Part shown: piece by piece, positions 1-64,000 of the stretch
Position numbering within the stretch: position 1 is the first letter of the stretch
How the letters are laid out: the number at the start of each line of letters is the position of its first letter
Assembly: GCF_000956525.1 (NCBI RefSeq)
Contig: NZ_JYIW01000020.1
Location: 1-64,000, forward strand
Reading direction: 5' to 3'
Length of the DNA: 64,000 nt
Source: Microbacterium oxydans
Lineage (GTDB): Bacteria; Actinomycetota; Actinomycetes; Actinomycetales; Microbacteriaceae
Position numbers and translations under genes: made by a program
Notes under the pieces: generated by a model
The model's database searches: none
Seen by the model: the letters and a program-made list of their open reading frames with translations, nothing else
Told to the model about the DNA's origin: nothing

Positions 1-5
1 GGGGT

Positions 6-31
6 GGGCCCTGCGGCGGGCTCAGGGGCCC
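6..31. repeat. Degenerate copy of the dispersed CCCTTCGACAGGCTCAGGGA repeat
   Basis: The first bases hold a GGGCCC...GGCTCAGGGGCCC arrangement that resembles the dispersed repeat seen many times in this window, with substitutions in the TTCGACA part. It lies just downstream of the stop of the minus-strand binding-protein gene and could act as a terminator hairpin. The match is imperfect. Confidence 0.35.
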
Positions 32-40
32 GCGGGGGCG

Positions 41-1675
41 TCAGCTCTTCCAGGCGTCGAACAGGTACGGCTGCGGCCACGCGTAGTCCCACGTGACGCC
101 GTGGATGTTCGGCTGCCAAGCCACGACCCGAGCCCGCGAGTAGAGCGGGATCGACGGCGCGAGCTCCGGCAGCAGCTCCTGCGCCTGCCCGTAGAAGTCG
201 GCGCGGGCGACCGGGTCGGCACTCGCCCTGGCCTGCGCCAACAGGGCGTCGAGCTCCGGGTCGGACAGGAACGAGGCATTCGAGCCGATCGACGAACCGT
301 CCGACATGTTGTCGCCGCCGTACAGACGCCACAGCTGCATGCCGGTCGCCTCGGACTGGAACGACGGCATGATGCCGTAGTCGCCGTTGTAGAGACGCTG
401 CGAGAAGTCCGCCGCGGGAACCGGCTGCAGCACGATCTCGAAGCCGAGGGCCTTGCCGTCGATCTGCACCTGCTCCAGCGTGCGCTGTGCGAGCTGGTCG
501 TTGTCGGCGTACGGGATGACCGTGCTCAGACGCTCGCCGTCCTTCGTGCGGTAGCCCTCGTCATCCGTCTCCGACCAGCCGGCCTCGTCGAGCAGTGCGC
601 CGGCGGCATCCGCATCGAAGTCGATGACGTTCTCGAGGTCTTTCTTGTAGTCGGGCGTGGTCGTCGCCAGGTACTCCTGCACCGGATAGGCACCGAAGGT
701 CGCACTCTTCACGATCGCAGCACGGTCGATGCCGTGCAGCAGCGCCTGGCGCACCCGCACGTCGTCGAACGGCGCGGTCCGGGTGTTCAGGTGCAGCGTG
801 AAACCGACGCCAGGCAGCAGGAACTCCTCCGAGCCGTAGCCGTCGTTGCTCTTCACCTCTTCCGCGTACTCCGGCGCGATGTAGTCGACGATGTCTGCCT
901 CACCCGTGATGAGCGAGTTGTACCTGGTCTGGTCCTCGGGGAGGAACCGGTACGTGATCGTGTCGAGGTACGCAGCACCCTCGTGCGTGCCCTCCGGCCC
1001 CCAGTCGTAGTCGTCGTTGCGCACGTAGCTGAGGCTCTGCCCCTTGACCCACTCGTCGAACTTGAACGGCCCGGTGCCGACCACGGTCGACGCGAGCGAA
1101 TCGGGGTCGTCGAGCAGCTGCTTCGGCGAGACGATGCCGAAATACGGCGCCGCGATCAGCGTCAGGAAGCTCGACTCCGGCTGCTCCAGCGTGATGCGCA
1201 CGGTGTACTCGTCGAGCACCTCGGCGACCGGACCGAGCTTCGCGACCGAGCCGGTGGACTTGTTCGCAGGGTCGGCGACGTAGTCGAAGTTGACCTTCAC
1301 GGCCTCGGCGTCGAAAGGGGTGCCGTCATGGAACGTGACGTCGTCGCGCAGCGTGAACGTGTACACGCGGGCGTCATCCGACACCTCCCACTTCGTCGCG
1401 AGCCAGGTGCCGTAGGTGCCGTCGCCGTTGTCCCACACGAGGGAATCGACGACCGGCGTCAGCACGTGCGCGCCACCCGTCTGATCGACCAGCGGGTTGA
1501 GCTGCGGCGGCTCCGACCGCGCGGCGACGACGAGATCGCCGCCCGAGACCGGTTCGCCGTTCGACTCCGCTGCATCCGTCGACGTGCCGGCAGCGCAGGC
1601 GGTCAGGGTGAGTGCGGCGACGACGGCTGCTGCGACGGCAGCTCCGAAACGGCGGGGGTTTCTCGCGGATGCCAC
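41..1675 (-). CDS. ABC transporter substrate-binding lipoprotein, peptide/opine type (SBP family 5)
   Basis: This 544-residue lipoprotein has the length and layout of family 5 solute-binding proteins (OppA/DppA), which capture peptides or similar ligands outside the membrane. A signal peptide with an LTAC lipobox lies near residue 27, followed by the family phrase around VVAARSEPPQLNPLVDQ and a long middle domain with GTGPFKFDEW. The GTG start has GAGAGGA at good spacing. It faces away from the hydrolase-like gene at 1911. Its permease and ATPase genes are not adjacent inside the window; they may lie beyond the left edge. The substrate cannot be read from the sequence. Confidence 0.88.
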   Translation of the reverse strand: MASARNPRRFGAAVAAAVVAALTLTACAAGTSTDAAESNGEPVSGGDLVVAARSEPPQLNPLVDQTGGAHVLTPVVDSLVWDNGDGTYGTWLATKWEVSDDARVYTFTLRDDVTFHDGTPFDAEAVKVNFDYVADPANKSTGSVAKLGPVAEVLDEYTVRITLEQPESSFLTLIAAPYFGIVSPKQLLDDPDSLASTVVGTGPFKFDEWVKGQSLSYVRNDDYDWGPEGTHEGAAYLDTITYRFLPEDQTRYNSLITGEADIVDYIAPEYAEEVKSNDGYGSEEFLLPGVGFTLHLNTRTAPFDDVRVRQALLHGIDRAAIVKSATFGAYPVQEYLATTTPDYKKDLENVIDFDADAAGALLDEAGWSETDDEGYRTKDGERLSTVIPYADNDQLAQRTLEQVQIDGKALGFEIVLQPVPAADFSQRLYNGDYGIMPSFQSEATGMQLWRLYGGDNMSDGSSIGSNASFLSDPELDALLAQARASADPVARADFYGQAQELLPELAPSIPLYSRARVVAWQPNIHGVTWDYAWPQPYLFDAWKS

Positions 1676-1910
1676 GATCGGTCCTCTCGGTAGGCACGGG
1701 CTTTCGACGCTATCCAGAGGAGGATCGGCGCAGAGCAGCGGGGTACACGCAAGGAAACGGAGCGTCAGACAGAGTCACACGGGGCGCGAGCCGGAACGCC
1801 TGCGCTAGGGTCGCCGGTCCCGTGGAGCTGGGCGGCGGGCGAACCGCGCAGCGGTGGCGGTCCGCCGTGCGATAGATTTCGCGGAAGATCAGCGCACCCT
1901 GGAGCACAGC

Positions 1911-3092
1911 ATGACGATGATGATGCCCGAGCCGGAACCGTTGCGACCCGTCCCGGGCCTCGATGCCTTCCTGCAGGAGACTCCCTCTGCCATCGCGAGC
2001 CGGGCCGGACAGCTGCTCGGCATGGCCGCGTACGCATTCGGCCGGTTCGAGCCGGACACCGCGCTTCGGGAGGACGCCGATCTGCTCGGGGTGCCGCACG
2101 TCGAGCGTGCTGGAGATGAGATGCAACGCTGGTCCAGCGACGCCAGACTCGATGACCTCACGCGGCAGGCGCAGGAGTTCCATGACCTCTCGTCGGCGGG
2201 GTCCCTCGACGAGAGGACCCGGGCCCTGTGGGGCGACGTCGTCCGGTTCCGCACCCCGATGCCGCTGCTGGCTCTGCTCAACATCCGACAGCAGAGCGAG
2301 CATCCTCTGGAGGCCGCCGCCGCCGCGGCCGCCCTCCACGCCTTCTCGGGCGGTCGTCTGAACCGGAGCCACGACATCCTCCGCAGTGCCGCCGAGTCTG
2401 CCGACCCGCAGGCGAACGCCGTCGCTGCAGCCATGCTCGACGTGTCTCGCACCTCGCCGGATGTCCCGGAGCGACCGGCATGGGTCGGGAACCCGGTCAG
2501 CACGACCATCCACGGTACGTGGGCACTCGTGGAGGAGAACGGGTGGCATCGGCCGGGGTCTCCCCTGCACAGCCACCTGCGCGCGAAGAACTCAGCGAAC
2601 CTGTACGACGCGGACGGCTACTTCGTCTGGAGTGGCGAGTACTCGGACCTCGGTCGCACGCAGGGCGGCGAAGACCTGCACCGATGGGCCGACCTCGTCT
2701 CGGGCGCCGGATGGCTGGACGCCGTCTACGCCCACAGCCACGGAGGCAACGTCGCGCTCGATGCCCTCGCGAAGGGCGCTCGGATCAAGCTGCTCGTGCT
2801 GCTGCACACGCCAGCCATCCATCGGACCTCACAGGCGTGGGCGGCCATCCGGGCGAACGTCGGTGGGGTCATCTCGATGCGCACACGGATGGACCACGTC
2901 GTCCTGGCCGATTCGCTGCGGCACGGCGAGAACCGGATGGCGTTCGACCCCGAACTCCTCCCGCATTTCCCGGTGGTCGGGCATTGGAAGAACCAGGATG
3001 CCTGGTTCTCGCACTCGCATTTCGTCTCGGTCTCCAACTGGAGGCGCTCGGATCTCTCGAACATCGTGACGATGCGCTATCGCGCGATCTGA
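1911..3092 (+). CDS. Alpha/beta-hydrolase-fold-like protein of unknown role
   Basis: This 393-residue protein has no family I recognise over most of its length. Near residue 280 (AHSHGGN, followed by VALDALAKG and the hydrophobic LLVLLHTP strand) it resembles the nucleophile elbow of lipase-type hydrolases, with a serine between two histidines. The first half is rich in helices. No signal peptide is seen, so it is probably cytoplasmic. ATG at 1911 is preferred to the upstream GTG at 1854 because GGAG sits just before it. It converges on the gene at 3114-3470. Esterase or lipase activity is only inferred from the elbow. Confidence 0.6.
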   Translation: MTMMMPEPEPLRPVPGLDAFLQETPSAIASRAGQLLGMAAYAFGRFEPDTALREDADLLGVPHVERAGDEMQRWSSDARLDDLTRQAQEFHDLSSAGSLDERTRALWGDVVRFRTPMPLLALLNIRQQSEHPLEAAAAAAALHAFSGGRLNRSHDILRSAAESADPQANAVAAAMLDVSRTSPDVPERPAWVGNPVSTTIHGTWALVEENGWHRPGSPLHSHLRAKNSANLYDADGYFVWSGEYSDLGRTQGGEDLHRWADLVSGAGWLDAVYAHSHGGNVALDALAKGARIKLLVLLHTPAIHRTSQAWAAIRANVGGVISMRTRMDHVVLADSLRHGENRMAFDPELLPHFPVVGHWKNQDAWFSHSHFVSVSNWRRSDLSNIVTMRYRAI

Positions 3093-3113
3093 GCACCCCC
3101 GTGGAGCCGGGCG

Positions 3114-3470
3114 CTACGCCACCGGGATCTCGTCGAGCGAGAAGTACACCGGCAGACCGCGCTCGCGGGCGATCACGACGTCCTGGTCTGCGCCGGCGGA
3201 TGCTCCGGGGAGGCGCAGCACGGCGTCGCAGTGCTGCAGCAGCCGACGCGCGGTCTCGTACATGACGTCGCCGTCGGCAGCATCCGCCTCTGTCATGCCG
3301 CGGAGGATCGGCAGGGCGACCCATTCGCCGATCATCGGCACGTGTCCGAGGCGATGGATGGGGGCTGCTGCCTCTTCGAGACGCTCGAGATTGCGGGCGA
3401 TCAGCGCGGGGTCGCCGTCGGTGCCGGAGCGGTAGGGGCCGGCGATGAGGATCAGGAGTGGTGATGTCAT
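3114..3470 (-). CDS. Nucleoside 2-deoxyribosyltransferase-like protein (DUF4406 type)
   Basis: A 118-residue protein beginning MTSPLLILIAGPYRSG. The IAGPYRSG phosphate-loop-like motif, the central HRLGHVPMIGEW segment and the later CDAVLRLPGASAGADQDV stretch match the small nucleoside 2-deoxyribosyltransferase/DUF4406 superfamily, whose members act on nucleosides or nucleotide sugars. The ATG at 3470 was chosen because the conserved first strand starts right after it. The gene is divergent from the DeoR regulator at 3526, and the short shared promoter region suggests the regulator may control it. The substrate is unknown. Confidence 0.7.
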   Translation of the reverse strand: MTSPLLILIAGPYRSGTDGDPALIARNLERLEEAAAPIHRLGHVPMIGEWVALPILRGMTEADAADGDVMYETARRLLQHCDAVLRLPGASAGADQDVVIARERGLPVYFSLDEIPVA

Positions 3471-3492
3471 GACGGAGACTGTATCCTGAATC

Positions 3493-3509
3493 GTGCAACA
3501 ACGTGCAAC
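3493..3509. promoter_or_regulatory. Direct repeat GTGCAAC in the divergent promoter before the DeoR gene
   Basis: GTGCAAC occurs at 3493-3499 and again at 3503-3509, exactly 10 bases apart, so both copies face the same side of the helix. It lies between the divergent gene starts at 3470 and 3526. Direct repeats of this spacing are typical of DeoR/GlpR operators, so autoregulation is a reasonable inference. Confidence 0.5.
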
Positions 3510-3525
3510 TTCACGAAGGAATCGT

Positions 3526-4272
3526 ATGCTCGGCGCACAGCGCAAGACCCACCTGCTCGAGATCCTCGACTGCGACGGACGCGTGGTCGCCAAGACCGTC
3601 GCCCACGACCTCGGAGTGTCGGAGGACTCGATCCGCCGCGACCTCCGCGAACTCGCCGACGACGGCAAGCTCGTGCGCGTCTACGGCGGCGCGCTGCCGA
3701 TCCCGCCGGCCGACCGACCGGTGCAGCTGCGACAGGACCTCGCGACCGACAGCAAGGAACGCGTCGCCCGGCGCGCGGTCGACCTCATCCGCCCGGCATC
3801 CACCATCGTGCTCGACGCAGGAACCACGACCCTCGCGATGGCCCAGCTGCTCGCCCGCGACGCGTCGCTCACCGTGATCACCCCGAGCCCCGCCGTCGCT
3901 CTCGCAGTCGCCGAACACTCCGACGCCCGCATCATCCTGATCGGCGGCGAGCTCTCGCGGCACTCGATGGTCGCGAGCGGCCCCCTCGCCATGGAAGCCC
4001 TGCAGCACCTCTCGGCAGACGCCTTCTTCCTGGGCGTCACCGGCATCGACCCGGTGCACGGGCTCACGACCGGATCCGTCGACGACGCCGTCACCAAGCG
4101 AGCGCTCGCCGCCAGGAGCGCCGCCACCTACGTGCTCGGCAGCGAGGAGAAGATCGGCGCCGTGTCGCACTTCCCCGTGATCGCGCTCGACGCCATCGCC
4201 GGGATCGTCGTCGACCCGCTCGACCGCAACCCGCTGATCGAGGAGCTGCCGGTGGTGGGGTCGGGGCACTGA
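3526..4272 (+). CDS. DeoR/GlpR-family transcriptional regulator
   Basis: A 248-residue regulator. The N-terminal DeoR-type helix-turn-helix (KTHLLEILDCDGRVVAKTVA, then LGVSEDSIRRDLRELADDG) is followed by the VYGGALP linker and a sugar-phosphate-sensing domain (VLDAGTTTLAMA, IGGELSRHSM, FFLGVTGID). Members of this family repress sugar or nucleoside catabolism genes and release DNA on binding a phosphorylated ligand. The ATG at 3526 has GAAGGA in front; the GTG at 3493 would sit inside the putative operator. Targets are unknown; the divergent 3114 gene and its own promoter are the nearest candidates. Confidence 0.9.
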   Translation: MLGAQRKTHLLEILDCDGRVVAKTVAHDLGVSEDSIRRDLRELADDGKLVRVYGGALPIPPADRPVQLRQDLATDSKERVARRAVDLIRPASTIVLDAGTTTLAMAQLLARDASLTVITPSPAVALAVAEHSDARIILIGGELSRHSMVASGPLAMEALQHLSADAFFLGVTGIDPVHGLTTGSVDDAVTKRALAARSAATYVLGSEEKIGAVSHFPVIALDAIAGIVVDPLDRNPLIEELPVVGSGH

Positions 4273-4293
4273 GGGCGTCGGTTGGGGGGCGGA

Positions 4294-4409
4294 GGCCCTT
4301 CGACAGGCTCAGGGACCCAAAGGGGAGGTGGGGACTGGGCCCTTCGACAGGCTCAGGGACCCAGGGTGCGGACTGGGGTGGGGGGCCCTTCGACAGGCTC
4401 AGGGACCCA
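4294..4409. repeat. Three copies of the dispersed CCCTTCGACAGGCTCAGGGA repeat
   Basis: Copies lie at 4294-4319, 4338-4363 and 4384-4409, all in the same orientation, separated by G-rich spacers. They fill the gap between the convergent DeoR gene and the ATPase gene at 4431. Each copy can form an imperfect hairpin with GGGTCC/GGGCCC-like ends, so a terminator or REP-like role is possible. Confidence 0.9.
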
Positions 4410-4430
4410 ACGGGGCTAGGGGGCTGAGGG

Positions 4431-5201
4431 TCAACCGAACTGCATCCGCTGGCCGAGCACCGGCACCGCGTCGAGCAGGTCCTGCGTGTACGGGTCGCCG
4501 GGGTTCGCGAGCAGCGTCTCCGTCGGCCCGGCCTCGACGAGCATCCCGTTGCGCATCACGCACACCTCGTCGCTGATGTAGCGCACCACCGCGAGGTTGT
4601 GCGAGATGAAGAGCATCGAGAGGCCGAGCTCATCCTGCAGCTCGCGCAGCAGGTTGAGGATCGCGCCCTGCACCGAGACGTCGAGCGCACTCGTGACCTC
4701 GTCGGCGATCAGCACCGACGGCTCACCGGCCAGGGCACGGGCGATCGTGATGCGCTGCCGCTGCCCGCCGGAGAAGGCGCCAGGGCGCTCCCCCGCACGG
4801 TCGGGGTCGAGGTGCACCTGCGCCAGCAGCTCCCGCACGCGGGCGATCCGCTCCGCGCGGGTCCACCGGCGTCCGGTGGCCCGCAGCGCCTCGGCGATCG
4901 AGTCGCCGATCGGCATCAGCGGGTCGAGCGCCGAGAAGGGGTCCTGGAACACCAGCTGCATCCGCCGCCTGGCACCGCGAGCAGCGGATCCGCCGCCGAC
5001 CGCCTCGACGCCGTCGACCCTGATCGATCCCGACTCCGGCCGCACGAGTCCGACGGCAGCGGCCGCGATCGTGCTCTTCCCCGACCCCGACTCGCCGACC
5101 AGGCCGACCGTGCGGCCCTTCGGCACCGCGAGACTCACCCGCTCCACCACTCTGGTGCGGCCGTACCGGACGCTCAGGTCTTCGATCTCGAGTGCGTTCA
5201 C
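4431..5201 (-). CDS. ABC transporter ATP-binding protein, DppF/OppF type
   Basis: A 256-residue ATPase subunit. Walker A is GESGSGKST at residues 36-44, the signature is FSGGQRQRI, and Walker B ends in DEVTSALD, where the usual Pro is Val. The type matches the second ATPase of dipeptide/oligopeptide importers. Its start overlaps the stop of the fused permease-ATPase gene by four bases (ATGA), so the two are translationally coupled. It is the last gene of the operon that begins at 12383. The C-terminal oligopeptide extension (Fe-S binding in some homologues) is absent or very short. Confidence 0.93.
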   Translation of the reverse strand: MNALEIEDLSVRYGRTRVVERVSLAVPKGRTVGLVGESGSGKSTIAAAAVGLVRPESGSIRVDGVEAVGGGSAARGARRRMQLVFQDPFSALDPLMPIGDSIAEALRATGRRWTRAERIARVRELLAQVHLDPDRAGERPGAFSGGQRQRITIARALAGEPSVLIADEVTSALDVSVQGAILNLLRELQDELGLSMLFISHNLAVVRYISDEVCVMRNGMLVEAGPTETLLANPGDPYTQDLLDAVPVLGQRMQFG

Positions 5202-7012
5202 ACCGACACCTCCCGGTCTTCGTTCGCAGCGTCGTCACGCGAGGCGTCGTGCACGCCGGCGTCGTCGAGGGCCTCCGGCAGCAGCTCGGGCGCGATCACC
5301 GGCAGCGGCTGCGTGCGGTCGCTCGTCATGTCGGGCAGACAGGCGATCAGCGCCTTCGAGTACGGATGCCGAGCGTCCTCGCGGATGCGCCGCGCGTCGA
5401 GCGTCTCGACGATCCGGCCGTCCTTCATCACGATCACCCGATCGCAGAAGGCCGAGACCAGCGCGATGTCGTGCGAGATGAACACGATCGCAGCCCCCGT
5501 CTCCTCCTGCGCGCGATGCAACACGTCCATGACCTGCCGCTGCACCGTGACGTCGAGGGCGGTCGTCGGCTCGTCCGCGATGATCAGACGGGGGCGCCCG
5601 GTGAGCGCCATCCCGATCATGGCGCGTTGCCGCATACCGCCGGAGAACTCATGCGGATACTGCTTCAGGCGAGCGGCGGCGTTCGCGATCCCGACCGACT
5701 CGAGCGCGTCGGCGGCACGGGCGCGGGCCTGCGCCGGACGCATCCCCATGTGCACCTCCGGGACCTCGGTCAGCTGCCGCCCGATCGTGAGCGCCGGGTT
5801 GAGCGAGGTGAGCGGATCCTGGAAGATCATGCCGAGCTCGACGCCCAGCCTCGACCGGTCGGCCGCGGTGAGCGTTCGCGTCATGTCGATGTCGTCGAAA
5901 CGGTGCACCGAGGTCGCGATGCGGGCGTCGTCACCGAGGAGCCCGGCGAGCGCCATCGCCGTGAGCGACTTGCCCGAACCGGATTCGCCCACGATCCCGA
6001 CGATCTCACCAGGCACGACGCGCAGATCGACGCCACGGACTCGCTCGATGACACCGCCGTCTGCCGTGGCGAACGCGATGCGAAGGTCGGAGATCTCGGC
6101 GATCGCGTCGGTCGCCGACGCCGTGCTCTCGGTAACGCCCCGCCGCCGCCGAGGTGTGAGCGTGACCGCGCCCGTCGCCCGAGCGGCGACCGCACGGAAA
6201 CCCTGCCCGCGGGAACCGGCGACGGCCTCGCTGAGCAGCGTGAGCACGAGACCGGCGAGCACCACGGCGATCCCGGGGCCGATCGCGGCGAGCGGATTGA
6301 TGTAGATGCGCAGGATGCCCTCCTGCAGCATCCGACCCCAGTCATAGGCCGGCGCCTGCACACCGAGCCCGAGGAAGGAGAGCCCGGCGAACGACAGCAG
6401 CGTGACGCTCGCGGTGGCCGCCGCGTTCACGAAGAACGGGTTCGCGATGTTCGGCAGCACGTGCCGGAGCAGGATGCCGATCGGGCCGACGCCGACGACC
6501 CTGGCCGCGCGCACGTAGTCGCGTCCGGAGACGGATGCCGCGAGGTTGTAGACCAGACGGGCGAACGACGGGATGCCGGCGAAGCCGATCGCGAGCATCG
6601 CGCCGGTCGCGGTCGCACCCCAGATCACGGTGAAGAAGAGCACCATCAGCAGCCACGGGAAGGCGAGCAGGATGTCGAGGAGTCCGGTGAACAGACGACG
6701 CGGATACTTCGGCAGGATGCTGGCGACCAGCCCGAACACGATCCCGCCGACGAGTGAGATCGCGGTCGCACCGAGGGTCAGCAGCAGCGTCAGGCGGGTC
6801 GCGACCAGCACGCGGGCGAGCACATCGCGGCCCAGCTCGTCGGTGCCGAACGGATGCGCGGCGCTGGCGGGGAGCAGCCGGGACGACACATCGGTGGTGT
6901 CGGCAGCCGGTCCCCAGATCGTCGGGCCGGCAACCGCGATGAAGAGCAGCAGGGCGCAGCCGACGACGGCCGAGATCGCGGTCGGGTTCAGCAGCTTCGT
7001 GCGCAGCGACAT
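5198..7012 (-). CDS. Fused ABC permease (DppC type) and ATP-binding protein (DppD type)
   Basis: A 604-residue fusion of two subunits that are usually separate. Residues 1 to about 285 form a DppC-like inner-membrane permease, with the HPFGTDELGRDVLARVL signature and a FAGIPSFARL-type coupling region. From about residue 305 an ABC ATPase follows, with GESGSGKS, EFSGGMRQRAM and LIIADEPTTALD. Such permease-ATPase fusions are known in actinobacterial peptide-type importers. The gene starts three bases after the stop of the permease at 7016 and overlaps the next ATPase by four. The two halves are joined by an Arg-rich linker (near TPRRRRG). Confidence 0.93.
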   Translation of the reverse strand: MSLRTKLLNPTAISAVVGCALLLFIAVAGPTIWGPAADTTDVSSRLLPASAAHPFGTDELGRDVLARVLVATRLTLLLTLGATAISLVGGIVFGLVASILPKYPRRLFTGLLDILLAFPWLLMVLFFTVIWGATATGAMLAIGFAGIPSFARLVYNLAASVSGRDYVRAARVVGVGPIGILLRHVLPNIANPFFVNAAATASVTLLSFAGLSFLGLGVQAPAYDWGRMLQEGILRIYINPLAAIGPGIAVVLAGLVLTLLSEAVAGSRGQGFRAVAARATGAVTLTPRRRRGVTESTASATDAIAEISDLRIAFATADGGVIERVRGVDLRVVPGEIVGIVGESGSGKSLTAMALAGLLGDDARIATSVHRFDDIDMTRTLTAADRSRLGVELGMIFQDPLTSLNPALTIGRQLTEVPEVHMGMRPAQARARAADALESVGIANAAARLKQYPHEFSGGMRQRAMIGMALTGRPRLIIADEPTTALDVTVQRQVMDVLHRAQEETGAAIVFISHDIALVSAFCDRVIVMKDGRIVETLDARRIREDARHPYSKALIACLPDMTSDRTQPLPVIAPELLPEALDDAGVHDASRDDAANEDREVSV

Positions 7013-7015
7013 GTC

Positions 7016-8059
7016 TCAGCCCTCCGTGATCGACGAGCGGGGATCGATGGTGGCGAGAGTCAGATCGACGACCAGGTTCACGCCGAGCACGATCAGCGCG
7101 TAGACGATGACCACGCCCTGCACCATCGGATAGTCCTTGGCACCGACCGACGACACCATGATGGTGCCGAGACCCGGGATCGAGAACACGGTCTCGATCA
7201 ACACGGTGGCAGCGGTCAGCCCCGCGAGGATCAGGCCGCCGACCGTGAGTGACGCGGTGACGATGTTCGGCAGTGCGTGCCGAAGGTGGATCAGACGACG
7301 CGGGAGCCGCTTGGCTCGCGCGGTGGTCATGTACGTGGTGTCGAGCACCGCGAGCATCTCGACCTGCACGATGCGCACGAGGTACGCCATCGGGCCGATC
7401 GCGAGTGCGATCACCGGCAGCACGGCATCCTCCGGTGATCCCCAGCCTGCGGCCGGGAGCCAGCCGAGCCGCACCGCGAACAGCGAGATGAGTCCGACCG
7501 CGACCAGGAAGCTGGGCACCGCGATCAGGATGCCGAGCACGGCCGAGACCGCCATCGTCAGCCCGCGGCGACGACCGGAGCGCGCCAGCACCGCGGCACC
7601 GATCCCTGCCGGCAGTGCGCCGATCACGGCGATGATGAACGCCAGCACCGCGAGCAGCAGCGTCGTCGGGAAGCGCTGCGCGATCACATCGCCGACCGGA
7701 CGCTGCAGTCGCACCGAGGTGCCGAGGTCGCCCGTGAGGAGGCCGCCGATGAAGCGGAAGAACTGCTCCCACATCGGCCGGTCGAGCCCGAGCTGTGCAC
7801 GGGTGGCTTCGACGAGCTGCGGGGTGGCGCTGTTGCCGAGCGCCGCTCGCACCGGATCACCCGGCACGAGGTACATCAGGAGGAAGGAGGCCACGATCAC
7901 CACGGCGAGCGAGATGACCAGGCGGCCGAGGCGGCGGAACAGGAAGGCCGTCCGCGGGGAGAGCCCCCGCCGCAGACGGCGCTCCTCCACCCGCGCCGCC
8001 AGGGCGGCCGTGCTGGTGTCGGCCACTTCGGCGGTCGCGAGAGGAGGAGTCGTCGTCAT
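7016..8059 (-). CDS. ABC transporter permease, DppB/OppB type
   Basis: A 347-residue membrane protein with six predicted membrane segments. The conserved FLLMYLVPGDPVRAALG segment near the N terminus and the DTTYMTTARAKRL cytoplasmic loop, which contacts the ATPase, are typical of DppB. The ATG at 8059 is preferred because only a low-complexity stretch lies upstream and the binding-protein stop is four bases away. A charged cytoplasmic N-terminal arm of about 40 residues precedes the first membrane segment. It pairs with the DppC half of the fusion downstream. Confidence 0.92.
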   Translation of the reverse strand: MTTTPPLATAEVADTSTAALAARVEERRLRRGLSPRTAFLFRRLGRLVISLAVVIVASFLLMYLVPGDPVRAALGNSATPQLVEATRAQLGLDRPMWEQFFRFIGGLLTGDLGTSVRLQRPVGDVIAQRFPTTLLLAVLAFIIAVIGALPAGIGAAVLARSGRRRGLTMAVSAVLGILIAVPSFLVAVGLISLFAVRLGWLPAAGWGSPEDAVLPVIALAIGPMAYLVRIVQVEMLAVLDTTYMTTARAKRLPRRLIHLRHALPNIVTASLTVGGLILAGLTAATVLIETVFSIPGLGTIMVSSVGAKDYPMVQGVVIVYALIVLGVNLVVDLTLATIDPRSSITEG

Positions 8060-8063
8060 GGCG

Positions 8064-9653
8064 TCAGCCGAGCATCCGGATCGAGGTGGGCTGGATGAAG
8101 TTCGGCTGATCGAAGATCGCACCGGACTGGTAGGTCGGCAGGATGTTGTCGATCACCGGGAAGACGTCGAAGCGCTCGATGAGCTCCTTCTCGGCGTCGT
8201 TCCAGATGCCGCACGCCTCATCCGGCGTCGCACTGGAGGCCTCGGCCACGAGGGTGGAGTACTCGGGGTTCTTCACGAACATGAAGTTCAGGCCACCGGC
8301 GTCCGGCGTCGCGCCGTCGAAGAACACCGAGAGCAGCACGGGGCCGCCAGGGGCGATCTGCACCCAACCGGTGTCCCAGTCGAACGTCGAGTACAGCTGC
8401 TCGGACCAGGCCGCCGCATCGTTCGCGGAGAGCTCGGTGGTCACGCCGAGCTTGTCCCAGGTCTCCTTGACGAGCTCGGCCGCGGCCGCGTGCGTCGAGG
8501 TGGGTGCGTTGTAGACGAACTTGATGGTGAGCGGCTTGCCGTCCTTGGTGCGGAGACCGTCGTCGCCGAGCGCCCAACCGGCCTCGTCGAGCAGTTCGCC
8601 CGCACGCTCGAGGTCGGTGTCCGGCAGCGTCCACTCCGGCTTGTCCGCGACGCACAGCAGCGGGTTCTTCGTCACGAGCGAGATCGACTCGAGCCCCTCG
8701 CCGTCGGCGATGACCGTGCCGACCTCGTCGCGGTCGATCGCGGTCGAGAGCGCCTCGCGCACGAGCGGGTCGGAGAACGGGCGCCCCTCCTTCTCGTTGA
8801 ACAGCATCATGCCGACCGGGTTGCGCACACCGGTGTGGGTGAGGCCTGCACCGTCGAGTCGCGAGCGGTCGGCGCCGGAGATGGTCGCGGCGTTGATCTC
8901 GCCGGACACGAGCAGGTTCGCCGCGGTGCTCTCATCGGTGACGACGCGAGCCTCGATCGTGTCGGGCAGACCGGCGGTCTCGCTCGTCACGTCGTCCGGT
9001 CCCCACGTGTAGTCGTCGCGCTTGGTGAACGTGTAGGTGTCGCCCGGCTTGATGTCGCTCAGGCTGAAGAGCCCAGTGCCGTCGGTCGCATCGGACAACG
9101 TGGTCGGGTCGGCGAGACCCGCATCGCACACCAGCATGATGGTGCCGACGTTGACGGCGAGGAACGGGTTGTTCGCCGCACTGGTCACGGTGACGACGTT
9201 GCCGTCTGCGGTCGCCGAGATCGTCTCGTCGATGACCGAGCCGTACGAGAAGGTCGCGTTGGCCGGATCGGCGTTGTAGTTCAGGTTGTCGGCGACCGTC
9301 TGCCCCGTGAACTCGGAGCCGTCGGCGCAGGTGATGCCGTCCTTCAGGGTGAAGACGACCTCGGTGCCCGTCTCCTCCCAGCTCTCGGCGAGCCAGGGCA
9401 CCAGCTCACCCTCGGAGGTGACGGCGATGAGCGACTCGTAGGCGAGGTTGACGACGGCGAAGGTGTCGGGTGACACGGCCTTCAGCGGGTTCAGGTCACC
9501 GGGGTCGTCGCCGACCGCGGCGACGAACGTGCCGCCGGACACGAAGTCGCCGGTGGACGGATCGGACGGGTCGGCGGAACCCGCGCAAGACGTCAGTGTC
9601 AGCGCGAGCGCAGAGAGAACGGCGGCCACGGGTAGGGCGGTACTGCGTTTCAT
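8064..9653 (-). CDS. ABC transporter substrate-binding lipoprotein (SBP family 5) of the thiohydantoin-type operon
   Basis: A 529-residue secreted lipoprotein. The signal peptide MKRSTALPVAAVLSALAL ends in the LTSC lipobox. Family 5 features include VGDDPGDLNPLKAVSP near the mature N terminus and GTGLFSLSDIKPGDTY in the middle. ATG at 9653 has GGAG six bases upstream. It sits between the hydantoinase-like enzyme and the permeases, so the ligand is probably the same ring compound or a peptide-like precursor that the two enzymes process. That link is inferred from gene order only. Confidence 0.9.
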   Translation of the reverse strand: MKRSTALPVAAVLSALALTLTSCAGSADPSDPSTGDFVSGGTFVAAVGDDPGDLNPLKAVSPDTFAVVNLAYESLIAVTSEGELVPWLAESWEETGTEVVFTLKDGITCADGSEFTGQTVADNLNYNADPANATFSYGSVIDETISATADGNVVTVTSAANNPFLAVNVGTIMLVCDAGLADPTTLSDATDGTGLFSLSDIKPGDTYTFTKRDDYTWGPDDVTSETAGLPDTIEARVVTDESTAANLLVSGEINAATISGADRSRLDGAGLTHTGVRNPVGMMLFNEKEGRPFSDPLVREALSTAIDRDEVGTVIADGEGLESISLVTKNPLLCVADKPEWTLPDTDLERAGELLDEAGWALGDDGLRTKDGKPLTIKFVYNAPTSTHAAAAELVKETWDKLGVTTELSANDAAAWSEQLYSTFDWDTGWVQIAPGGPVLLSVFFDGATPDAGGLNFMFVKNPEYSTLVAEASSATPDEACGIWNDAEKELIERFDVFPVIDNILPTYQSGAIFDQPNFIQPTSIRMLG

Positions 9654-9705
9654 TGCGATCTCCTCGTTTCGGGTTCGGGATACAGCTGGTGGTGACGCAG
9701 TGCGG

Positions 9706-11280
9706 TCAGCGGACCACGGCGTCGGCGGACAGCCGGGCAAGGGGACCGGCCGCCTTCACGGTCACGTTCACGGTGGGGTGGGCGGTGTACGGCACGTGCG
9801 TCTCGAGGACGTCGACGATCGACACCTGCAGGGGGTCGGCGCCGGCTTGGATCGCCTTCGCGATCGCGGCCTCGGATGCCTGCTCGATCGCCGAGTCCCG
9901 GTCGCCCATCGGGGCCATCTGATCGGCACGGCCGCCGGCCAGCGAGATCGCGGCGCCGACCGCATTCGCGACGCCGCCATGATCGGGCCGGAGGATGCGC
10001 CCGGCACTGGCGAGCCGGTCAGGGACGAGGAATCCGCCACCGCCGACGACGACGAGCGGGATGTCCATGCGGCCGAGCGAGAGGCGCTCGACCGCCTCTT
10101 CCAGGCGTTCGGCGACCACGGTGAGCGCGCGTTCGAGCGCTGCGGTCATCGGTCCGTCGAGCGCGGGGAGCGAGCGGCCGTCGACCGGACTCCCGGCGAG
10201 CGCGGCGGCATCCGTCAGCGTCGGTGTCGAGCCACCGAACAGCAGGCCCTCCTGGTTGATGCGGTAGCCGACCGAGTCGGGTCCGACGCGGCCGGAGGCG
10301 ACGTCGATCACCGTGCCGCCGCCGATGCCGAGGCTGAGGATGTCGGGCATCCGGAAGTTCGTCCGCACACCGCCGATCTCGCGCGGCAGCGTGGACTCGC
10401 GCGGGAACCCGCCGACCACGACGCCGAGGTCGGAGGTGGTGCCGCCGACGTCGATCACGATCGCGTCGTCGTGACCGGAGAGGTACGCGGCGCCGCGGAT
10501 CGAGTTCGCCGGTCCGGAGCCGATCGTCAGCACCGGATACTGCGCGGCGTAGTCGAGCGACATGAGGGTGCCGTCGTTCTGCGCGAAGAAGGTGGCAGCA
10601 TCCAGCCCCTCCTCGTCGACGACCGTCACCAGCGCCTCGGTCACCGAGCGGGCGACGCCGTACAGTGCGGCGTTCAGCAGCGTCGCGTTCTCGCGCTCGA
10701 GCAGGCCGGTCGGGCCGATGTCCTGGCTGAGGAACACCCTGGCGTCCGGACCCAGATGGCCGCGGAGCAGGTCGGCGACCTCGAGCTCCTGCTCCGGCGA
10801 CGAAGGGCTGAAGATCCCTGCGACGGCGATCGCGTCGAAGTGGTCGAGTCCGTCGACGAAGCGCAGGATGCCGTCGCGGTCGAGCGGCGCGATCGGGGTG
10901 CCGTCGACCATGTGGCCGCCACCGAGCATCGCGGACCCGGCGAGCACCATGCTGACGAGGTCGTCCGGCCAGCCGGTCAGCGGCGGGTACTCGGTCGCAG
11001 CGGGAGCGCCGAGGCGGATCATCGCGACCTTGTCGAGCTGCCGACGCTGCACGATCGCGTTCGTCGCGTGCGTGGTGCCGAGCATGACCCGCGAGACACG
11101 GGAGCGGTCGTCGCCGATCGAGGCGAGCACATCGCGGATGCCGGCACGGATGCCGCCGGTGATGTCATCGGTCGTCGCGCGCTTGGTCCAGGCGAGCACC
11201 CGGCCGTCGCCGTCGAGCACGACCGCGTCGGTGTTGGTGCCGCCGACGTCGACGCCGATGGACAGGTCACGAGCGGTCAT
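9706..11280 (-). CDS. Hydantoinase/oxoprolinase family protein (HyuA-like)
   Basis: A 524-residue protein of the ASKHA-fold hydantoinase A/5-oxoprolinase family, whose members open hydantoin or oxoproline rings with ATP. The N-terminal nucleotide-binding motif SIGVDVGGTNTDAVVLD is at residues 7-23, GTTHATNAIVQR follows near 70, and the second phosphate motif VIDVGGTTSDLGVV lies near 277. A Gly-rich PLVVVGGGGFLVP segment lies near 405. It is shorter than HyuA of classic two-subunit hydantoinases and has no HyuB partner nearby; instead the upstream gene is a DUF917 protein, overlapping by four bases. Cytoplasmic. Confidence 0.9.
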   Translation of the reverse strand: MTARDLSIGVDVGGTNTDAVVLDGDGRVLAWTKRATTDDITGGIRAGIRDVLASIGDDRSRVSRVMLGTTHATNAIVQRRQLDKVAMIRLGAPAATEYPPLTGWPDDLVSMVLAGSAMLGGGHMVDGTPIAPLDRDGILRFVDGLDHFDAIAVAGIFSPSSPEQELEVADLLRGHLGPDARVFLSQDIGPTGLLERENATLLNAALYGVARSVTEALVTVVDEEGLDAATFFAQNDGTLMSLDYAAQYPVLTIGSGPANSIRGAAYLSGHDDAIVIDVGGTTSDLGVVVGGFPRESTLPREIGGVRTNFRMPDILSLGIGGGTVIDVASGRVGPDSVGYRINQEGLLFGGSTPTLTDAAALAGSPVDGRSLPALDGPMTAALERALTVVAERLEEAVERLSLGRMDIPLVVVGGGGFLVPDRLASAGRILRPDHGGVANAVGAAISLAGGRADQMAPMGDRDSAIEQASEAAIAKAIQAGADPLQVSIVDVLETHVPYTAHPTVNVTVKAAGPLARLSADAVVR

Positions 11281-12383
11281 CGCGCTGCTCCTTCGAAGGG
11301 GACGTACGGGAGGTCGTAGCCGAACGCGGCCGGGCCGGCGAGTTCGAGTCCCCGCGGCGAGCGCCAGATCGGATCGCAGGCCCAGGCGAGCACCGACACG
11401 CGCTGGCCGAAGCGGAGCATCTCGGTGGTGATCGCGTGTCCGGTCTCCGCGTCGATGATCGTGATGAGGTCGGGAACGCTGACCAGCACCTCGCCGTCTT
11501 CCAGGACGAGCAGGTTCTCGTTCTGCAGTTCCAGGCGTTGCAGCCGCCCGCGGTCGGCACCGGTGCCGGTGATCGTGACGGAGCCGCGGACGAATCCGCC
11601 GGCGGTGCGACGGTCGAGGTCGGTGATCTTGCCGGTCATCAGCACGCGCGCGTCGAGCTCGTCGGCGACGGCCGCGACCGGATCGGACGACGACATCAGC
11701 GCGTGGCCGACGCGGATCGAGGCGCTCACGGTGCCCTCGATCACGGCGCCGCGCACCTGATCGGCCGTCATCGGATAGTGCGCGCCGATGCAGATCGAGC
11801 CGCTCGCGACGGTGAGTGCACGGGCGTGCCGCTCGAGCCAGTGCAGATCGATCGTCTTCATGACCGAGATGTTGCCGACCACGTCGCTCTGCACGGCCCA
11901 CGCGCAGGGGACGCCGGCGACGTTCATCGCGACCATCGCGGCGTCGGGGAACGCGCGGCCCATGCCATCGGCGTCGAGCACCTGCAGCCCGAGGCGGGCG
12001 GCCCAGCCGATCGGCTGCACGCCGTTGCCGCCGCCGATCTCCGCGGCCATGAGCGTCGTGACCCGGCGTCCGAGCAGTCGCTCGGCCTCGGCGAGCAGCG
12101 CGTGGATCTGACCGGTCGCCGAGAGCATCTCGATGCCGACCGTCGGAGCGCCGATGCCGGACATCAGGATCACGACGTCGTCCTCGTCGAGATCGGCCAC
12201 CGTCACGAGCGGCACCGGTCCGTGCTCGCGGAGCGCCTTCTCGACCATGATCTGACTCGTGTACACGGCGCCGCCGCCGCCGGTGCCGAAGATGGCGGTG
12301 CCGATGCCGAGGGCTGCGACGTCGTCCGCGGTGATCTCGGTGATCGGTGCCGACGTGCGTGCGGCAGGGGATATCTGGGCCAT
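11277..12383 (-). CDS. DUF917 protein (S-methyl thiohydantoin desulfurase type)
   Basis: A 368-residue protein with the Gly-rich start GIGTAIFGTGGGGAVYTS, followed by EIGGGNGVQPIGWAARLG and FVRGSVTITGTGADRG, all typical of DUF917. Members of this family are described as S-methyl thiohydantoin desulfurases or as partners of hydantoinase A-like proteins. It is the first gene of a six-gene minus-strand operon ending at 4431, and its stop overlaps the hyuA-like start (ATGA). The pairing suggests successive steps on a substituted hydantoin or thiohydantoin. The substrate is not shown by sequence. Confidence 0.85.
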   Translation of the reverse strand: MAQISPAARTSAPITEITADDVAALGIGTAIFGTGGGGAVYTSQIMVEKALREHGPVPLVTVADLDEDDVVILMSGIGAPTVGIEMLSATGQIHALLAEAERLLGRRVTTLMAAEIGGGNGVQPIGWAARLGLQVLDADGMGRAFPDAAMVAMNVAGVPCAWAVQSDVVGNISVMKTIDLHWLERHARALTVASGSICIGAHYPMTADQVRGAVIEGTVSASIRVGHALMSSSDPVAAVADELDARVLMTGKITDLDRRTAGGFVRGSVTITGTGADRGRLQRLELQNENLLVLEDGEVLVSVPDLITIIDAETGHAITTEMLRFGQRVSVLAWACDPIWRSPRGLELAGPAAFGYDLPYVPFEGAAR

Positions 12384-12395
12384 GTGTTCACGGTA

Positions 12396-12410
12396 CGGAG
12401 GCTTCCTCCG
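12396..12410. promoter_or_regulatory. Inverted repeat CGGAGG-CTT-CCTCCG between the DUF917 and PucR genes
   Basis: A perfect six-base inverted repeat with a three-base spacer lies 12 bases upstream of the DUF917 start and 46 bases upstream of the PucR start. It is in the only promoter region shared by the two divergent units, so it is a candidate operator for PucR. It also contains GGAGG on both strands, so it may partly serve as the DUF917 ribosome site. Confidence 0.45.
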
Positions 12411-12456
12411 CGGGACAATGTTCCGATCCGCCAGTGTTTCGGTTCATACTGTGCGC

Positions 12457-13935
12457 ATGGCACAGTACTCGCTGCGAGATCTTCGCGATGACGCCGACCG
12501 GCTGGGACTTCGACTCGTCGCCGGCCCGATCGACGAACGCCCGATCGACCGCGTCGACCTCGTCGCGGTCGACCGGCTCGACGCGCTCACCGCCGGCACC
12601 CTCGCCATCGTCCCCGGCGACGAGCAGCCGCCGCCCTTCCGTATCGACGTCGCGCTGCGCCAGGCCAGCGCGCGCGGTCTCGCCGGCATCGTGTTCACGA
12701 CCGCGCTCGCCCTCGCCGAGACCGCGACCGTGCTCGCCGAACGAGGCGGGGTGCCGGTGTTCTCCGCAGCCGGTGTCGGATCCGCCGATCTCGCGAAGGT
12801 CATCGACCGGGCGATCTCCGGCGGTGCATCCGAGGCGATGATGCGCGGCGCCCAAGCCGTCACGGCGGCCACCGCAGCAGCCGGCGACACCGGCAACAGC
12901 ACCGAGAGCATCCTGGCCGCGGCGGGGAGCGTGCTGGGCACCGAACTGTCGCTGATCTCCGATCCGGAGGTCTCGTGGACCGACACCGACGCGGTCTTCA
13001 TCGGCGAGGTGCCGATCGGGCGCCTCGTCGCCGGGAGCACCGACGGCGCGACCGAGGTCTCATTGCCGGTCATCGCCTCGCTGCTGTCTCGTGTCGCGCA
13101 GCGGCAGAGCCGCGACCGCTACGCCCCCACCCAGTCACGCGCCGATCTGCTCGTCGAGCTCGTGCTCGCCGACTCCACCCGCGCCGAGGGCTTCGTCGGC
13201 CAGGCTGCTCGGCTCGGACTCCCGCTCCCCCAGTCGCACGTGGTCGCCTGGCTCGCCCCCACGCGTCCGAGCGACACCGACGCCCGCGCGCCGCGCAGCG
13301 TGCAACCGGCGCTCGAGCTCTTCGCGCTGCAGCTGGTCGAGGCGCGCGAGGAGCTCTGGCACGTCGCCTTCCTGCAGGACGACCTGATGCTCGTGTGCAC
13401 CGAGGAGCACGGCGCAGGCGACCACCAGCGACGGGTGCGCGAGGTCGCGATGCTGATCCAGCGGCAGGCGCAGGAGCTGGCAGGTTCCGACTGGACCTAC
13501 ACGCTCGGGCTCGGCACCCCGCAGCTCGGCGCGCTCGGGCTTCGGCAGTCGGCGGCCGAGGCGCGGATCGCCGCCGAGTCCGCGATCGCCGCCGGTCGTT
13601 TCGGCGGTGTCGAGCTCACGGACGTCACCGGGCTGCGCCGCGTGCTGCTCGACGTCTACGCCTCGCCGATCAGCCGTGAGCTGCTGCACGACGTGCTGCG
13701 CCCGCTCGACGAGCTCGGCGCGGAGCGCGCCCTGCTGTCGGTGCGCACCCTGCTCGCCTACCTGGCGCACGACGGTTCGCTCGTGCACGCGGGCAAGGAG
13801 CTGATGCTGCATCCGAACGGCGTCGGCTACCGGATGCGGCGGATCCGCGAGCTGCTCGGCATCGACCTGAGCGACCCCGATGCGCGCTTCGCGGTCGAGC
13901 TGGCCTGCCGCGTCCGACTGCTCGGCGCCGCGTAG
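12457..13935 (+). CDS. PucR-family transcriptional regulator
   Basis: A 492-residue regulator. It starts with a PucR-like sensory domain (DVALRQASARGLAGIVF near 65), has a GGDEF-like central region, and ends with the PucR C-terminal helix-turn-helix (LLAYLAHDGSLVHAGKELML, then HPNGVGYRMRRIRELLGIDL). Family members control purine, hydantoin and amino-acid related catabolism. It is divergent from the DUF917-hyuA-ABC operon, 73 bases away, so that operon is the obvious target. ATG at 12457 is favoured by the conserved start of the domain and by a CATACT -10-like hexamer just upstream. Confidence 0.9.
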   Translation: MAQYSLRDLRDDADRLGLRLVAGPIDERPIDRVDLVAVDRLDALTAGTLAIVPGDEQPPPFRIDVALRQASARGLAGIVFTTALALAETATVLAERGGVPVFSAAGVGSADLAKVIDRAISGGASEAMMRGAQAVTAATAAAGDTGNSTESILAAAGSVLGTELSLISDPEVSWTDTDAVFIGEVPIGRLVAGSTDGATEVSLPVIASLLSRVAQRQSRDRYAPTQSRADLLVELVLADSTRAEGFVGQAARLGLPLPQSHVVAWLAPTRPSDTDARAPRSVQPALELFALQLVEAREELWHVAFLQDDLMLVCTEEHGAGDHQRRVREVAMLIQRQAQELAGSDWTYTLGLGTPQLGALGLRQSAAEARIAAESAIAAGRFGGVELTDVTGLRRVLLDVYASPISRELLHDVLRPLDELGAERALLSVRTLLAYLAHDGSLVHAGKELMLHPNGVGYRMRRIRELLGIDLSDPDARFAVELACRVRLLGAA

Positions 13936-13964
13936 CCCCCTTCCCCCTCTCCCCCCCCCGCCGC

Positions 13965-14028
13965 CGCTGAGGGGTCAGCACACGCCGCTCCCGGGTCCCG
14001 CGGCGCGGCGTGTGGTGACCCCTCAGCG
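13965..14028. repeat. Long hairpin-forming palindrome (family 2) after the PucR gene
   Basis: Arms of 24 bases at 13965-13988 and 14005-14028 pair with a single mismatch around a 16-base G+C-rich loop. The arm core is GCTGAGGGGTCA followed by CACGCCGC. It lies 29 bases after the PucR stop and is likely to end its transcript. A closely related palindrome occurs at 51267-51334, so this is a dispersed element and not only a local terminator. Confidence 0.8.
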
Positions 14029-14133
14029 GGGGGGTGGAGAGACCAGCGCATGGGCGCTGCGCCCAACCGGCAGAGCGCGCAGTGGGCGGACGCCACATGA
14101 TCGGATGCCGCGTCGCGCCCTAGGCTCGCAGCC

Positions 14134-14982
14134 ATGCCCTACACGGATGCCGCGGATGTGCGCCTCTACTACGAGGCGTTCGGCGATGCCGATGCCCCCG
14201 TGCTCGTCCTGGTGTCGGGCGGCGGCGCGCAACTGCTCGCCTGGGATGAGCGCTTCATCGCGATGCTCACCGAGGGCGGTGTGCGCGTCGTGCGCTTCGA
14301 CAACCGTGACACCGGGTTCTCGCAGCGCTTCGGCGGACCCGACGAGGTCGACGGCCGATACGAGCTCGCCGACCTGGCCGAGGATGTGCTCCGAGTGCTC
14401 GATGACCTCGGCGTCGAGTCGGCGCACGTGGCCGGGCACTCGATGGGCGGGATGATGGCGCAGATGCTCGCGATCGGGCATCCGGAGCGCGTCCGAAGCC
14501 TCGGTCTGCTCTCGACGATCCCCGGCCAGTCGCCCCGCTACGTGCTCCACGGCGAGCGCCCCGAACTCGCCGAGCCGCCCGTGCGCATCACCCGCGAGCA
14601 GGCGGTCGCCTTCACCGAGGCAGCGCTGCAGGCGGCTCCGAGCGGACGCTACGACCCGCAGATCGCGTGGCATGTCGCGGCGACCGGTGAGGCGTACGAC
14701 CGCGGGTACTTCCCCGAGGGGTTCTCCCGGCAGTGGTCAGCGCTCAAGCGCGCGCCCGAGCGGCTCGATGCGCTGAAGTCCGTGACGGTGCCGACGCTCG
14801 TGTTCCACGGCCGCGACGACGACGTGCTGCACTGGGCCTCGGCCGTCGACATCGCGGAGGCGATTCCCGGCGCCGAGCTGCAGGTGCACCCTGACATGGG
14901 GCACCTCATCCCGCACGAACTGTGGCCCGATCTCGCCGCAGCCCTCCTCCGCACGGTCGCCCGGGCCGAGGAGCAGCGCTGA
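14134..14982 (+). CDS. Alpha/beta-fold hydrolase
   Basis: A 282-residue cytoplasmic hydrolase. The nucleophile elbow GHSMGG places Ser at residue 103, the oxyanion loop is LVSGGGAQLLAW near 27, an acid is in FHGRDDDVLHW near 227, and the histidine is in DMGHLIPHE near 257. The overall pattern matches the haloalkane dehalogenase/esterase-like group. It is monocistronic between the family 2 palindrome and the convergent cupin gene. The substrate is unknown. Confidence 0.88.
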   Translation: MPYTDAADVRLYYEAFGDADAPVLVLVSGGGAQLLAWDERFIAMLTEGGVRVVRFDNRDTGFSQRFGGPDEVDGRYELADLAEDVLRVLDDLGVESAHVAGHSMGGMMAQMLAIGHPERVRSLGLLSTIPGQSPRYVLHGERPELAEPPVRITREQAVAFTEAALQAAPSGRYDPQIAWHVAATGEAYDRGYFPEGFSRQWSALKRAPERLDALKSVTVPTLVFHGRDDDVLHWASAVDIAEAIPGAELQVHPDMGHLIPHELWPDLAAALLRTVARAEEQR

Positions 14983-15013
14983 GCCGAAGGACCGGTCGAG
15001 CCGCACCGACGAC

Positions 15014-15439
15014 TCAGCGATCCGCCTCGGCATCGAACGCCTCGGTGCCGGTCTGGGAGAACGGATGCGGCCCTCGCGGTCCGAACACGAGCACGAGTTC
15101 AGCCACGGCATCCGATTCGTTGCGGACCCCATGCTGCAGGCCCTCCGGGGCGTAGAACGCGTCGCCGACGCGGAGCACCCGTCGCTCCTCCTCCGAGGTG
15201 ACGACGACCTCACCCCTCGTCACGATGTACATCTCGTCGGAGCTGTTCGTCGAGCAGCTGTCCGGATCGCCCTCGAGGTGGTGATGCTGCCCCTCCTCGG
15301 CGCCGGGCTCGAGCCGGTAGAGCATCACCGACGTCGGCAGCCCGGTGGTCTGCTGGAAGTACCACTCGATGCCGACTCGGCCCTCGCCGTGGTACAGCTC
15401 CCAGTCATGACTGTTGTCGCCTCGCTTCTGCACGCGCAT
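15014..15439 (-). CDS. Cupin-domain protein
   Basis: A 141-residue single-cupin protein. Motif 1 is seen around EEGQHHHLEGD, with a histidine triplet that could bind a metal, and motif 2 around YAPEGLQHGVRN. A TNSSDEMYIVTRGEVVV strand lies between them. It could be an isomerase, a dioxygenase or a ligand-binding protein; the sequence does not decide. It is convergent with the hydrolase at 14134 and is not clearly part of an operon. Confidence 0.8.
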   Translation of the reverse strand: MRVQKRGDNSHDWELYHGEGRVGIEWYFQQTTGLPTSVMLYRLEPGAEEGQHHHLEGDPDSCSTNSSDEMYIVTRGEVVVTSEEERRVLRVGDAFYAPEGLQHGVRNESDAVAELVLVFGPRGPHPFSQTGTEAFDAEADR

Positions 15440-15517
15440 GCGTCTCAGTGTGCGCGAGCGCGACGCGGCCCGGTATGGACCGCGACCCCATGATCCACGG
15501 AGCGTGATGTGCTGCGC

Positions 15518-16333
15518 TCACGCCGGGCGCGACCCCCGGATCATCTCGGCGTACCCGTCGGTGTAGCTCGGGTACTGCAGCTCGCCCAGCACCGAACGCA
15601 GCAGTGCGCCGTCGAGCACGGTGCCGCTCTGCGCGGCGGTCGGGTCGTGCGGGGGCGCATCCAGGCCGAGCTCGCGGGCGATGAACGCGACGACCTCGCC
15701 GAGCGGTGCCGGCGTCGCGTCGACCCCGTGCACGAGCGCCGGTGGCTCCGGCATCCGCAGCAGCACGTCGAGGGCGCGCACGAGGTCGGTCTCGTGGATG
15801 CGGTTGGTCCGTCGGCGGTGGTTCACCACGGCGTGCTCGCGCACCTGGCGCAGCAGGAATTCACGACCGGGACCGTAGATCCCGGCGGGACGCACGATCA
15901 CGGCGTCGAACAGCTCCCTCGCCGCGAGCTCGCCGTCGCGCAGGCCGCGCGCACGATCGCTGGTCGGGGCCGGCTCGTCGGCCTCGGTGATCGTCCGGTC
16001 GAACGGCCCTGCCTCGAACACCCCGGTCGACGACACGAAGATCGTGCGCGAAGGCGTGGCCGGCAGCGCATCCGCCACATGGCCCAGCACCACGCGGTAG
16101 CCGGGATCACCCGGCGGCAGCGTCACCACCATCGCATCGACCACCGGCAGCGGCTGGTCGAGCGGTTCGGCCAGGTCGGCGCGGATGCCGACGACCCCCT
16201 CGGGCAGGGCGCCGTCGCTGCGACGCACTGCGACGACGGCGCCGCCATCCGCGAGCAGCCTCGGCGCCAGCCCCTGTGCGAGCTTGCCGTATCCGATGAG
16301 GAGCGTTCGGGCGGGGGCTGGAAAGGTGTCCAC
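15518..16333 (-). CDS. NAD(P)-binding epimerase-like protein (YeeZ type)
   Basis: A protein of about 271 residues with an N-terminal Rossmann motif (LLIGYGKLAQGLAPRLL), an FVSSTGVFE segment, and RPAGIYGPGREFLL in the place of the usual active-site region of extended SDR proteins. The pattern matches YeeZ-like proteins. The start is uncertain: GTG at 16333 places the Rossmann strand near the N terminus, while a GTG at 16396 would add 21 residues without family similarity. It follows copA by 78 bases on the same strand and may be co-transcribed, but no copper link is evident. Confidence 0.75.
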   Translation of the reverse strand: MDTFPAPARTLLIGYGKLAQGLAPRLLADGGAVVAVRRSDGALPEGVVGIRADLAEPLDQPLPVVDAMVVTLPPGDPGYRVVLGHVADALPATPSRTIFVSSTGVFEAGPFDRTITEADEPAPTSDRARGLRDGELAARELFDAVIVRPAGIYGPGREFLLRQVREHAVVNHRRRTNRIHETDLVRALDVLLRMPEPPALVHGVDATPAPLGEVVAFIARELGLDAPPHDPTAAQSGTVLDGALLRSVLGELQYPSYTDGYAEMIRGSRPA

Positions 16334-16411
16334 CTGCCCAATCTGCCACACGGACGCCGGCGGGAAGCACGCGACGGGGACGCGATGCCGAGGCACCGCG
16401 CCCCCGACGCG

Positions 16412-18667
16412 TCATCCCTTGGCGACGCTCCTGAACCCGCGCAGACGCAGGCTGTTGCCGACGACGAAGACGCTGGACAGCGCCATCGCCGCCCCCGCGA
16501 GCATCGGGTTGAGCATGCCGAGGGCCGCGACGGGGATCGCCGCGACGTTGTACGCGAACGCCCAGAACAGGTTCGTCTTGATGGTTCCGAGCGTTGCGCG
16601 CGACAGCCGGATCGCGTCGACCGCGCTGCGCAGATCGCCACGGACCAGGGTGATGTCGGATGCCTCGATCGCGACGTCGGCACCGGTCCCCATCGCGAGT
16701 CCGAGGTCGGCCTGCGCGAGTGCAGGAGCGTCGTTCACGCCGTCGCCGATCATCGCGACGACCTTTCCTTCGCCCTGCAGCCGGATGACGACATCGACCT
16801 TGTCCTTCGGGAGCACTTCGGCGATGACCTCGCCGATCCCCACCTCGGTGGCGATCCGGCGGGCGACGGCCTCGTTGTCCCCCGTGAGCAGCACCGGCGT
16901 CAGCCCGATGGCCCTGAACCGGGCGATCGCCTCCGCACTGGTCGGCTTGACCGCGTCGGCCACGATCAGGATGCCGCGGGCCTCGCCGTCCCAACCCACC
17001 GCGACGACGGTCTTGCCCTCGCCCTCGGCGCGCGCCTTCGCGGATGCGACCGCCGGGCTCAGCTGCTGCGACCACTCGGCGAGCAGCGACACCCGACCCA
17101 CGACCACCGCGTGCCCGTCGACGACGCCCTGCACGCCTGTACCCGCGATGTTCGTGAAGCCCTCAGGGGTGGGCAGCGCCCCGACCTCCTGCGTCGCGCC
17201 CGTGGCGATCGCCTGAGCGATCGGATGCTCGGAGGCATCCTCCAGCGCACCTGCGAGTCGCAGCAGCTCGGCGCGGTCGGTGCCGGGCTCGACCATCACA
17301 TCGACGAGCGTCATCCTGCCGGTCGTCACCGTGCCGGTCTTGTCGAGCACGACCGTGTCGACGCTGCGGGTGGATTCCAGCACTTCCGGCCCCTTGATGA
17401 GGATCCCCAGCTGTGCTCCGCGACCGGTGCCCACCAGCAGCGCCGTCGGCGTCGCGAGTCCCAACGCGCAGGGGCACGCGATCACCAGCACCGCGACAGC
17501 AGCGGTGAAGGCAGCGGTCGCCGGGAACCCGGCGCCCAGCCAGCCGCCGAGTGTCGCGACCGCGATCACGATCACGATCGGCACGAACACTCCGGAGATG
17601 CGGTCGGCCAGGCGCTGCACCTCGGCCTTCCCGGTCTGCGCGTCCTCGACGAGCCGGGCCATCTGCGCCAACTGCGTGTCGGAGCCGATCCGCGTCGCCC
17701 GCACCACGAGCCGTCCCCCGACGTTCGTCGTGGCGCCCGTCACGGCATCGCCTGCGGCGACCTCGACGGGAACGGCCTCCCCCGTGAGCATGGATGCATC
17801 GATGGCCGAGGTACCGGAGACCACGACGCCGTCCGTGGCGATCTTCTCGCCTGGACGAACGATGAACTCGTCACCGACCCGCAGCTCCTCCACTGGGATC
17901 TTCCCCTCGACGCCGCCCCGCAGCACCGAGACCTCTTTTGCGCCGAGCTCGAGCAGCGCCCGCAGCGCGGCACCGGCCTGCTTCTTGGAGCGCTTCTCGA
18001 AGTACCGCCCGGCGAGGATGAACATCGTCACCCCTGCCCCGACCTCGAGGTAGATGTTCGCCGCACCGTCGGACGGCGCCAGCGAGAACTCGAACGGATG
18101 CGTCATCCCCGGGGTCCCCGCGGTCCCGAAGAACAGCGCGTACAGCGACCAGAGGAAGGCGGCCGACGTGCCCATCGAGATGAGCGTGTCCATCGTGGCG
18201 GCGCCGTGCCGCAGATTCATCCAGGCTGCTCGGTGGAACGGCCAGGCGGCCCACACGATGACGGGGGCGGCGAGGGCGAGCGACGCCCACTGCCAGTACG
18301 TGAACTGCAGGGCCGGGATCATCGCCATCGCGATGACCGGCACCGTGAGCACGACCGCACCGATCAGGCGGTTGCGCAGTGAACGCAGCTCGGGGTCGGC
18401 ATCGTCGCCCGCGTCGTCTGCGGCCCCGGTTCCCTTCGGTGCGGGCATCGCGGCCGTGTAGCCGGTCTTCTCGACCTCGGCGATCAGCAGCGCAGGGTCG
18501 TAGCCGTCCGGCACCGTGACCTTCGCCTTCTCGGTCGCGTAGTTCACGGTCGCCGTGACGCCGTCGAGCTTGTTCAGCTTCTTCTCGATCCGCATCGCGC
18601 AGGAGGCGCAGGTCATGCCGCCGATCTCCAGCTCGACGCCGGCTCCCGCTGTCGCTGATGTGCTCAT
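16412..18667 (-). CDS. copA: Copper-translocating P-type ATPase (P1B-1)
   Basis: A 751-residue ATPase that exports Cu(I) from the cytoplasm. One N-terminal heavy-metal domain carries GMTCASC (Cys20 and Cys23). The membrane metal site is CPC at residues 398-400, the phosphorylation motif DKTGT starts at Asp442, the HP motif is in ASEHPIAQA, and the hinge is [10 protein letters not shown]. The length is normal for a one-HMA CopA. Its start overlaps the stop of the 308-residue protein by four bases, and copZ lies upstream of that, so all three form one operon behind the CsoR-like operator at 19820. Confidence 0.96.
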
Positions 18668-19590
18668 GGTGTCGTTCCTTCTCTTGCTTCGCCGGCGTCG
18701 AGCACGAACTCGGCCGTGCGCACCTCGCCGTCCACCCGGAAGTCCAGGTACAGCAGGTACCGACCCGCGGTCGGCGCCTCGGCGACGAAGCCGATCTCCG
18801 GTCCGGCTGTCTCGCCCGGCTGCGGCTCGTCGCCCTCGGCATGCACGTGCAGGAAGGCGAGGTCGCCGTCTCGCAGGGCCACGAGGTGACCGAAGGCGCC
18901 GAGGTACGGCTCCAGTGCGGTGACCGGCTGCCCGTCGCGCGAGACCGTGATCGCGAGCTCGCTGGATGCTCCGGCGGCCAGGTCGCCGTCGAGCGAGACC
19001 GTGAAGCCGTCGACCTCGTCGACCCTGCTCGGCTCGGCGACGACGGGGGTGAACTCGCCAGCCACCTGCACGGTGCGGCTGAGGGTCAGCCCGGATGCGT
19101 CTGCACCGGCGGGCGTGAAATCAGCGAACACCCGATAGGTCCCCGCGGCCGCCCATTCCCACGGGAGCGACCAGATGCCGGTCGACTCGTCCAGCACCGG
19201 GTGCACGTGCTGGAACCGGCTTCCGTCGGAACGGGCGATGATCAGGTGCAGATCGCGGTCGTGCGCCGTGGTGTACTCGGTCACCGCATCGCCTGCTGCA
19301 TCCTCGATCCGGAAGCTGAGCGTGCCTGCGTCATCGACGGCCGCCGGGGCATCGATCGGTGACAGCACGAACCCGTCGGCGCTGAGCGCCAACCCCTGCA
19401 GCGCACTCACGACCGGGGTCGCGGCGCCGTCAGCCGGTGCGTGACCCTGTCCGTGGTCGTCCATCTCGCTCCCCTGCTGCCAGTCGGCGGCGAGGTCATC
19501 CGGCGCCACCGCAGCGGCGACGCCGAACGCGATGCCGAATGCCGCCACCAGCCCGACCCCGGAGAGGGCCAGCCGCGCGCCCGCGTTCAT
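18664..19590 (-). CDS. Exported or anchored protein of the copper operon, Ig-like repeats
   Basis: A 308-residue protein. An N-terminal hydrophobic segment ([22 protein letters not shown]) acts as a signal or anchor, and a His-rich stretch (DDHGQGH) follows at once. Two similar beta-rich modules come next: one with [20 protein letters not shown], the other with [21 protein letters not shown]. The HVHP and HVHAE motifs could bind copper. Both ends overlap neighbours by four bases (copZ and copA), so it is surely translated with them. I do not know a characterised member; a periplasmic-side copper chaperone is an inference from location and histidines. Confidence 0.72.
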
Positions 19591-19799
19591 GACGAGCGCA
19601 CCGCTGAATATCCCGCCTCTTCGACCGCGGCGAGGATCTGCGCGTCGTCGATCACGTCTGAGCCGGTCACGACGAGCGTCCCGGACTGCGCGCTCACCTG
19701 GATGCCCTCGACGCCGGCGACCTGGCCGACCTCTTCGCGGACCGACATCTCGCAGTGGCCGCACGTCATCCCGGTGACCTGGTATTCGTTCGTCGCCAT
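19587..19799 (-). CDS. copZ: Copper chaperone, heavy-metal-associated domain
   Basis: A 70-residue single HMA-domain protein. GMTCGHC is at residues 10-16 and the C-terminal EEAGYSA loop is typical of CopZ. It would carry Cu(I) to CopA in the cytoplasm. It is the first gene of the copper operon and starts 21 bases from the CsoR-like palindrome. The stop overlaps the next start (ATGA). Confidence 0.93.
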   Translation of the reverse strand: MATNEYQVTGMTCGHCEMSVREEVGQVAGVEGIQVSAQSGTLVVTGSDVIDDAQILAAVEEAGYSAVRSS

Positions 19800-19819
19800 G
19801 ATGCTCTCCTCTTCGTCGG

Positions 19820-19836
19820 ATACCCCTAGGGGGTAT
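19820..19836. promoter_or_regulatory. CsoR-type operator ATACCCC-TAG-GGGGTAT
   Basis: A perfect seven-base inverted repeat with a three-base centre lies between copZ (start 19799) and the divergent oxidoreductase (start 19866). Sites of the form TACCCC..GGGGTA are the known targets of the copper-sensing repressor CsoR. No csoR gene is in the window. Confidence 0.85.
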
Positions 19837-19865
19837 TTGTAGCAACTCTAGCCTATGCTGAGCGC

Positions 19866-20816
19866 ATGATCGCGGATGATCCCCGGCTGGTATCGCGACG
19901 CGTGGTGTTCCGGCGGTTCGGCGGACCGGAGGTGCTGGAGATCGAGCACCGCCCGATCCCTGTGCCCGGCACCGGCGAGGTGCTGGTGCGCGTCGCCGCA
20001 GCCGGTGTCAACCCGGTCGACTGGAAGATCTTCAGCGGGCTCCCGCTGCACGACGCCTATGAGCGCACCCTGCCGTCCGGGAACGGCTACGACTTCGCCG
20101 GCACGATCGCAGCGCGAGGCGACGGGGTCGAGGGGTGGCGCATCGGCGACCGGGTGTTCGGCGGCCTCCGTTTCCACGCGCAGGCCGACCATCTCGTGAT
20201 CGACCCCCGACGGCTCGTCCGGATGCCGCACGGGCTCTCCTTCCTCGCCGCCGGCGCCCTCAACGTGGTCGGGCGCACCGCGGTCGCGAGCGTCGAGTCA
20301 CAGCACCTCGGCCCGGAGGACGTCGTGCTCGTCGGCGGGGCGGCCGGCGGCGTCGGCATCGTGACCGCGCAGCTCGCCGTGCGACAGGGCGCGCAGGTGC
20401 ACGGCACCGCCAGCCAGCGCAATCATGCGATGCTGCGCCGACTCGGCATCCGCCCCATCGCGTACGGCCCTTCACTCGAACGCGAGCTGCGTGCCGCCGC
20501 CCCGCAGGGCTTCACGGCCGTGCTCGACACGGTCGGTCACGGCACCGTCGAGCTGGCGCTCTCGCTGGGCGTGCCGCCGGAGCGGATCAACACGATCGCC
20601 GACTACGAGGCCCGCAAGAACTCCGCTGTCGCGGGAGTCGGCGGCGCCGCGGCCGGCGCCGGAGAACTCGCGCAGATCGCCCAGCTCATCGCCGACGGAG
20701 TGATCGAGCTGCCGATCGACTCGGTGCACCCGCTCGGGAACGTGCGGGAAGCCTACGCCCGCTCGATCGCGGGGCACGCGACGGGCAAGATCGTGCTCAC
20801 GACTGCATCGGCCTGA
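19866..20816 (+). CDS. Zinc-free quinone oxidoreductase-like alcohol dehydrogenase family protein
   Basis: A 316-residue MDR-superfamily oxidoreductase. The N-terminal GroES-like domain shows VLVRVAAAGVNPVDWKIFSG, and the NADP-binding fold shows VLVGGAAGGVGIVTAQLA with ATG start at 19866. Cysteine ligands for a structural zinc are absent, which fits the quinone reductase branch. It is divergent from the copper operon and close to the CsoR-like site, so it may share its control, but that is not certain. It converges on the GPP34 gene. Confidence 0.88.
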   Translation: MIADDPRLVSRRVVFRRFGGPEVLEIEHRPIPVPGTGEVLVRVAAAGVNPVDWKIFSGLPLHDAYERTLPSGNGYDFAGTIAARGDGVEGWRIGDRVFGGLRFHAQADHLVIDPRRLVRMPHGLSFLAAGALNVVGRTAVASVESQHLGPEDVVLVGGAAGGVGIVTAQLAVRQGAQVHGTASQRNHAMLRRLGIRPIAYGPSLERELRAAAPQGFTAVLDTVGHGTVELALSLGVPPERINTIADYEARKNSAVAGVGGAAAGAGELAQIAQLIADGVIELPIDSVHPLGNVREAYARSIAGHATGKIVLTTASA

Positions 20817-20832
20817 GCGCTCAGCGCCGGCG

Positions 20833-21504
20833 TCAGGTGATCGTGGCGGCGACGATCACCGGCGTCATCGCAGCCATCATCGCTCCTGCCATCGCGGTGT
20901 TCACCGCCGAGGAGACCGCATCGCCGGCCGCAGAACCCGACGTGAGGCCGATGATCCGCTTCCGCAACTGCCCGGCCGAGAGCCCGCCGGCCTCCTGGTG
21001 CAGCACCCGGTGCGCGACATTGAGCCCCTGCAGGATCGCGAGCAGCGTGAGGTCGGCCTGCGTCGGCGCCGCCGAACCCGCGAGCACCGCCGCGAGGCGC
21101 GCGCGCAGCAGCAGCTCGGGGCCGGGGTCCGCCTCCGGAGTGCGTTCGGCTCCCATGCCGAAGAATCCGCGCTCACCGTGCGCGAGCACACCCTGCGCGA
21201 CGAGGGAGGCGACGACCGGGTCGAGAGGGTCGAGCTTCGATGAGGTGACGATGGACTGCAGGCGCGTGCCGCTCATCGGTGCGAGCCCGGCGAGCACGGC
21301 ATCCAGCACCGGGTTCCCGGTCGGCTCGGCCGACACGACGTCGACCCGCGGACGCTTGTCCTCGCCGACGCGCACTCGTCCGTGCTCTGCGAGGTCGACG
21401 ATGGCTGCACCGATCTCGCCGTAGCGGCGATACCCGCCGGCCGCACCCTCGACACGGCCGTCGGGACGCAGCAGCAGCAGGTGGAGTTCTTCGACGATCA
21501 GCAT
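20833..21504 (-). CDS. GPP34 (GOLPH3-like) family protein
   Basis: A 223-residue protein that opens with the GPP34 signature MLIVEELHLLLLRPDGR. The alternating short helices and a GERGFFGMGAER beta-hairpin fit the domain found in eukaryotic GOLPH3 and many actinobacterial proteins. Eukaryotic members bind phosphoinositides; the bacterial role is unknown. The ATG at 21504 is set by the conserved start. The C-terminal tail is hydrophobic (AMAGAMMAAMTPVIVAATIT) and could touch the membrane. Confidence 0.82.
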   Translation of the reverse strand: MLIVEELHLLLLRPDGRVEGAAGGYRRYGEIGAAIVDLAEHGRVRVGEDKRPRVDVVSAEPTGNPVLDAVLAGLAPMSGTRLQSIVTSSKLDPLDPVVASLVAQGVLAHGERGFFGMGAERTPEADPGPELLLRARLAAVLAGSAAPTQADLTLLAILQGLNVAHRVLHQEAGGLSAGQLRKRIIGLTSGSAAGDAVSSAVNTAMAGAMMAAMTPVIVAATIT

Positions 21505-21557
21505 GACCCCACCGTAGGACCGCGTCCCCACGGCCCACATCCCCCGAGAGGCGGACA

Positions 21558-21605
21558 CCGATGGACGGATGCCGCGCGCATGCCGATGGACGGATGCCGC
21601 GCGCA
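21558..21605. repeat. 23-base tandem direct repeat
   Basis: The unit CCGATGGACGGATGCCGCGC plus GCA occurs at 21558-21580 and again at 21583-21605 without change. It lies between the divergent-facing 5' end of the GPP34 gene and the aquaporin terminator. It is probably a recent duplication. Confidence 0.9.
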
Positions 21606-21607
21606 CG

Positions 21608-21646
21608 CGAGAGCGCCGCGCACCCTGAGGGTCCGCGGCGCTCTCG
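21608..21646 (-). terminator. Strong hairpin downstream of the aquaporin gene
   Basis: Perfect 13-base arms CGAGAGCGCCGCG and its complement enclose a 13-base loop. It begins 18 bases after the aquaporin stop. No T-run follows on the minus strand, as is common in high-G+C actinobacteria. Confidence 0.75.
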
Positions 21647-21664
21647 GTCGATCGAGTCGGCGTG

Positions 21665-22315
21665 CTACTCGGCGACGGCGATCTTCTTCGCGTCGTCCGT
21701 GTTGAGCAGACGGAAGAGGAGCGCGGCGATGATGCCGCCGACGATGGGAGCCACGAAGTAGAGCCACAGCGAGCTCCAGGCGAAGTGACCGCTCACCGCG
21801 AGGCCGAGCGCGACGGCCGGGTTGAAGCCGCCACCCGAGATCGATCCGACCGTCGCGGCACCGACGAACACCGTGCCACCGATGGCGAGACCGTAGAACG
21901 AGTTGCCTGCGGTGTCCTTCGAGGTGGCCGAGTTCAGCACGACCCACACCAGGATCAGCGTGAACAGCGCCTCGACGAGGAAGGCCGGGCCGACCTCGAT
22001 GATCATGGCCTTGTCACCGGTGGGCCACACGGCGAGGCTCGCCAGTGCGGCGAGCGCGCCGCCGACGAGCTGGGCGACGAGGTAGGCGATGAAGTCGGTG
22101 ACGCTCAGGCCGCCGCGCAGGAAGACACCCACCGAGACGGCGGGGTTGAGGTGCGCGCCGGAGATGTGGCCGGTCGAGTAGACGAGCACGGCGAGCGTGA
22201 AGCCGATCGCGAGCGGGGTCAGCGGGCTCCCGCTGTTGACCGCCGCGATGATGGCGAGGACGAACAGGAATGTCGCGAGCGCTTCTGCGACCGCCTTGCG
22301 TGCAGTACCGGTCAT
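21665..22315 (-). CDS. Aquaporin (MIP family channel)
   Basis: A 216-residue six-helix channel. The two NPA boxes are at residues 57-59 (GAHLNPAVS) and 165-167 (GGGFNPAVA). In most aquaporins the second box is followed by Arg, part of the selectivity filter; here Val168 takes that place, so pore selectivity may differ from a pure water channel. ATG at 22315 is set by the first helix. The terminator hairpin lies downstream and the gene is a single unit, divergent from the APC permease. Confidence 0.9.
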   Translation of the reverse strand: MTGTARKAVAEALATFLFVLAIIAAVNSGSPLTPLAIGFTLAVLVYSTGHISGAHLNPAVSVGVFLRGGLSVTDFIAYLVAQLVGGALAALASLAVWPTGDKAMIIEVGPAFLVEALFTLILVWVVLNSATSKDTAGNSFYGLAIGGTVFVGAATVGSISGGGFNPAVALGLAVSGHFAWSSLWLYFVAPIVGGIIAALLFRLLNTDDAKKIAVAE

Positions 22316-22539
22316 GAGCTGCCTTCTTCTCGAATCGTGAGTGGTCCACTGGAGCACCCGCGCACTCGGCCCCCCGGCCTCTCGCGCGACCACAATCTAT
22401 CGGTGGGCAGGAGCAGTGACGCGCGGGGCGCGCGGCATTTCTGTGAGATTCCTGGATGCTTCGGATCCGTGATTTGCCGGGGCGGACGTGCCGTGTCAAC
22501 CCCGTCCCACTGGATTCGGTGCGCGCGTACGGTGAGCGC

Positions 22540-23934
22540 ATGCCATCCGAGATCACCGCCGAGCCCGCAGCACCCACCCGTCTGCGCCGAGCCATCACCG
22601 GCCCGCTGCTGTTCGCGTTCATCCTCGGCGACGTCCTCGGCGCTGGCATCTACGCCCTCATGGGCGTGCTGTCGGAGAAGGTCGGCGGGATGCTGTGGGC
22701 GCCACTGCTCCTGGCGCTCGGCCTCGCCCTGCTCACTGCAGGCTCCTACGCCGAACTCGTCACGAAGTATCCGCGCGCCGGTGGTGCAGCGGTCTTCGCG
22801 GAGCGCGCGTTCCGCAGTCCGCTCGTGTCGTTCCTCGTCGGGTTCAGCATGCTCGCCGCCGGAGTCACCAGCGCCGCCGGGCTCGCGATCGCCTTCGCCG
22901 GCGACTACTTCCGCACCTTCATCGATCTGCCCACCATCCCGGTCGCGATCGTCTTCCTCGCCGTGGGCGCGGCACTCAACGCCCGCGGCATCCGCGAGTC
23001 CCTCGGCGCGAACCTCGTGATGACCGCGATCGAGCTCAGCGGTCTCGTCATCGTGATCGCGGTGGTCGCGATCTTCGTCGGCGGCGGTGGCGGAGACATC
23101 TCCCGCGTCACCCAGGCTCCGGAGGGCACCAGCGTGGCGCTGTCGGTGCTCGCCGGCGCGGTGATCGCCTACTACTCCTTCGTCGGCTTCGAGACCTCCG
23201 CCAACATGATCGAAGAGGTGAAGGATCCGCGTCGCACCTACCCGCGCGCCCTCTTCGCCGCGCTGTTCACCGCCGGCGCGGTCTACCTGCTGGTGGGACT
23301 GGCGAGCTCGGTCGCACTGCCGGCCACCGAGCTGCAGGAGTCCTCAGGGCCGCTGCTCGCCGTCGTGGAGGCCACCGGCGTCAGCATCCCCTCCTGGCTC
23401 TTCAGTCTGATCGCTCTGATCGCGGTCGCCAACGGCGCGCTGCTCACGATGATCATGGTGAGCAGGCTCACCTACGGCATGGCCGAGCAGCAGCTGCTGC
23501 CGTCGACGCTCGCCCGCGTGCTCCCGAAGCGGAAGACGCCGTGGGTCGCGATCCTCACGACCACGCTGGTCGCGATGGGCCTCACCCTCATCGGAGACCT
23601 GGCGACGCTCGCCGAGACCGTCGTGCTGCTCCTGCTCTTCGTGTTCCTCAGCGCGAACATCTCGGTGCTCGTGCTCCGACGCGACCAGGTCGAGCACGAC
23701 CACTTCCGGGTGTGGACCTTCGTGCCGATCCTCGGGATCGCCTCGTGCGTCCTGCTCCTCACCCAGCAGCGTCCGCTCGTCTGGCTCTTCGGGGGGATCC
23801 TGCTCGCGGTCGGCGCCGTCCTGTACTTCCTGGCGAGGTTCGCCAGACGACGCTCCGACCGGACGACCACGCACACCGACACCGACACCGAACAGCGCAC
23901 CGACGAAGGGAACGACCATGAGCACGCACGATGA
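22540..23934 (+). CDS. APC-superfamily amino acid permease
   Basis: A 464-residue transporter with twelve predicted membrane helices. The first helix carries the GDVLGAGIYALMG motif of APC permeases, where the Gly-rich break binds the substrate carboxylate. YYSFVGFETSANMIEEVKDPRRTYPRAL is the conserved segment of helix 6 and the following loop. ATG at 22540 follows GGTGAG. The last bases overlap a small acidic protein gene. Substrate is likely an amino acid or amine; the sequence does not say which. Confidence 0.92.
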   Translation: MPSEITAEPAAPTRLRRAITGPLLFAFILGDVLGAGIYALMGVLSEKVGGMLWAPLLLALGLALLTAGSYAELVTKYPRAGGAAVFAERAFRSPLVSFLVGFSMLAAGVTSAAGLAIAFAGDYFRTFIDLPTIPVAIVFLAVGAALNARGIRESLGANLVMTAIELSGLVIVIAVVAIFVGGGGGDISRVTQAPEGTSVALSVLAGAVIAYYSFVGFETSANMIEEVKDPRRTYPRALFAALFTAGAVYLLVGLASSVALPATELQESSGPLLAVVEATGVSIPSWLFSLIALIAVANGALLTMIMVSRLTYGMAEQQLLPSTLARVLPKRKTPWVAILTTTLVAMGLTLIGDLATLAETVVLLLLFVFLSANISVLVLRRDQVEHDHFRVWTFVPILGIASCVLLLTQQRPLVWLFGGILLAVGAVLYFLARFARRRSDRTTTHTDTDTEQRTDEGNDHEHAR

Positions 23935-24145
23935 CAGCACGGCCGCGGAGATGACCAGCGAGGAGAAGCGCCACGATCAGCTGACGTCGGCGCCCGATGC
24001 GACCGAGGCGGATGCCGCACCGCGCATCGAGGTCACCGAGCACGACGGCACCACCCGCATCGATATCCTGCCGGACGCCGAGGTGCGCCCCGGACCAGGA
24101 CCGGGGATGCCCGAAGCAGACGGCAGTGACGCCGAGGGCGACTGA
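23918..24145 (+). CDS. Small acidic protein of unknown function
   Basis: A 75-residue protein rich in Asp, Glu, Ala and Pro, with no membrane segment and no family I recognise. It is probably disordered. GAAGGGAAC precedes the ATG at a good distance, and the gene overlaps the permease end by 17 bases in another frame, so it is likely coupled to the permease. Its codon use is like that of its neighbours. Confidence 0.6.
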   Translation: MSTHDDSTAAEMTSEEKRHDQLTSAPDATEADAAPRIEVTEHDGTTRIDILPDAEVRPGPGPGMPEADGSDAEGD

Positions 24146-24147
24146 GC

Positions 24148-25164
24148 CTAGAGCCAGCCCTTGCGCTTGAAGATCCAGTAGAGGCCGAAGCCCATGGCCA
24201 CCATCAGGCCGACGGCCATCGGGTAGCCGAACAGCCAGTGCAGCTCCGGCATGTGGTCGAAGTTCATGCCGTAGATCGTGCCGACCAGCGTCGGCGCGAA
24301 CAGGATCGCAGCCCACCCCGAGATCTTCTTGACCTCGTCGTTCTGCTTGATGCTGACTTCCGTCATCCGCCGCATCTCGTCGTTCTGACGCCTGGCGACG
24401 ATCGTCGACTCCACGGTCAGCGCATTGTCGAGCACGGTGCGGAACGTGGTCGCCCGGTCGGCGACCCGCAGGGTGTGGTCGAGCACGTCGCGCAGATACC
24501 GCTGCAGCTCCTCGTCGACCTGGTACTTCTCCGATCCGCGCAACAGCGCATCGAGCATCCCCGACAGCGGTTGCGTCGCACGCTGGAATTCGATGACCTC
24601 GCGGCCGAGCTCGTAGATCCGCTGCGTCGCATCGACGTTCTCGACGAACAGCTGGCTCTCGATCTCATCGATGTCGTTCTCGAGCCCTGCGAGCACCGGC
24701 GTGTACTCGTCGACGACCTCGTCGAGGATCGCGTACAGCACCGCCTCGGGGCCATGCTTCAGCAGAGTCGGATCCGACTCCAACCGCGTGCGCACCCGCG
24801 CCAGATCCGGCGACTCCGCGTGCCGGATGGTCACCACGAAGTCCGGGCCGACGAGCACATGCACCTCGCCGAACTCCACCTCCTCGGACGCATCGAGGTA
24901 GCGGGCAGGACGCAGCACCATGAACAGCACGTCGCCGTAGCGCTCGAGCTTGGATCGCTGATGCCCCGACAGTGCATCCTCGACGACGAGCGCGTGGATG
25001 CCGAACTCATCGGCGACCTCGCGGATCTCCTGCTCGCTCGGACGGTAGAGGCCGATCCAGCTCATCCCGCCCCTCGCACGCATCAGCTCGAAGGTCTCGC
25101 TGAGGGTCTGCGGATTCTCGGTGCGCACGCCATCGACGTAGATCGCGTTGTCGACGATGGCCAT
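24148..25164 (-). CDS. corA: CorA-family magnesium/cobalt transporter
   Basis: A 338-residue divalent-cation channel. The large cytoplasmic N-terminal domain is followed by two C-terminal membrane helices with the filter motif YGMN (Gly299-Met300-Asn301) and the short outer loop FDHMPELHW. The end KRKGWL is a typical basic tail. ATG at 25164 follows GAGGGAG. It converges on the small acidic gene with only two bases between stops. Confidence 0.94.
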   Translation of the reverse strand: MAIVDNAIYVDGVRTENPQTLSETFELMRARGGMSWIGLYRPSEQEIREVADEFGIHALVVEDALSGHQRSKLERYGDVLFMVLRPARYLDASEEVEFGEVHVLVGPDFVVTIRHAESPDLARVRTRLESDPTLLKHGPEAVLYAILDEVVDEYTPVLAGLENDIDEIESQLFVENVDATQRIYELGREVIEFQRATQPLSGMLDALLRGSEKYQVDEELQRYLRDVLDHTLRVADRATTFRTVLDNALTVESTIVARRQNDEMRRMTEVSIKQNDEVKKISGWAAILFAPTLVGTIYGMNFDHMPELHWLFGYPMAVGLMVAMGFGLYWIFKRKGWL

Positions 25165-25197
25165 CGCACTCCCTCTCGGCCCTGGGTCAGGCCGTGA

Positions 25198-26484
25198 TCA
25201 CTCGGCGGGCGGCGCCGCACAGGTGATCGCGTTGTCCACGATCGTCTGGTGGTACTGCTCTGCCGTGAAGGGCAGACCGAACTCCGGCGCCGTCTGGCCG
25301 CCTGCCGCCGGCGCCTTGGACGCGATCGCCGCCAACTCCCACGAGAGCCACTGCGCGAACCCTGCGCCGGCCGTCGAGTCGTTGAGCACGACCGCCACGG
25401 TGAATCCGGTGGCCGGGTCGGAATACGCTGCGGTCGCATAGCCGGGAGTCCAGCCGCCCTGACCGATCATGGACCCGACGATGATCGCGCCACCGGTCGC
25501 CTGGTACCAGGACGGCGCATCCGGGCTCATCGGCAGCGGGGCACCGAAGCGGTCGGGCGTCTCCTTGGTGCGCAGCACCTGCTTCGCCTCGGCCTGCACG
25601 TAGCGTCCGAGGTCGCCGATGTTCGACACCGCTCCCGAGTCGGTAAAGCCGCTGCTCGACGACAGGGTGGTGATGTCCACCGGAGCAGCGCAGTCGTAGC
25701 CGCCCTCGACCGGGTTCATGTAGTAGCCCTTCACGACCGGCCCGGACGACGGCGGCGCCGGCGCGACGCCGGGGAGCGAGGTGTTCGGCAGGTCGAGGGG
25801 ATCGGTCACGTACTCGGCGATCAGTTCGGATGCCGACATGCCCGAGGCACGCTCGAGCGCGAGACCGAGCAAGAGGTAGCCGGCGTCCGAGTCGCGATAC
25901 GTGGTGTGCGGTGCGACCCGCTCACTGCCGAGCCCGTAGCCGGCGAGCTCCAGCGGAGCCCAGATGCGCTCCGGGGTGTTCAGCCACGCGGGCGTGACCC
26001 GCTGCTCCGACGAGCCGACGCCGCTCGTGCCGTTGCAGAGGTCGAGCAGCGTGATGCCGGAGTCCGCCATGTCGGCGACGCCGGACACATAGTCGGTCAC
26101 GGCGGCATCGAGCTTGACGGTTCCTCGATCGGCGAGCGCGTACAGCACGTCGCAGGTCATCAGGCGCGTGACGTCGGCGATGCGGAACGACATGTCGGTG
26201 TCGAGCGCCTTGCCCTCGCGTCCCTCGGTTCCGACGGCGGTCACCCAGCTGCCGCTCCAGGGCACCCAGACACCGACCACAGCACCGGAGGCACCGGAGG
26301 CGACGAGTGCGTTGTCGACTGCGGCCTGCATCGCGGCGACGGTGTCGTCGGCGAGCGGCGCGTCCACCTGGGCGGGCGGGGTGTACGTGAAGGTCTCCTC
26401 CGCGGTGCAACCGGTGAGCATGAGACCGATCACGGCCGCACTGGCCGCGGCGGCACGCCAACGGCGCGACGAGAGAAGGTGCAT
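25198..26484 (-). CDS. Serine beta-lactamase-fold lipoprotein lacking catalytic residues
   Basis: A 428-residue lipoprotein (lipobox LTGC, Cys26) with the fold signature of class C beta-lactamase/DD-peptidase relatives. All three catalytic motifs look changed: FRIGSVTK of active members is FRIADVTR (Ser to Asp104, Lys to Arg107), the YSNAGY motif is DSDAGY (198-203), and the HTG-like motif before WTPGY is QGG. The fold is preserved to the end, so it is not a decaying gene. A ligand-binding or regulatory role is possible. It follows corA's promoter region on the same strand. Confidence 0.8.
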   Translation of the reverse strand: MHLLSSRRWRAAAASAAVIGLMLTGCTAEETFTYTPPAQVDAPLADDTVAAMQAAVDNALVASGASGAVVGVWVPWSGSWVTAVGTEGREGKALDTDMSFRIADVTRLMTCDVLYALADRGTVKLDAAVTDYVSGVADMADSGITLLDLCNGTSGVGSSEQRVTPAWLNTPERIWAPLELAGYGLGSERVAPHTTYRDSDAGYLLLGLALERASGMSASELIAEYVTDPLDLPNTSLPGVAPAPPSSGPVVKGYYMNPVEGGYDCAAPVDITTLSSSSGFTDSGAVSNIGDLGRYVQAEAKQVLRTKETPDRFGAPLPMSPDAPSWYQATGGAIIVGSMIGQGGWTPGYATAAYSDPATGFTVAVVLNDSTAGAGFAQWLSWELAAIASKAPAAGGQTAPEFGLPFTAEQYHQTIVDNAITCAAPPAE

Positions 26485-26568
26485 GGTGAAACCCCCGAGA
26501 GATGTGTCACGAGTCTAGAACGCGGAACCTGAAAGTCCGCATCGGACGCCGCCGCCTAGAGTGAGGAT

Positions 26569-26883
26569 GTGCCCCACTCCTTCGATGCCGACGTGATCGC
26601 CGCGGTGCTGCGTCACATGAACGGCGACCACACCGACGACAACATCCTGATCGCCCGGGCCTTCGGCGACGCCGGCGACGGCGACGTCACGCACGCCGTG
26701 ATGACCGGGTTCGACGGCGACGGCGGCCGGTGGGACGTCACCCGTGGCGGGGTCACCGCCGAGCTGCAGGTGCCGTGGCCCGGCGGACCGATCTCCGACC
26801 GTCCGGCCGTGCGCCGCGAGGTCGTCGCGCTCTACGACGTCGCCTGCGAGCGACTGGGCGTCGAGCCTCGACCGCACGCCTGA
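26569..26883 (+). CDS. DUF2470 domain protein
   Basis: A 104-residue protein with HMNGDHTDDNILIARAFG near the start and MTGFDGDGG in the middle, the pattern of DUF2470. This domain is found in or next to heme-handling proteins. It starts with GTG, and the next gene, 80 bases on, is a heme oxygenase. The pairing suggests heme binding or delivery; this is an inference from neighbourhood. Confidence 0.78.
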   Translation: MPHSFDADVIAAVLRHMNGDHTDDNILIARAFGDAGDGDVTHAVMTGFDGDGGRWDVTRGGVTAELQVPWPGGPISDRPAVRREVVALYDVACERLGVEPRPHA

Positions 26884-26937
26884 GCGGCACTCAGCCGACA
26901 CATTCGGTCTTCACGGCAACGCAGGGTTTCGCCACGA

Positions 26938-26953
26938 GTTAGGTAACCCTTAC
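26938..26953 (+). promoter_or_regulatory. IdeR/DtxR-like iron box and probable leaderless promoter of heme oxygenase
   Basis: GTTAGGTAACCCTTAC resembles half of the 19-base DtxR/IdeR consensus (TTAGGTTAG...CTAACCTAA). A TACACT -10-like hexamer at 26951-26956 lies just seven bases before the ATG at 26963, so the mRNA may start at the ATG. DtxR control of heme oxygenase is established in Corynebacterium; here it is inferred. Confidence 0.6.
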
Positions 26954-26962
26954 ACTGGGGTC

Positions 26963-27610
26963 ATGTCCGAGATCCTGTCCTTCTCCGCCGCGCTGCGCGA
27001 GCGCTCTTCCGGTTCGCACTCCCGCAGCGAGGGCGCCGGCTTCATGTCCGACCTCCTCAAGGGCGAGGGATCACGCGAGGACTACATCGCGCTCGTCGCG
27101 CAGCACTACTTCATCTACGAAGCGCTCGAGTCCGCTGGGGAACGCATGCGGCAGGATGCCGTGGCATCCGTCTTCATCAGCGACAAGCTCACGCGGATGC
27201 CCGCGCTGGAAGCCGACCTCGAATTCCTCCTCGGTGCCGACTGGCGCGAGCAGATCACGCCGCTGCCCACCACCCAGCGCTACGTCGAGCGCATCCGTCA
27301 GGTCGGCGCCACGTGGGCCGGCGGGTTCGTCGCGCACCACTACACCCGCTACCTCGGCGACCTGTCCGGCGGCATCTTCATCGGCCGCGTCATGGCACGC
27401 CGCTTCGGGTTCGAGACCAACGGCATCGGCTTCTACCTGTTCGACGACATCGCCGACCCCTCCGCGTTCAAGGACGTCTACCGCGAGCAGCTCGACGCCG
27501 CTCCGTGGGATGCCGCGGAGCGCGAGCGCGTGATCGACGAGGTGCTCCTCGCGTACCGCTTCAACACCGAGCTCTTCGAAGACCTCGACCGGGCTCGCGC
27601 CGCGGCCTGA
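26963..27610 (+). CDS. Heme oxygenase (biliverdin-producing type)
   Basis: A 215-residue enzyme that opens the heme ring to release iron, CO and biliverdin. The proximal heme ligand is likely His19 in SGSHSRSEG, and the distal helix carries the family motif YLGDLSGG (residues 130-137). Length fits HmuO/HO-1-type bacterial enzymes. The ATG at 26963 is close to the start of transcription implied by the promoter. It follows the DUF2470 gene and likely serves iron acquisition from heme. Confidence 0.94.
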   Translation: MSEILSFSAALRERSSGSHSRSEGAGFMSDLLKGEGSREDYIALVAQHYFIYEALESAGERMRQDAVASVFISDKLTRMPALEADLEFLLGADWREQITPLPTTQRYVERIRQVGATWAGGFVAHHYTRYLGDLSGGIFIGRVMARRFGFETNGIGFYLFDDIADPSAFKDVYREQLDAAPWDAAERERVIDEVLLAYRFNTELFEDLDRARAAA

Positions 27611-27648
27611 CCGCGCCCCTTCGCCCCTGGCTCGCTGGCCGCCACACC

Positions 27649-27868
27649 TGGGTCGCTGAGCCTGTCGAAGCGTCTCCCCTTCGGGCCCTTCGACAAGCTC
27701 AGGGACCCACGTCCGCCGCACCTGGGTCGCTGGCCGCGCCTCGGTCTGGGTCGCTGAGCCTGTCGAAGCGTCTCCCCTTCGGGCCCTTCGACAAGCTCAG
27801 GAACCCACCTCCGCCGCCCCTGGGTCGCTGGCCGCCCCTCGGTCTGGGTCGCTGAGCTTGTCGAAGCG
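27649..27868. repeat. Cluster of alternating dispersed-repeat copies
   Basis: The 260-base gap between heme oxygenase and the helicase is filled with repeats of both orientations: GGGTCGCTGAGCCTGTCGAAG-type at 27649-27672, 27747-27770 and 27845-27868, and CCCTTCGACAAGCTCAGGGA-type at 27683-27709 and 27781-27807. They alternate, so inverted pairs can form long hairpins. They lie between convergent genes and could end both transcripts. Confidence 0.9.
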
Positions 27869-27870
27869 TC

Positions 27871-29343
27871 TCAGCCCTTCGGGAGCTCCGGCGTGGATGC
27901 CGCGAGCCAGGCGTCGCGCATGAACCGGCGGACGTCCTCGTCCACTCTGATGTCGCGGGGTCGCAGGTCTCGCGAGAGGTACAGGCCGTCGAGCGACGTC
28001 AGTCGGCTGAGCGCGACGTACGTCTGGCCGGGCGCGAACGCGCCGGAACCGAGGTCGATGATCGCCCGCTCGTACGTCTTGCCCTGGGACTTGTGGATCG
28101 TCACGGCCCACGCCAGTCGCAGCGGGAACTGCGTGAACTCGGCGACGACATCACGGCTGAGCTTCTTCGTGTTCTGGTCGTAGGCGTAGCGGAACCGTTC
28201 CCAGACGGCCGGCTCGACGTCGACCTCCTCGCCGTCGATGTCGACGCGCACCGCACTGCCGAGGATGCGCACCACGGTGCCGATCGTGCCGTTGACCCAG
28301 CGCGGCGGCTCACCCGACATCGAGGTGTCGTTGCGCAGGAACATGACCTGAGCGCCGACCTTGAGCTTCAGCTCCGACTCGGCAGGGAGCGACGCCTCGC
28401 CACGGCCGAAGTCGCCGCTCACCTCCGCCTTGGCGGTCTGCTCCTTGCCGGCCAGGGCCGCGAGGTGTCGACTGTTGATGCTGTTCACGATGTCGTTGCG
28501 CGTGGCGAGCGTGATCATCGGGACCTCGCCGGGTTCCGGGTCTGGAGGCGTTCGAGCACCCTGCGCATTGAGCACGCCGGCGATCTCGGCTGTGACGCGT
28601 CCGTACCGCACCGCGTTCAGCATCGCCTTGAACCCGTCATCCGACTGCCGGTGGATCTGCACGAGCTCACGCACGTGCAGCTCGGCGCGGGTGTCGACCT
28701 CGAAGAGCCCCTGCTGGTCCGAAGACCCATATCCATGGGTCCCTGAGCCGCCCCCATGGGTCCCTGAGCCGCCCCCATGGGTCCCTGAGCCGCCCCCATG
28801 GGTCCCTGAGCCTGTCGAAGGGCCCGCCCACACATGGGCGTCGAAGAACCAGAAGGAGCGGTAGTGGTCCTGCACGTAGCGGGCCTCGTCGCCGCGCGGG
28901 GGCACCGGCGCCAACTGGTACGGGTCGCCGAACATCACGACCTGCACTCCACCGAAGGGTTCACCGCGGCGACCGCGCGCCTGGCGCAGCGACCGGTCGA
29001 TCGCATCCATCAGATCGGCGTTGACCATCGAGATCTCGTCGATCACGAGGGTCTCGATCGCGTTGAGGATGCGTCTGGTCGCATCGTTCTGATCGATGTC
29101 GCCGTCTGCGATCAGACCGATCGGCAGCCGGAACAGCGAGTGGATCGTCTGTCCCTCGACGTTGAGGGCGGCGACACCGGTGGGTGCGCAGATCGCGATC
29201 TGCTTCTTGGTGTGCCACGAGAAGTGCTGCAGCAGCGTCGACTTGCCGGTGCCGGCACGCCCCGTGATGAACACGTGTTCGTTCGTGTCCTCGATGAGTC
29301 GGAAGAGCTCGTTCTGCTCATCGGACAGGGCGGGAAGGGACAC
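27871..29343 (-). CDS. Pif1/RecD-like ATP-dependent DNA helicase with a repeat-encoded insert
   Basis: A 490-residue SF1B-type helicase. Walker A is GRAGTGKST (28-36), motif Ia is APTGVAALN, Walker B is VIDEISM (100-106), motif III is VMFGDPYQLAPV, and the C-terminal motifs are AWAVTIHKSQGKTY and TYVALSRLTSLDGL. Residues 173-206 are a Gly-rich low-complexity insert with three GTHGGGS-like units, encoded by the dispersed repeat. It sits in a loop before the conserved ELVQIHRQ segment, so the ATPase core is intact. GTG start. It probably unwinds 5'-tailed duplexes in repair or replication. Confidence 0.9.
   Translation of the reverse strand: MSLPALSDEQNELFRLIEDTNEHVFITGRAGTGKSTLLQHFSWHTKKQIAICAPTGVAALNVEGQTIHSLFRLPIGLIADGDIDQNDATRRILNAIETLVIDEISMVNADLMDAIDRSLRQARGRRGEPFGGVQVVMFGDPYQLAPVPPRGDEARYVQDHYRSFWFFDAHVWAGPSTGSGTHGGGSGTHGGGSGTHGGGSGTHGYGSSDQQGLFEVDTRAELHVRELVQIHRQSDDGFKAMLNAVRYGRVTAEIAGVLNAQGARTPPDPEPGEVPMITLATRNDIVNSINSRHLAALAGKEQTAKAEVSGDFGRGEASLPAESELKLKVGAQVMFLRNDTSMSGEPPRWVNGTIGTVVRILGSAVRVDIDGEEVDVEPAVWERFRYAYDQNTKKLSRDVVAEFTQFPLRLAWAVTIHKSQGKTYERAIIDLGSGAFAPGQTYVALSRLTSLDGLYLSRDLRPRDIRVDEDVRRFMRDAWLAASTPELPKG
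28734..28825. repeat. Dispersed repeat and three 21-base units inside the helicase gene
   Basis: Units starting CATGGGTCCCTGAGCCGCCC lie at 28734, 28755 and 28776, each 21 bases, followed by a full dispersed-repeat copy at 28800-28825. All are in frame (21 = 7 codons), so the reading frame survives changes in copy number. Confidence 0.92.
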
Positions 29344-29459
29344 GGAACTCTCAGAGGGACGCGGGCGGACGCGGATGCTCCTCCCATGCTACGGCCCGGC
29401 ATCCGCCACGCCCTCGTGACGCTCGGCGTCGTCCCAGGCCGCATCCCTAGACTTGCGCC

Positions 29460-30533
29460 ATGCACACCGTGGAGACGAAGGCGCCTCGGCGTTCCCGTCT
29501 CGGCGTCGATCTCGCACTGCTGGCCGTCGTCGGCGTCGTGCTGATCGCGGCCATCGGTGCCGGTGGCGCAACGCTCTATCAGCAGTTCGCCAGCCCGTCG
29601 GCGTTCGTCGTGCGCTACCTCGACCTGCTCTCGTCCGGGCGTGCGGCTGACGCGCTCCGGATCCCCGGCGTCGCGATCGATCGGGCGACGCTCTCCGCAG
29701 CCGGCATCGACACGGCGGCATCCGAGGCGATGCTCCGCCGCTCCGCCCTCGCCCCGCTCACCGATGTGCACGTCGAGTCCGAGCATCCTGCCGAGCAGGG
29801 CACCGAGGTCACCGTCAGCTACCAGGCCTCGGGCCACCATGGCACGAGCACCTTCGTGATCGAGCAGGACGGATGGGTCGGCGTCAGCCCGAACTGGCGC
29901 TTCCAGACCAGCCCCCTCGCGGTCATCGATCTCACGCTGCGCGGTGCCGATCAGTTCGCCGTGAACGGCTTCGAGGTCGACCGCCGGCAGGTCTCCAGTG
30001 CCGGAGCAGAAGCGGGCGCCCTCGATCCGCTGCCGTTGCTCGTCTTCACCCCCGGCCTGTACGCCGTCACGGTCGACACACCGATCGCCGAGTCGAGCGG
30101 CATCGGCGTGCTCGCCGACACTCCGCTCGCCGTCACCCCGCTCGAGGTGCAGACGACCCCGACCGACGAGTTCATCGGGGTCGTGCAGCAGCGGGTCGAG
30201 CAGTTCCTGCAGGAGTGCGCGACGCAGGAGGTGCTGCAGCCGACCGCATGCCCCTTCGGCCTGCAGGTGCGCAACCGCATCGCATCGCTGCCGGTGTGGT
30301 CGATCGCCACGCAACCTCGGGTCACGGTCATGCCCGACGAGACCGGGCACTGGCAGATCCCACCGGCGCATGCCGTGGCGCACCTCGAGGTCGAGATCAA
30401 GTCGCTCTTCGACGGCTCGATCCAGGAGGTCTCGGAAGACGTGCCGTTCACGGTGAACGGCTCGATCGTCATCCTGCCGGACGGCTCCGCATCGATCCGC
30501 GTCGGCTCCCCCGACGAGACGCCGCAGGACTGA
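29460..30533 (+). CDS. Membrane-anchored protein of unknown function
   Basis: A 357-residue protein. A basic N terminus is followed by one membrane segment (LLAVVGVVLIAAIGAGGATLY, about residues 20-40) and a large outside domain. FASPSAFVVRYLDLLSSGRAADAL resembles a small NTF2-like or DUF-type start; no enzyme motif is visible. It converges on the CopD-CtaG gene with only three bases between stops. Homologues may exist in related actinobacteria, but I do not recognise a named family. Confidence 0.6.
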   Translation: MHTVETKAPRRSRLGVDLALLAVVGVVLIAAIGAGGATLYQQFASPSAFVVRYLDLLSSGRAADALRIPGVAIDRATLSAAGIDTAASEAMLRRSALAPLTDVHVESEHPAEQGTEVTVSYQASGHHGTSTFVIEQDGWVGVSPNWRFQTSPLAVIDLTLRGADQFAVNGFEVDRRQVSSAGAEAGALDPLPLLVFTPGLYAVTVDTPIAESSGIGVLADTPLAVTPLEVQTTPTDEFIGVVQQRVEQFLQECATQEVLQPTACPFGLQVRNRIASLPVWSIATQPRVTVMPDETGHWQIPPAHAVAHLEVEIKSLFDGSIQEVSEDVPFTVNGSIVILPDGSASIRVGSPDETPQD

Positions 30534-30536
30534 CGC

Positions 30537-32546
30537 TCAGCCGCGTCCCTGCTCTTCGGCGCGGCGATCCCGCTCCGCGATGGCGGCGAGCTTGGCGTTG
30601 TACTCCTCGAGCTCGGCATCCCCAGTGCGGTCGGCGTGCCGGTCGCGGCGACGCTGCAGCTTGGTGTCGCTGCGGCTCCACTGGATCGCGACCGTGATCG
30701 CCAGGATGAGCGTCGGGATCTCGCCGATCGACCAGGCGATGCCACCGCCGATGTACTGGTCCTCCATCGGCGTCGGACCCCAGGTGCGGCCCATCGAACC
30801 GAACCAGTCGGCGACCATCAGGCCCTCCTGCATCATGATCGCGACGCCGAAGAAGGCGTGCATCGCCATGATGGCGATGAGCGTGATGAGGCGGCCGGGG
30901 TACGGCAGTCGGTACGGGATGGGGTCGGCGCCGACGAGCGTGAGCACGAAGAGGTAGCCGGAGATGAGGAAGTGCGCGACCATCCACTCGTGCCCGAGGT
31001 GCTCGTACATCGACCACCGCACGAGGTCGGTGAAGTAGAACGCCCACAGCGACACGATGAAGATCGCGGCGGCGACGAACGGATGCGTCACGACCCGCGA
31101 GAACGGGGACTGCACCGCCCAGAGGATCCACTCCCGACCGCCGCGGGTGCCGTCGTCTCGCTTGTCGACCGCGCGCAGCGCCAGCGTCACCGGGGAGCCG
31201 GTCACCAGCAGCAGCGGGATCGCCATCGACAGCATCATGTGCCCGAGCATGTGCACGCTGAACAGGTACTCCTGGTACGCGTTGATCGGGCCGCCGGTGA
31301 CCCACACGAGCAGCAGCAGACCGAGCACCCAGAAGACGGTGCGGTGGATCGGCCAGCGGTCGCCGCGACGGTGCAGACGGATGACACCGGCGAGATAGAA
31401 GAACAGACCGAAGCCGGCGGCGACGAGCCAGAGGATGTCGATGTCCCAGGCGGTGAACCAGCGGTCGATCGTGAACTCCGGCGGCACGGCGGAACGGGTG
31501 AGCACCTCGGCCGGGGTGCGTGCGAACGCGACCTCCTCGCCGGTGGGCGGGGGCGTGCGGGCGAGCGCGGCTGCGGCACCCGAGGCGAGGCCCATGAGCG
31601 AGACCTCGCACAGCACGAGGATCCAGAACCACCGCGAGGCACGCTCGCCGGAGAGCTTCGGGATGAGCCGTGCGCGGTACCAGGCGCCGAGCAGCCCCAT
31701 ACCGCCGAGCAGGACGACCTTGATGATCAGGATGGCGCCGTAGGGGGTGGCGAGCTGGCTCCAGGCTCCGAGCGCGACCACCGAACGGGCGACACCCGAG
31801 ACCGCGACCACGACGAACGCCGCGATCGCGAGCGAGGAGTACCGGGCGACGAGGCGCGGAGTGTCGACGTCGTCGCGCCCACGGAACAGCACGAGCAGCA
31901 GCAGCCCACCGAGCCAGACCGCCGCGCCGATCGTATGCAGCAGGATCGAGTTGACCGCGACGTTGTGGCCGGAGAGCTCACCGGAGTGGCCCTGCGTGGC
32001 CAGCGGCAGGAACGACGCTGCAGCGAGGATCGCCGTGATCAGCGTCGGCGTCCATGTGCGCCACGCGAACGCGAGCACGGTGATGACCGAGCCGAGGATG
32101 GTCGTGATCAGCCAGGACTGGCCGAGGGGCGTCTGCAGCAGGTACCTGCCCAGCTGCGAGCCGAACTCCGCCTCGATGCTGAGCTTCGGGTTGAACGCCG
32201 CCATGAAGGTGAGGAAGCCCGTGAAGCCGGCCGAGACCGTGAAGACCGCGGCACCGACGGATGCGACGTTCAGCGCCGCATCGAAGGGCTTGGACTCGCT
32301 GCGCAGTGCGAACAGGGCCAGCACGAGCGAGCCGAGCATCGCCGCACTCGACACGTTCATGACGAGCTTCGCGACCGGGATCGCCCAGCGGACGAAGGGG
32401 CCCGGGTCCTGCAGCAGGAGCGGAGCCGCGCCGCCGCCGATCACCAGGGCGACGACCACGCCGACGAGTGCCGCCGCGAGCAGCACGACGAGGCCGGCGA
32501 GACGATACGCCGAACCCCTGCTGGTCGTCTGGGCGCGGGTGCTCAC
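30537..32546 (-). CDS. CopD-CtaG fusion: copper transport domain and cytochrome oxidase assembly domain
   Basis: A 669-residue integral membrane protein with about fourteen membrane segments. The first half is CopD-like (ATQGHSGELSGHNVAVNSILLHTIGAAVWLGG-type histidine region near 200-220). The second half is a caa3_CtaG domain (HMLGHMMLSMAIPLLLVTGSPVTLAL near 430). Such bifunctional proteins are known in actinobacteria and help copper reach cytochrome c oxidase. GTG start. The C-terminal tail is charged. The copper genes at 16-20 kb are separate. Confidence 0.88.
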   Translation of the reverse strand: MSTRAQTTSRGSAYRLAGLVVLLAAALVGVVVALVIGGGAAPLLLQDPGPFVRWAIPVAKLVMNVSSAAMLGSLVLALFALRSESKPFDAALNVASVGAAVFTVSAGFTGFLTFMAAFNPKLSIEAEFGSQLGRYLLQTPLGQSWLITTILGSVITVLAFAWRTWTPTLITAILAAASFLPLATQGHSGELSGHNVAVNSILLHTIGAAVWLGGLLLLVLFRGRDDVDTPRLVARYSSLAIAAFVVVAVSGVARSVVALGAWSQLATPYGAILIIKVVLLGGMGLLGAWYRARLIPKLSGERASRWFWILVLCEVSLMGLASGAAAALARTPPPTGEEVAFARTPAEVLTRSAVPPEFTIDRWFTAWDIDILWLVAAGFGLFFYLAGVIRLHRRGDRWPIHRTVFWVLGLLLLVWVTGGPINAYQEYLFSVHMLGHMMLSMAIPLLLVTGSPVTLALRAVDKRDDGTRGGREWILWAVQSPFSRVVTHPFVAAAIFIVSLWAFYFTDLVRWSMYEHLGHEWMVAHFLISGYLFVLTLVGADPIPYRLPYPGRLITLIAIMAMHAFFGVAIMMQEGLMVADWFGSMGRTWGPTPMEDQYIGGGIAWSIGEIPTLILAITVAIQWSRSDTKLQRRRDRHADRTGDAELEEYNAKLAAIAERDRRAEEQGRG

Positions 32547-32598
32547 CCCTCCAGCCTAAGCCGCGGCATCCGCCCTGGCTGACCGCGCCTGGAACGCC

Positions 32599-32630
32599 GG
32601 AAGGCCGCCCCCGAACGGGAACGGCCTTCC
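32599..32630 (-). terminator. Hairpin downstream of the HU gene
   Basis: Nine-base arms GGAAGGCCG and CGGCCTTCC enclose a 14-base loop in which CCC and GGG can also pair. It starts 14 bases after the HU stop on the minus strand. No clear T-run. Confidence 0.6.
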
Positions 32631-32644
32631 TGAGGAGCGTCGAA

Positions 32645-32932
32645 TTACTTGACGGCTGCCTTCAGCTTGGAACCAGCGGTCACCTTGACGCGCTTGCCTG
32701 CCGGGATCTTGATCTCGGCGCCGGTCTGCGGGTTGCGGCCCGTGCGGGCAGCGGTGTCGACCTGCTCGAACGAGATCCAGCCCGGGATCGAGACCTTGCT
32801 GCCCTTGGCAACGGCGTCGGAGACCGTGGCGAACAGCGAGTCGAGGACACCGGAGACGGTGGCCTGGCTCTGGCCCGTGGCGCTTGCGATGCTCGCGACG
32901 AGCTCGGTCTTGGTGATGGACTTGTCAGCCAT
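32645..32932 (-). CDS. hup: HU-type nucleoid DNA-binding protein
   Basis: A 95-residue HU protein. Key features are KTELVASIASATG at the start, VSIPGWISFEQVDTAARTGRNPQTG in the DNA-binding arm, and KIPAGKRVKVTAGSKLK at the end. It lacks the Lys/Ala-rich C-terminal tail of mycobacterial HupB. It binds DNA as a dimer and shapes the nucleoid. The start ATG is preceded by GAGGATGAC. Being short and highly expressed, it probably has its own strong promoter in the 200 bases upstream. Confidence 0.96.
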   Translation of the reverse strand: MADKSITKTELVASIASATGQSQATVSGVLDSLFATVSDAVAKGSKVSIPGWISFEQVDTAARTGRNPQTGAEIKIPAGKRVKVTAGSKLKAAVK

Positions 32933-33121
32933 GTCATCCTCCAGCGACGAGATCCCGTCGCATCGTTGTAGGTGTCGGAGCGGATGCTCCTGGTCGAGTG
33001 ACCGCCTTGAATGTACCAATGCCAGACGACATTCCCGCGTCATTTCGCGGGTTTTGGCGATTTGCAGGGCGTGTTGCACCACTTTTGTCACTCTGTTCAC
33101 AGGTTTGGGGCCCTCGGGGTG

Positions 33122-33193
33122 CGGGAGGAGGACTCCTGTTGGGGAGGAGCCTTGAGCCGGAATCCTCCTCCCGAGCCCGAGTTCTCCTCCCGA
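33122..33193. repeat. Left palindrome of the DUF559 gene pair
   Basis: A 72-base sequence that folds on itself (GGGAGGAGGACTC with GAGTTCTCCTCCC as outer arms and GGGGAGGA with TCCTCCTCCC inside). It sits one base after the stop of the DUF559 gene. The reverse complement of 34126-34195 matches it closely over about 52 bases. Confidence 0.85.
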
Positions 33194-33194
33194 C

Positions 33195-34019
33195 TCAGCC
33201 GGCCAGGTGGAGACGCTGCCCGATCGCGGCGAGGATCGCACGCTGCACCCCTGGCCACTGATTGATCAGCTGGTCGTAGCCGATCCGGATCACGTGGTAG
33301 CCGTGGAGCGTGAGGAGCGCGTCATGTGCGATGTCGCTCGTACGCTGCGCGCCGACATGATGCCCGCCATCGATCTGGACCACGAGCCGCTCGCCGAGCA
33401 GGAAGTCGACGCGGTGCCCCAGGATCCACACCTGCGGCGTGATCGGCACGTTCAGCCAGTTGAGCCTGGTGTGGAAGATGGTCTCGGTGCCGGAGTCCGC
33501 GAAGGGACGAGCATCGGCGAGCAGCTGGCGCGCCGCCGGCGGGAGCGGCGCCCGTGCGAGCATCCCCGGATCGATGAGGCGCTTGCGCAGCGCGGACTCC
33601 CACGTCGCACGAGCACTCTCATACGGCTGGCACCGTGCGACCAGCACCAGGGCGTTCTCGAGCGAATCCTCACGGGCATCCGGATCGCGCGGGAAGATCG
33701 GCCGGCTCCAGTGGATCACTCCGCGCTGGATCTGCGCGTGCCCGGACTTCGCCGGTGCGGCGACGTGCGTCTCGGACGAGTCGAGCACCCACAGGCCTCT
33801 CCGCGCCGCGAGCGTGATGCAGCTGAGGATCACTCCCCCGCGGGCGGCGGCGACCAGCGCCGGATCCGAACCGGGCAGCGCGACCCACCCGCGGCGCACC
33901 ACGAGCACCCGTCCGCTCCCGATCGCCACCCGCAGGCCGTGTTCCGTCACCCCGTCGCGATGAAGCGCCGCGACGCGCGCGACTCCCTGCCGTCGTGAGA
34001 GTGCCCTGACCGCATCCAT
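33195..34019 (-). CDS. AbiEi-like/DUF559 protein, nuclease-fold
   Basis: A 274-residue protein. Residues 10-50 (RRQGVARVAALHRDGVTEHG, then VVRRGWVALPG) look like the winged-helix domain of AbiEi-type antitoxins. The C-terminal 90 residues match DUF559, a relative of Vsr-type PD-(D/E)XK nucleases: VDFLLGERLVVQIDGGHH gives Asp and a QxD in place of the usual ExD, and HGYHVIRIGYDQL ends the domain. The active site may be impaired by that Glu-to-Gln change. ATG at 34019 is my choice. The gene stands alone between HU and ribosomal genes, bracketed by inverted repeats. Confidence 0.75.
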   Translation of the reverse strand: MDAVRALSRRQGVARVAALHRDGVTEHGLRVAIGSGRVLVVRRGWVALPGSDPALVAAARGGVILSCITLAARRGLWVLDSSETHVAAPAKSGHAQIQRGVIHWSRPIFPRDPDAREDSLENALVLVARCQPYESARATWESALRKRLIDPGMLARAPLPPAARQLLADARPFADSGTETIFHTRLNWLNVPITPQVWILGHRVDFLLGERLVVQIDGGHHVGAQRTSDIAHDALLTLHGYHVIRIGYDQLINQWPGVQRAILAAIGQRLHLAG

Positions 34020-34125
34020 CCACCGATCATGCAAGGGCTCCGCACCCGCCCGGCATCCGCACTCCGGCATCAGGGGATCCGCCGCCGGGACCTCCTTCTG
34101 TGGAGGACGCCCCGGCCCCGGATGC

Positions 34126-34195
34126 TCGGGAGGAGAACTCCTGCTCGGGAGGAGGATTGCGGCTCAAGGCTCCTCCCCAGGCCGAGAACTCCGCC
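34126..34195. repeat. Right palindrome of the DUF559 gene pair
   Basis: The inverted counterpart of 33122-33193. The shared part reads, in reverse, GGGGAGGAGCCTTGAGCC, then AATCCTCCTCCCGAGC and GAGTTCTCCTCCCGA. It lies 106 bases upstream of the DUF559 start. Confidence 0.85.
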
Positions 34196-34207
34196 GCAGC
34201 ACGCAAA

Positions 34208-34237
34208 AGGGGCGAGGATCCGAAGATCCTCGCCCCT
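34208..34237 (-). terminator. Intrinsic terminator of rpmB-rpmG-rpsN with a UUCG tetraloop
   Basis: Perfect 13-base arms AGGGGCGAGGATC and complement, with loop CGAA on the plus strand, which is UUCG in the minus-strand RNA. TTTT follows the stem. This is a textbook stable terminator 15 bases after rpsN. Confidence 0.93.
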
Positions 34238-34251
34238 CTGTCTGCTGAGAC

Positions 34252-34557
34252 TTACCAGCTGGACTTGGTGACACCCGGCAGCTCGCCACGGTGTGCCATG
34301 TCACGGAAGCGGACACGCGAGATGCCGAACTTCGTGAGGACACCGCGGGGGCGGCCGTCGATGACATCGCGCGAACGCACGCGAGCCGGCGACGCGTTGC
34401 GCGGCAGCTTCTGCAGGCCGACGCGTGCGGCCTCGCGGGCCTCGTCGGTGGCGTTCGGGTCGATGAGGGTCTTCTTCAGCTCGGCGCGACGCTCTGCGTA
34501 CCGCTCGACGATGACCTTGCGCTGCTCGTTGCGAGCGATCTTGCTCTTCTTAGCCAT
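34252..34557 (-). CDS. rpsN: 30S ribosomal protein S14, zinc-free type
   Basis: A 101-residue S14 of the long, cysteine-free class. [21 protein letters not shown] at the start and [25 protein letters not shown] near the end are the conserved parts. It assembles into the head of the small subunit. It follows rpmG by three bases and is the last gene of the three-gene operon. Confidence 0.97.
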
Positions 34558-34560
34558 TGA

Positions 34561-34731
34561 TCAACGCTCCTCTCGGAATTCGACGTGCTGACGGATGACC
34601 GGGTCGTACTTCTTGAGCACGAGGCGGTCGGGGGTGTTGCGGCGGTTCTTCTTCGTCACGTACGTGTAACCCGTACCTGCCGTCGAACGCAGCTTGATGA
34701 TCGGACGGACGTCCTGAGCCTTCTTGGCCAT
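34561..34731 (-). CDS. rpmG: 50S ribosomal protein L33, zinc-free type
   Basis: A 56-residue L33 with the conserved [20 protein letters not shown] and the end [13 protein letters not shown]. No cysteines are present, so this is the zinc-independent form. The start shares one base with the rpmB stop (TAATG). Confidence 0.97.
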
Positions 34732-34967
34732 TAGAGCTTCACACCCTTCGCCTGGAGGTCCTTGACCACGTTCTCGATGCCGCGGACGTCGATCACCTTG
34801 ATGCCCTTGGCGGACACGTTGAGCGTGATCTTGCGACCGAGCGACGCGACGAAATAGGTCTTCTTCTGCACGTTCGGGTCGAAGCGGCGCTTCGTCCGGC
34901 GGTGCGAGTGCGAGACGTTGTGACCGAAGCCGGGAACAGCTCCTGTCACCTGGCACACTGCTGCCAT
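34731..34967 (-). CDS. rpmB: 50S ribosomal protein L28
   Basis: A 78-residue L28 starting [29 protein letters not shown]. It carries a single cysteine (Cys5), so it lacks the paired CxxC zinc site of C+ L28 proteins. AAGGAG precedes the ATG. It leads the rpmB-rpmG-rpsN operon. Confidence 0.96.
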
Positions 34968-34985
34968 GATTACTCCTTCATTACC

Positions 34986-35005
34986 GTGAGGCCGGACGGC
35001 CTCAC
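34986..35005 (-). promoter_or_regulatory. Perfect leader hairpin just upstream of the rpmB ribosome site
   Basis: GTGAGGCC-GGAC-GGCCTCAC gives an 8-base stem and 4-base loop. On the minus strand it ends 18 bases before the rpmB ATG, immediately before the GAAGGAG. It could affect translation of the ribosomal operon or serve in autoregulation. No Zur-like box is seen near it. Confidence 0.55.
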
Positions 35006-35060
35006 CCAAGATCCCTTGTCTGCATGCGATGCCACCCCTCGAGGCCGCACAGCATGCGAA

Positions 35061-35082
35061 CTGCGCACAGGAGTGTGCGCAG
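35061..35082 (-). terminator. Hairpin after the GH36 gene
   Basis: Eight-base arms CTGCGCAC and GTGCGCAG with a six-base loop lie 29 bases after the alpha-galactosidase stop. There is no strong T-run, so its role as a terminator is moderate in confidence. Confidence 0.5.
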
Positions 35083-35111
35083 ACAAAGAGTCAGTCTAGC
35101 ACGGCGGATGC

Positions 35112-37232
35112 TCAGAGCCGGACGGCCTCGAGCAGCAGCGCGGACCCCGGCGCGAGGAGCGGCAGCGGCACGCCGACGGACTCGAGGAACGAGCCCGTCG
35201 CCTCGATCCCGGCATCCAGCCAGGCCGGGTCGGCGACCTGATGCCGAGCGACAGCGCCGAGCTCCTCCCGCACCCGCAGGCGGTAGCGCTCCCCTGCGAG
35301 CAGTCCGGGGATGCGCGTGCGCGGCGTGAACGCGTCGACCGAGGTGCCGAGCCTGACCCAGGCGAACACGCCGCGCGAGCCGTCCACCGCGACGACACCG
35401 TGCAGCATCGTCTCCTCGTCGACCGCATCGGCGCGCACGGTGACCCCTGAGTGCAGCAGCGGACGCAGCTCGCGGTACAGCGCCGTCCACCGCGTCAGCG
35501 CCTCACGCTCCTCCGACGTGCAGCGCGTGATGTCCCACTCGATGCCGGCGTGTCCGAACAGCGCCGTCGTCATCCGGAACGGCAGGGATGCCGCGCGATG
35601 CGTCGTCTCGGCGATCGGCGGCCCCACGTGCGAACCGACGACCTCCGGAGGCACCAGCGTTCCAGTCCAGCGCTGGATGCGCTGCCGCTCGACCGGATCG
35701 TTCGAGTCCGAGGCCCAGACGCGCTGCGTGCGCTGCAGCACACCGAGGTCGACTCTGGCGCCTCCGCTCGCGCACGACTCGACCTCCAACGACGGATGCC
35801 GCTCGCGCAGCGCGTCGAGCAGGGCGTAGAACGCGGTCGTCTGCGCGTGGACGGCCGCGCGACCGGTGCGCGGCGACACGGCGGCATGCAGGTCTCGGTT
35901 GTGGTCCCACTTGATGAAGTCGATGCCGACCTCGGCAACCAGGGTGTCGATGCGCTCGAGCAGGGAGGCCGCGGCATCCGGGTTCGTGAGGTCGAGCACC
36001 TTCTGGTGCCGCCAGGTCGCGGAATCGGGCGATGCCTGCAGGATCCAGTCCGGATGCTCCGCTGCGAGGTCGGACACGGGGTTCACCATCTCCGGCTCGA
36101 ACCACAGCCCGAACTGCATCCCGAGGGCGTGCACGTGGTCGGCGAGCGGCCGCAGGCCATCCGGCCATTTTGCGAGGTCGATGTGCCAGTCACCGAGGCC
36201 CGACCAGTCGTCCGGACGCCCGCGGAACCATCCGTCGTCGAGCACGAACCGTTCGACGCCGACGGATGCCGCGGCATCGGCGAGCGCCGTGATCGCGGCG
36301 GGATCGTGGTCGAAGTAGACCGCCTCCCAGGTGTTGAGCACGAGGGGACGGGGCGTCGTGGGATGCGCGTCGAACGAGCGCACGGTCCGGTGCAGCCGGG
36401 CCGACACCGAATCGAGCCCCTGCGCTCCGTACGTCAGGTACACGACCGGAGAGACGTAGGTCTCTCCGGTCGCGAGACGGATCTCGCCCGGCAGCAGCAG
36501 CTCGCCCCCGCCCAGCACGGCACCGTGCACGCCTGCGCCCTCGGGCAGCCGCTCCACCCCGACCTCGAGGTCACCGCTCCACGCGACGTGCGCTGTCCAC
36601 ACCTCGCCGGCGCGGAAGCCGAAGCCGTCGGTGCCGACCGCGGTGAGGAACGGCGCGTCGTGCCCTCCCCTGCCGCGCCGCACCTGGCGCAGGTGGGTGC
36701 CGTGGCGCAGCGCACCGCGCTGCGGGTGCCGCTCGCCCGTCCAACGGCCGGTGTGGTCGAGCACCTCCGTCGCGTGCGCCGGCACCGGCAGCAGCACCCT
36801 GGCCGCGAGCAGGTCGAGCGGTGCATCGACCGCGGCGGTGCTCGTGACCGACACCTGCGCCGCCAGCACACCCGCGGCGTCGAGACGCAGGTCGAGGACG
36901 ACGGATGCGCCGGCAGCGGCATCCTCGTACTCCACGCGCAGCGAGGTCGGAGTGGCTGTCGACCCGACCTGCCGCAGCAGCGGGGCGCTGTGCAGGCCGC
37001 CGCGATGCCACGCGATCGCCGGGGCACCGGACCAGCCGTCGGCCTCGACCGCGAGCAGCGGGAAGACCCTGGCGTCGTCGAACGAGCTGAAGGTCACCGC
37101 CCCGGTCGATGTCGCGGCGAGCGCATCGACGTCGGCGGAGTCGAGCTCGGCCCCCCAATGCAGCAGGCGAGCGCCGGTGAGGTCGATGACGACGCTCACG
37201 CCGCCCGAGGTCAGGTGGACGAGTTCGCTCAT
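35112..37232 (-). CDS. Alpha-galactosidase, glycoside hydrolase family 36
   Basis: A 706-residue GH36 enzyme that removes alpha-galactosyl ends from oligosaccharides such as raffinose or melibiose. The barrel shows NTWEAVYFDHD (300-310), FVLDDGWFRGR (329-339), WFEPEMVNP (377-385), and the nucleophile in IKWDHNRD (Asp443). The acid/base is likely Asp509 in VWASDSND. No signal peptide, so it acts in the cytoplasm on imported sugar. It is the last gene of the galactoside operon, after the binding protein and its terminator hairpin, and starts after GGAGCGGCA. Confidence 0.95.
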   Translation of the reverse strand: MSELVHLTSGGVSVVIDLTGARLLHWGAELDSADVDALAATSTGAVTFSSFDDARVFPLLAVEADGWSGAPAIAWHRGGLHSAPLLRQVGSTATPTSLRVEYEDAAAGASVVLDLRLDAAGVLAAQVSVTSTAAVDAPLDLLAARVLLPVPAHATEVLDHTGRWTGERHPQRGALRHGTHLRQVRRGRGGHDAPFLTAVGTDGFGFRAGEVWTAHVAWSGDLEVGVERLPEGAGVHGAVLGGGELLLPGEIRLATGETYVSPVVYLTYGAQGLDSVSARLHRTVRSFDAHPTTPRPLVLNTWEAVYFDHDPAAITALADAAASVGVERFVLDDGWFRGRPDDWSGLGDWHIDLAKWPDGLRPLADHVHALGMQFGLWFEPEMVNPVSDLAAEHPDWILQASPDSATWRHQKVLDLTNPDAAASLLERIDTLVAEVGIDFIKWDHNRDLHAAVSPRTGRAAVHAQTTAFYALLDALRERHPSLEVESCASGGARVDLGVLQRTQRVWASDSNDPVERQRIQRWTGTLVPPEVVGSHVGPPIAETTHRAASLPFRMTTALFGHAGIEWDITRCTSEEREALTRWTALYRELRPLLHSGVTVRADAVDEETMLHGVVAVDGSRGVFAWVRLGTSVDAFTPRTRIPGLLAGERYRLRVREELGAVARHQVADPAWLDAGIEATGSFLESVGVPLPLLAPGSALLLEAVRL

Positions 37233-37261
37233 TGCCGCTCCAAACGATCCGGGACGAAAAA

Positions 37262-37295
37262 GCAGGCCCGCCCGTGAGCATACGGGCGGGCCTGC
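37262..37295 (-). terminator. Intrinsic terminator after the galactoside-binding-protein gene
   Basis: Perfect 14-base arms GCAGGCCCGCCCGT and complement with a six-base loop, followed by TTTTTCG on the minus strand. It lies 10 bases after the binding-protein stop and just before the GH36 gene, so it may lower GH36 expression relative to the transporter. Confidence 0.93.
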
Positions 37296-37304
37296 GGATG
37301 GTGG

Positions 37305-38636
37305 TTACTCCTTGACGGGGATCGACGCGGCCTTGAGCGCGTCGATCGTGGCCGTCTGGCCCTTCTCGATCGCGTCGAGCAGCGTGCCGTTGCCGCTGAC
37401 GGCGGCCTTGAACCCGTCTGACACGTCCGCGTAGGTCTGGGTCATGGTCGGGCCCCACGCGAAGTCGGGCGAGACCTGCGTCGCGGCGTCGGCGAAGATG
37501 TCGTAGATCTTCTGTCCGCCGTAGAAGTCCACGCCCTCGGCGTAGACCGGGAGCTTCAGACCGGCGGTGGTGGCCGGGTAGAGGTTCGCGGCCTCGGCGA
37601 GCGCGGTCAGCGCCTCATCGGAGGTGTTGAGCCACAGCGCGAACTTCGCCGCCTCGTACACGTGCTCGCTGCCCTTGAGGACTGCGGTCGACGAGCCGCC
37701 CCAGTTGCCGGCTGCGGAGCCACCCTTCTCCCACTGCGGGAGCGGTGCGACAGCCCAGTCGCCCGCAGTGTCCGGCGCGCCGCTCGAGATCGAGTTGGCA
37801 CCCCAGACGGCGGAGTTCCAGGTCCAGACCTCGCCGGAGTTGTAGGCGTTGTTCCACTCGTCGCTCCACGCGGGGACCGTGGCGACGAGGTCGTCGTCGA
37901 GCATGCTCTGCCAGTAGTCCGCGACCGTGGTGGTGGCGTCGTCCGCGAGCGAGACGGTCCAGCCTGCATCGTCGCTCGAGAACCACTGCGCGCCGTCCTG
38001 CCAGGCGAAGCCGGCGAACTGGTTGATGTCGGACTGCGAGAAGTTGGTGATGTAACCGCCGAGTGCACGGATCTTCACGGCGGCGTCGCGGTACTCGTCC
38101 CACGTGGTGGGGATCGCGATGCCGTTCTGCTCGAACAGGTCGGTCCGGTAGAACAGGGCCATGGGGCCGGTGTCCTGCGGGATGCCGTAGACGCTGTCGG
38201 TGCCGAGCGTGACCTGACCCCATGCCCAGTCGACGAAGTCGCCTTCGGCAGCGACGACGTCTTCGCACGCGCTCAGGTCTTCGACGCCGTCCTGCACGAG
38301 GAAGTTCGGCAGTGCGTCGTACTCGATCTGGCCGAGGTCGGGTGCGTCGCCCGCCTTGATCTGGTTGAAGAAGTTCTGGTACGTGCCACCGTTGCCGTTC
38401 GGGCCGGTCTGCACCTTGACCTGGATCTCGGGGTTGGCGTCGTTCCAGATCTTCACGACGTCTTCGATGCCGGGGATCCAGGAGGTGAACTCGAGCGTGA
38501 CGTCGCCGTCCGCCGGGGTGCAGGAGGCTGCGCTGTCGCTGCCGGTGCTGTCTCCGCCGCCGGCGGAGCAGCCTGCGAGCGCGAACGCCGAGATGGCGAT
38601 GACTGCGGCCGCTGCCTTCTTCTTCGAATGCTGCAT
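37305..38636 (-). CDS. Sugar ABC transporter substrate-binding lipoprotein (SBP family 1)
   Basis: A 443-residue lipoprotein. The signal peptide ends in ALAGC (Cys about 23), and a Ser/Gly linker follows. VTLEFTSWIPGIEDVVKIWNDANP is the typical opening of family 1 sugar-binding proteins. AAKFALWLNTSDEALTALA near 340 is the conserved C-terminal hinge part. ATG at 38636 has AAAGGGAT in front; an ATG 15 bases upstream is possible. With the two permeases it forms a CUT1 importer, probably for galactosides. The ATPase is not in the operon and would be shared with other importers. Confidence 0.92.
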   Translation of the reverse strand: MQHSKKKAAAAVIAISAFALAGCSAGGGDSTGSDSAASCTPADGDVTLEFTSWIPGIEDVVKIWNDANPEIQVKVQTGPNGNGGTYQNFFNQIKAGDAPDLGQIEYDALPNFLVQDGVEDLSACEDVVAAEGDFVDWAWGQVTLGTDSVYGIPQDTGPMALFYRTDLFEQNGIAIPTTWDEYRDAAVKIRALGGYITNFSQSDINQFAGFAWQDGAQWFSSDDAGWTVSLADDATTTVADYWQSMLDDDLVATVPAWSDEWNNAYNSGEVWTWNSAVWGANSISSGAPDTAGDWAVAPLPQWEKGGSAAGNWGGSSTAVLKGSEHVYEAAKFALWLNTSDEALTALAEAANLYPATTAGLKLPVYAEGVDFYGGQKIYDIFADAATQVSPDFAWGPTMTQTYADVSDGFKAAVSGNGTLLDAIEKGQTATIDALKAASIPVKE

Positions 38637-38730
38637 GTCGATCCCTTTCATGGATGCGATGTGATGCGGGTGTTGGGTGGTGCGTGATGGGGTGGTGCGA
38701 TGCCGCGCGGTCGGTCCGCGCGGCGCCTGC

Positions 38731-39636
38731 TCACTTCAGGGCGCCGGCGCCCAGTCCGTTGCGCCAGAAGCGCTGGAGCAGGAGGAAGGTGACGATCAGC
38801 GGGATGACCGACAGCAGGGCGCCGATCAGGACCAGACCGCGCAGCTCGGGGAGCTGGTTCAGCTGGTTGTTCCAGTTGTAGAGACCGAAGACGACCGGGA
38901 AGAGCTCTTCGCTGCGCAGCATGATCATCGGCAGGAAGAAGTTGTTCCAGATGGCGACGAACTGGAAGAGGAACATCGTCACCAGCGCCGGGGTCATCAG
39001 TCGGATGCTGACCGTGAAGAACGTGCGGATCTCGCCGGCACCGTCGAGACGGCTCGCCTCGAGCAGCTCATCCGGCACTGACGATGCGGCGAAGATGCGA
39101 GCGAGGTAGACGCCGAACGGGCTGACGATGGATGGCAGGAACACCGACCAGAAGGTGTTGGTCAGCTGCGCCTGGCTGAAGATGAGGAACAGCGGGAGCG
39201 CGAGCGCCGTCGCGGGCACGAGCACGCCGCCCAGCACGATGTCGAACAGCAGGTCGCGGCCGGGGAACCGGTATTTCGCGAGTGCGTACCCGGCCATGGC
39301 GGCCAGCAGGGTGGCGATCGCCCCGCCGAGCGCGGCGTAGAGCACCGAGTTCAGCAACCAGCGCAGGTAGATGCCGTCGCGGTAGGTGAAGAGCTCGGCG
39401 ATGTTGTCGAACAGGTGGAAGTCGGCGAACCAGAGCGGAGCCGTGGTCAGGATGTCGCCAGTCTCCTTGCTCGATGCGACGAGCAGCCACCACAGCGGCA
39501 GCAGGAAGTAGACCGTGAACACGGCCATGATCAGCATGGCGCCGGTGCGCGAGATGCCCGATTCGCGGGCTGCCCTGCCCCGCTGCCCTGCACTGCGGGG
39601 AGAGCGCCCCGGTGCGACGATCGACATGGTGCTCAT
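38731..39636 (-). CDS. Carbohydrate ABC transporter permease (MalG type)
   Basis: A 301-residue permease of the CUT1 class. Six membrane segments are predicted. The EAA loop is PDELLEASRLDGAGEIRTFF (near 195), which contacts the ATPase. ATG at 39636 overlaps the stop of the other permease by four bases. It is one of the pair with the gene at 39633. Confidence 0.93.
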   Translation of the reverse strand: MSTMSIVAPGRSPRSAGQRGRAARESGISRTGAMLIMAVFTVYFLLPLWWLLVASSKETGDILTTAPLWFADFHLFDNIAELFTYRDGIYLRWLLNSVLYAALGGAIATLLAAMAGYALAKYRFPGRDLLFDIVLGGVLVPATALALPLFLIFSQAQLTNTFWSVFLPSIVSPFGVYLARIFAASSVPDELLEASRLDGAGEIRTFFTVSIRLMTPALVTMFLFQFVAIWNNFFLPMIMLRSEELFPVVFGLYNWNNQLNQLPELRGLVLIGALLSVIPLIVTFLLLQRFWRNGLGAGALK

Positions 39637-40562
39637 GCGTTCTGCTCCTTGCGCTGCATGTACTTCATGAATCCGAACGACAACACGAACGTCGTCACCG
39701 CCAGCACGACCGAGAAGGCGGCCGCCAGGTTGGTGTTGGGGATGGATGCCGTGGCGTACACGGTCATGTTCGGGGTGAACGTGCTGGTGACCGCCGAGCT
39801 GAACGACCGGAACACCTGGGGCTCGGCGAGCAGCTGCAGCGTTCCGATGATCGAGAAGATCGCGGTCATCACGATGGCCGGACGCACGAGCGGGATCTTG
39901 ATCGACCAGGCGATGCGCCACTGGCTGGCACCGTCGAGGCGGGCGGCCTCGTACAGCTCCTGCGGGATCGACAGCAGCGCCGAGTAGATGATCAGCATGT
40001 TGTAGCCGACGTAGACCCAGGTCACGACATTCGCGATCGACCACAGCACGAGGTCGGCGCCGAGGAAGTCGATGTGCTTGGTGATCGCGGTGAACGGCGA
40101 CAGGTTGGGCGAGAACAGCGAGCCCCACATGATCGCGGCGATCACGCCCGGCACCGCGTACGGCACGAAGAACGCGAGGCGGAAGAACCGCTTGCCCCGC
40201 ACGAGCGGCGAGTCCAGCAGCAGGGCGAACACCAGCGCGAGGCCGAGCATGACCGGCACCTGCACGACGCCGAACATGAGCATGCGGCCCATCGAGCTCC
40301 AGAACGCCTCGTTCTGGAAGACGAGCGCGTACTGGGTGAGGCCGCCGAACACCTGCTCGGCCTTGCCGAAGGTGCCGTCGCGCTTGACGACGAGCAGCGA
40401 CTGCCAGAACGCGTAGGCGATGGGCACGACGTAGAACAGCGCGAACAGCACGCCGAAGGGCACGATCAGGAACGCGATGGCGCCCTTGTGCGGAATGCGT
40501 CGGCGGCGAGCGGGCTCGACCCGATCGGAGCCGACCGCCGCCGCGGTGAGCGTGGTGGTCAT
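39633..40562 (-). CDS. Carbohydrate ABC transporter permease (MalF type)
   Basis: A 309-residue permease of the CUT1 class with six predicted membrane segments. The EAA loop is PQELYEAARLDGASQWRIAW (near 200). The start ATG overlaps the GH42 stop by four bases, so enzyme and transporter are coupled. A 30-residue cytoplasmic tail rich in Arg precedes the first membrane segment. Confidence 0.93.
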   Translation of the reverse strand: MTTTLTAAAVGSDRVEPARRRRIPHKGAIAFLIVPFGVLFALFYVVPIAYAFWQSLLVVKRDGTFGKAEQVFGGLTQYALVFQNEAFWSSMGRMLMFGVVQVPVMLGLALVFALLLDSPLVRGKRFFRLAFFVPYAVPGVIAAIMWGSLFSPNLSPFTAITKHIDFLGADLVLWSIANVVTWVYVGYNMLIIYSALLSIPQELYEAARLDGASQWRIAWSIKIPLVRPAIVMTAIFSIIGTLQLLAEPQVFRSFSSAVTSTFTPNMTVYATASIPNTNLAAAFSVVLAVTTFVLSFGFMKYMQRKEQNA

Positions 40563-42568
40563 ACATCCTCCTTGATGATGCGGACCGCCCCGGCCGGCAC
40601 GAAGCCGGTGGCTGGAGCGTCGGTCACGAGGTCGTGCCCGGTGGTGGAGATCTCGACCCCGGTTTCGCCGTGGTTGATGATGAAGAGGAAGCTGCCGGCA
40701 GCACCGGCGCGACGCACGATCTCGACGTCGTGATTCGCGCCGGGGTGCGCTTCGACGCCGGCGGTGCCTGCCAGTCGTGCCATGAGGTCGCGGTACGCGA
40801 TGCGGTCGGGCTGGGTCGCGGCGAACCACGCTTCGCCTGCTCCTGCCGAGCGGCGGGTCAGCGCGGGTCCACCGGCGGAGGGTCCGTCGGCGAACGATGC
40901 CACGACTTCGGCATCCGTGACCTCCAGCCGTTCCGACCACACCGAGCCGGTCGTCCCGTCGGTGAGGAAGACGCTCTCGTCGGGCAGCAGCGGGGCGAAC
41001 TCCTCGGAGCGGATGCCGAGCAGGTCGCGGAACGCGCCGGGGTAGCCGCCGGTGCGCACCCGATCCTCTTCGTCGACGATGCCGCTGAAGAAGGTGATCA
41101 GCGCCGTCGCGCCGTGCTCGACCGCCGTCGCGATGGCTGCGGCATCCGCATCGCTGATGAGGTGCAGCGCCGGCACGATCAGCAGCCGATAGCCGTCGAG
41201 GTCGCCGCCGGGGCGCACGACATCGGTGGTGATACCGGCGTCGGCCAGTGCCCGGTGCGCTGCATGCACCTGACCGAGGTAGGTGAGCGCCTCGCTGGGC
41301 CGCCCCTCGTTCTCGACAGCCCACCAGCTCTCCCAGGAGAAGAGGAGTGCGGCATCGGCGACGACCTCGGTGCCGGCGATTTCGCCGAGCCGATCGAGGA
41401 GTCCGCCGAGCTCGACGACCTCGCGCCACTGCGCCGAGTCCTCGCCTGCGTGCGGCACGAGGGCGGTGTGGTACTTCTCAGCGCCCTGCGTCGACGCGCG
41501 CCACTGGAAGAAGCAGATGCCGTCGGCACCGCGGGCGACGTGCGCGGCGACGTTGCGCTGCAGCTCGCCGCGGTCCTTGGCGAGGTTGTACGGCTGCCAG
41601 TTGACGGCACCGGTCGAGGTCTCCATGAGCAGCCACGGCGCACCCTGCGCGAGACCGCGGGTGAGGTCGGCGGCGAACGAGAGCTCGCCGCGAGCGTCGT
41701 CGAGGCGGCGGTCGAGGTAGTGGTCGTTGGCGATGAGATCCATCTCGCCAGCCCAGGTCCAGTAGTCGAGGTTGCGGATGTGCGCCGTGACCATGAAGTT
41801 GGTCGTCACCGGCACCTCGCTGCGCTCGCGCAGGATCGCGGCCTCTGCACGGTAGAGCGACAGCTGCTCGTCCGAGCTGAACCGCTGGAAGTCGAGGATC
41901 TGGCCGGGGTTGCGCAGCGAGAGTGCCTGGGCCGGCACCCGCACATCGTCGAAGTCGCTGTAGCGCTGGCTCCAGAACGTGGTGCCCCACGCCCGGTTGA
42001 GCGCGTCGATGTCGTCGTAGCGGTCGCGCAGCCAGCCGCGGAACGCCTCGGCGCTCGTGTCGCAGTAGCAGAGGGCGTTGTGGCAGCCGAGCTCGTTCGA
42101 CACGTGCCAGAGAGCGACGGCCGGGTGGTTGCCGTAGCGCTCGGCCACGCGGGTGACGACGTCGGCGGCATAGGCGCGGAACAGCGGCGAGCTCGGGCAG
42201 TAGCCCTGGCGCCCGCCCTGCTGGAAGACGGTGCCGTCTTCGCCGACCGGCAGGATCTCGGGGTGCGCGGCGGTGACCCATGGTGCGGGTGAGGCGGTGC
42301 CGGTGCCGAGGTTGATGCGGATGCCGGCGGCGTGCAGCAGTCCGATGATCTCGTCGAGTGCGCTGAAGTCCCACACTCCCCTGGCCGGGTTGATCGACGA
42401 CCAGCCGAAGATGTTGATGGCAACGAGTCCGACGCCGGCCGCCTGCATGAGGCGCACGTCCTCCGGCCAGACGCTGCGATCCCACTGCTCCGGGTTGTAG
42501 TCGCATCCGAAGACGAGGCCGCGCCCTGCGGAGAGGGTGGCGATGCGGTCGGACACTGCGGCGGCCAT
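40559..42568 (-). CDS. Beta-galactosidase, glycoside hydrolase family 42
   Basis: A 669-residue GH42 enzyme. The acid/base is Glu159 in WHVSNELG and the nucleophile is Glu316 in LLMETSTG. Cys124, Cys162, Cys167 and Cys169 match the zinc-cluster positions of the family. GCDYNPEQW near residue 21 is the typical start of the barrel. No signal peptide; it acts inside the cell on imported beta-galactosides. ATG at 42568 follows AAAGGAG. First gene of the operon under the LacI-type regulator, whose operator lies 26 bases upstream. Confidence 0.95.
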   Translation of the reverse strand: MAAAVSDRIATLSAGRGLVFGCDYNPEQWDRSVWPEDVRLMQAAGVGLVAINIFGWSSINPARGVWDFSALDEIIGLLHAAGIRINLGTGTASPAPWVTAAHPEILPVGEDGTVFQQGGRQGYCPSSPLFRAYAADVVTRVAERYGNHPAVALWHVSNELGCHNALCYCDTSAEAFRGWLRDRYDDIDALNRAWGTTFWSQRYSDFDDVRVPAQALSLRNPGQILDFQRFSSDEQLSLYRAEAAILRERSEVPVTTNFMVTAHIRNLDYWTWAGEMDLIANDHYLDRRLDDARGELSFAADLTRGLAQGAPWLLMETSTGAVNWQPYNLAKDRGELQRNVAAHVARGADGICFFQWRASTQGAEKYHTALVPHAGEDSAQWREVVELGGLLDRLGEIAGTEVVADAALLFSWESWWAVENEGRPSEALTYLGQVHAAHRALADAGITTDVVRPGGDLDGYRLLIVPALHLISDADAAAIATAVEHGATALITFFSGIVDEEDRVRTGGYPGAFRDLLGIRSEEFAPLLPDESVFLTDGTTGSVWSERLEVTDAEVVASFADGPSAGGPALTRRSAGAGEAWFAATQPDRIAYRDLMARLAGTAGVEAHPGANHDVEIVRRAGAAGSFLFIINHGETGVEISTTGHDLVTDAPATGFVPAGAVRIIKEDV

Positions 42569-42593
42569 GCGAGGCGCTCCTTTGCGGATCATG

Positions 42594-42607
42594 TGTGCAC
42601 GTGCACA
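42594..42607. promoter_or_regulatory. LacI-type operator 1, TGTGCACGTGCACA
   Basis: A perfect 14-base palindrome 26 bases upstream of the GH42 start. A second copy with one mismatch lies at 42640-42653. Both sit between the divergent GH42 operon and the LacI-family gene, so they are probably bound by that regulator. Confidence 0.82.
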
Positions 42608-42639
42608 GTTCGCGACATGAATGCAGCGATCGGAATTTC

Positions 42640-42653
42640 TGTGAACGTGCACA
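42640..42653. promoter_or_regulatory. LacI-type operator 2, TGTGAACGTGCACA
   Basis: Matches operator 1 at 13 of 14 positions. The centres are 46 bases apart, about 4.4 helical turns. It lies 56 bases before the LacI-family start and could mediate autoregulation. Confidence 0.78.
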
Positions 42654-42708
42654 CATCGTCGCATGTCGCGCTGAATCCCGTCAAGTCGGGGTCGCTAGGC
42701 TGTCGATC

Positions 42709-43719
42709 ATGAGTACTTCCGCCCGTCGTCGCAGCACCGTGCACGACGTGGCCCGCGTGGCGGGGGTCTCCCGAGGAACCGTCAGCCGCGTGATCAACGG
42801 CGGATACGTGTCGGATGCAGCGCGCGTCGCCATCGAAGACGCGATCCGCGAGGTCGGCTACGTGCCGAACACCGCCGCGCAGAACCTCGTGCGCCAGCGC
42901 ACCCAGGCGATCGCCTTCATCGTGCACGAACCGCACGCGCTGTTCCTCGAAGACCCGAACATCGGCGCGATCATGCTCGGCACGAACGAGACGCTGTCAG
43001 AGGCCGACTACCAGATGGTGTGTCTCGTGGTCGACTCGGTCAGAGACACCGAACGCGTCGCCCGCTACCTCAACGGCGGCTTCGTCGACGGCGCCGTGAT
43101 CGTCTCCGCCCGCGCGCAGGACCCCATCACCAAGGCCGTCATGCGACTCGACCTCCCCGTCACCTATGTCGGGCACCCGCCCGAGGTCGACGCCGCCTGG
43201 GTCGGCGTGGACAACCGCGGCGCGGCTCGTGCCGTCACCGCACGCCTGCTCGAGACCGGACGCACGCGGGTCGGCATGATCGCCGCCGCGCTCGACCGCG
43301 ACTCGGGCACCGACCGTCTCGCAGGATTCACCGACGCACTCGGCGACGCCTTCGACGCAGAGCTCGTCGAAGAGGTGCCGCTGTACTCCTACGCCGACGG
43401 CGCCGCGGCGATGGCCCGGCTGCTCGAGCGCGCTCCCGACATCGACGGGGTGTTCGCCGCATCCGATGCCGTCGCGGCCGGCGCCATGTGGGCACTGCGC
43501 GAAGCAGGGCGCCGCGTGCCGGATGACGTCGGCGTCGTCGGCTTCGACAACAGCACCTGGGCCACCCGCACCACGCCGCAGCTCTCGACGGTCGACCAGC
43601 CGGCGGAGGGTCTCGGCGCTGCGGCAGCGGCATCCGTGCTCGCGCAGCTGCGCGACGATCAGCGGCCGCGAGAAGGCATCATGCTGCCGACACCGGTGGT
43701 GTGGAGGGACTCGGCCTGA
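42709..43719 (+). CDS. LacI-family transcriptional repressor of the galactoside operon
   Basis: A 336-residue regulator. The N-terminal helix-turn-helix is STVHDVARVAGVSRGTVSRVINGG and the hinge is IREVGYVPNTAAQNLVRQR. The periplasmic-binding-like sensor domain ends in VDQPAEGLGAAAAASVLAQL. It faces away from the GH42 operon, with two matching operators between. The 3' end overlaps the convergent glycosylase gene by 61 bases. Confidence 0.94.
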   Translation: MSTSARRRSTVHDVARVAGVSRGTVSRVINGGYVSDAARVAIEDAIREVGYVPNTAAQNLVRQRTQAIAFIVHEPHALFLEDPNIGAIMLGTNETLSEADYQMVCLVVDSVRDTERVARYLNGGFVDGAVIVSARAQDPITKAVMRLDLPVTYVGHPPEVDAAWVGVDNRGAARAVTARLLETGRTRVGMIAAALDRDSGTDRLAGFTDALGDAFDAELVEEVPLYSYADGAAAMARLLERAPDIDGVFAASDAVAAGAMWALREAGRRVPDDVGVVGFDNSTWATRTTPQLSTVDQPAEGLGAAAAASVLAQLRDDQRPREGIMLPTPVVWRDSA

Positions 43720-44387
43720 GCGCCCCTCCCCCAGCGGAACGGTGAGACCGTCGGGTCACCCGCGATCCAGAACCGCCACGGGAACGCCTCGGTGCCCGCG
43801 ATACCGGCGACACCGACGCGCGGCCCGGTCATGATGTCGCTCACCGGCTCATCCGGCAGCCAGAGCTCGGCTCGCGCCCCCTCGAACTCGAGTCCGGTCA
43901 CCGCGTCGATCCCGTCGTGGAGCGGATGCCGCAGCCCCACCGCCTGACCGAAGCGGCCGGGGCCCCTCGCGAGATCGCGCAGCGCAACGGCGGTGAGCGG
44001 CAGGCTCGCGCCGCGCCGCAGCGCGACGGCATCCACCCCCGCCTGGACCGATCCCGCCCGCATCAGCACTCCGCCGGCCTGCCCCTCCGGCCCGCACACC
44101 ACGTTCACGCACGAATGGATGCCGTGGCTGAGGTAGACGTACAGGTGCCCGGGCTCGCCCCACATCGTCGCGTTGCGCGCGGTACGACCCATGCGCGCGT
44201 GCGACCCGGGGTCGGCCATCGGGCCGGTGCCGTGTCCGTGGTACGCCTCGACCTCGGTCAGTCGCATCCGCACCTCGCTGCCGGCCACGATCGTGCGCAG
44301 CTCGCCACCGAGCAGCAACGGTGCGACCTCGACCGCGAGCCCGGCGAGTTCGGCGCGTGTCGCACGGTGCAGGCGCGAGTCGCTCAC
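43659..44387 (-). CDS. DNA-3-methyladenine glycosylase (AAG/MPG type)
   Basis: A 242-residue enzyme that removes alkylated purines from DNA in base-excision repair. RLTEVEAYHGHGTGPMADPG holds the catalytic Glu of the family, HLYVYLSHGIHSCVNVV the DNA-intercalation region, and RDLARGPGRFGQAVGL a conserved helix. The GTG at 44387 was chosen from the family start; no clear ribosome site is seen, and the previous gene ends one base before. The last 61 bases overlap the convergent LacI gene, adding about 20 residues of low similarity at the C terminus. Confidence 0.88.
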   Translation of the reverse strand: MSDSRLHRATRAELAGLAVEVAPLLLGGELRTIVAGSEVRMRLTEVEAYHGHGTGPMADPGSHARMGRTARNATMWGEPGHLYVYLSHGIHSCVNVVCGPEGQAGGVLMRAGSVQAGVDAVALRRGASLPLTAVALRDLARGPGRFGQAVGLRHPLHDGIDAVTGLEFEGARAELWLPDEPVSDIMTGPRVGVAGIAGTEAFPWRFWIAGDPTVSPFRWGRGAQAESLHTTGVGSMMPSRGR

Positions 44388-44388
44388 G

Positions 44389-46170
44389 TCAGAACCGAGG
44401 GGCCGTCTGGCACCACGACGCGTCGAAGCCGGTGAGCGCGACGATCTCGTCACCGGTGCGCAGGTCGATCAGGTGCGTCTCCATGTTCCGCGGCAGCGGC
44501 AGCAGCATCCCGTCGTAGGGGTTGCTCGCGAGGTCAGGAGCGATCACGACCGCCGCGTACTGCCCGCTCGGTGAGGCGCAGGCCTGCAGGATCGAGTCCA
44601 TCGCGCCGACCTCCACGAGCGGTTCCGCGGTGCCGTCGTCGGCGACCCGCACGATCGCCTGCCCCTCGGGGATGCCGTTCTCGTCGCGCGCGACGACGTG
44701 ACGCAGCGTGCCGCCGGGGAACGGCGTGATCGTGCTCGCGACGCCGTAGTCGGGATCGGATGCCGCGAGCGGCACCTCGGATCCGTCGGTGAGGTTCAGC
44801 TCGACCACCGCACCGTCGAGACGCTCGATGATCGCGGTGTACGTGCCACGCGAGACGCCCTGGATGTTCGCCGCCAGCCCGAGCGACTGCACGCCGGCGT
44901 CGGTGGAACGGTCGAGGAGCGAGAGGGCGCCGTCGAAGTCGATGAACAGCACGGCCGAGCTGTCCGGCACGAACTGCCAGGTGAAGACACTCGCCTCGAC
45001 ACCCGCGACCTCGGTCACCTGCGGCGTGTCGTCGCCGGTCAGCGACTGCGTCACCAGCACGCTCGCGCGGCCCTCGGTGTCGCTGAGCTCGACGTCGGAG
45101 TAGCTGTATCCGACGAGTCCGCCGCGCTCCGACACCTGGATCGAGCCGACGTACCCCGTGCCGGGCAACGTCAGCTCGCGCTGGTCCGAGCCGTCGCGGT
45201 TCATCACGAGCAGCGTCGATCCGTCGTCGCCGCCGACCGCGACGACGAGCTTCGTCGACGTCGCGCGGAAATCGTTGATCTCGGGGGCCGCGAACACCGG
45301 CACGGCCTTCTCGCCCGTGAGGTCTGTGCGGAAGATCTTGTCGTCGCCGTCGACGTCGCGGGTGAGCAGGAAGATCGTGGATGCCGGTGTCGTGAAGCTC
45401 GTGCGCAGGGTCGAGGTCGGCCCGCCTCCGGCGCCGCCGACGCCCGCGACCTTGATCGTGTACTTCGTGTCGTCATCGAGCGGCACCGTGAACCGGATGC
45501 CGATGCCGCGGCCCGCCGCATCGACCGTGAACGGCGCCGCCGGCTCGACCGTGACCTGCGCAGGGTCGATGTCGGTGAGCGACTGGTTCGCCGTGAGGAT
45601 GACGCGGCTGCCGGACGACTCGATCGCCTGCTGCGGGTCGACCTGCACATCCGTGATCCGCGGACCCTGGAGCAGACTCACGACGCCGAACCCGGTGCCG
45701 ATCAGCACCAGCACTCCGAGCACCGCCGCGATCGTGAGCACGAACCGGCGCGATGGGCGCGGCTTCGCCGCCCTGGGCTCCTTGGCCCCGCTACCACTGG
45801 GTCCCTGAGCCCCGTCAGGACTGGGTCCCTGAGCCCCGCTACCACTGGGTCCCTGAGCCTCGCTGCCACTGGGCCCTTGAACCTCGCTGCCACTGGGTCC
45901 CTGAGCCTGTCGAAGGGCCCCGCCCACAGGTTGGGGTGCTTCGACAGGCTCAGCAACCCAGTCGCGCGGCTCAGCGATCCAGTCGTGCGGCGCGAGCGGA
46001 ACGGCCGGCTCCGTCGCGGGTGCTTCGACAGGCTCAGCAACCCGGTCGTGCGGCTCAGCGGCCCGGTCGCGCGACTCAGCGGCGCGGGCCTCCGCCTCGC
46101 GGGCGGCGCGCATCTCGGCGCGCGTCCGCGGCACCGGCGGGACGTCGGGCCGCTCGTCGTCAGTACTCAT
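44389..46170 (-). CDS. Large membrane-anchored protein with repeat-encoded cytoplasmic region
   Basis: A 593-residue protein. The cytoplasmic N-terminal 140 residues are disordered and largely repeat-encoded (VAEPVEAP, ALRQAQGP and QGPSGSE-type units). One membrane helix follows at 143-166. The outside part has an Ig-like module (about 170-260) and a beta-propeller-like module with SDQRELTLPG and SPSGQYAAVV-type blades. No enzyme motif is visible. It overlaps the YcgQ-like gene by 11 bases on the same strand, but the zinc link is not supported by its sequence. Confidence 0.72.
   Translation of the reverse strand: MSTDDERPDVPPVPRTRAEMRAAREAEARAAESRDRAAEPHDRVAEPVEAPATEPAVPLAPHDWIAEPRDWVAEPVEAPQPVGGALRQAQGPSGSEVQGPSGSEAQGPSGSGAQGPSPDGAQGPSGSGAKEPRAAKPRPSRRFVLTIAAVLGVLVLIGTGFGVVSLLQGPRITDVQVDPQQAIESSGSRVILTANQSLTDIDPAQVTVEPAAPFTVDAAGRGIGIRFTVPLDDDTKYTIKVAGVGGAGGGPTSTLRTSFTTPASTIFLLTRDVDGDDKIFRTDLTGEKAVPVFAAPEINDFRATSTKLVVAVGGDDGSTLLVMNRDGSDQRELTLPGTGYVGSIQVSERGGLVGYSYSDVELSDTEGRASVLVTQSLTGDDTPQVTEVAGVEASVFTWQFVPDSSAVLFIDFDGALSLLDRSTDAGVQSLGLAANIQGVSRGTYTAIIERLDGAVVELNLTDGSEVPLAASDPDYGVASTITPFPGGTLRHVVARDENGIPEGQAIVRVADDGTAEPLVEVGAMDSILQACASPSGQYAAVVIAPDLASNPYDGMLLPLPRNMETHLIDLRTGDEIVALTGFDASWCQTAPRF
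45787..46040. repeat. Dispersed-repeat copies inside the 593-residue gene
   Basis: Several GGGTCCCTGAGCC-type units stand in tandem at about 45787-45915, ending in a fuller CCTGTCGAAGGGCCC copy. CTTCGACAGGCTCAGCAACC-type copies follow at about 45940-45960 and 46023-46042. All are read in frame as part of the cytoplasmic region. Confidence 0.9.
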
Positions 46171-46951
46171 ACGGATCCCCGGGCTCGTCGATCGCGACGA
46201 CGTCGGTCGGCTCGACGTGCAGGTCGCCGTCGGCATCCGCACGGATCGTGCCGGTGACCTCGACCCACTGGCCCGTGGGGTAGTCGGAGGCATCCACCGC
46301 CACCGGCAGTGTCGCGGTCTGCGCGTCGATCACGCAGTGCGTGATCACGAGGCGCGTGAGGTTCACGCCGTCGGTACCGGGGGTGACGAATCCGGTGAGT
46401 TTCACCGGGGCGCCGTCATAGGCTGCGGTGTTCGTCGCGGTCGCGAAGACGCTCGCCCAGTCGCCGACACCGAACGTCGAGGTGTCTGCGACGCCGAGCG
46501 ACACCGTGTCCGCTCCCGCGAACAGCGAGGTCTGCTCCCCCGCGCGCGACATCGCGAGTTCGACCGAGAGCGTCGCCGGCGGCAGCACGAGCGCGGCGAT
46601 GACGACGCCGGAGGCGAGCACACCGCCGGTCACGGCACCGACGGTTGCGAGTGTGCGCCGAGAGGATGCCGCGGGCGCAGCGCCATCAGCGGCATCCGTC
46701 GCCTCATCGTGCCCGTGATCGTGGCCGTGGTCGCCCTCGACACCGAGCGGCAGCGTGCACGACCAAATCGCCCCGGCCAGCGTGACGACCGCCGCAGCGG
46801 CAGCGAACCACACCGACTCGGGGCTGATGTACAGCGTCAGGCGGCCGGTCACGGCGAGGCCCAGCGTGACCACCGAGATGAGTGCGGCGAGGCCGACACC
46901 CAACCACCGGGAGCCGAGTGCGCGGGCACGTGCGCTGGTCTGCTCAGACAA
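46160..46951 (-). CDS. YcgQ/TIGR03943 (DUF1980) family protein
   Basis: A 263-residue protein with two membrane segments near the N terminus, a His-rich loop (EGDHGHDHGHDE) and a C-terminal DUF1980 domain with KLTGFVTPG and VITHCVIDAQTATLPV. It pairs with the YcgR-like permease, whose stop it overlaps by eight bases. The likely start is TTG at 46951. Family members are often found with Zur and zinc or metal genes. A role in metal insertion or efflux is inferred. Confidence 0.82.
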   Translation of the reverse strand: MSEQTSARARALGSRWLGVGLAALISVVTLGLAVTGRLTLYISPESVWFAAAAAVVTLAGAIWSCTLPLGVEGDHGHDHGHDEATDAADGAAPAASSRRTLATVGAVTGGVLASGVVIAALVLPPATLSVELAMSRAGEQTSLFAGADTVSLGVADTSTFGVGDWASVFATATNTAAYDGAPVKLTGFVTPGTDGVNLTRLVITHCVIDAQTATLPVAVDASDYPTGQWVEVTGTIRADADGDLHVEPTDVVAIDEPGDPYEY

Positions 46952-47972
46952 GGACGTTCACCCCGATCCCGATGGCGAAGGCCGAGGCGACCACGACGCC
47001 GACGATCACGGCGAGCGTGCGTCCGGTGAACGTGGTGCGCATGAGGGCGAGCATCTTGATGTCGACGAGCGGCCCGACCAGCAGGAACGCGATGAGTGCG
47101 CCGGAGGAGAACGTCGACGCGAACGACAGGGCGAAGAAGGCGTCGACGTTCGAGCAGATCGCGACCGTCATCGCGAGCGCCATCATCGTGACGATCGACA
47201 GCACCGGGTTCGAGCCGATCGCGAGCAGCATGTCGCGCGGGATCAGCACCTGCACGGCGCCGGCGAGCGCCGAGCCGATCACGAGGGCCGGCATCACGGC
47301 GCGCAGCTCGACCAGGAACTGCGTCAGGCTGCGCTTCACAGGCGTGCCGTGCTCGTGCGTGACGCGGTCGCAGGTGTCGATGAAGCGCTGCGTCAGCAGG
47401 GAGTTCGGGTCGGGGTGTCGGCTGAAGATCCAGCCGATCAGGTTCGCGATCAGGTAGCCGCCGACGAGGCGCGCGACCAGGATGCCGCCGTCCCACCCGA
47501 ACGCGGCATGGGTGGTGAGGATCACGATCGGGTTCACGATCGGCGCCGCGATGAGGAACGTCAGCGCCTCGGCAGGGGCGAGGCCGCGCATCATGAGTCC
47601 GCGGGCGAAGGGCACGTTGCCGCATTCGCAGACCGGGATCAGCATGCCGAGCAGCGACAGCACTGCGCGGCGAGCCCATGCCTGTCTCGGCAGCCAGCGG
47701 TGGATGACGTCGGCCGGCAGCCAGACCTGCACCACGATCGAGAGCACGACGCCGAGCACGACGAAGGGCAGCGCCTCGATGAGCACGCTGAGCGCGAGCG
47801 TCAGGCCGTCCTGTGCGCGGGTCGGCAGCGAGGCGGGAAACAGCGCGGGCAGGAACTGGTCGATCAGGAACAGTGCGACGATCACGACGGCACCGATGCC
47901 GAGGCCGACCCACGCCGATCGCGGCGACCGGGTCGGGCGATGCGAGTGCCGCGGCGGGGTCAGCAGGCTCAC
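46944..47972 (-). CDS. YcgR/UPF0718 (DUF318) family permease
   Basis: A 342-residue membrane protein with eight to ten predicted segments. LIPVCECGNVPFARGLMMRGL contains the Cys pair of the family, and IAAPIVNPIVILTTHAAFG is the second conserved part. It starts with GTG that overlaps the Fur-family stop by four bases. It forms a pair with the YcgQ-like protein downstream. The substrate is unknown; the position after a Zur-like gene suggests metal. Confidence 0.85.
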   Translation of the reverse strand: MSLLTPPRHSHRPTRSPRSAWVGLGIGAVVIVALFLIDQFLPALFPASLPTRAQDGLTLALSVLIEALPFVVLGVVLSIVVQVWLPADVIHRWLPRQAWARRAVLSLLGMLIPVCECGNVPFARGLMMRGLAPAEALTFLIAAPIVNPIVILTTHAAFGWDGGILVARLVGGYLIANLIGWIFSRHPDPNSLLTQRFIDTCDRVTHEHGTPVKRSLTQFLVELRAVMPALVIGSALAGAVQVLIPRDMLLAIGSNPVLSIVTMMALAMTVAICSNVDAFFALSFASTFSSGALIAFLLVGPLVDIKMLALMRTTFTGRTLAVIVGVVVASAFAIGIGVNVLV

Positions 47973-48385
47973 GCGGATGCTGCCCCGGCGCTCTCGCGCT
48001 TCTTGGCGCAGGGGGTGCAGAGGCCGAAGATGTCGACGACGTGCGCGGCGTCCGTGAAGCCGTGCAGTGCGGCGGTGCGGTGCGCCCACTGCTCGACGTC
48101 CTTGGCTTCGATCTCGACCGTGAGTCCGCACGACCGGCAGATCAGATGATGGTGATGGCCCTGCGTCGTGCAGGCGCGATAGAGCGCCTCGCCCTCGGGG
48201 CTCTGCAGAGAATCCGCGTCACCGGAGGACGCCAGCCCGGACAGTGCGCGGTACACCGTGGCGAGTCCGATACCCGTGTTCTCATCACGGAGGGATGCGT
48301 GCAGGCTCTGCGCGCTCACGAATCCGCGCGCGTCGGCGAGCGCTTCGCGCACGCGTTCGCGCTGCCAGGTGTTCCGCTGAGCCAT
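47969..48385 (-). CDS. zur: Fur-family regulator, probably Zur
   Basis: A 138-residue regulator. The winged helix is seen in QRERVREALADARGFVSAQSLHASL and the metal region is GHHHHLICRSCG with DIFGLCTPCAKKR, giving the two Cys pairs of a structural zinc. It lies in the znu cluster, so zinc sensing is likely. ATG at 48385. It should repress znuACB through the box at 51223. It could also control the two genes downstream, which overlap it. Confidence 0.88.
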   Translation of the reverse strand: MAQRNTWQRERVREALADARGFVSAQSLHASLRDENTGIGLATVYRALSGLASSGDADSLQSPEGEALYRACTTQGHHHHLICRSCGLTVEIEAKDVEQWAHRTAALHGFTDAAHVVDIFGLCTPCAKKRESAGAASA

Positions 48386-48447
48386 ACCGAGAGTCTAATC
48401 CGCCGGGATTGCCGAGGGCTGGGAGAGATCGACGGCCGGTGCGGCCG

Positions 48448-49308
48448 TCACGCGCGCACGCGCCGCACCCGTGCCCGGGAGCGCTGCACGATCCAGCAGA
48501 TGCCGTAGATCGTGAACGACAGCGTCGTGATGTACGGGCTGACGGGCAGGGTCCCGGCGAGCGCGAGCAGGATGCCGCCGACGGCCGAGATGAAGCCGAA
48601 CAGCGCAGCGAGCAGCGGCACCGCCACCGGACCGGCGGTCACCCGCATCGCGGCGGCGGCCGGTGTGACCAGCAGCGCCATCACCAGCAGCGCGCCGATG
48701 ATGTGCACGCTGACCGCGACGATCAGCCCGAGCAGCACCATGAAGATCAGGCTCACTGCACGCGTCGGCACACCGCGAGCGGCGGCGGACTCGGGGTCGA
48801 GCGAGTCGAACCGCAGCGGGTTCCACATCACCAGCAGCCCGATCAGCACGACGGCGCTGATGCCGATCAGCCAGCCGAGATCGGGGCTCGACACCGACAC
48901 GATCTGCCCGGTGAGCAGACTGAAGCGGTTCGCGCTGCGACCGTCGTAGAGCGAGAGGAACAGGATGCCGAGGCCGAGGCCGAACGGCATCAGCACACCG
49001 ACGATCGAGTTTCGATCTCTCGCCTTCGCGCCGAGCACCCCGATGAGGATCGCAGCCACGAGGGCGCCACCGAGCGACCCGGCCACCACGCTGCCGCCGA
49101 ACAGCAGCGCAGCAGCTGCGCCCGCGAACGACAGCTCGCTGACGCCGTGCACCGCGAACGCGAGGTCGCGCTGCATCACGAAGACGCCGATCAGTCCACC
49201 GACGATGCCGAGCACCGCGCCGGCGATGATCGAGTTCGCGAGCAGGGCGACGAGCTCGCCGTAGTCCTGGAAGGAGAAGACGTCGCTCCAGTCGACCAGC
49301 GGCCTCAT
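48448..49308 (-). CDS. znuB: Zinc ABC transporter permease
   Basis: A 286-residue ABC-3 family permease with about eight membrane segments. HGVSELSFAGAAAALLFGG and FLLGIVGLIG-like helices with IGVLGAKARDRNSIVGVLMPFGLGL match ZnuB/MntB. The start ATG overlaps the znuC stop by four bases. Located next to a His-rich ZnuA and a Zur-like regulator, so zinc is the likely ion. Confidence 0.93.
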   Translation of the reverse strand: MRPLVDWSDVFSFQDYGELVALLANSIIAGAVLGIVGGLIGVFVMQRDLAFAVHGVSELSFAGAAAALLFGGSVVAGSLGGALVAAILIGVLGAKARDRNSIVGVLMPFGLGLGILFLSLYDGRSANRFSLLTGQIVSVSSPDLGWLIGISAVVLIGLLVMWNPLRFDSLDPESAAARGVPTRAVSLIFMVLLGLIVAVSVHIIGALLVMALLVTPAAAAMRVTAGPVAVPLLAALFGFISAVGGILLALAGTLPVSPYITTLSFTIYGICWIVQRSRARVRRVRA

Positions 49309-50225
49309 GCTGCGCCTCCGTGCTCATGCTCGCCGTGATCGTGGTGCGGCTCGGCATCCGGCACACCGACGACGACCAGCCGGTCGCCGGCGCGCAGCAC
49401 GAACACCGGGGTGCCGTACAGCTCGGTCAGCACGCGGGTCTGCAGCACCTCGTCCGGCGTTCCGAGCAGGAAGCGCCCGCCGGCGATGTACAGGATGCGG
49501 TCGACGCGACCGAGGATCGGGTTGATGTCGTGCGTCACGAACAGCACGGCGGCGTCGCGGTCGCGGCGCTGGCGGTCGATGATGTCGGTGACCGCCACCT
49601 GGTTCGCGAGGTCGAGGTTCGACAGCGGTTCGTCGCACAGCAGCAGCGACGGCTCGTCGGCGAGCGCCTGCCCGACCCTGAGCCGCTGCTGCTCCCCGCC
49701 CGACAGCATCCCGACGCGTCGGTCGGCGTAGTGCGCTGCACCGACGGACTCGAGCAGGCGGTCGACCTTCGCGCGGTCGCCGCGGTGCGGGACCGGGAAG
49801 CCGAAGCGGCTGCCCTGCACACCCAGCGCGACCAGGTCGCGGGCACGCATGCTGGTGTCGGGGGCGAGCGAACGCTGCTGCGGCACGTATCCGATGCGCG
49901 CGTTGCCACGATGCACGGGCTCGCCGGCGACGCGGATCGTCCCGGAGGAGAGCGGCTGGAGCCCGAGGATGCTGCGCAGCAACGTGGTCTTGCCGGAGCC
50001 GGACGGTCCGAGCACGGCGATGAACTCGCCCGCGTTCACGGTCAGGTCGAGGCCCGACCACAGTTCACGGTCGTCGCGGTGCAGGGAGGCGTTCGAGATC
50101 TCGAGGACCGGCGCCCCGTTGGGTCCCTGAGCCCGCGCTCCCTTGGGTCCCTGAGCCTGCGCCCCCTTGGGTCCCTGAGCCGGCGCCCCGTTGGGTCCCT
50201 GAGCCTGTCGAAGGGCCCGACTCAC
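49305..50225 (-). CDS. znuC: Zinc ABC transporter ATP-binding protein with repeat-encoded N-terminal extension
   Basis: A 306-residue ATPase. Walker A is GPSGSGKTT (about 73-81), signature LSGGEQQRL, Walker B LLLCDEPLSNLD. Residues 3-39 are built from the dispersed repeat (ALRQAQGP, then four APAQGPKGA-type units) and precede the normal start VLEISNASL. The GTG at 50225 overlaps the znuA stop by four bases. The extension is not needed for the ABC fold. The C-terminal tail is His-rich (HHDHGEHEH). Confidence 0.9.
   Translation of the reverse strand: MSRALRQAQGPNGAPAQGPKGAQAQGPKGARAQGPNGAPVLEISNASLHRDDRELWSGLDLTVNAGEFIAVLGPSGSGKTTLLRSILGLQPLSSGTIRVAGEPVHRGNARIGYVPQQRSLAPDTSMRARDLVALGVQGSRFGFPVPHRGDRAKVDRLLESVGAAHYADRRVGMLSGGEQQRLRVGQALADEPSLLLCDEPLSNLDLANQVAVTDIIDRQRRDRDAAVLFVTHDINPILGRVDRILYIAGGRFLLGTPDEVLQTRVLTELYGTPVFVLRAGDRLVVVGVPDAEPHHDHGEHEHGGAA
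50103..50220. repeat. Dispersed-repeat copies forming the 5' end of znuC
   Basis: Four tandem GGGTCCCTGAGCC-type units, the last with the full CCTGTCGAAGGGCCC part, are read as the first 39 codons of znuC. The frame is the ALRQAQGP one, unlike in the helicase. Confidence 0.92.
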
Positions 50226-51205
50226 GACTTGATCGCGGCGGCGAGGCTCTGAATCGCATCACGCATCCACTCAGAGTACGACGATCCGTCCTCGAGCAGC
50301 TCGGTGAAGGCGACGACCGGGATGCCGGCATCCTTCGCGGCCGCTTCGACGCGCTGCGTCTCGGCCCCTCCGGTCTGCGCGTTGGTGAGCAGGGCGGTCA
50401 GGGTTCCGCTGTCGATCAGGTCGAGCGACTCGAGCAGCACGGCTGGGGCGACATCGCTACCCTCCTCGACCGACTCTGCGAAGCCCTCCGGCGTCGCGTC
50501 GGTGAGTCCGGCCGCGGCCGCGAGGTAGCCGGGCAGCGGCTCGGTGATGAAGACGGTCTTGCCCTCGGCCTGCGCCTGGAGCCCCTCCAGGTCGGTCTCG
50601 AAGCCCTCGAGGTCAGCGGTGATCTTCGCAGCGTTCGCGGTGAACTCGGCCTTGCCGTCGGGATCCAGCTCGGCGAGCTCGTCTGAGATGGCCTCCACGA
50701 CATGGATCATCGTGTGCGGGTCGAACCAGACGTGCTCGTTGAAGCCCTCGATGTGATCGTGCCCCTCGTGGCCTTCCGCGTCATCCGCGTGGTCGTGCTC
50801 TGCCTCGTCGTGACCGGCTTCGTCGTGCCCCTCGTTGCCGGGGAAGTCGTGCGAGTACTCGACGGCCGTCACCACGTGCGGGTCGGCGGCGTCCTTCAGG
50901 AGCGAGTCGACGAAGGCATCGTATCCGCCGCCGTTCTCGATCACGAGGTCGGCCTTCTGCACCGTGAGTCGGTCGCGGGCGGTCGCCTCGTACGAGTGCG
51001 GGTCCTGCGTCGCGGACTCGATGATCGAGGTCACGTCGACGCGGTCGCCGCCGATCTGCGCGGCGATCGAGCCGTAGACGTTGGTACTGGCGACGACCTG
51101 GATCGCCCCGTCGCCATCCGTGGCCGAGGTCGGCGTGGCCGAACAGCCGGCGAGCGCGAGGACAGCGGCGGAGGTGAGCGCGAGGGGGGCGACGAGCTTC
51201 TTCAT
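50222..51205 (-). CDS. znuA: Zinc-binding lipoprotein of the ABC importer
   Basis: A protein of about 327 residues of the cluster A-I metal-binding type. The lipobox is LALAGC. VVASTNVYGSIAAQIGGDRVDV is the typical start, and the His-rich loop (HDEAGHDEAEHDH, then HEGHDH) near 130-150 is a mark of ZnuA. IEGFNEHVWFDP holds a metal ligand His. The ATG at 51205 is favoured; a GTG six bases upstream is possible. First gene of znuACB, behind the Zur-like box. Confidence 0.95.
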   Translation of the reverse strand: MKKLVAPLALTSAAVLALAGCSATPTSATDGDGAIQVVASTNVYGSIAAQIGGDRVDVTSIIESATQDPHSYEATARDRLTVQKADLVIENGGGYDAFVDSLLKDAADPHVVTAVEYSHDFPGNEGHDEAGHDEAEHDHADDAEGHEGHDHIEGFNEHVWFDPHTMIHVVEAISDELAELDPDGKAEFTANAAKITADLEGFETDLEGLQAQAEGKTVFITEPLPGYLAAAAGLTDATPEGFAESVEEGSDVAPAVLLESLDLIDSGTLTALLTNAQTGGAETQRVEAAAKDAGIPVVAFTELLEDGSSYSEWMRDAIQSLAAAIKS

Positions 51206-51222
51206 GCTCACACTCTACGTGC

Positions 51223-51240
51223 TAATGAGAACCATTATCA
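51223..51240. promoter_or_regulatory. Zur-like box before znuA
   Basis: TAATGAGAACCATTATCA (reverse TGATAATGGTTCTCATTA) matches the general TGATAAT..TTATCA-type palindrome of Zur operators in actinobacteria. It lies 18 bases upstream of the znuA start. The Zur-like gene is in the same cluster. Confidence 0.82.
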
Positions 51241-51266
51241 ACTCGGCGGCGTTGCGCCGCCTACTC

Positions 51267-51334
51267 CATGGTGAGGGGTCACAACACGCCGCCCTCCGGC
51301 GCGATGGGACGGCGATTCGTGACCCCTCACCATG
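51267..51334. repeat. Family 2 palindrome between GH13 and znuA
   Basis: Arms at 51267-51291 and 51310-51334 pair over a 16-base outer core (CATGGTGAGGGGTCAC and complement) and a shorter CGGCG inner part. The core TGAGGGGTCA..ACACGCCG is shared with 13965-14028. It lies ten bases after the GH13 stop (minus strand) and can end that transcript. Confidence 0.8.
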
Positions 51335-51343
51335 TCGGGAGGG

Positions 51344-53035
51344 TCAGCCGAGCAGCCCGGCCGGCGCGATCCACGCGGTCGCCTCGCCCGGCAGCAGCGC
51401 GCCGTCGAGGTCTGCGCTCGAGAGCACGACGTCGGCGGCATCCGCCCCGAGGTCGAACGGCTCGGTGCCGAAGTTCGCGACGACCTGCCAGCCGTTCGGA
51501 CGCGCGAAGCGCAGCACATCGGCGCGACCGGTCTCGATCCACTCGAGGGTCTCGCCGGTCTGCAGCGGATGCCGCAGGCGCAGTGCCTCCCGGTACAGCG
51601 CGAGCGTCGACGACGGGTCAGCGGCTTCGGCATCCACCGCGTAGTCGGCGAACCAGGCCGGCTGGGGCAGATGCGCCTCGGCCGGACCGAAGCCGAACGA
51701 CACCCCGTCGGCCGTCCAGGGCAGCGGCACGCGGCATCCGTCCCTGCCGAGTCCATCGAAGGCAGCCCCACGGAAGAATCCTGGATCCTGGCGCTGCTCC
51801 GGGGTGATCTCGGCGACCTCCTGCAGCCCGAGCTCCTCGCCCTGATACAGGTAGGCGCTGCCCGGCAGGCCGAACATGAACAGCGACGCGGCGCGCGCAC
51901 GGCGCAGCCCCTGCTCGCGGTCGAGCATGTCGGCCGGTCCGCCTGCGGCGACCCACTCGGTACCCTGCTTCACCGCACGACCCTCGAGCGGAGCGAGCCC
52001 GTACCGGGTCGCGTGCCGGGTGACGTCGTGGTTCGACAGCACCCACGTGGTCGACGAGCCCGACCGCTGCGCCTGCTGCAGGTTGTCGTCGATGATGCCG
52101 CGGAACTGCTCGGCGTCGAAGTCGGCGACCAGCAGGTCGAAGTTGAACGCCTGGCCGAGGCCAGCAGCCGAGGCGTAGCGGGCACGGCGCTCGGGCGTCG
52201 CGACCCAGGCCTCGGCCACAGCCGTGCGCGGCGGGTCGTAGGAGTCGAACACCTCGCGCCACGTGGCGTAGATCTCGTGCACGTCGTCGCGGTCGGTGGT
52301 CGGATGCGTGCCGGAGGTGCGGTCCATCGCATCGAGTTCGGCCTGCGAGGGCAGCGGTTCGGAGAGGTCCTTCGTGAGCAGGTGCGCCACGTCGACGCGG
52401 AATCCGTCGACTCCACGGTCCGACCAGAAGCGCAGCGTCTGCAGGAAGTCGTCACGGACCTCCTGGTGATCCCAGTTGAAGTCCGGCTGCTCGACCGCGA
52501 AGGTGTGCAGGTACCACTGGCCGTCCTCGACGCGCTCCCACGCGCTGCCGCCGAACACCGAGATCCAGTCCGTCGGCGGCTCGGCGCCATCCGGCCCTGA
52601 CCCGTCGCGGAAGATGTACCGCTCGCGGGCCGCAGAGCCACGGCCGGCGGCGAGCGCCTCCTGGAACCACTCGTGCTGATCCGAGCTGTGGTTGGGCACG
52701 ATGTCGACGATCACGTGGATGCCGCGCGCATGCAACGCCGCCACCATCGCGTCGAAGTCGGCGAGCGTGCCGAGCCGCGGATCGACGTCGCGGTAGTCCG
52801 CCACGTCGTAGCCGCCATCGGCCAGCTCCGAGGGATAGAACGGACTCAACCAGACCGCATCGATCCCCAGATCCGCGAGGTAGTCGACACGGGAGAGGAT
52901 GCCGGGGACATCCCCGAGTCCGTCGCCGTTCGCATCGGCGAAGCTGCGGGGATAGATCTGGTAGACGGCCGCCTGACGCCACCAGGCTGCGGCGTCGGCG
53001 GAGGTGCGGGTCTCGGTGAGAGTCGCATCGGTCAT
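51344..53035 (-). CDS. Alpha-glucosidase, glycoside hydrolase family 13
   Basis: A 563-residue oligo-1,6-glucosidase/alpha-glucosidase-type enzyme. The nucleophile is Asp215 in GFRVDVAH, the acid/base is Glu275 in VAEAWVATP, and the third acid is in LSNHDVTRHATRYG (Asp337). It acts on imported alpha-glucosides in the cytoplasm. ATG at 53035 is chosen; the reading frame is open further upstream only through repeat sequence. Last gene of the ABC-alpha-glucoside operon beginning at 56342. Confidence 0.94.
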   Translation of the reverse strand: MTDATLTETRTSADAAAWWRQAAVYQIYPRSFADANGDGLGDVPGILSRVDYLADLGIDAVWLSPFYPSELADGGYDVADYRDVDPRLGTLADFDAMVAALHARGIHVIVDIVPNHSSDQHEWFQEALAAGRGSAARERYIFRDGSGPDGAEPPTDWISVFGGSAWERVEDGQWYLHTFAVEQPDFNWDHQEVRDDFLQTLRFWSDRGVDGFRVDVAHLLTKDLSEPLPSQAELDAMDRTSGTHPTTDRDDVHEIYATWREVFDSYDPPRTAVAEAWVATPERRARYASAAGLGQAFNFDLLVADFDAEQFRGIIDDNLQQAQRSGSSTTWVLSNHDVTRHATRYGLAPLEGRAVKQGTEWVAAGGPADMLDREQGLRRARAASLFMFGLPGSAYLYQGEELGLQEVAEITPEQRQDPGFFRGAAFDGLGRDGCRVPLPWTADGVSFGFGPAEAHLPQPAWFADYAVDAEAADPSSTLALYREALRLRHPLQTGETLEWIETGRADVLRFARPNGWQVVANFGTEPFDLGADAADVVLSSADLDGALLPGEATAWIAPAGLLG

Positions 53036-53079
53036 GAGAGAGAACTGCTCCTTCGGTTGTTGCGGTCTGTCGCGTCCCG

Positions 53080-53168
53080 GCCCTTCGACAGGCTCAGGAA
53101 CCCATTCAGTCGGCCCTTCGACAGGCTCAGGGACCCACTTACTCCTGGGTTGCTGAGCCTGTCGAAGC
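53080..53168. repeat. Dispersed-repeat copies between GH13 and the permease
   Basis: Two CCCTTCGACAGGCTCAGG-type copies (about 53080-53103 and 53115-53140) and one reversed GGTTGCTGAGCCTGTCGAAG copy (53146-53168). They lie between the permease stop and the GH13 start in the same operon, so they may act as a partial terminator or mRNA-stabilising hairpin. Confidence 0.88.
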
Positions 53169-53173
53169 ATCCG

Positions 53174-54049
53174 TCAGCCCTTCACGGCACCCTGCGTGAC
53201 GCCCTCCATGACGAAGCGCTGCGTGAACAGGTACGCCAGGATCGCCGGGGCCATCGCCATCAGGTACGAGGCGAAGGACACGTTGTAGTTGTTGCTGAAC
53301 TGGGTCTGGAAGAGGTTCTGCCGCACCGGCAGCGTCTGCATCGCCGGATCGGAGATGATCAGCGATGGCATCATGAAGTCGTTCCAGGCGTAGAGGAAGG
53401 CGAAGATGCCGACCGTGGCGCTCATCGGGGCGAGCAGCGGGAAGATCAGCTGCCAGAACGTCTGCCAGGTCGTGGCACCGTCGATGCGGGCACTCTCCTC
53501 GAGCTCGATCGGGATCGAGCGGAGGAACGCCGTGAACAGCAGCACGCTGAAGCTCAGCTGGAACATCGTCGCGAGGATGATCACGCCGAAGGGGTTGTCG
53601 AGCCCGACGCGTCCGGTGAGCTGGATCTGCGGCAGTGCGACGACCGGGAACGGGATGAACATCGCCGCCAGCAGGTAGAAGAACGAGTAGCGGAACAGTT
53701 TGCGGTCCCAGTTGCGCACGATCGCGTACGAGGCGAAGGCCGCGAGGATGATCGTGGCGACCACGGTGCCTGCCGTCACGAGCAGCGAGATGCCGGCGCC
53801 GACCGGGAACTTGGTGAGGTTCCACGCTTCGACGAAGCCGTCGATGCTGAACGGGGCCGGCAGCGAGAACGCGTTGCCGTCGACCGCCTGGCTCGTCGTC
53901 TTGAACGCCATCGAGATCGTGACGTACAGCGGCAGCAGCACGGTGACGGCGCACAGGATGAGGATGATCGTGCCCGACCAGTTGACGCGCTCCATGCGCA
54001 TCCGCGGCTTCTTGCCTGCCGTCTGGGTGGTGATGGTCTGGGTCGACAT
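53174..54049 (-). CDS. Carbohydrate ABC transporter permease (MalG type)
   Basis: A 291-residue CUT1 permease with six predicted membrane segments. The EAA loop is PIELEESARIDGATTWQTFW (near 190). The ATG shares one base with the stop of the next permease (TGATG). It works with the gene at 54049 and the binding protein at 55017. The usual ATPase is not in the operon. Confidence 0.93.
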   Translation of the reverse strand: MSTQTITTQTAGKKPRMRMERVNWSGTIILILCAVTVLLPLYVTISMAFKTTSQAVDGNAFSLPAPFSIDGFVEAWNLTKFPVGAGISLLVTAGTVVATIILAAFASYAIVRNWDRKLFRYSFFYLLAAMFIPFPVVALPQIQLTGRVGLDNPFGVIILATMFQLSFSVLLFTAFLRSIPIELEESARIDGATTWQTFWQLIFPLLAPMSATVGIFAFLYAWNDFMMPSLIISDPAMQTLPVRQNLFQTQFSNNYNVSFASYLMAMAPAILAYLFTQRFVMEGVTQGAVKG

Positions 54050-55020
54050 CAGAGTGCGTTCCTTCCGCGGGTCAGCGAGAGCTGCAGCAGGGAGATGAGC
54101 ACCGCGACGATGAAGAAGATCGTCGCGTTGGCCATCTGGTAGGCGTAGTCGCCGCCGTTGAAGCCGGCGATGATCGTCATCGCGACGCTGCGGGTGGAGG
54201 TGCCTGGGCCGCCGTTGGTGAGTCCGACGATGATGTCGTACGCGTTCAGGAAGCCCTTGAAGCCGAGGATGATGTTGATCACGACGTAGCCGGCGACCAG
54301 CGGGATCGTGATGCGGGTGAGCTGCTGCGCCTTGCTCGCGCCGTCGATGCTCGCCGCCTCGTAGACCTCGCCGGGCACCGAGAGGAGCCCTGCGATGTAG
54401 ATGAGGAGCGTGCCGGGGACCGCCTGCCACGCGGTCACGATCACGATCGCGACCCAGGCGAGGTCGGGGTTCGCGAGCAGGCTGGTCTCGAGCCAGGGGA
54501 TGCCGGAGCCTGCCGCCGCGTTCGGCAGCGAGTTCGAGAACAGGAAGTTGAAGACGTAGGCGATGATGATGCCCGAGATCACCATCGGGATCACGAAGAT
54601 CGTGCGCAGCCCGGTCTTGAAGCGGATGCGGGAGGTGAGCCCGACCGCGAGCATGAACGCGATCACGTTCACCACGATGACCGTGGCGATCGAGAATCCG
54701 AAGGTGAACAGGTAGCTCTGCAGGATCGACGGATCACTGAACATCGCGACGTAATTCGTCAGCCCGTTGAAGTTCCACTCGCCGATGCCGATCGAGTCGG
54801 TGAAGCTGAAGAAGATCCCCATCACGCCAGGGACCGTGATCGCCAGCGTGAACAGGATCAGGGTCGGGACGAGGAAGAAGTAGTAGATCGGCTCGACCCG
54901 GCGGGTGTGCCGTCGGATCTTCCGTGCGCCGCCCGTGACGATCGCCGTGGTGTCGGTCGTCGGGGTGTTGGGCTTGGTGAGGTTCGATGCCGCCGGATTG
55001 GGCAGTGCGGTGTCGGTCAC
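54049..55020 (-). CDS. Carbohydrate ABC transporter permease (MalF type)
   Basis: A 323-residue CUT1 permease. The N-terminal 45 residues are polar, rich in Pro and Thr; six membrane segments follow. The EAA loop is PGEVYEAASIDGASKAQQL (near 225). GTG at 55020 overlaps the binding-protein stop by four bases. Confidence 0.93.
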   Translation of the reverse strand: MTDTALPNPAASNLTKPNTPTTDTTAIVTGGARKIRRHTRRVEPIYYFFLVPTLILFTLAITVPGVMGIFFSFTDSIGIGEWNFNGLTNYVAMFSDPSILQSYLFTFGFSIATVIVVNVIAFMLAVGLTSRIRFKTGLRTIFVIPMVISGIIIAYVFNFLFSNSLPNAAAGSGIPWLETSLLANPDLAWVAIVIVTAWQAVPGTLLIYIAGLLSVPGEVYEAASIDGASKAQQLTRITIPLVAGYVVINIILGFKGFLNAYDIIVGLTNGGPGTSTRSVAMTIIAGFNGGDYAYQMANATIFFIVAVLISLLQLSLTRGRNAL

Positions 55021-56342
55021 GGCGCTGACTCCTCTGTCTCGCCTGCTGCTGAATCCTGCGTGGTGGGGATCGGCGCGCGGAACGCGATGCGCGCCCAGTC
55101 CGCGTCCATCGTGCGCAGCGTGTTGGTCGTCGATGCGCCGAGCACCATGGCCTGCGCGTAGTTGAACATCGGCAGCGTCTTGGGGACCAGCACCGACGGG
55201 CCCTGATAGATCTGCCCGTTGTCGTAGTACTCGATCATTCCCTCGACGCGCGGGTCGTCCGGCGCGGGCGCTCCCTTCGTCGGGGTGAACCCGAGCTGCG
55301 AGGCGTTGTACTGCTGGATGTGGTCGGGCTGGTAGAGGTACTCGAGGAAGTCGCGCGCGGCCTCCTGGTGACGGGAGCCCTCGGGGATCATCGCAGCGAG
55401 GTCCATGTTGACCCGGACGCCGAGGTCGGCCGGGTCGTCGGTCATCGGCAGCGGGAAGGTGCCGAGAGCCAGGTCGGGAGCGGTCTTCGCGATCTCGCTG
55501 AACGCCCACGGGCCCTGCAGGTACATCGCGGCCTCGCCCTTGCTGAACGCGAGGTTGCCGTCGCCGTAGCCGCGGCTGGCGGCATCCTTGTTCGTGTAGT
55601 TCTCGGCGAGCTGCATCATGCGATCCATCGGCTCGGTGAAGTCCTTCTCGAACGAGACGTCGGAGTTCGGGCCGACCTCGGTGCCCTCGGTGGCGAGTGC
55701 GTCGAAGAAGTCGATCACGTCGACCGAACCGCCGGCCGTGTAGTCGTACCAGCCCTGGGCGACCGTCCAGTCGTCCTTGAACGTGCCGTAGAAGGGGTCG
55801 ATCCCTGCGGCCTTGAGCTGATCGCAGACCGCGATCAGCTCGTCCCAGGTCCTCGGGACCTCGAGCCCCTGGGCCTCGAAGATGTCCTTGTTGTAGATGA
55901 CCGATGCGGCCATCACCGAGTAGGGCAGTGCGCTGGTGCGGCCCTCGCATGAGCCGTACTGCTCCATGAGGGGCTGCAGATCGTCGCGGATGCCGGCTGC
56001 GGCATCCGTCTCCGACAGGTCGGTGAGCGCGCAGCGCTGCACGAAGCGCGCGATCTCGTAGTTGTAGTTGGCGAGCATGATGTCGGGCGGATTGCCCCGC
56101 ACGAAGCTCGCCGAGACCACGTCGACACCCGAGGTGTCGATCTCGACCTTCACCTTGTCCTGCGAGGAGTTGTAGTCCGCGACGAGCGCGGTCATGAACT
56201 CGATGGCCTCGCGCTTGCTGAACGTGAAGCGGATGGTCTCCGTCGCGGAGCCTGCGGCGCAGCTGGTCAGAGCGGCGCCGACGAGCGTCAGGCCGAGGGC
56301 CCCGGCGACCAGTCGCACCGCGCGTGTTCGTCTGTCAGACAT
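55017..56342 (-). CDS. Sugar ABC transporter substrate-binding lipoprotein (SBP family 1)
   Basis: A 441-residue lipoprotein with the lipobox LTSC and the family 1 layout (IRFTFSKREAIEFMTALVADYN opening, YNKDIFEAQGLEVPRTWDEL in the middle). It delivers a sugar, probably an alpha-glucoside, to the two permeases. It starts the operon that ends with GH13 and is divergent from the ROK regulator, with the dyad operator between. Confidence 0.92.
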   Translation of the reverse strand: MSDRRTRAVRLVAGALGLTLVGAALTSCAAGSATETIRFTFSKREAIEFMTALVADYNSSQDKVKVEIDTSGVDVVSASFVRGNPPDIMLANYNYEIARFVQRCALTDLSETDAAAGIRDDLQPLMEQYGSCEGRTSALPYSVMAASVIYNKDIFEAQGLEVPRTWDELIAVCDQLKAAGIDPFYGTFKDDWTVAQGWYDYTAGGSVDVIDFFDALATEGTEVGPNSDVSFEKDFTEPMDRMMQLAENYTNKDAASRGYGDGNLAFSKGEAAMYLQGPWAFSEIAKTAPDLALGTFPLPMTDDPADLGVRVNMDLAAMIPEGSRHQEAARDFLEYLYQPDHIQQYNASQLGFTPTKGAPAPDDPRVEGMIEYYDNGQIYQGPSVLVPKTLPMFNYAQAMVLGASTTNTLRTMDADWARIAFRAPIPTTQDSAAGETEESAP

Positions 56343-56359
56343 CGTCGTCCTTTCGATGG

Positions 56360-56395
56360 GTAGATCGTCGTACTAAATCTAGTAAGCGAATCTAC
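56360..56395. promoter_or_regulatory. Nested dyad operator between the sugar operon and the ROK gene
   Basis: GTAGAT at 56360-56365 and ATCTAC at 56390-56395 are centred on the same point as the inner TACTA-AATC-TAGTA (56371-56384). The shared centre suggests binding of a dimer or tetramer. It lies 17 bases before the binding-protein start and 48 bases before the ROK start. Confidence 0.7.
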
Positions 56396-56443
56396 TCGTT
56401 CCTGGAGTACTGTCTCACTGGAGACGACGAAAGGTCAAGCACT

Positions 56444-57661
56444 GTGGCAGAACTTTCCGATCTCGGGACCGGACGCGCCAGTGTGGGTGCCGTACTCGAC
56501 TTCGCCTGGACCGCCGGTGAGTTCACCGCCACCGAGGTGATGGCGAGCACCTCGCTCACCCGCTCGACCGCGATCGATGCGATCGACACGCTCGTCGACG
56601 TATCGATGCTGCGCGAGCTGCCGAACGCCAGAGCCGCCGGCAGCTACCGGGCCGGCCGGCCCGCCCGCCGCTTCGCCCTGTCGACCGACCTCGGCGTCGT
56701 CGTCGGCATCGATGCGGGAGCGAGCCACCTCGCCGTCACCGTCGCAGACCTGCTCGATCGCACGATCGTGAGCCACCGCGTCGCAGTCGACCCGGACCAG
56801 CCGGCCCCGGAGCGACGGGCGGCGATCCTCGAGCGGCTCCGCCTGGCGCTCGCCGAAGCGGACGTCGAGCCGCAGCAGGTCCTGGCGCTCTGCGTCGGCG
56901 TCGCAGCACCGGTGAGCCGCGACGGCATCTCACCCCCGCATCCCGGCGGCTTCTGGGAACGCACGAACCCGGGTCTGGCTGCAGCACTGCGCGACGCGGC
57001 TCCGGTCGTCGAGATCAAGAATGACGCGCAGCTCGCTGCGATCGCCGAGGGCGCGGTCGGGGCCGCGATCGGATGCCGCGACTACGTCGCCCTGCTGGCC
57101 AGCGAACGCTTCGGCGGCGGCGTGGTCGTCGACGGGCATGTGCTGCACGGCGCGCACGGCGGGGTCGGCGAAGGCGTCGTCTTCGATCACATCATCGGGG
57201 TCGGATCGGCCTTCGGCCTGCGGTACTCCGTACAGGACCAGGCACGGGCCGCGGTCGAGAGCGGAGAGATCGCTGCCGACAGCGCAGTCGGGCAGATCGT
57301 CGCGAGCGAGCGCGTCGACCCCCGACTGCTGCTCACGCTCGCGGCGTCGGGAGACCCGGATGCCGTGCTCGTCACGTCGCGCGTCGGCGCCACGGTCGCC
57401 CGGGTGGTCGGCGTGCTCGGCAGCATGTACGACCCGGCACGCGTGATCGTGTGCGGCGGCGTCGCGGAGAGCATCGAGCCGGTGCTCGCTGCGGCACGGC
57501 GCATCCTGCCCGAGGAGCTGCACCTGCCGGCGCCCGAGCTGCTCGCCTCGACGCTCGGCGCGGACGTCGTGTCGATCGGCGCGGTCGCCACCGCACGAAA
57601 GGCCGCACGCGAGCGGGCAGTGCCGCAACTCGCGCAGCAGCGACTTCGCGTGTCGGCATAG
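56444..57661 (+). CDS. ROK-family transcriptional repressor
   Basis: A 405-residue regulator. The N-terminal winged helix is FTATEVMASTSLTRSTAIDAIDTL, and the ROK kinase-like fold shows VVVGIDAGASHLAVTVADL and ALCVGVAAPVSRDG. The usual GHxx...CxCGxxGC zinc motif of ROK proteins is absent; HGGVGEGVVFDHI stands where it should begin. It likely represses the alpha-glucoside operon through the dyad at 56360. GTG start with AAAGG ten bases upstream. Confidence 0.85.
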   Translation: MAELSDLGTGRASVGAVLDFAWTAGEFTATEVMASTSLTRSTAIDAIDTLVDVSMLRELPNARAAGSYRAGRPARRFALSTDLGVVVGIDAGASHLAVTVADLLDRTIVSHRVAVDPDQPAPERRAAILERLRLALAEADVEPQQVLALCVGVAAPVSRDGISPPHPGGFWERTNPGLAAALRDAAPVVEIKNDAQLAAIAEGAVGAAIGCRDYVALLASERFGGGVVVDGHVLHGAHGGVGEGVVFDHIIGVGSAFGLRYSVQDQARAAVESGEIAADSAVGQIVASERVDPRLLLTLAASGDPDAVLVTSRVGATVARVVGVLGSMYDPARVIVCGGVAESIEPVLAAARRILPEELHLPAPELLASTLGADVVSIGAVATARKAARERAVPQLAQQRLRVSA

Positions 57662-57679
57662 CCCGGCCACCCCGTGGGG

Positions 57680-57797
57680 TCGCTGAGCGGCATCCGTCCC
57701 CATGGGTCGCTGAGCTCGTCGAAGCGCCACCCCCCGTTGGGTCCCTGAGCCCGTCGAAGCGCCACCCCCGTTGGGGCCCTGAGCCCGTCGAAGCGCG
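57680..57797. repeat. Dispersed-repeat copies after the ROK gene
   Basis: Degenerate GGGTCGCTGAGC and GGGTCCCTGAGCCCGTCGAAGCG copies at about 57678-57688, 57704-57729, 57739-57761 and 57773-57796. They fill the gap between the convergent ROK gene and the M19 pseudogene. Confidence 0.85.
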
Positions 57798-57798
57798 G

Positions 57799-58874
57799 TC
57801 AGGACGCAGGATCTCCGTCGCCGCGAGCGCCGCGCTCGTCCCGGGCCTGCCCCTCGAAGCGCTCGTCCGTCGCACGCAGCACCCGCAGGATGTTGCCCGA
57901 CCAGACCTTGTCGAGGTCGGTGTCCGACCAGCCGTCGTTCTGCAGCGCCTCGCGGAGGCGCGCGAACCCCGCCACGTCATCCAGCCCGGCGGGGAAGTCG
58001 TCGAAGCCGTCGAAGTCGCTGCCGACGCCCACATGATCGATGCCGGCGACGTCACGCGCGTGGTCGAAGTGCCGCACCACGTCGGCGATCTCGACGGGCG
58101 GAGCCGCGCCTTCTCGACCGGCAGCCCACCACGCCGCATAGCCCTGCGAGACGAACGGCGGGACGAAGGAGACCATCAGCACTCCCCCGTTCCCCTTCAG
58201 TTCGCGCAGCACGGCGTCGGGCACGTTGCGCGGATGATCCGTCACGGCGCGGCACGAGGAGTGGCTGAAGATGACCGGGGAGTCGGTGATACGCAGCGCG
58301 TGGTGCATGGTGGATTCCGCGACGTGCGACAGGTCGACCAGCATGCCGAGCGCGTTCATCTCACGCACCACCGCTTCGCCGAACTCGCTCAGGCCGCCGT
58401 GCTGGGGCGTATCGGTCGCCGAGTCCGCCCAGGGCGTGTTGTTGTTGTGGGTGAGCGTCATGTAGCGCACGCCCAGCCGCGCGAACATCCGCAGCGTCGC
58501 CAGCGAGCCGGCGATGCTGTGCCCACGGCCCCCAGCAGGCTGCCGATCCTGCCCTCGCGCCCTGCCCTGACGACGTCGGCGGCCGTTCGGGCGAGGGCGA
58601 GTCGATCCGGATACCGTTGCACCAGCCGGTACACGCAGTCGATCTGCTCGAGTGTGTACTGCACGGCATCGACGTCGGGCAGGTCCTCGGCGTGGACGGA
58701 CCAGAACTGGCCGAGCACGCCGCCCTCGCGCATGCGCGGCAGATCGGTCTGGAAGCGTGACGGGTGCGTGGAGTCGTCGAGACCCTCGACCGAATACGCG
58801 GCCAGGTTGCGCGCCGCCCACGGCAGGTCGTTGTGTCCGTCGATGAGGCCGTGCGGCGCGTCGGTTCCCGTCAT
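57799..58874 (-). pseudogene. Membrane dipeptidase (M19), frameshifted
   Basis: The two halves of one M19 dipeptidase lie in different frames. The 5' half (start 58874) has LIDGHNDLPW with the HxD zinc ligands and ends GRIGSLLGAVG. The 3' half resumes at HSIAGSLATLRMF and runs through THNNNTPWADSATD and IDHVGVGSDFDGFD to the stop at 57799. Intact members read ..GxEGGHSI.. here, so one or four bases are missing near 58519-58530. It overlaps the AlkC stop by four bases. It could be a sequencing error in a G-rich run or a recent mutation. Confidence 0.88.
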
Positions 58875-60016
58875 GGCTCGAGGCTAGAGGACGCGGCGGG
58901 TTCCGGGCGAGCGTCGCGCGCCACCAGGGTGAACTCCGCTTCCGGTGAACGTCGACCATTGGCCTGCACGGCCACGAAGTGGCTGCCCGGATAGTAGGCG
59001 CGTGTGGTGATCCGGCGGAAGGAGTGCGATTTCTCGACGGTGATGCTCTCGCCGGGAGCCAGCGTGCGCGACGTCAGCTTGAACGTCTTCGGGCTCACGG
59101 TTCCTCTGGAGCGCTGGAATCCGATGACGTAGTCGATCGCGACGACGGCATCCGCATCACCCTCGTTCGTGACGAGCGCCGTGAAGGTCACGGCGCCCTC
59201 GTGGATCGGCACCTCGGTCGAGTCCAGGTGCGGCCGATCCACCTCGATGCGGTCTCCCGAGTAGCCGACCGCCCGCAGCGCGTCCGGGTCGGCATTCTTG
59301 ATCAGGGTGCGCAGGCCATGGCGGATCACCGCCGGCGTGCGGGGGTCGGCACGCGCTGCCCAGTTCCCGGCCGTCCGGACGACCAGGGCGGGGTCGATCC
59401 TGCTGAGATCGTTCAGGTGGTTCGACACGGATCGCCGCACGTATGCGGATTCGTCGCGGTACAGCGCATCCAGGATGCCGAGGGTCGCCCCCGGGTGCTC
59501 GATGAGCCACGGCACGCGCTTCGCCCACGGCAGATACGAACGCGTGCCTTCGCTCGCGAGGCGGCGCACATGTTCGTTCTCGTGGCCGGTCCACTCGTAC
59601 GCGGTCTCCAACACGCGCTCGGGCCGGGCGATGAGCATCGCTCGGATCGCGAACTCGCTGCTGAGCCCGATCGTGAGCCGGGCGAGCAGCGCAAGGCCCG
59701 CATCGAACGCCGCCGTCGATCCGTCGTCGAGGGCTCGCGCGGTCACGAACTCGGTCACCGGCCAGATCATCCAGCCGCCGAACTCCGGCACCGAGAGCGC
59801 GGCGTCGACGAGATGTTCCGTCTGAGCGAATCCTGCCGGGGCATCGACGAGCAGCGCTTCGCGAACCAGGTCGACCCGCGTGCGCAACCGCTCGCCGTCG
59901 ACAGCATCGCGTACCGCTGCGAGGGCCGAGAGTCCGAGCGCCGGGTCGGCATGGGTCAGCGCCGATCGGAGTGTGTCGATGACCGTCGCGTCGATCAGCT
60001 CATCCATCGCTCCCAT
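58871..60016 (-). CDS. DNA alkylation repair protein, AlkC type
   Basis: A 381-residue protein with HEAT-like helical repeats (VRRLASEGTRSYLPWAKRVP, then DESAYVRRSVSNHLNDLSR) that bind DNA, and a C-terminal Ig-like domain (residues about 280-370) as in AlkC glycosylases. These remove 3-methyladenine and 3-methylcytosine. ATG at 60016 follows GGGGGGAGG. It faces away from the MarR gene and its promoter includes the TAGTGTC..GACACTA operator. The stop overlaps the M19 start by four bases. Confidence 0.86.
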   Translation of the reverse strand: MGAMDELIDATVIDTLRSALTHADPALGLSALAAVRDAVDGERLRTRVDLVREALLVDAPAGFAQTEHLVDAALSVPEFGGWMIWPVTEFVTARALDDGSTAAFDAGLALLARLTIGLSSEFAIRAMLIARPERVLETAYEWTGHENEHVRRLASEGTRSYLPWAKRVPWLIEHPGATLGILDALYRDESAYVRRSVSNHLNDLSRIDPALVVRTAGNWAARADPRTPAVIRHGLRTLIKNADPDALRAVGYSGDRIEVDRPHLDSTEVPIHEGAVTFTALVTNEGDADAVVAIDYVIGFQRSRGTVSPKTFKLTSRTLAPGESITVEKSHSFRRITTRAYYPGSHFVAVQANGRRSPEAEFTLVARDARPEPAASSSLEP

Positions 60017-60066
60017 CGCGACCTCCCCCCTCGTCGTTCGAATCAGCACCCTTGTGAAGGCCACTC

Positions 60067-60090
60067 AATAGTGTCTCATGCGACACTATT
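60067..60090. promoter_or_regulatory. MarR-type operator between alkC and the MarR gene
   Basis: AATAGTGTC at 60067-60075 and GACACTATT at 60082-60090 are perfect inverted nine-base arms with a six-base spacer. The core TAGTGTC-N6-GACACTA has the same layout as the sites at 60664, 60691 and 62063. Confidence 0.82.
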
Positions 60091-60116
60091 TCCGCGGCGG
60101 TCGGTAGAATCCGGGC

Positions 60117-60647
60117 ATGACCACCGACGCAGACGGCACCACGGCGAGACCTCGTCGTGCGAGCGATTTCCCCTACCGCTCCGAACTGCTGGCCAATCTC
60201 AGCGCCCTGATCCTGCTCTGGGATTCGCCCTCGTTCCAGGGGGAGATCCTGGCGAAGACCGGCGAGAGCATCGATCAGCAGTCGCACGCCACACTGCGGC
60301 ACCTGCTCGCCTGGGGGCCGATGCGACCGACCGCGCTGTCCGAGGTGCTCGCGACCGGCGCGTCGCACGTGAGCAAGATCGTCCGCCGGCTCGAGGATCA
60401 CGGATGGGTGCAACGCACGACCGACCCGTCCGATCGCCGGGCCACGCTCATCAGCCTCACCGAATCCGGCGAGGCTGCGGCCCGCGGGGTCTACGAGCTC
60501 GGTGACCGCATGATCGCCGAGGTGCTCGACGGCTGGTCCGACAGCGACGTCCGCGCGTACACGGATCTGACCTCGCGTTTCGTGAAGGATGCGATCTCCT
60601 CCGCCGAGCAGATGCTCGAGCGGGGGCTTCTCCCCTCGCGGGAATAG
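60117..60647 (+). CDS. MarR-family transcriptional regulator
   Basis: A 176-residue winged-helix regulator. The recognition region is LRHLLAWGPMRPTALSEVLATGASHVSKIVRRLEDHG and the wing is VQRTTDPSDRRATLISLTESG. Both match MarR. It is divergent from alkC and upstream of the SDR gene. The four similar operators in this stretch suggest it controls itself, the SDR gene and the SnoaL-like gene. The ligand is unknown. Confidence 0.9.
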   Translation: MTTDADGTTARPRRASDFPYRSELLANLSALILLWDSPSFQGEILAKTGESIDQQSHATLRHLLAWGPMRPTALSEVLATGASHVSKIVRRLEDHGWVQRTTDPSDRRATLISLTESGEAAARGVYELGDRMIAEVLDGWSDSDVRAYTDLTSRFVKDAISSAEQMLERGLLPSRE

Positions 60648-60663
60648 GTCTCGATTCTCGCGT

Positions 60664-60683
60664 TACTGTCCTAATTGACAGCA
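60664..60683 (+). promoter_or_regulatory. Operator and -35 region before the SDR gene
   Basis: TACTGTC-CTAATT-GACAGCA follows the TASTGTC-N6-GACASTA pattern with one change. It contains TTGACA (60675-60680), a perfect -35 hexamer, so a bound regulator would block the promoter. Confidence 0.72.
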
Positions 60684-60690
60684 TTCCTGG

Positions 60691-60710
60691 TACTGTCCTT
60701 TAGGACAGTA
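60691..60710 (+). promoter_or_regulatory. Palindromic operator over the -10 region of the SDR gene
   Basis: TACTGTCCTTTAGGACAGTA has perfect nine-base arms around TT. It lies 27 bases from the previous site, and with TTGACA upstream it would cover the -10 region. Confidence 0.82.
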
Positions 60711-60760
60711 CTTCGCGCGGTTGTGTCGCGCGAAGACACATCGAGTGACAGGAGACGCAC

Positions 60761-61546
60761 ATGGCACATCAGGATCGCGACCGCTTGGACGGCCGCAGAA
60801 CGTTGGTCACCGGAGGGACGAAGGGCGCGGGTGCCGCGGTCGCGGCGAGGCTTCGGGAACTCGGCGCGGACGTGTACGTGTCCGCTCGGACGATGCCCGC
60901 CGATTACGAGCACCCCGAGCGATTCATCACGGCAGACACCTCCACCGTGGAGGGCACGAGGCTCGTCGCTTCGGAGATGAGCAAGGCGGGCGGCGCCGAC
61001 ATCATCGTGCACGTCGTCGGCGGATCCTCGACGCCCGCCGGCGGGTTCGAGGCCGTCCCCGAGGAGCAGTGGATCACCGAGCTGCAGCTCAACTTCCTCG
61101 GAGCCGTGCGCCTGGATCACGCGCTCATCCCCGCCATGATCGCCCGGGGCTCCGGAGTCGTGCTCCACTTCACCTCGATCCAGCGCGAGTTGCCGCAGTG
61201 GGAGTCGACGCTCCCCTATGCCGCAGCGAAGGCGGCGCTCCGCACCTACAGCAAGGGCCTGGCGACCGAACTGGCACCGAAGGGTGTGCGCGTCAACGCG
61301 ATCAGCCCCGGCGGCATCCGGACAGAGGCCACGCAGGTCTTCTACGACCGGCTCGCGGAGGCCAACGGCATCAGTCGCGAGGCCGCCGCGCAGCGCGTCA
61401 TGGATTCTCTCGGCGGCGTTCCCCTCGGACGCTTCGCGGAGACGGAGGAGATCGCCGACCTCGTCGGCTTCCTCGCGTCCGACCGGGCATCCGCGATCGT
61501 GGGCACCGAAGTCGTCATCGACGGCGGAACCGTCCCGACGATCTGA
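60761..61546 (+). CDS. Short-chain dehydrogenase/reductase
   Basis: A 261-residue classical SDR. The cofactor motif is LVTGGTKGAGAAVA, the active-site Ser is in LHFTSIQ, and Tyr/Lys in PYAAAKAAL. IVGTEVVIDGGTVPTI is a typical C terminus. AGGAGACGCAC precedes the ATG. It is preceded by two operators shared with the MarR and SnoaL-like genes. The substrate is not known. Confidence 0.93.
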   Translation: MAHQDRDRLDGRRTLVTGGTKGAGAAVAARLRELGADVYVSARTMPADYEHPERFITADTSTVEGTRLVASEMSKAGGADIIVHVVGGSSTPAGGFEAVPEEQWITELQLNFLGAVRLDHALIPAMIARGSGVVLHFTSIQRELPQWESTLPYAAAKAALRTYSKGLATELAPKGVRVNAISPGGIRTEATQVFYDRLAEANGISREAAAQRVMDSLGGVPLGRFAETEEIADLVGFLASDRASAIVGTEVVIDGGTVPTI

Positions 61547-61564
61547 GCACCTCACCCGCGACGA

Positions 61565-61600
61565 CGAAGAGGCCGCCTCCCGCGGGAGGCAGCCTCTTCG
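61565..61600. terminator. Bidirectional terminator between the SDR and SnoaL-like genes
   Basis: CGAAGAGGC and CGCCTCCC pair with GGGAGGC and GCCTCTTCG around a short centre, with two mismatched bases. It lies 19 bases after the SDR stop and 17 after the convergent SnoaL-like stop. Confidence 0.85.
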
Positions 61601-61616
61601 TGCGGTCAGTCGGCGC

Positions 61617-61973
61617 TCAATCCGCTGCGGCGGCGAAGTCGAGCTGGACGATGCGTCCGTCGGCGCCGAGGTGGAACTGGTACTCCAGCTCCACGACCCC
61701 TCCGGGGAAGTCGCCCTCGAGGCGATAGGAAGCCCCGACCATCCCATCGACCTCTCGTGCGCGGAGGAAGGTGAGCGTGGTGGTGAACAGGTTGATCGAC
61801 TCATCGATCCACGTGCGGATCTCGTCGCGGCCACGGTGCGTGCGGCCCTCATCCGAGACGACTGCGTCGTCCGTGAACAGTGCCTCCACCGCGTCGGCGT
61901 CGCGGGCCTGCCACCCATCGACGAACCCGCGCGCGGCTGCCGGCAGTTCCGCGTTCTCCAGTGTCTTACCCAT
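61617..61973 (-). CDS. SnoaL-like/NTF2-fold protein
   Basis: A 118-residue protein with the cone-shaped NTF2 fold pattern: AARGFVDGWQARDADAVEALFTDDAVVSDEG, then a central helix and paired strands (GVVELEYQFHLGADGRIVQLDF). Such proteins are often isomerases or cyclases, or bind small molecules. AGAGAGGA precedes the ATG. Convergent with the SDR gene but sharing the same operator type, so the two probably act together. Confidence 0.82.
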   Translation of the reverse strand: MGKTLENAELPAAARGFVDGWQARDADAVEALFTDDAVVSDEGRTHRGRDEIRTWIDESINLFTTTLTFLRAREVDGMVGASYRLEGDFPGGVVELEYQFHLGADGRIVQLDFAAAAD

Positions 61974-62045
61974 GATCCGATCCTCTCTGTCCGACGGGAT
62001 TCCCCGTATGCGTTGGACGGATGATGATCGTTATTTATCGTCCCA

Positions 62046-62082
62046 CAGGACAGTACCATGGATACTGTCCTGTAGGACGGTA
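62046..62082. promoter_or_regulatory. Operator cluster before the SnoaL-like gene
   Basis: AGGACAGTA (62047-62055), TACTGTCCT (62063-62071) and AGGACGGTA (62074-62082) form overlapping inverted pairs. TACTGTC-CTGTAG-GACGGTA at 62063-62082 follows the same pattern as the SDR operators. It lies about 75-110 bases upstream of the ATG at 61973. Confidence 0.8.
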
Positions 62083-62093
62083 ATTTCAGAACG

Positions 62094-63179
62094 CTGATGC
62101 CGGAGGTGCTCATATTGGTCAGCCTTTATCCTGATCCAGATCTGTCATATCTGAACCAGGCAAACACTGGAGTCGCTGAAAAGCCCGTCCGGCCGGGATC
62201 GTCAAACTATGTGATCCGGTGCAGCCCCCCTAGAACACTGGGGATGACCTCCGCTGGGAGCCGTCCGTCGCATGAAGACGGAAGCCAGGCAAAGTCCTCG
62301 CCGAGTGAGCCTCGCGCCAGAGCGTCTCAAAGTCGGGAACATGACGGAACCATGGATCCTGTTCGAGACAGGCGCGCTGGCCGGCAAGACAGCCCCGAGG
62401 TCGTCACTGAGGGTGGTGGTCGCGACTTTCAGATCGCCGTCGACGTCGACGTACGCACAGCGAGATCACTCAGAGGCGAAAGCTGGGCGGACGAAGCTGT
62501 GCGACTCGATGAAGCGGATACGGCCAAGCCACGCATCGAGGCGAGCTGAACCGCTCCGAAGTCACGCGTCCGCGCCCGGAACCGTTCCGCGCGTGTAAAC
62601 CAGCCGATCCCTGAACCTTGAAGCGCGGGCAACACCGTTCCGGTTCCCCCGACATCACCTGACGCGTTCGGTGCGTTTCGCGTAAAACCGTGTCCCCAGA
62701 ATTCACGAGGATGACGCGACCGCCCCCGGGACGCTGTTGTCGCTCGATCCTTCCCGAATTTCCCTTGCCGCCCTCACGGTTTTCCCGGAGCATCCGCACA
62801 ACCCCGTAGTCCCGCGGTTCTCCGACCCGTGCGAGCCCCCGATGACGCCCCACCTACCAATCCACACGGCGACCACCAGGCGCCTGCGACGAGGCATCAT
62901 GTGTTTCCAACACCGAAGGTACCAAGGTTCGCCGAGGTTCCCCGGAGGGAGGTTTTTGGCTGTGCAGCGAAGGACATCCTCCAGCGGAGCGTACTGACGA
63001 GGGTTGGCGATCTTCCCGAGAGTTCCTTCGGAGGAGGGAGTCGCGACGTGATGGTTGAGGCCTACGTCGATCTCGGCCGCGCAAGGTCTATTGGCGGGCA
63101 CGCTCGGCTTTGCTTCCGTACGGGGACGATGAACGACACCCACAAGGCCCCACCAAGGCCGGCGCAGCGCTGAAGGTCG
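62094..63179. other. Stretch of about 1.1 kb without a convincing gene
   Basis: The open frames here are short, overlap on both strands and show no known motif. The base composition looks less G+C-rich than elsewhere, with runs such as ATATTGGTCAGCC and GTAAAACCG that are rare in the rest of the window. It could be a decayed gene, an integration scar or a non-coding region downstream of the MacB-type gene. No integrase, transposase or att site could be named. Confidence 0.5.
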
Positions 63180-64000
63180 TCAGTTGCGCAAATTTTCCGC
63201 CGGCCGAAGACGAGCTGCTCGTATTGACGCCAATCCACCGCCTCCGGCCCCGACGACAAGACCTACCAGTAGCGCCACAGGAAGCAGGACAACATCAAAC
63301 ACAGGCGACCATCTTTGAGTCACGGTCACGACGAGAATTGCTCCCATACCGAGCACGAGGCCACCCGCGCCACCAACGATGCCGACGAGGGCAGACTCAA
63401 CGGTAATGAGCTCCCCAATCTGGCGGTTGCGTGCGCCTAGCGCCTTTCTCATTCCGATCTCGCCTCGGCGTGAGTTGACGGCCAAGAGCGTGGCGTTCAT
63501 CAGAGCCGCTATAGCGACAATCAGCGCGAGCAACGTGAATGCGGTCAACGTAGCTTGCACGCCCTGTTCAACCTGGCCTCGCAGCTGCGTGGCGTCAGTG
63601 GGCGCGACGACGGTCATCCGCTCAGGCTGGTAAGGATTCAGGGTCGCGGGTACTTGCCGGGCAACTTGTTGCGCCGCCCCGGGTGCAGTCACTGTCAGCA
63701 AGGTGACGTCAACTGATCCTTGTGAGGTGACGTTGTCGCGAGGACCGACAACAACCTCGCCGCGGAGGAGAGGGAGACGTGACGATGCCGTGATTAGGCC
63801 CGCCACCATGTAGGTATCCCCGTCGACCAGAATCGTTGGGGCTCCGTCGATGCTGCTGAGCTTCAGGTCCTTCGCCAGAAGATCCCCGACGAAGGCTTCT
63901 CCGGCCGCGAGAGGCCCACTGTGCCACGGCGCCTCATCGATGGACAACCGCGCTGCTCCGGCGATGTCGCCAAACGCGACGTGCGGACGAATCTGGCGAG
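63180..64000 (-). CDS. MacB/FtsX-type ABC transporter permease, 3' part
   Basis: The last 272 codons of a permease; the frame stays open to the right edge, so the gene is cut by the window. The outside (MacB_PCD-like) part is seen at the start, then the membrane helices with LTAFTLLALIVAIAALMNATLLAVNSRRGEIGMRKALGA (the FtsX signature) and an end typical of the family (RAARLRPAENLR). It is probably one half of a macrolide- or peptide-export transporter with an ATPase upstream, outside the window. Base composition is less G+C-rich than upstream genes. Confidence 0.85.
   Translation of the reverse strand, partial: RQIRPHVAFGDIAGAARLSIDEAPWHSGPLAAGEAFVGDLLAKDLKLSSIDGAPTILVDGDTYMVAGLITASSRLPLLRGEVVVGPRDNVTSQGSVDVTLLTVTAPGAAQQVARQVPATLNPYQPERMTVVAPTDATQLRGQVEQGVQATLTAFTLLALIVAIAALMNATLLAVNSRRGEIGMRKALGARNRQIGELITVESALVGIVGGAGGLVLGMGAILVVTVTQRWSPVFDVVLLPVALLVGLVVGAGGGGLASIRAARLRPAENLRN

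Follow-up and report, generated by a model that had tools for sequence, protein, structure and literature searches.

Does a single local repressor govern a DNA repair gene together with two neighbouring enzyme genes in Microbacterium oxydans? The question was raised by an earlier note on a 64,000-nucleotide stretch of this genome (the window), which proposed that a MarR-type regulator controls a divergent alkC gene, a short-chain dehydrogenase/reductase (SDR) gene and a SnoaL-like gene through four sites of one inverted repeat. We examined the genes and sites of the locus and then compared them with related loci from other bacteria.

Genes and predicted operators of the locus

The features discussed below are, in order of position:

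58871..60016, minus strand: alkC, predicted HEAT-repeat alkylpurine DNA glycosylase with a C-terminal Ig-like region (PF08713; phmmer to 5VI0/5VHV)
60069-60088: operator 1, TAGTGTCTCATGCGACACTA, alkC-marR divergent promoter region, 0 mismatches
60105..60110, plus strand: predicted marR -10 box, TAGAAT, 6 nt before the ATG
60117..60647, plus strand: marR, predicted MarR-family repressor, 176 aa, no cysteine (PF01047)
60664-60683: operator 2, TACTGTCCTAATTGACAGCA, distal site of the SDR promoter, 1 mismatch
60688..60696, plus strand: predicted extended -10 of the SDR promoter, TGG-TACTGT, formed by the left arm of operator 3
60691-60710: operator 3, TACTGTCCTTTAGGACAGTA, proximal site of the SDR promoter, 0 mismatches
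60761..61546, plus strand: SDR, short-chain dehydrogenase/reductase, 261 aa (NF005095, 365.7 bits, cut-off 231)
61617..61973, minus strand: SnoaL/NTF2-fold protein, 118 aa, ketosteroid-isomerase-like, conserved D41
62036-62055: operator 4, TATCGTCCCACAGGACAGTA, proximal site of the SnoaL promoter, 2 mismatches
62058-62050, minus strand: predicted extended -10 of the SnoaL promoter, TGG-TACTGT, at operator 4
62063-62082: operator 5, TACTGTCCTGTAGGACGGTA, distal site of the SnoaL promoter, 1 mismatch

The gene assignments of the earlier note stand for all four genes, by matches to PF01047 (MarR), 5VI0 (AlkC), NF005095 (SDR) and SnoaL/NTF2. Residues 16-379 of AlkC align with residues 10-367 of the solved glycosylase 5VI0 (phmmer, E 1.6e-45). 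This is nearly the whole length and takes in both the HEAT repeats and the extra C-terminal domain, which we assume to be Ig-like. The alkC open frame extends to 60064, and the start is most likely the ATG at 60016, behind GGAGG. The winged helix of MarR scores 49.5 bits against PF01047 (cut-off 24.6), and an inverted-repeat operator lies at the gene's own promoter. The SDR has a solved relative in 4H15 (E 8e-79) and contains TGGTKGAG and YAAAK; the motifs of classical SDRs are TGxxxGxG and YxxxK. For the SnoaL protein, the predicted model (mean pLDDT 90.8) resembles solved SMa1630 and ketosteroid isomerases in a fold search. Its D41 is invariant in 26 rows and aligns with the isomerase Asp of VEDPVG, which we take to be the catalytic Asp38 (D38 mutants are named in structure titles); the protein thus has both the fold and the general base of a ketosteroid isomerase.

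A sequence scan with the consensus TASTGTC-N6-GACASTA recovered all four sites called in the earlier note (operators 1, 2, 3 and 5). A fifth site at 62036-62055 had been overlooked there and pairs with operator 5. The spacing is 27 bp in both pairs of the window (60664/60691 and 62036/62063). The right arm of operator 1 lies over the expected -35 region of marR. This site is single, is of the TAGTGTC type and has no TGN before it; the paired SDR and SnoaL sites differ from it in the core and in the third position of both arms. Two relatives (L051 and L092) share the TAGTGTC..GACACTA type at the alkC/marR promoter.

Across the whole genome (3,807,768 bases), no place other than the four originally called sites matches with one mismatch or fewer. 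At 2 mismatches three places are added, the fifth site among them, and the resulting total of 7 is exceeded by a reversed-pattern control (23 places). The signal is therefore local, with no enrichment across the genome. The tighter pattern TACTGTCCTNNAGGACAGTA with up to 3 mismatches matched exactly four places in the genome, all at the locus (reversed control, 2). Shuffling the window gave a mean of 2.73 matches at up to 3 mismatches and a largest count of 8 (1/100 shuffles), against 8 observed. The shuffles by themselves lend weak support, and the proof is carried by relatives.

The motif and the MarR ortholog in related genomes

For comparison between genomes, a strict site was defined as TACTGTCC-N4-GGACAGTA with at most one mismatch. 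Among 149 genomes of the genus, a MarR ortholog (77-84 per cent) was present in four besides the window genome. Strict sites occur in four of these five genomes and in 0/144 others (Fisher, P = 2.5e-7), and the fifth (G055) has five sites by a looser pattern, one with a single mismatch. In a family sample of 398 genomes, a threshold of E ≤ 1e-45 gave eight genomes with a MarR ortholog, of which four carry a strict site, as against 1/390 others (Fisher, P = 3.4e-7). The one MarR-less genome with a strict site (G279) has none of the locus genes within the 3 kb examined. The looser pattern finds sites in every MarR locus with no strict match (L092, L093, L094, L096). L092 also keeps the gene order of the window (SnoaL, SDR, MarR, alkC) and has sites at three promoters, those of SnoaL, SDR and marR/alkC. 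Two genomes with an SDR of 52-55 per cent beside a SnoaL gene and no MarR ortholog (G116 and G046) showed no sites within the 3.7 kb examined, and a locus with a 37 per cent MarR (G064) gave one 3-mismatch site in 14 kb. Because the motif and the MarR ortholog co-occur in relatives, we assign the sites to this MarR.

A scan of contigs with the MarR alignment identified twenty-five loci. Two remote ones (37 and 27 per cent) were excluded and twenty-three (69-87 per cent) were taken as orthologs. These come from Microbacterium, Agromyces, Arthrobacter, Curtobacterium, Rathayibacter, Leifsonia, Salinibacterium, Amnibacterium, Cellulomonas, Nocardioides, Actinoplanes, Solirubrobacter, two further MAGs and the locus L053. 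Together with the window, G127 and G083 they form a set of twenty-six loci (281,020 bases), in which the motif has 45 sites with at most one mismatch, spread over 23/26 loci. In this set, 839 permuted half-sites gave a mean of 0.12 sites; the largest count, 38, belongs to TACTGTS, a near-sibling of the motif, and the next largest is 9. All 45 sites come with a spacer of 6; the remaining spacers between 0 and 12 each give one site at most. The consensus is TACTGTCCTRYAGGACAGTA, found in front of marR and SDR, of genes for two SnoaL types, of alkC operons and, in one relative, of an EstC-type esterase gene. Twelve of 22 close pairs lie 27 bp apart, and 20 of 22 lie 25-29 bp apart. No site is seen at up to 2 mismatches in two loci (L071 and L072), whose MarR frames also lack the conserved N-terminus; L068 has a single site, with 2 mismatches. 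The loci are related and some are near-duplicates (L052/L058, L070/L071), so the P-values overstate independence.

Adding L091, L092, L094 and L098 (just 3.5 kb each; L091 and L098 are from the same genome) gave a tally of thirty loci. Sites with at most one mismatch are present in 27/30 and with at most two in 28/30. Within the stretch examined for each locus, alkC was found in 14/30 (and not in the other 16), an SDR of at least 50 per cent in 19/30 (not in 11) and a SnoaL gene of either type in 28/30. The earlier note had expected the site pattern to persist in relatives that keep these genes, and it does: all ten four-gene loci (the window plus nine relatives) carry one or more sites with no more than one mismatch, when SnoaL of either type is accepted and an SDR split between frames, as in three loci, is counted. 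The motif tracks each gene through rearranged loci as well as co-occurring with the MarR ortholog, and the proposal of one regulator for alkC, SDR and SnoaL is strongly supported by these comparisons.

Promoter geometry

We assigned start codons by hand for forty genes and counted a site if it had up to 3 mismatches and lay up to 220 bp upstream. Thirty-seven of the genes have such a site, and twenty-six have a pair. A TGN precedes the proximal operator in 21/26 pairs and the distal operator in 1/26 (Fisher, P = 1.3e-8, a value inflated by the kinship of the loci). Among single sites TGN is found in 2/11, and it is missing on the alkC side in the window. The consensus of the extended -10 box is TGN-TANNNT. 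With TGN in front of it, the proximal arm reads TGN-TACTGT and so fits such a box. At marR, TAGRRT stands 6-7 nt before the chosen start in 18/26 loci, with two more at other distances, and a leaderless marR message is predicted. Both arrangements, an extended -10 box within the operator and an operator over the marR -35 region, would likely lead to steric repression.

Other candidate genes of the regulon

An alpha/beta hydrolase is a recurrent neighbour (seven loci), as is a second MarR. In five of the seven hydrolase loci the esterase is 59-73 per cent identical to Agrobacterium EstC, and in one relative (L061) paired sites 22 bp apart lie directly upstream of the EstC-type esterase gene. 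Another locus (L051) has an MFS transporter gene between the SDR and SnoaL genes. Behind alkC, three loci carry a gene whose product clusters with an MGMT DNA-binding-domain protein (Pfam match for one). The protein has PWWR at the place of the active-site motif PCHR, and we read it as alkyltransferase-like.

alkC itself is rare in the genus (5/149 genomes at E ≤ 1e-40), and only the window and G083 carry a copy above 60 per cent. The other three (52, 39 and 36 per cent) have neither a MarR gene nor a site within the 2.4-3.9 kb examined.

Sensing and cysteine content

Read from the chosen starts, 27/28 MarR orthologs, including that of the window, lack cysteine altogether. L071 is the exception, with a single cysteine in the frame without the conserved N-terminus. 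All 29 aligned MarR stretches are cysteine-free (one locus is counted twice, as L046/L062), and three rows of second-copy paralogs have 1-3 cysteines. Automatic gene calls show cysteine in 7/29 MarR entries, among which are second paralogs and frames that run too far upstream. The N-terminal sensing cysteine of the OhrR/EstR subgroup is absent, and given the lack of cysteine in the orthologs a thiol switch like that of OhrR/EstR is unlikely. We infer that this MarR is released by a bound ligand. The predicted MarR model has a mean pLDDT of 73.9 and is weak in its N-terminal part; the Foldseek matches listed for it are ordinary MarR proteins.

The earlier note had guessed at sensing of an electrophile. 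Cysteine-based sensing is the part of that guess that now looks unlikely, and the part that fits the gene content, AlkC and in relatives an alkyltransferase-like protein and an esterase, is a reactive DNA-alkylating compound, which would be sensed non-covalently. From the gene content, our guess is that the inducer is something that reductases and esterases act on and that alkylates DNA.

We also considered whether cysteine poverty of the whole regulon might be a signature of thiol stress. The SDRs have no cysteine in 12/12 and the AlkCs in 10/11 called genes, compared with 0.80 per cent cysteine in 203 neighbours. SDR homologs outside the regulon likewise have 0-1 cysteine and 8/26 neighbours of AlkC length have none, so we rejected this idea and regard the poverty as a family trait. 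Outside the regulon, two of three AlkC proteins have 3 cysteines.

Comparison with known systems

The closest likeness is to the Agrobacterium scd-estR-estC locus, which has a MarR-family repressor beside NTF2, SDR and EstC genes and likewise dual operators overlapping promoters (PMC5201249). Its SDR is 56 per cent identical to that of the window. According to the same source, EstR senses through Cys16, binds the operator GTTATCGCGATAAC and controls estC and itself, and its loss gave no significant rise of scd (PMC5201249). The locus L075, probably this one by its gene order and 265-aa esterase, has no alkC within the 8.7 kb examined. The actinobacterial set looks like this enzyme module placed under a different repressor, with alkC added.

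Other MarR systems are more distant. Corynebacterium AesR has a different operator (ACTATG-N3-CATAGTCGACTA-N7-TAGTCG) and responds to copper, nickel and zinc, and the portion of the report available mentions no repair gene (PMC13413800). MhqR-type regulons are likewise MarR-repressed and respond to quinones and electrophiles; base-excision repair goes unmentioned in the excerpt available (PMC6798810). Self-resistance by AlkZ, HedH4 and YtkR2 offers a parallel in that a repair glycosylase is kept with genes for one toxic compound, but the glycosylases of those genotoxin clusters are AlkD/AlkZ and that of the window is AlkC (PMC9040887, PMC8626424). In Myxococcus, an AlkC-like protein appears in a mitomycin C table (PMC12288472). 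The solved AlkC glycosylases 5VI0/5VHV are homologous to the window protein over nearly the full length; the predicted glycosylase of the window is instead tied to a local MarR operator.

In the Ada adaptive response, alkylation repair is inducible and Ada is a self-methylating protein. The present locus differs in that its local regulator is a MarR protein, with no Ada regulator at the locus, and induction by damage itself is not indicated. Among the matches listed from the open-licence literature (titles and abstract starts), we found no description of a MarR-AlkC-SnoaL-SDR regulon. For the operator letters, no bacterial operator paper appeared by title among the matches listed, which does not prove absence.

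Alternative explanations

Could the inverted repeat have clustered by chance? One of the hundred window shuffles did equal the observed count, yet the motif is kept in 23/26 loci, outdoes its permuted controls and co-occurs with MarR, and we regard chance as having almost no probability. A better case can be made for two regulators, with MarR on TAGTGTC-N6-GACACTA at its own promoter only and another protein on TACTGTCC-N4-GGACAGTA at the SDR and SnoaL promoters, since the marR/alkC site of the window is unlike the other four at arm position 3 and in the core. The TACTGTCC type, however, precedes marR itself in five loci (L042, L062, L063, L065, L069) and accompanies the MarR ortholog, and mixed arms exist (e.g. 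TAGTGTCCTCCACGACAGTA). Apart from MarR, just one regulator cluster reaches three loci or more, a GntR type in three (27 loci, 35 per cent identity). A second regulator therefore has a slim chance.

The alternative with most in its favour is a plain catabolic regulon, in which MarR senses a carbon source (e.g. an aromatic compound or lactone) that the SDR, SnoaL protein and esterase degrade, and alkC is a bystander on the divergent promoter. MarR regulators of aromatic catabolism are common, 16/30 MarR loci have no alkC in the stretch examined, and SnoaL-SDR pairs occur in Alphaproteobacteria and Streptomyces with neither alkC nor the MarR ortholog (8.7 kb examined). Against this, alkC lies beside MarR in 14/30 loci and is followed by the MGMT-domain gene in three loci. 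In four loci (L050, L053, L060, L062) a second SnoaL type and then alkC form one run behind the sites, and on the Curtobacterium plasmid D26a NTF2, alkC and two SDR genes form a single run divergent from a 54 per cent MarR, with a site between. We give this reading a lesser but appreciable probability. Sensing of organic hydroperoxides by thiol oxidation, as in OhrR/EstR, would suit the related SDR, NTF2 and esterase set of Agrobacterium with its cumene hydroperoxide response (PMC5201249). But EstR relies on its Cys16, whereas 27/28 of the present orthologs are cysteine-free; the two proteins are only 29 per cent identical over 63 residues, and the operators differ. Its chance is slimmer still than that of a second regulator.

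A proposed regulon joining detoxification and repair

Our preferred reading, to which we give a probability of about 0.82, is a ligand-released MarR regulon that would join detoxification to AlkC repair, with four genes under one repressor. The shared operator, its co-occurrence with MarR, the promoter geometry and the gene content can be read from the sequences compared, and by this comparative evidence the regulon is real. A MarR dimer would bind the 20-bp inverted repeat, tolerating TAGTGTC half-sites, at its own and alkC's divergent promoter, and the SDR and SnoaL promoters would each take up two dimers, one on each of their tandem sites, which are spaced by 27 bp. In these promoters the extended -10 box would lie within the proximal operator, and the bound dimer would block RNA polymerase. 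A small ligand, presumably the toxic compound or a metabolite, would be bound without covalent chemistry and release the repressor. The SDR, the ketosteroid-isomerase-like SnoaL protein and the AlkC glycosylase would then be produced together, joined in relatives by the EstC-type esterase, the MFS transporter and the alkyltransferase-like protein. Binding, repression, release by a ligand and the chemical identity of the inducer are what we infer here.

More tentatively, and at somewhat less than even odds, AlkC repair may be induced by a compound and not by damage. The cysteine-free MarR would sense a genotoxin itself and turn on AlkC, and in some species the alkyltransferase-like protein as well, along with enzymes that break the compound down; repair would then be ready before lesions accumulate.

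The analysis defines an operator exactly and provides a regulator whose orthologs are found in many actinobacteria. Knowing the inducer would help to show what AlkC, SDRs of this type and EstC-type esterases naturally act on. If the reading is true, detoxification and base-excision repair would be under one small-molecule switch.

Variation among the related loci

Thirty loci, including that of the window, were tallied for their genes and for the predicted 20-bp operator of the MarR-family repressor. Only two of these loci, L071 and L072, contain no site at two or fewer mismatches to the consensus. The MarR frame of both also lacks the conserved N-terminus, and regulator and operators may have been lost jointly.

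In four relatives (L051, L053, L055, and L065), the SDR gene either runs across more than one frame or has only its C-terminal part left, and therefore seems to be decaying there while MarR and its sites are retained. One of these, L053 (WNZI01000001.1), carries the actinobacterial MarR locus on a contig whose record title is Vibrio cholerae strain 35D. The G+C content at the locus is 63.1 per cent, and the MarR there is 83 per cent identical. The record looks either wrongly labelled or contaminated.

Four related loci have a second MarR paralog close by (61–67 per cent identity):

Second MarR paralogs near the locus
L042: 11316–11855, second MarR paralog
L051: 681–1238, second MarR paralog, with its own predicted site at 643
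L060: 1676–2188, second MarR paralog
L061: 2078–2563, second MarR paralog

Within the window itself, a further gene (~57799–58874, minus strand) reads like a membrane dipeptidase. This putative gene seems to lie in two frames, with a break near 58.5 kb.

The NTF2–SDR pair outside the MarR locus

Two proteins of the window, SnoaL/NTF2 and SDR, are related to the solved structures 4U13 (SMa1630, from Sinorhizobium meliloti) and 4H15, respectively. An NTF2 gene also adjoins an SDR gene in S. meliloti (L079:3552–4672), though the sequence letters of 4U13 ruled it out as the NTF2 protein encoded there. At three other loci (L075, L076, and L078), the pair stands beside other regulator genes. In Agrobacterium and Paracoccus, its neighbor is a LysR gene; on a Streptomyces plasmid, a helix-turn-helix gene adjoins it. 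Thus, the same NTF2–SDR enzyme pair is retained under different regulators.
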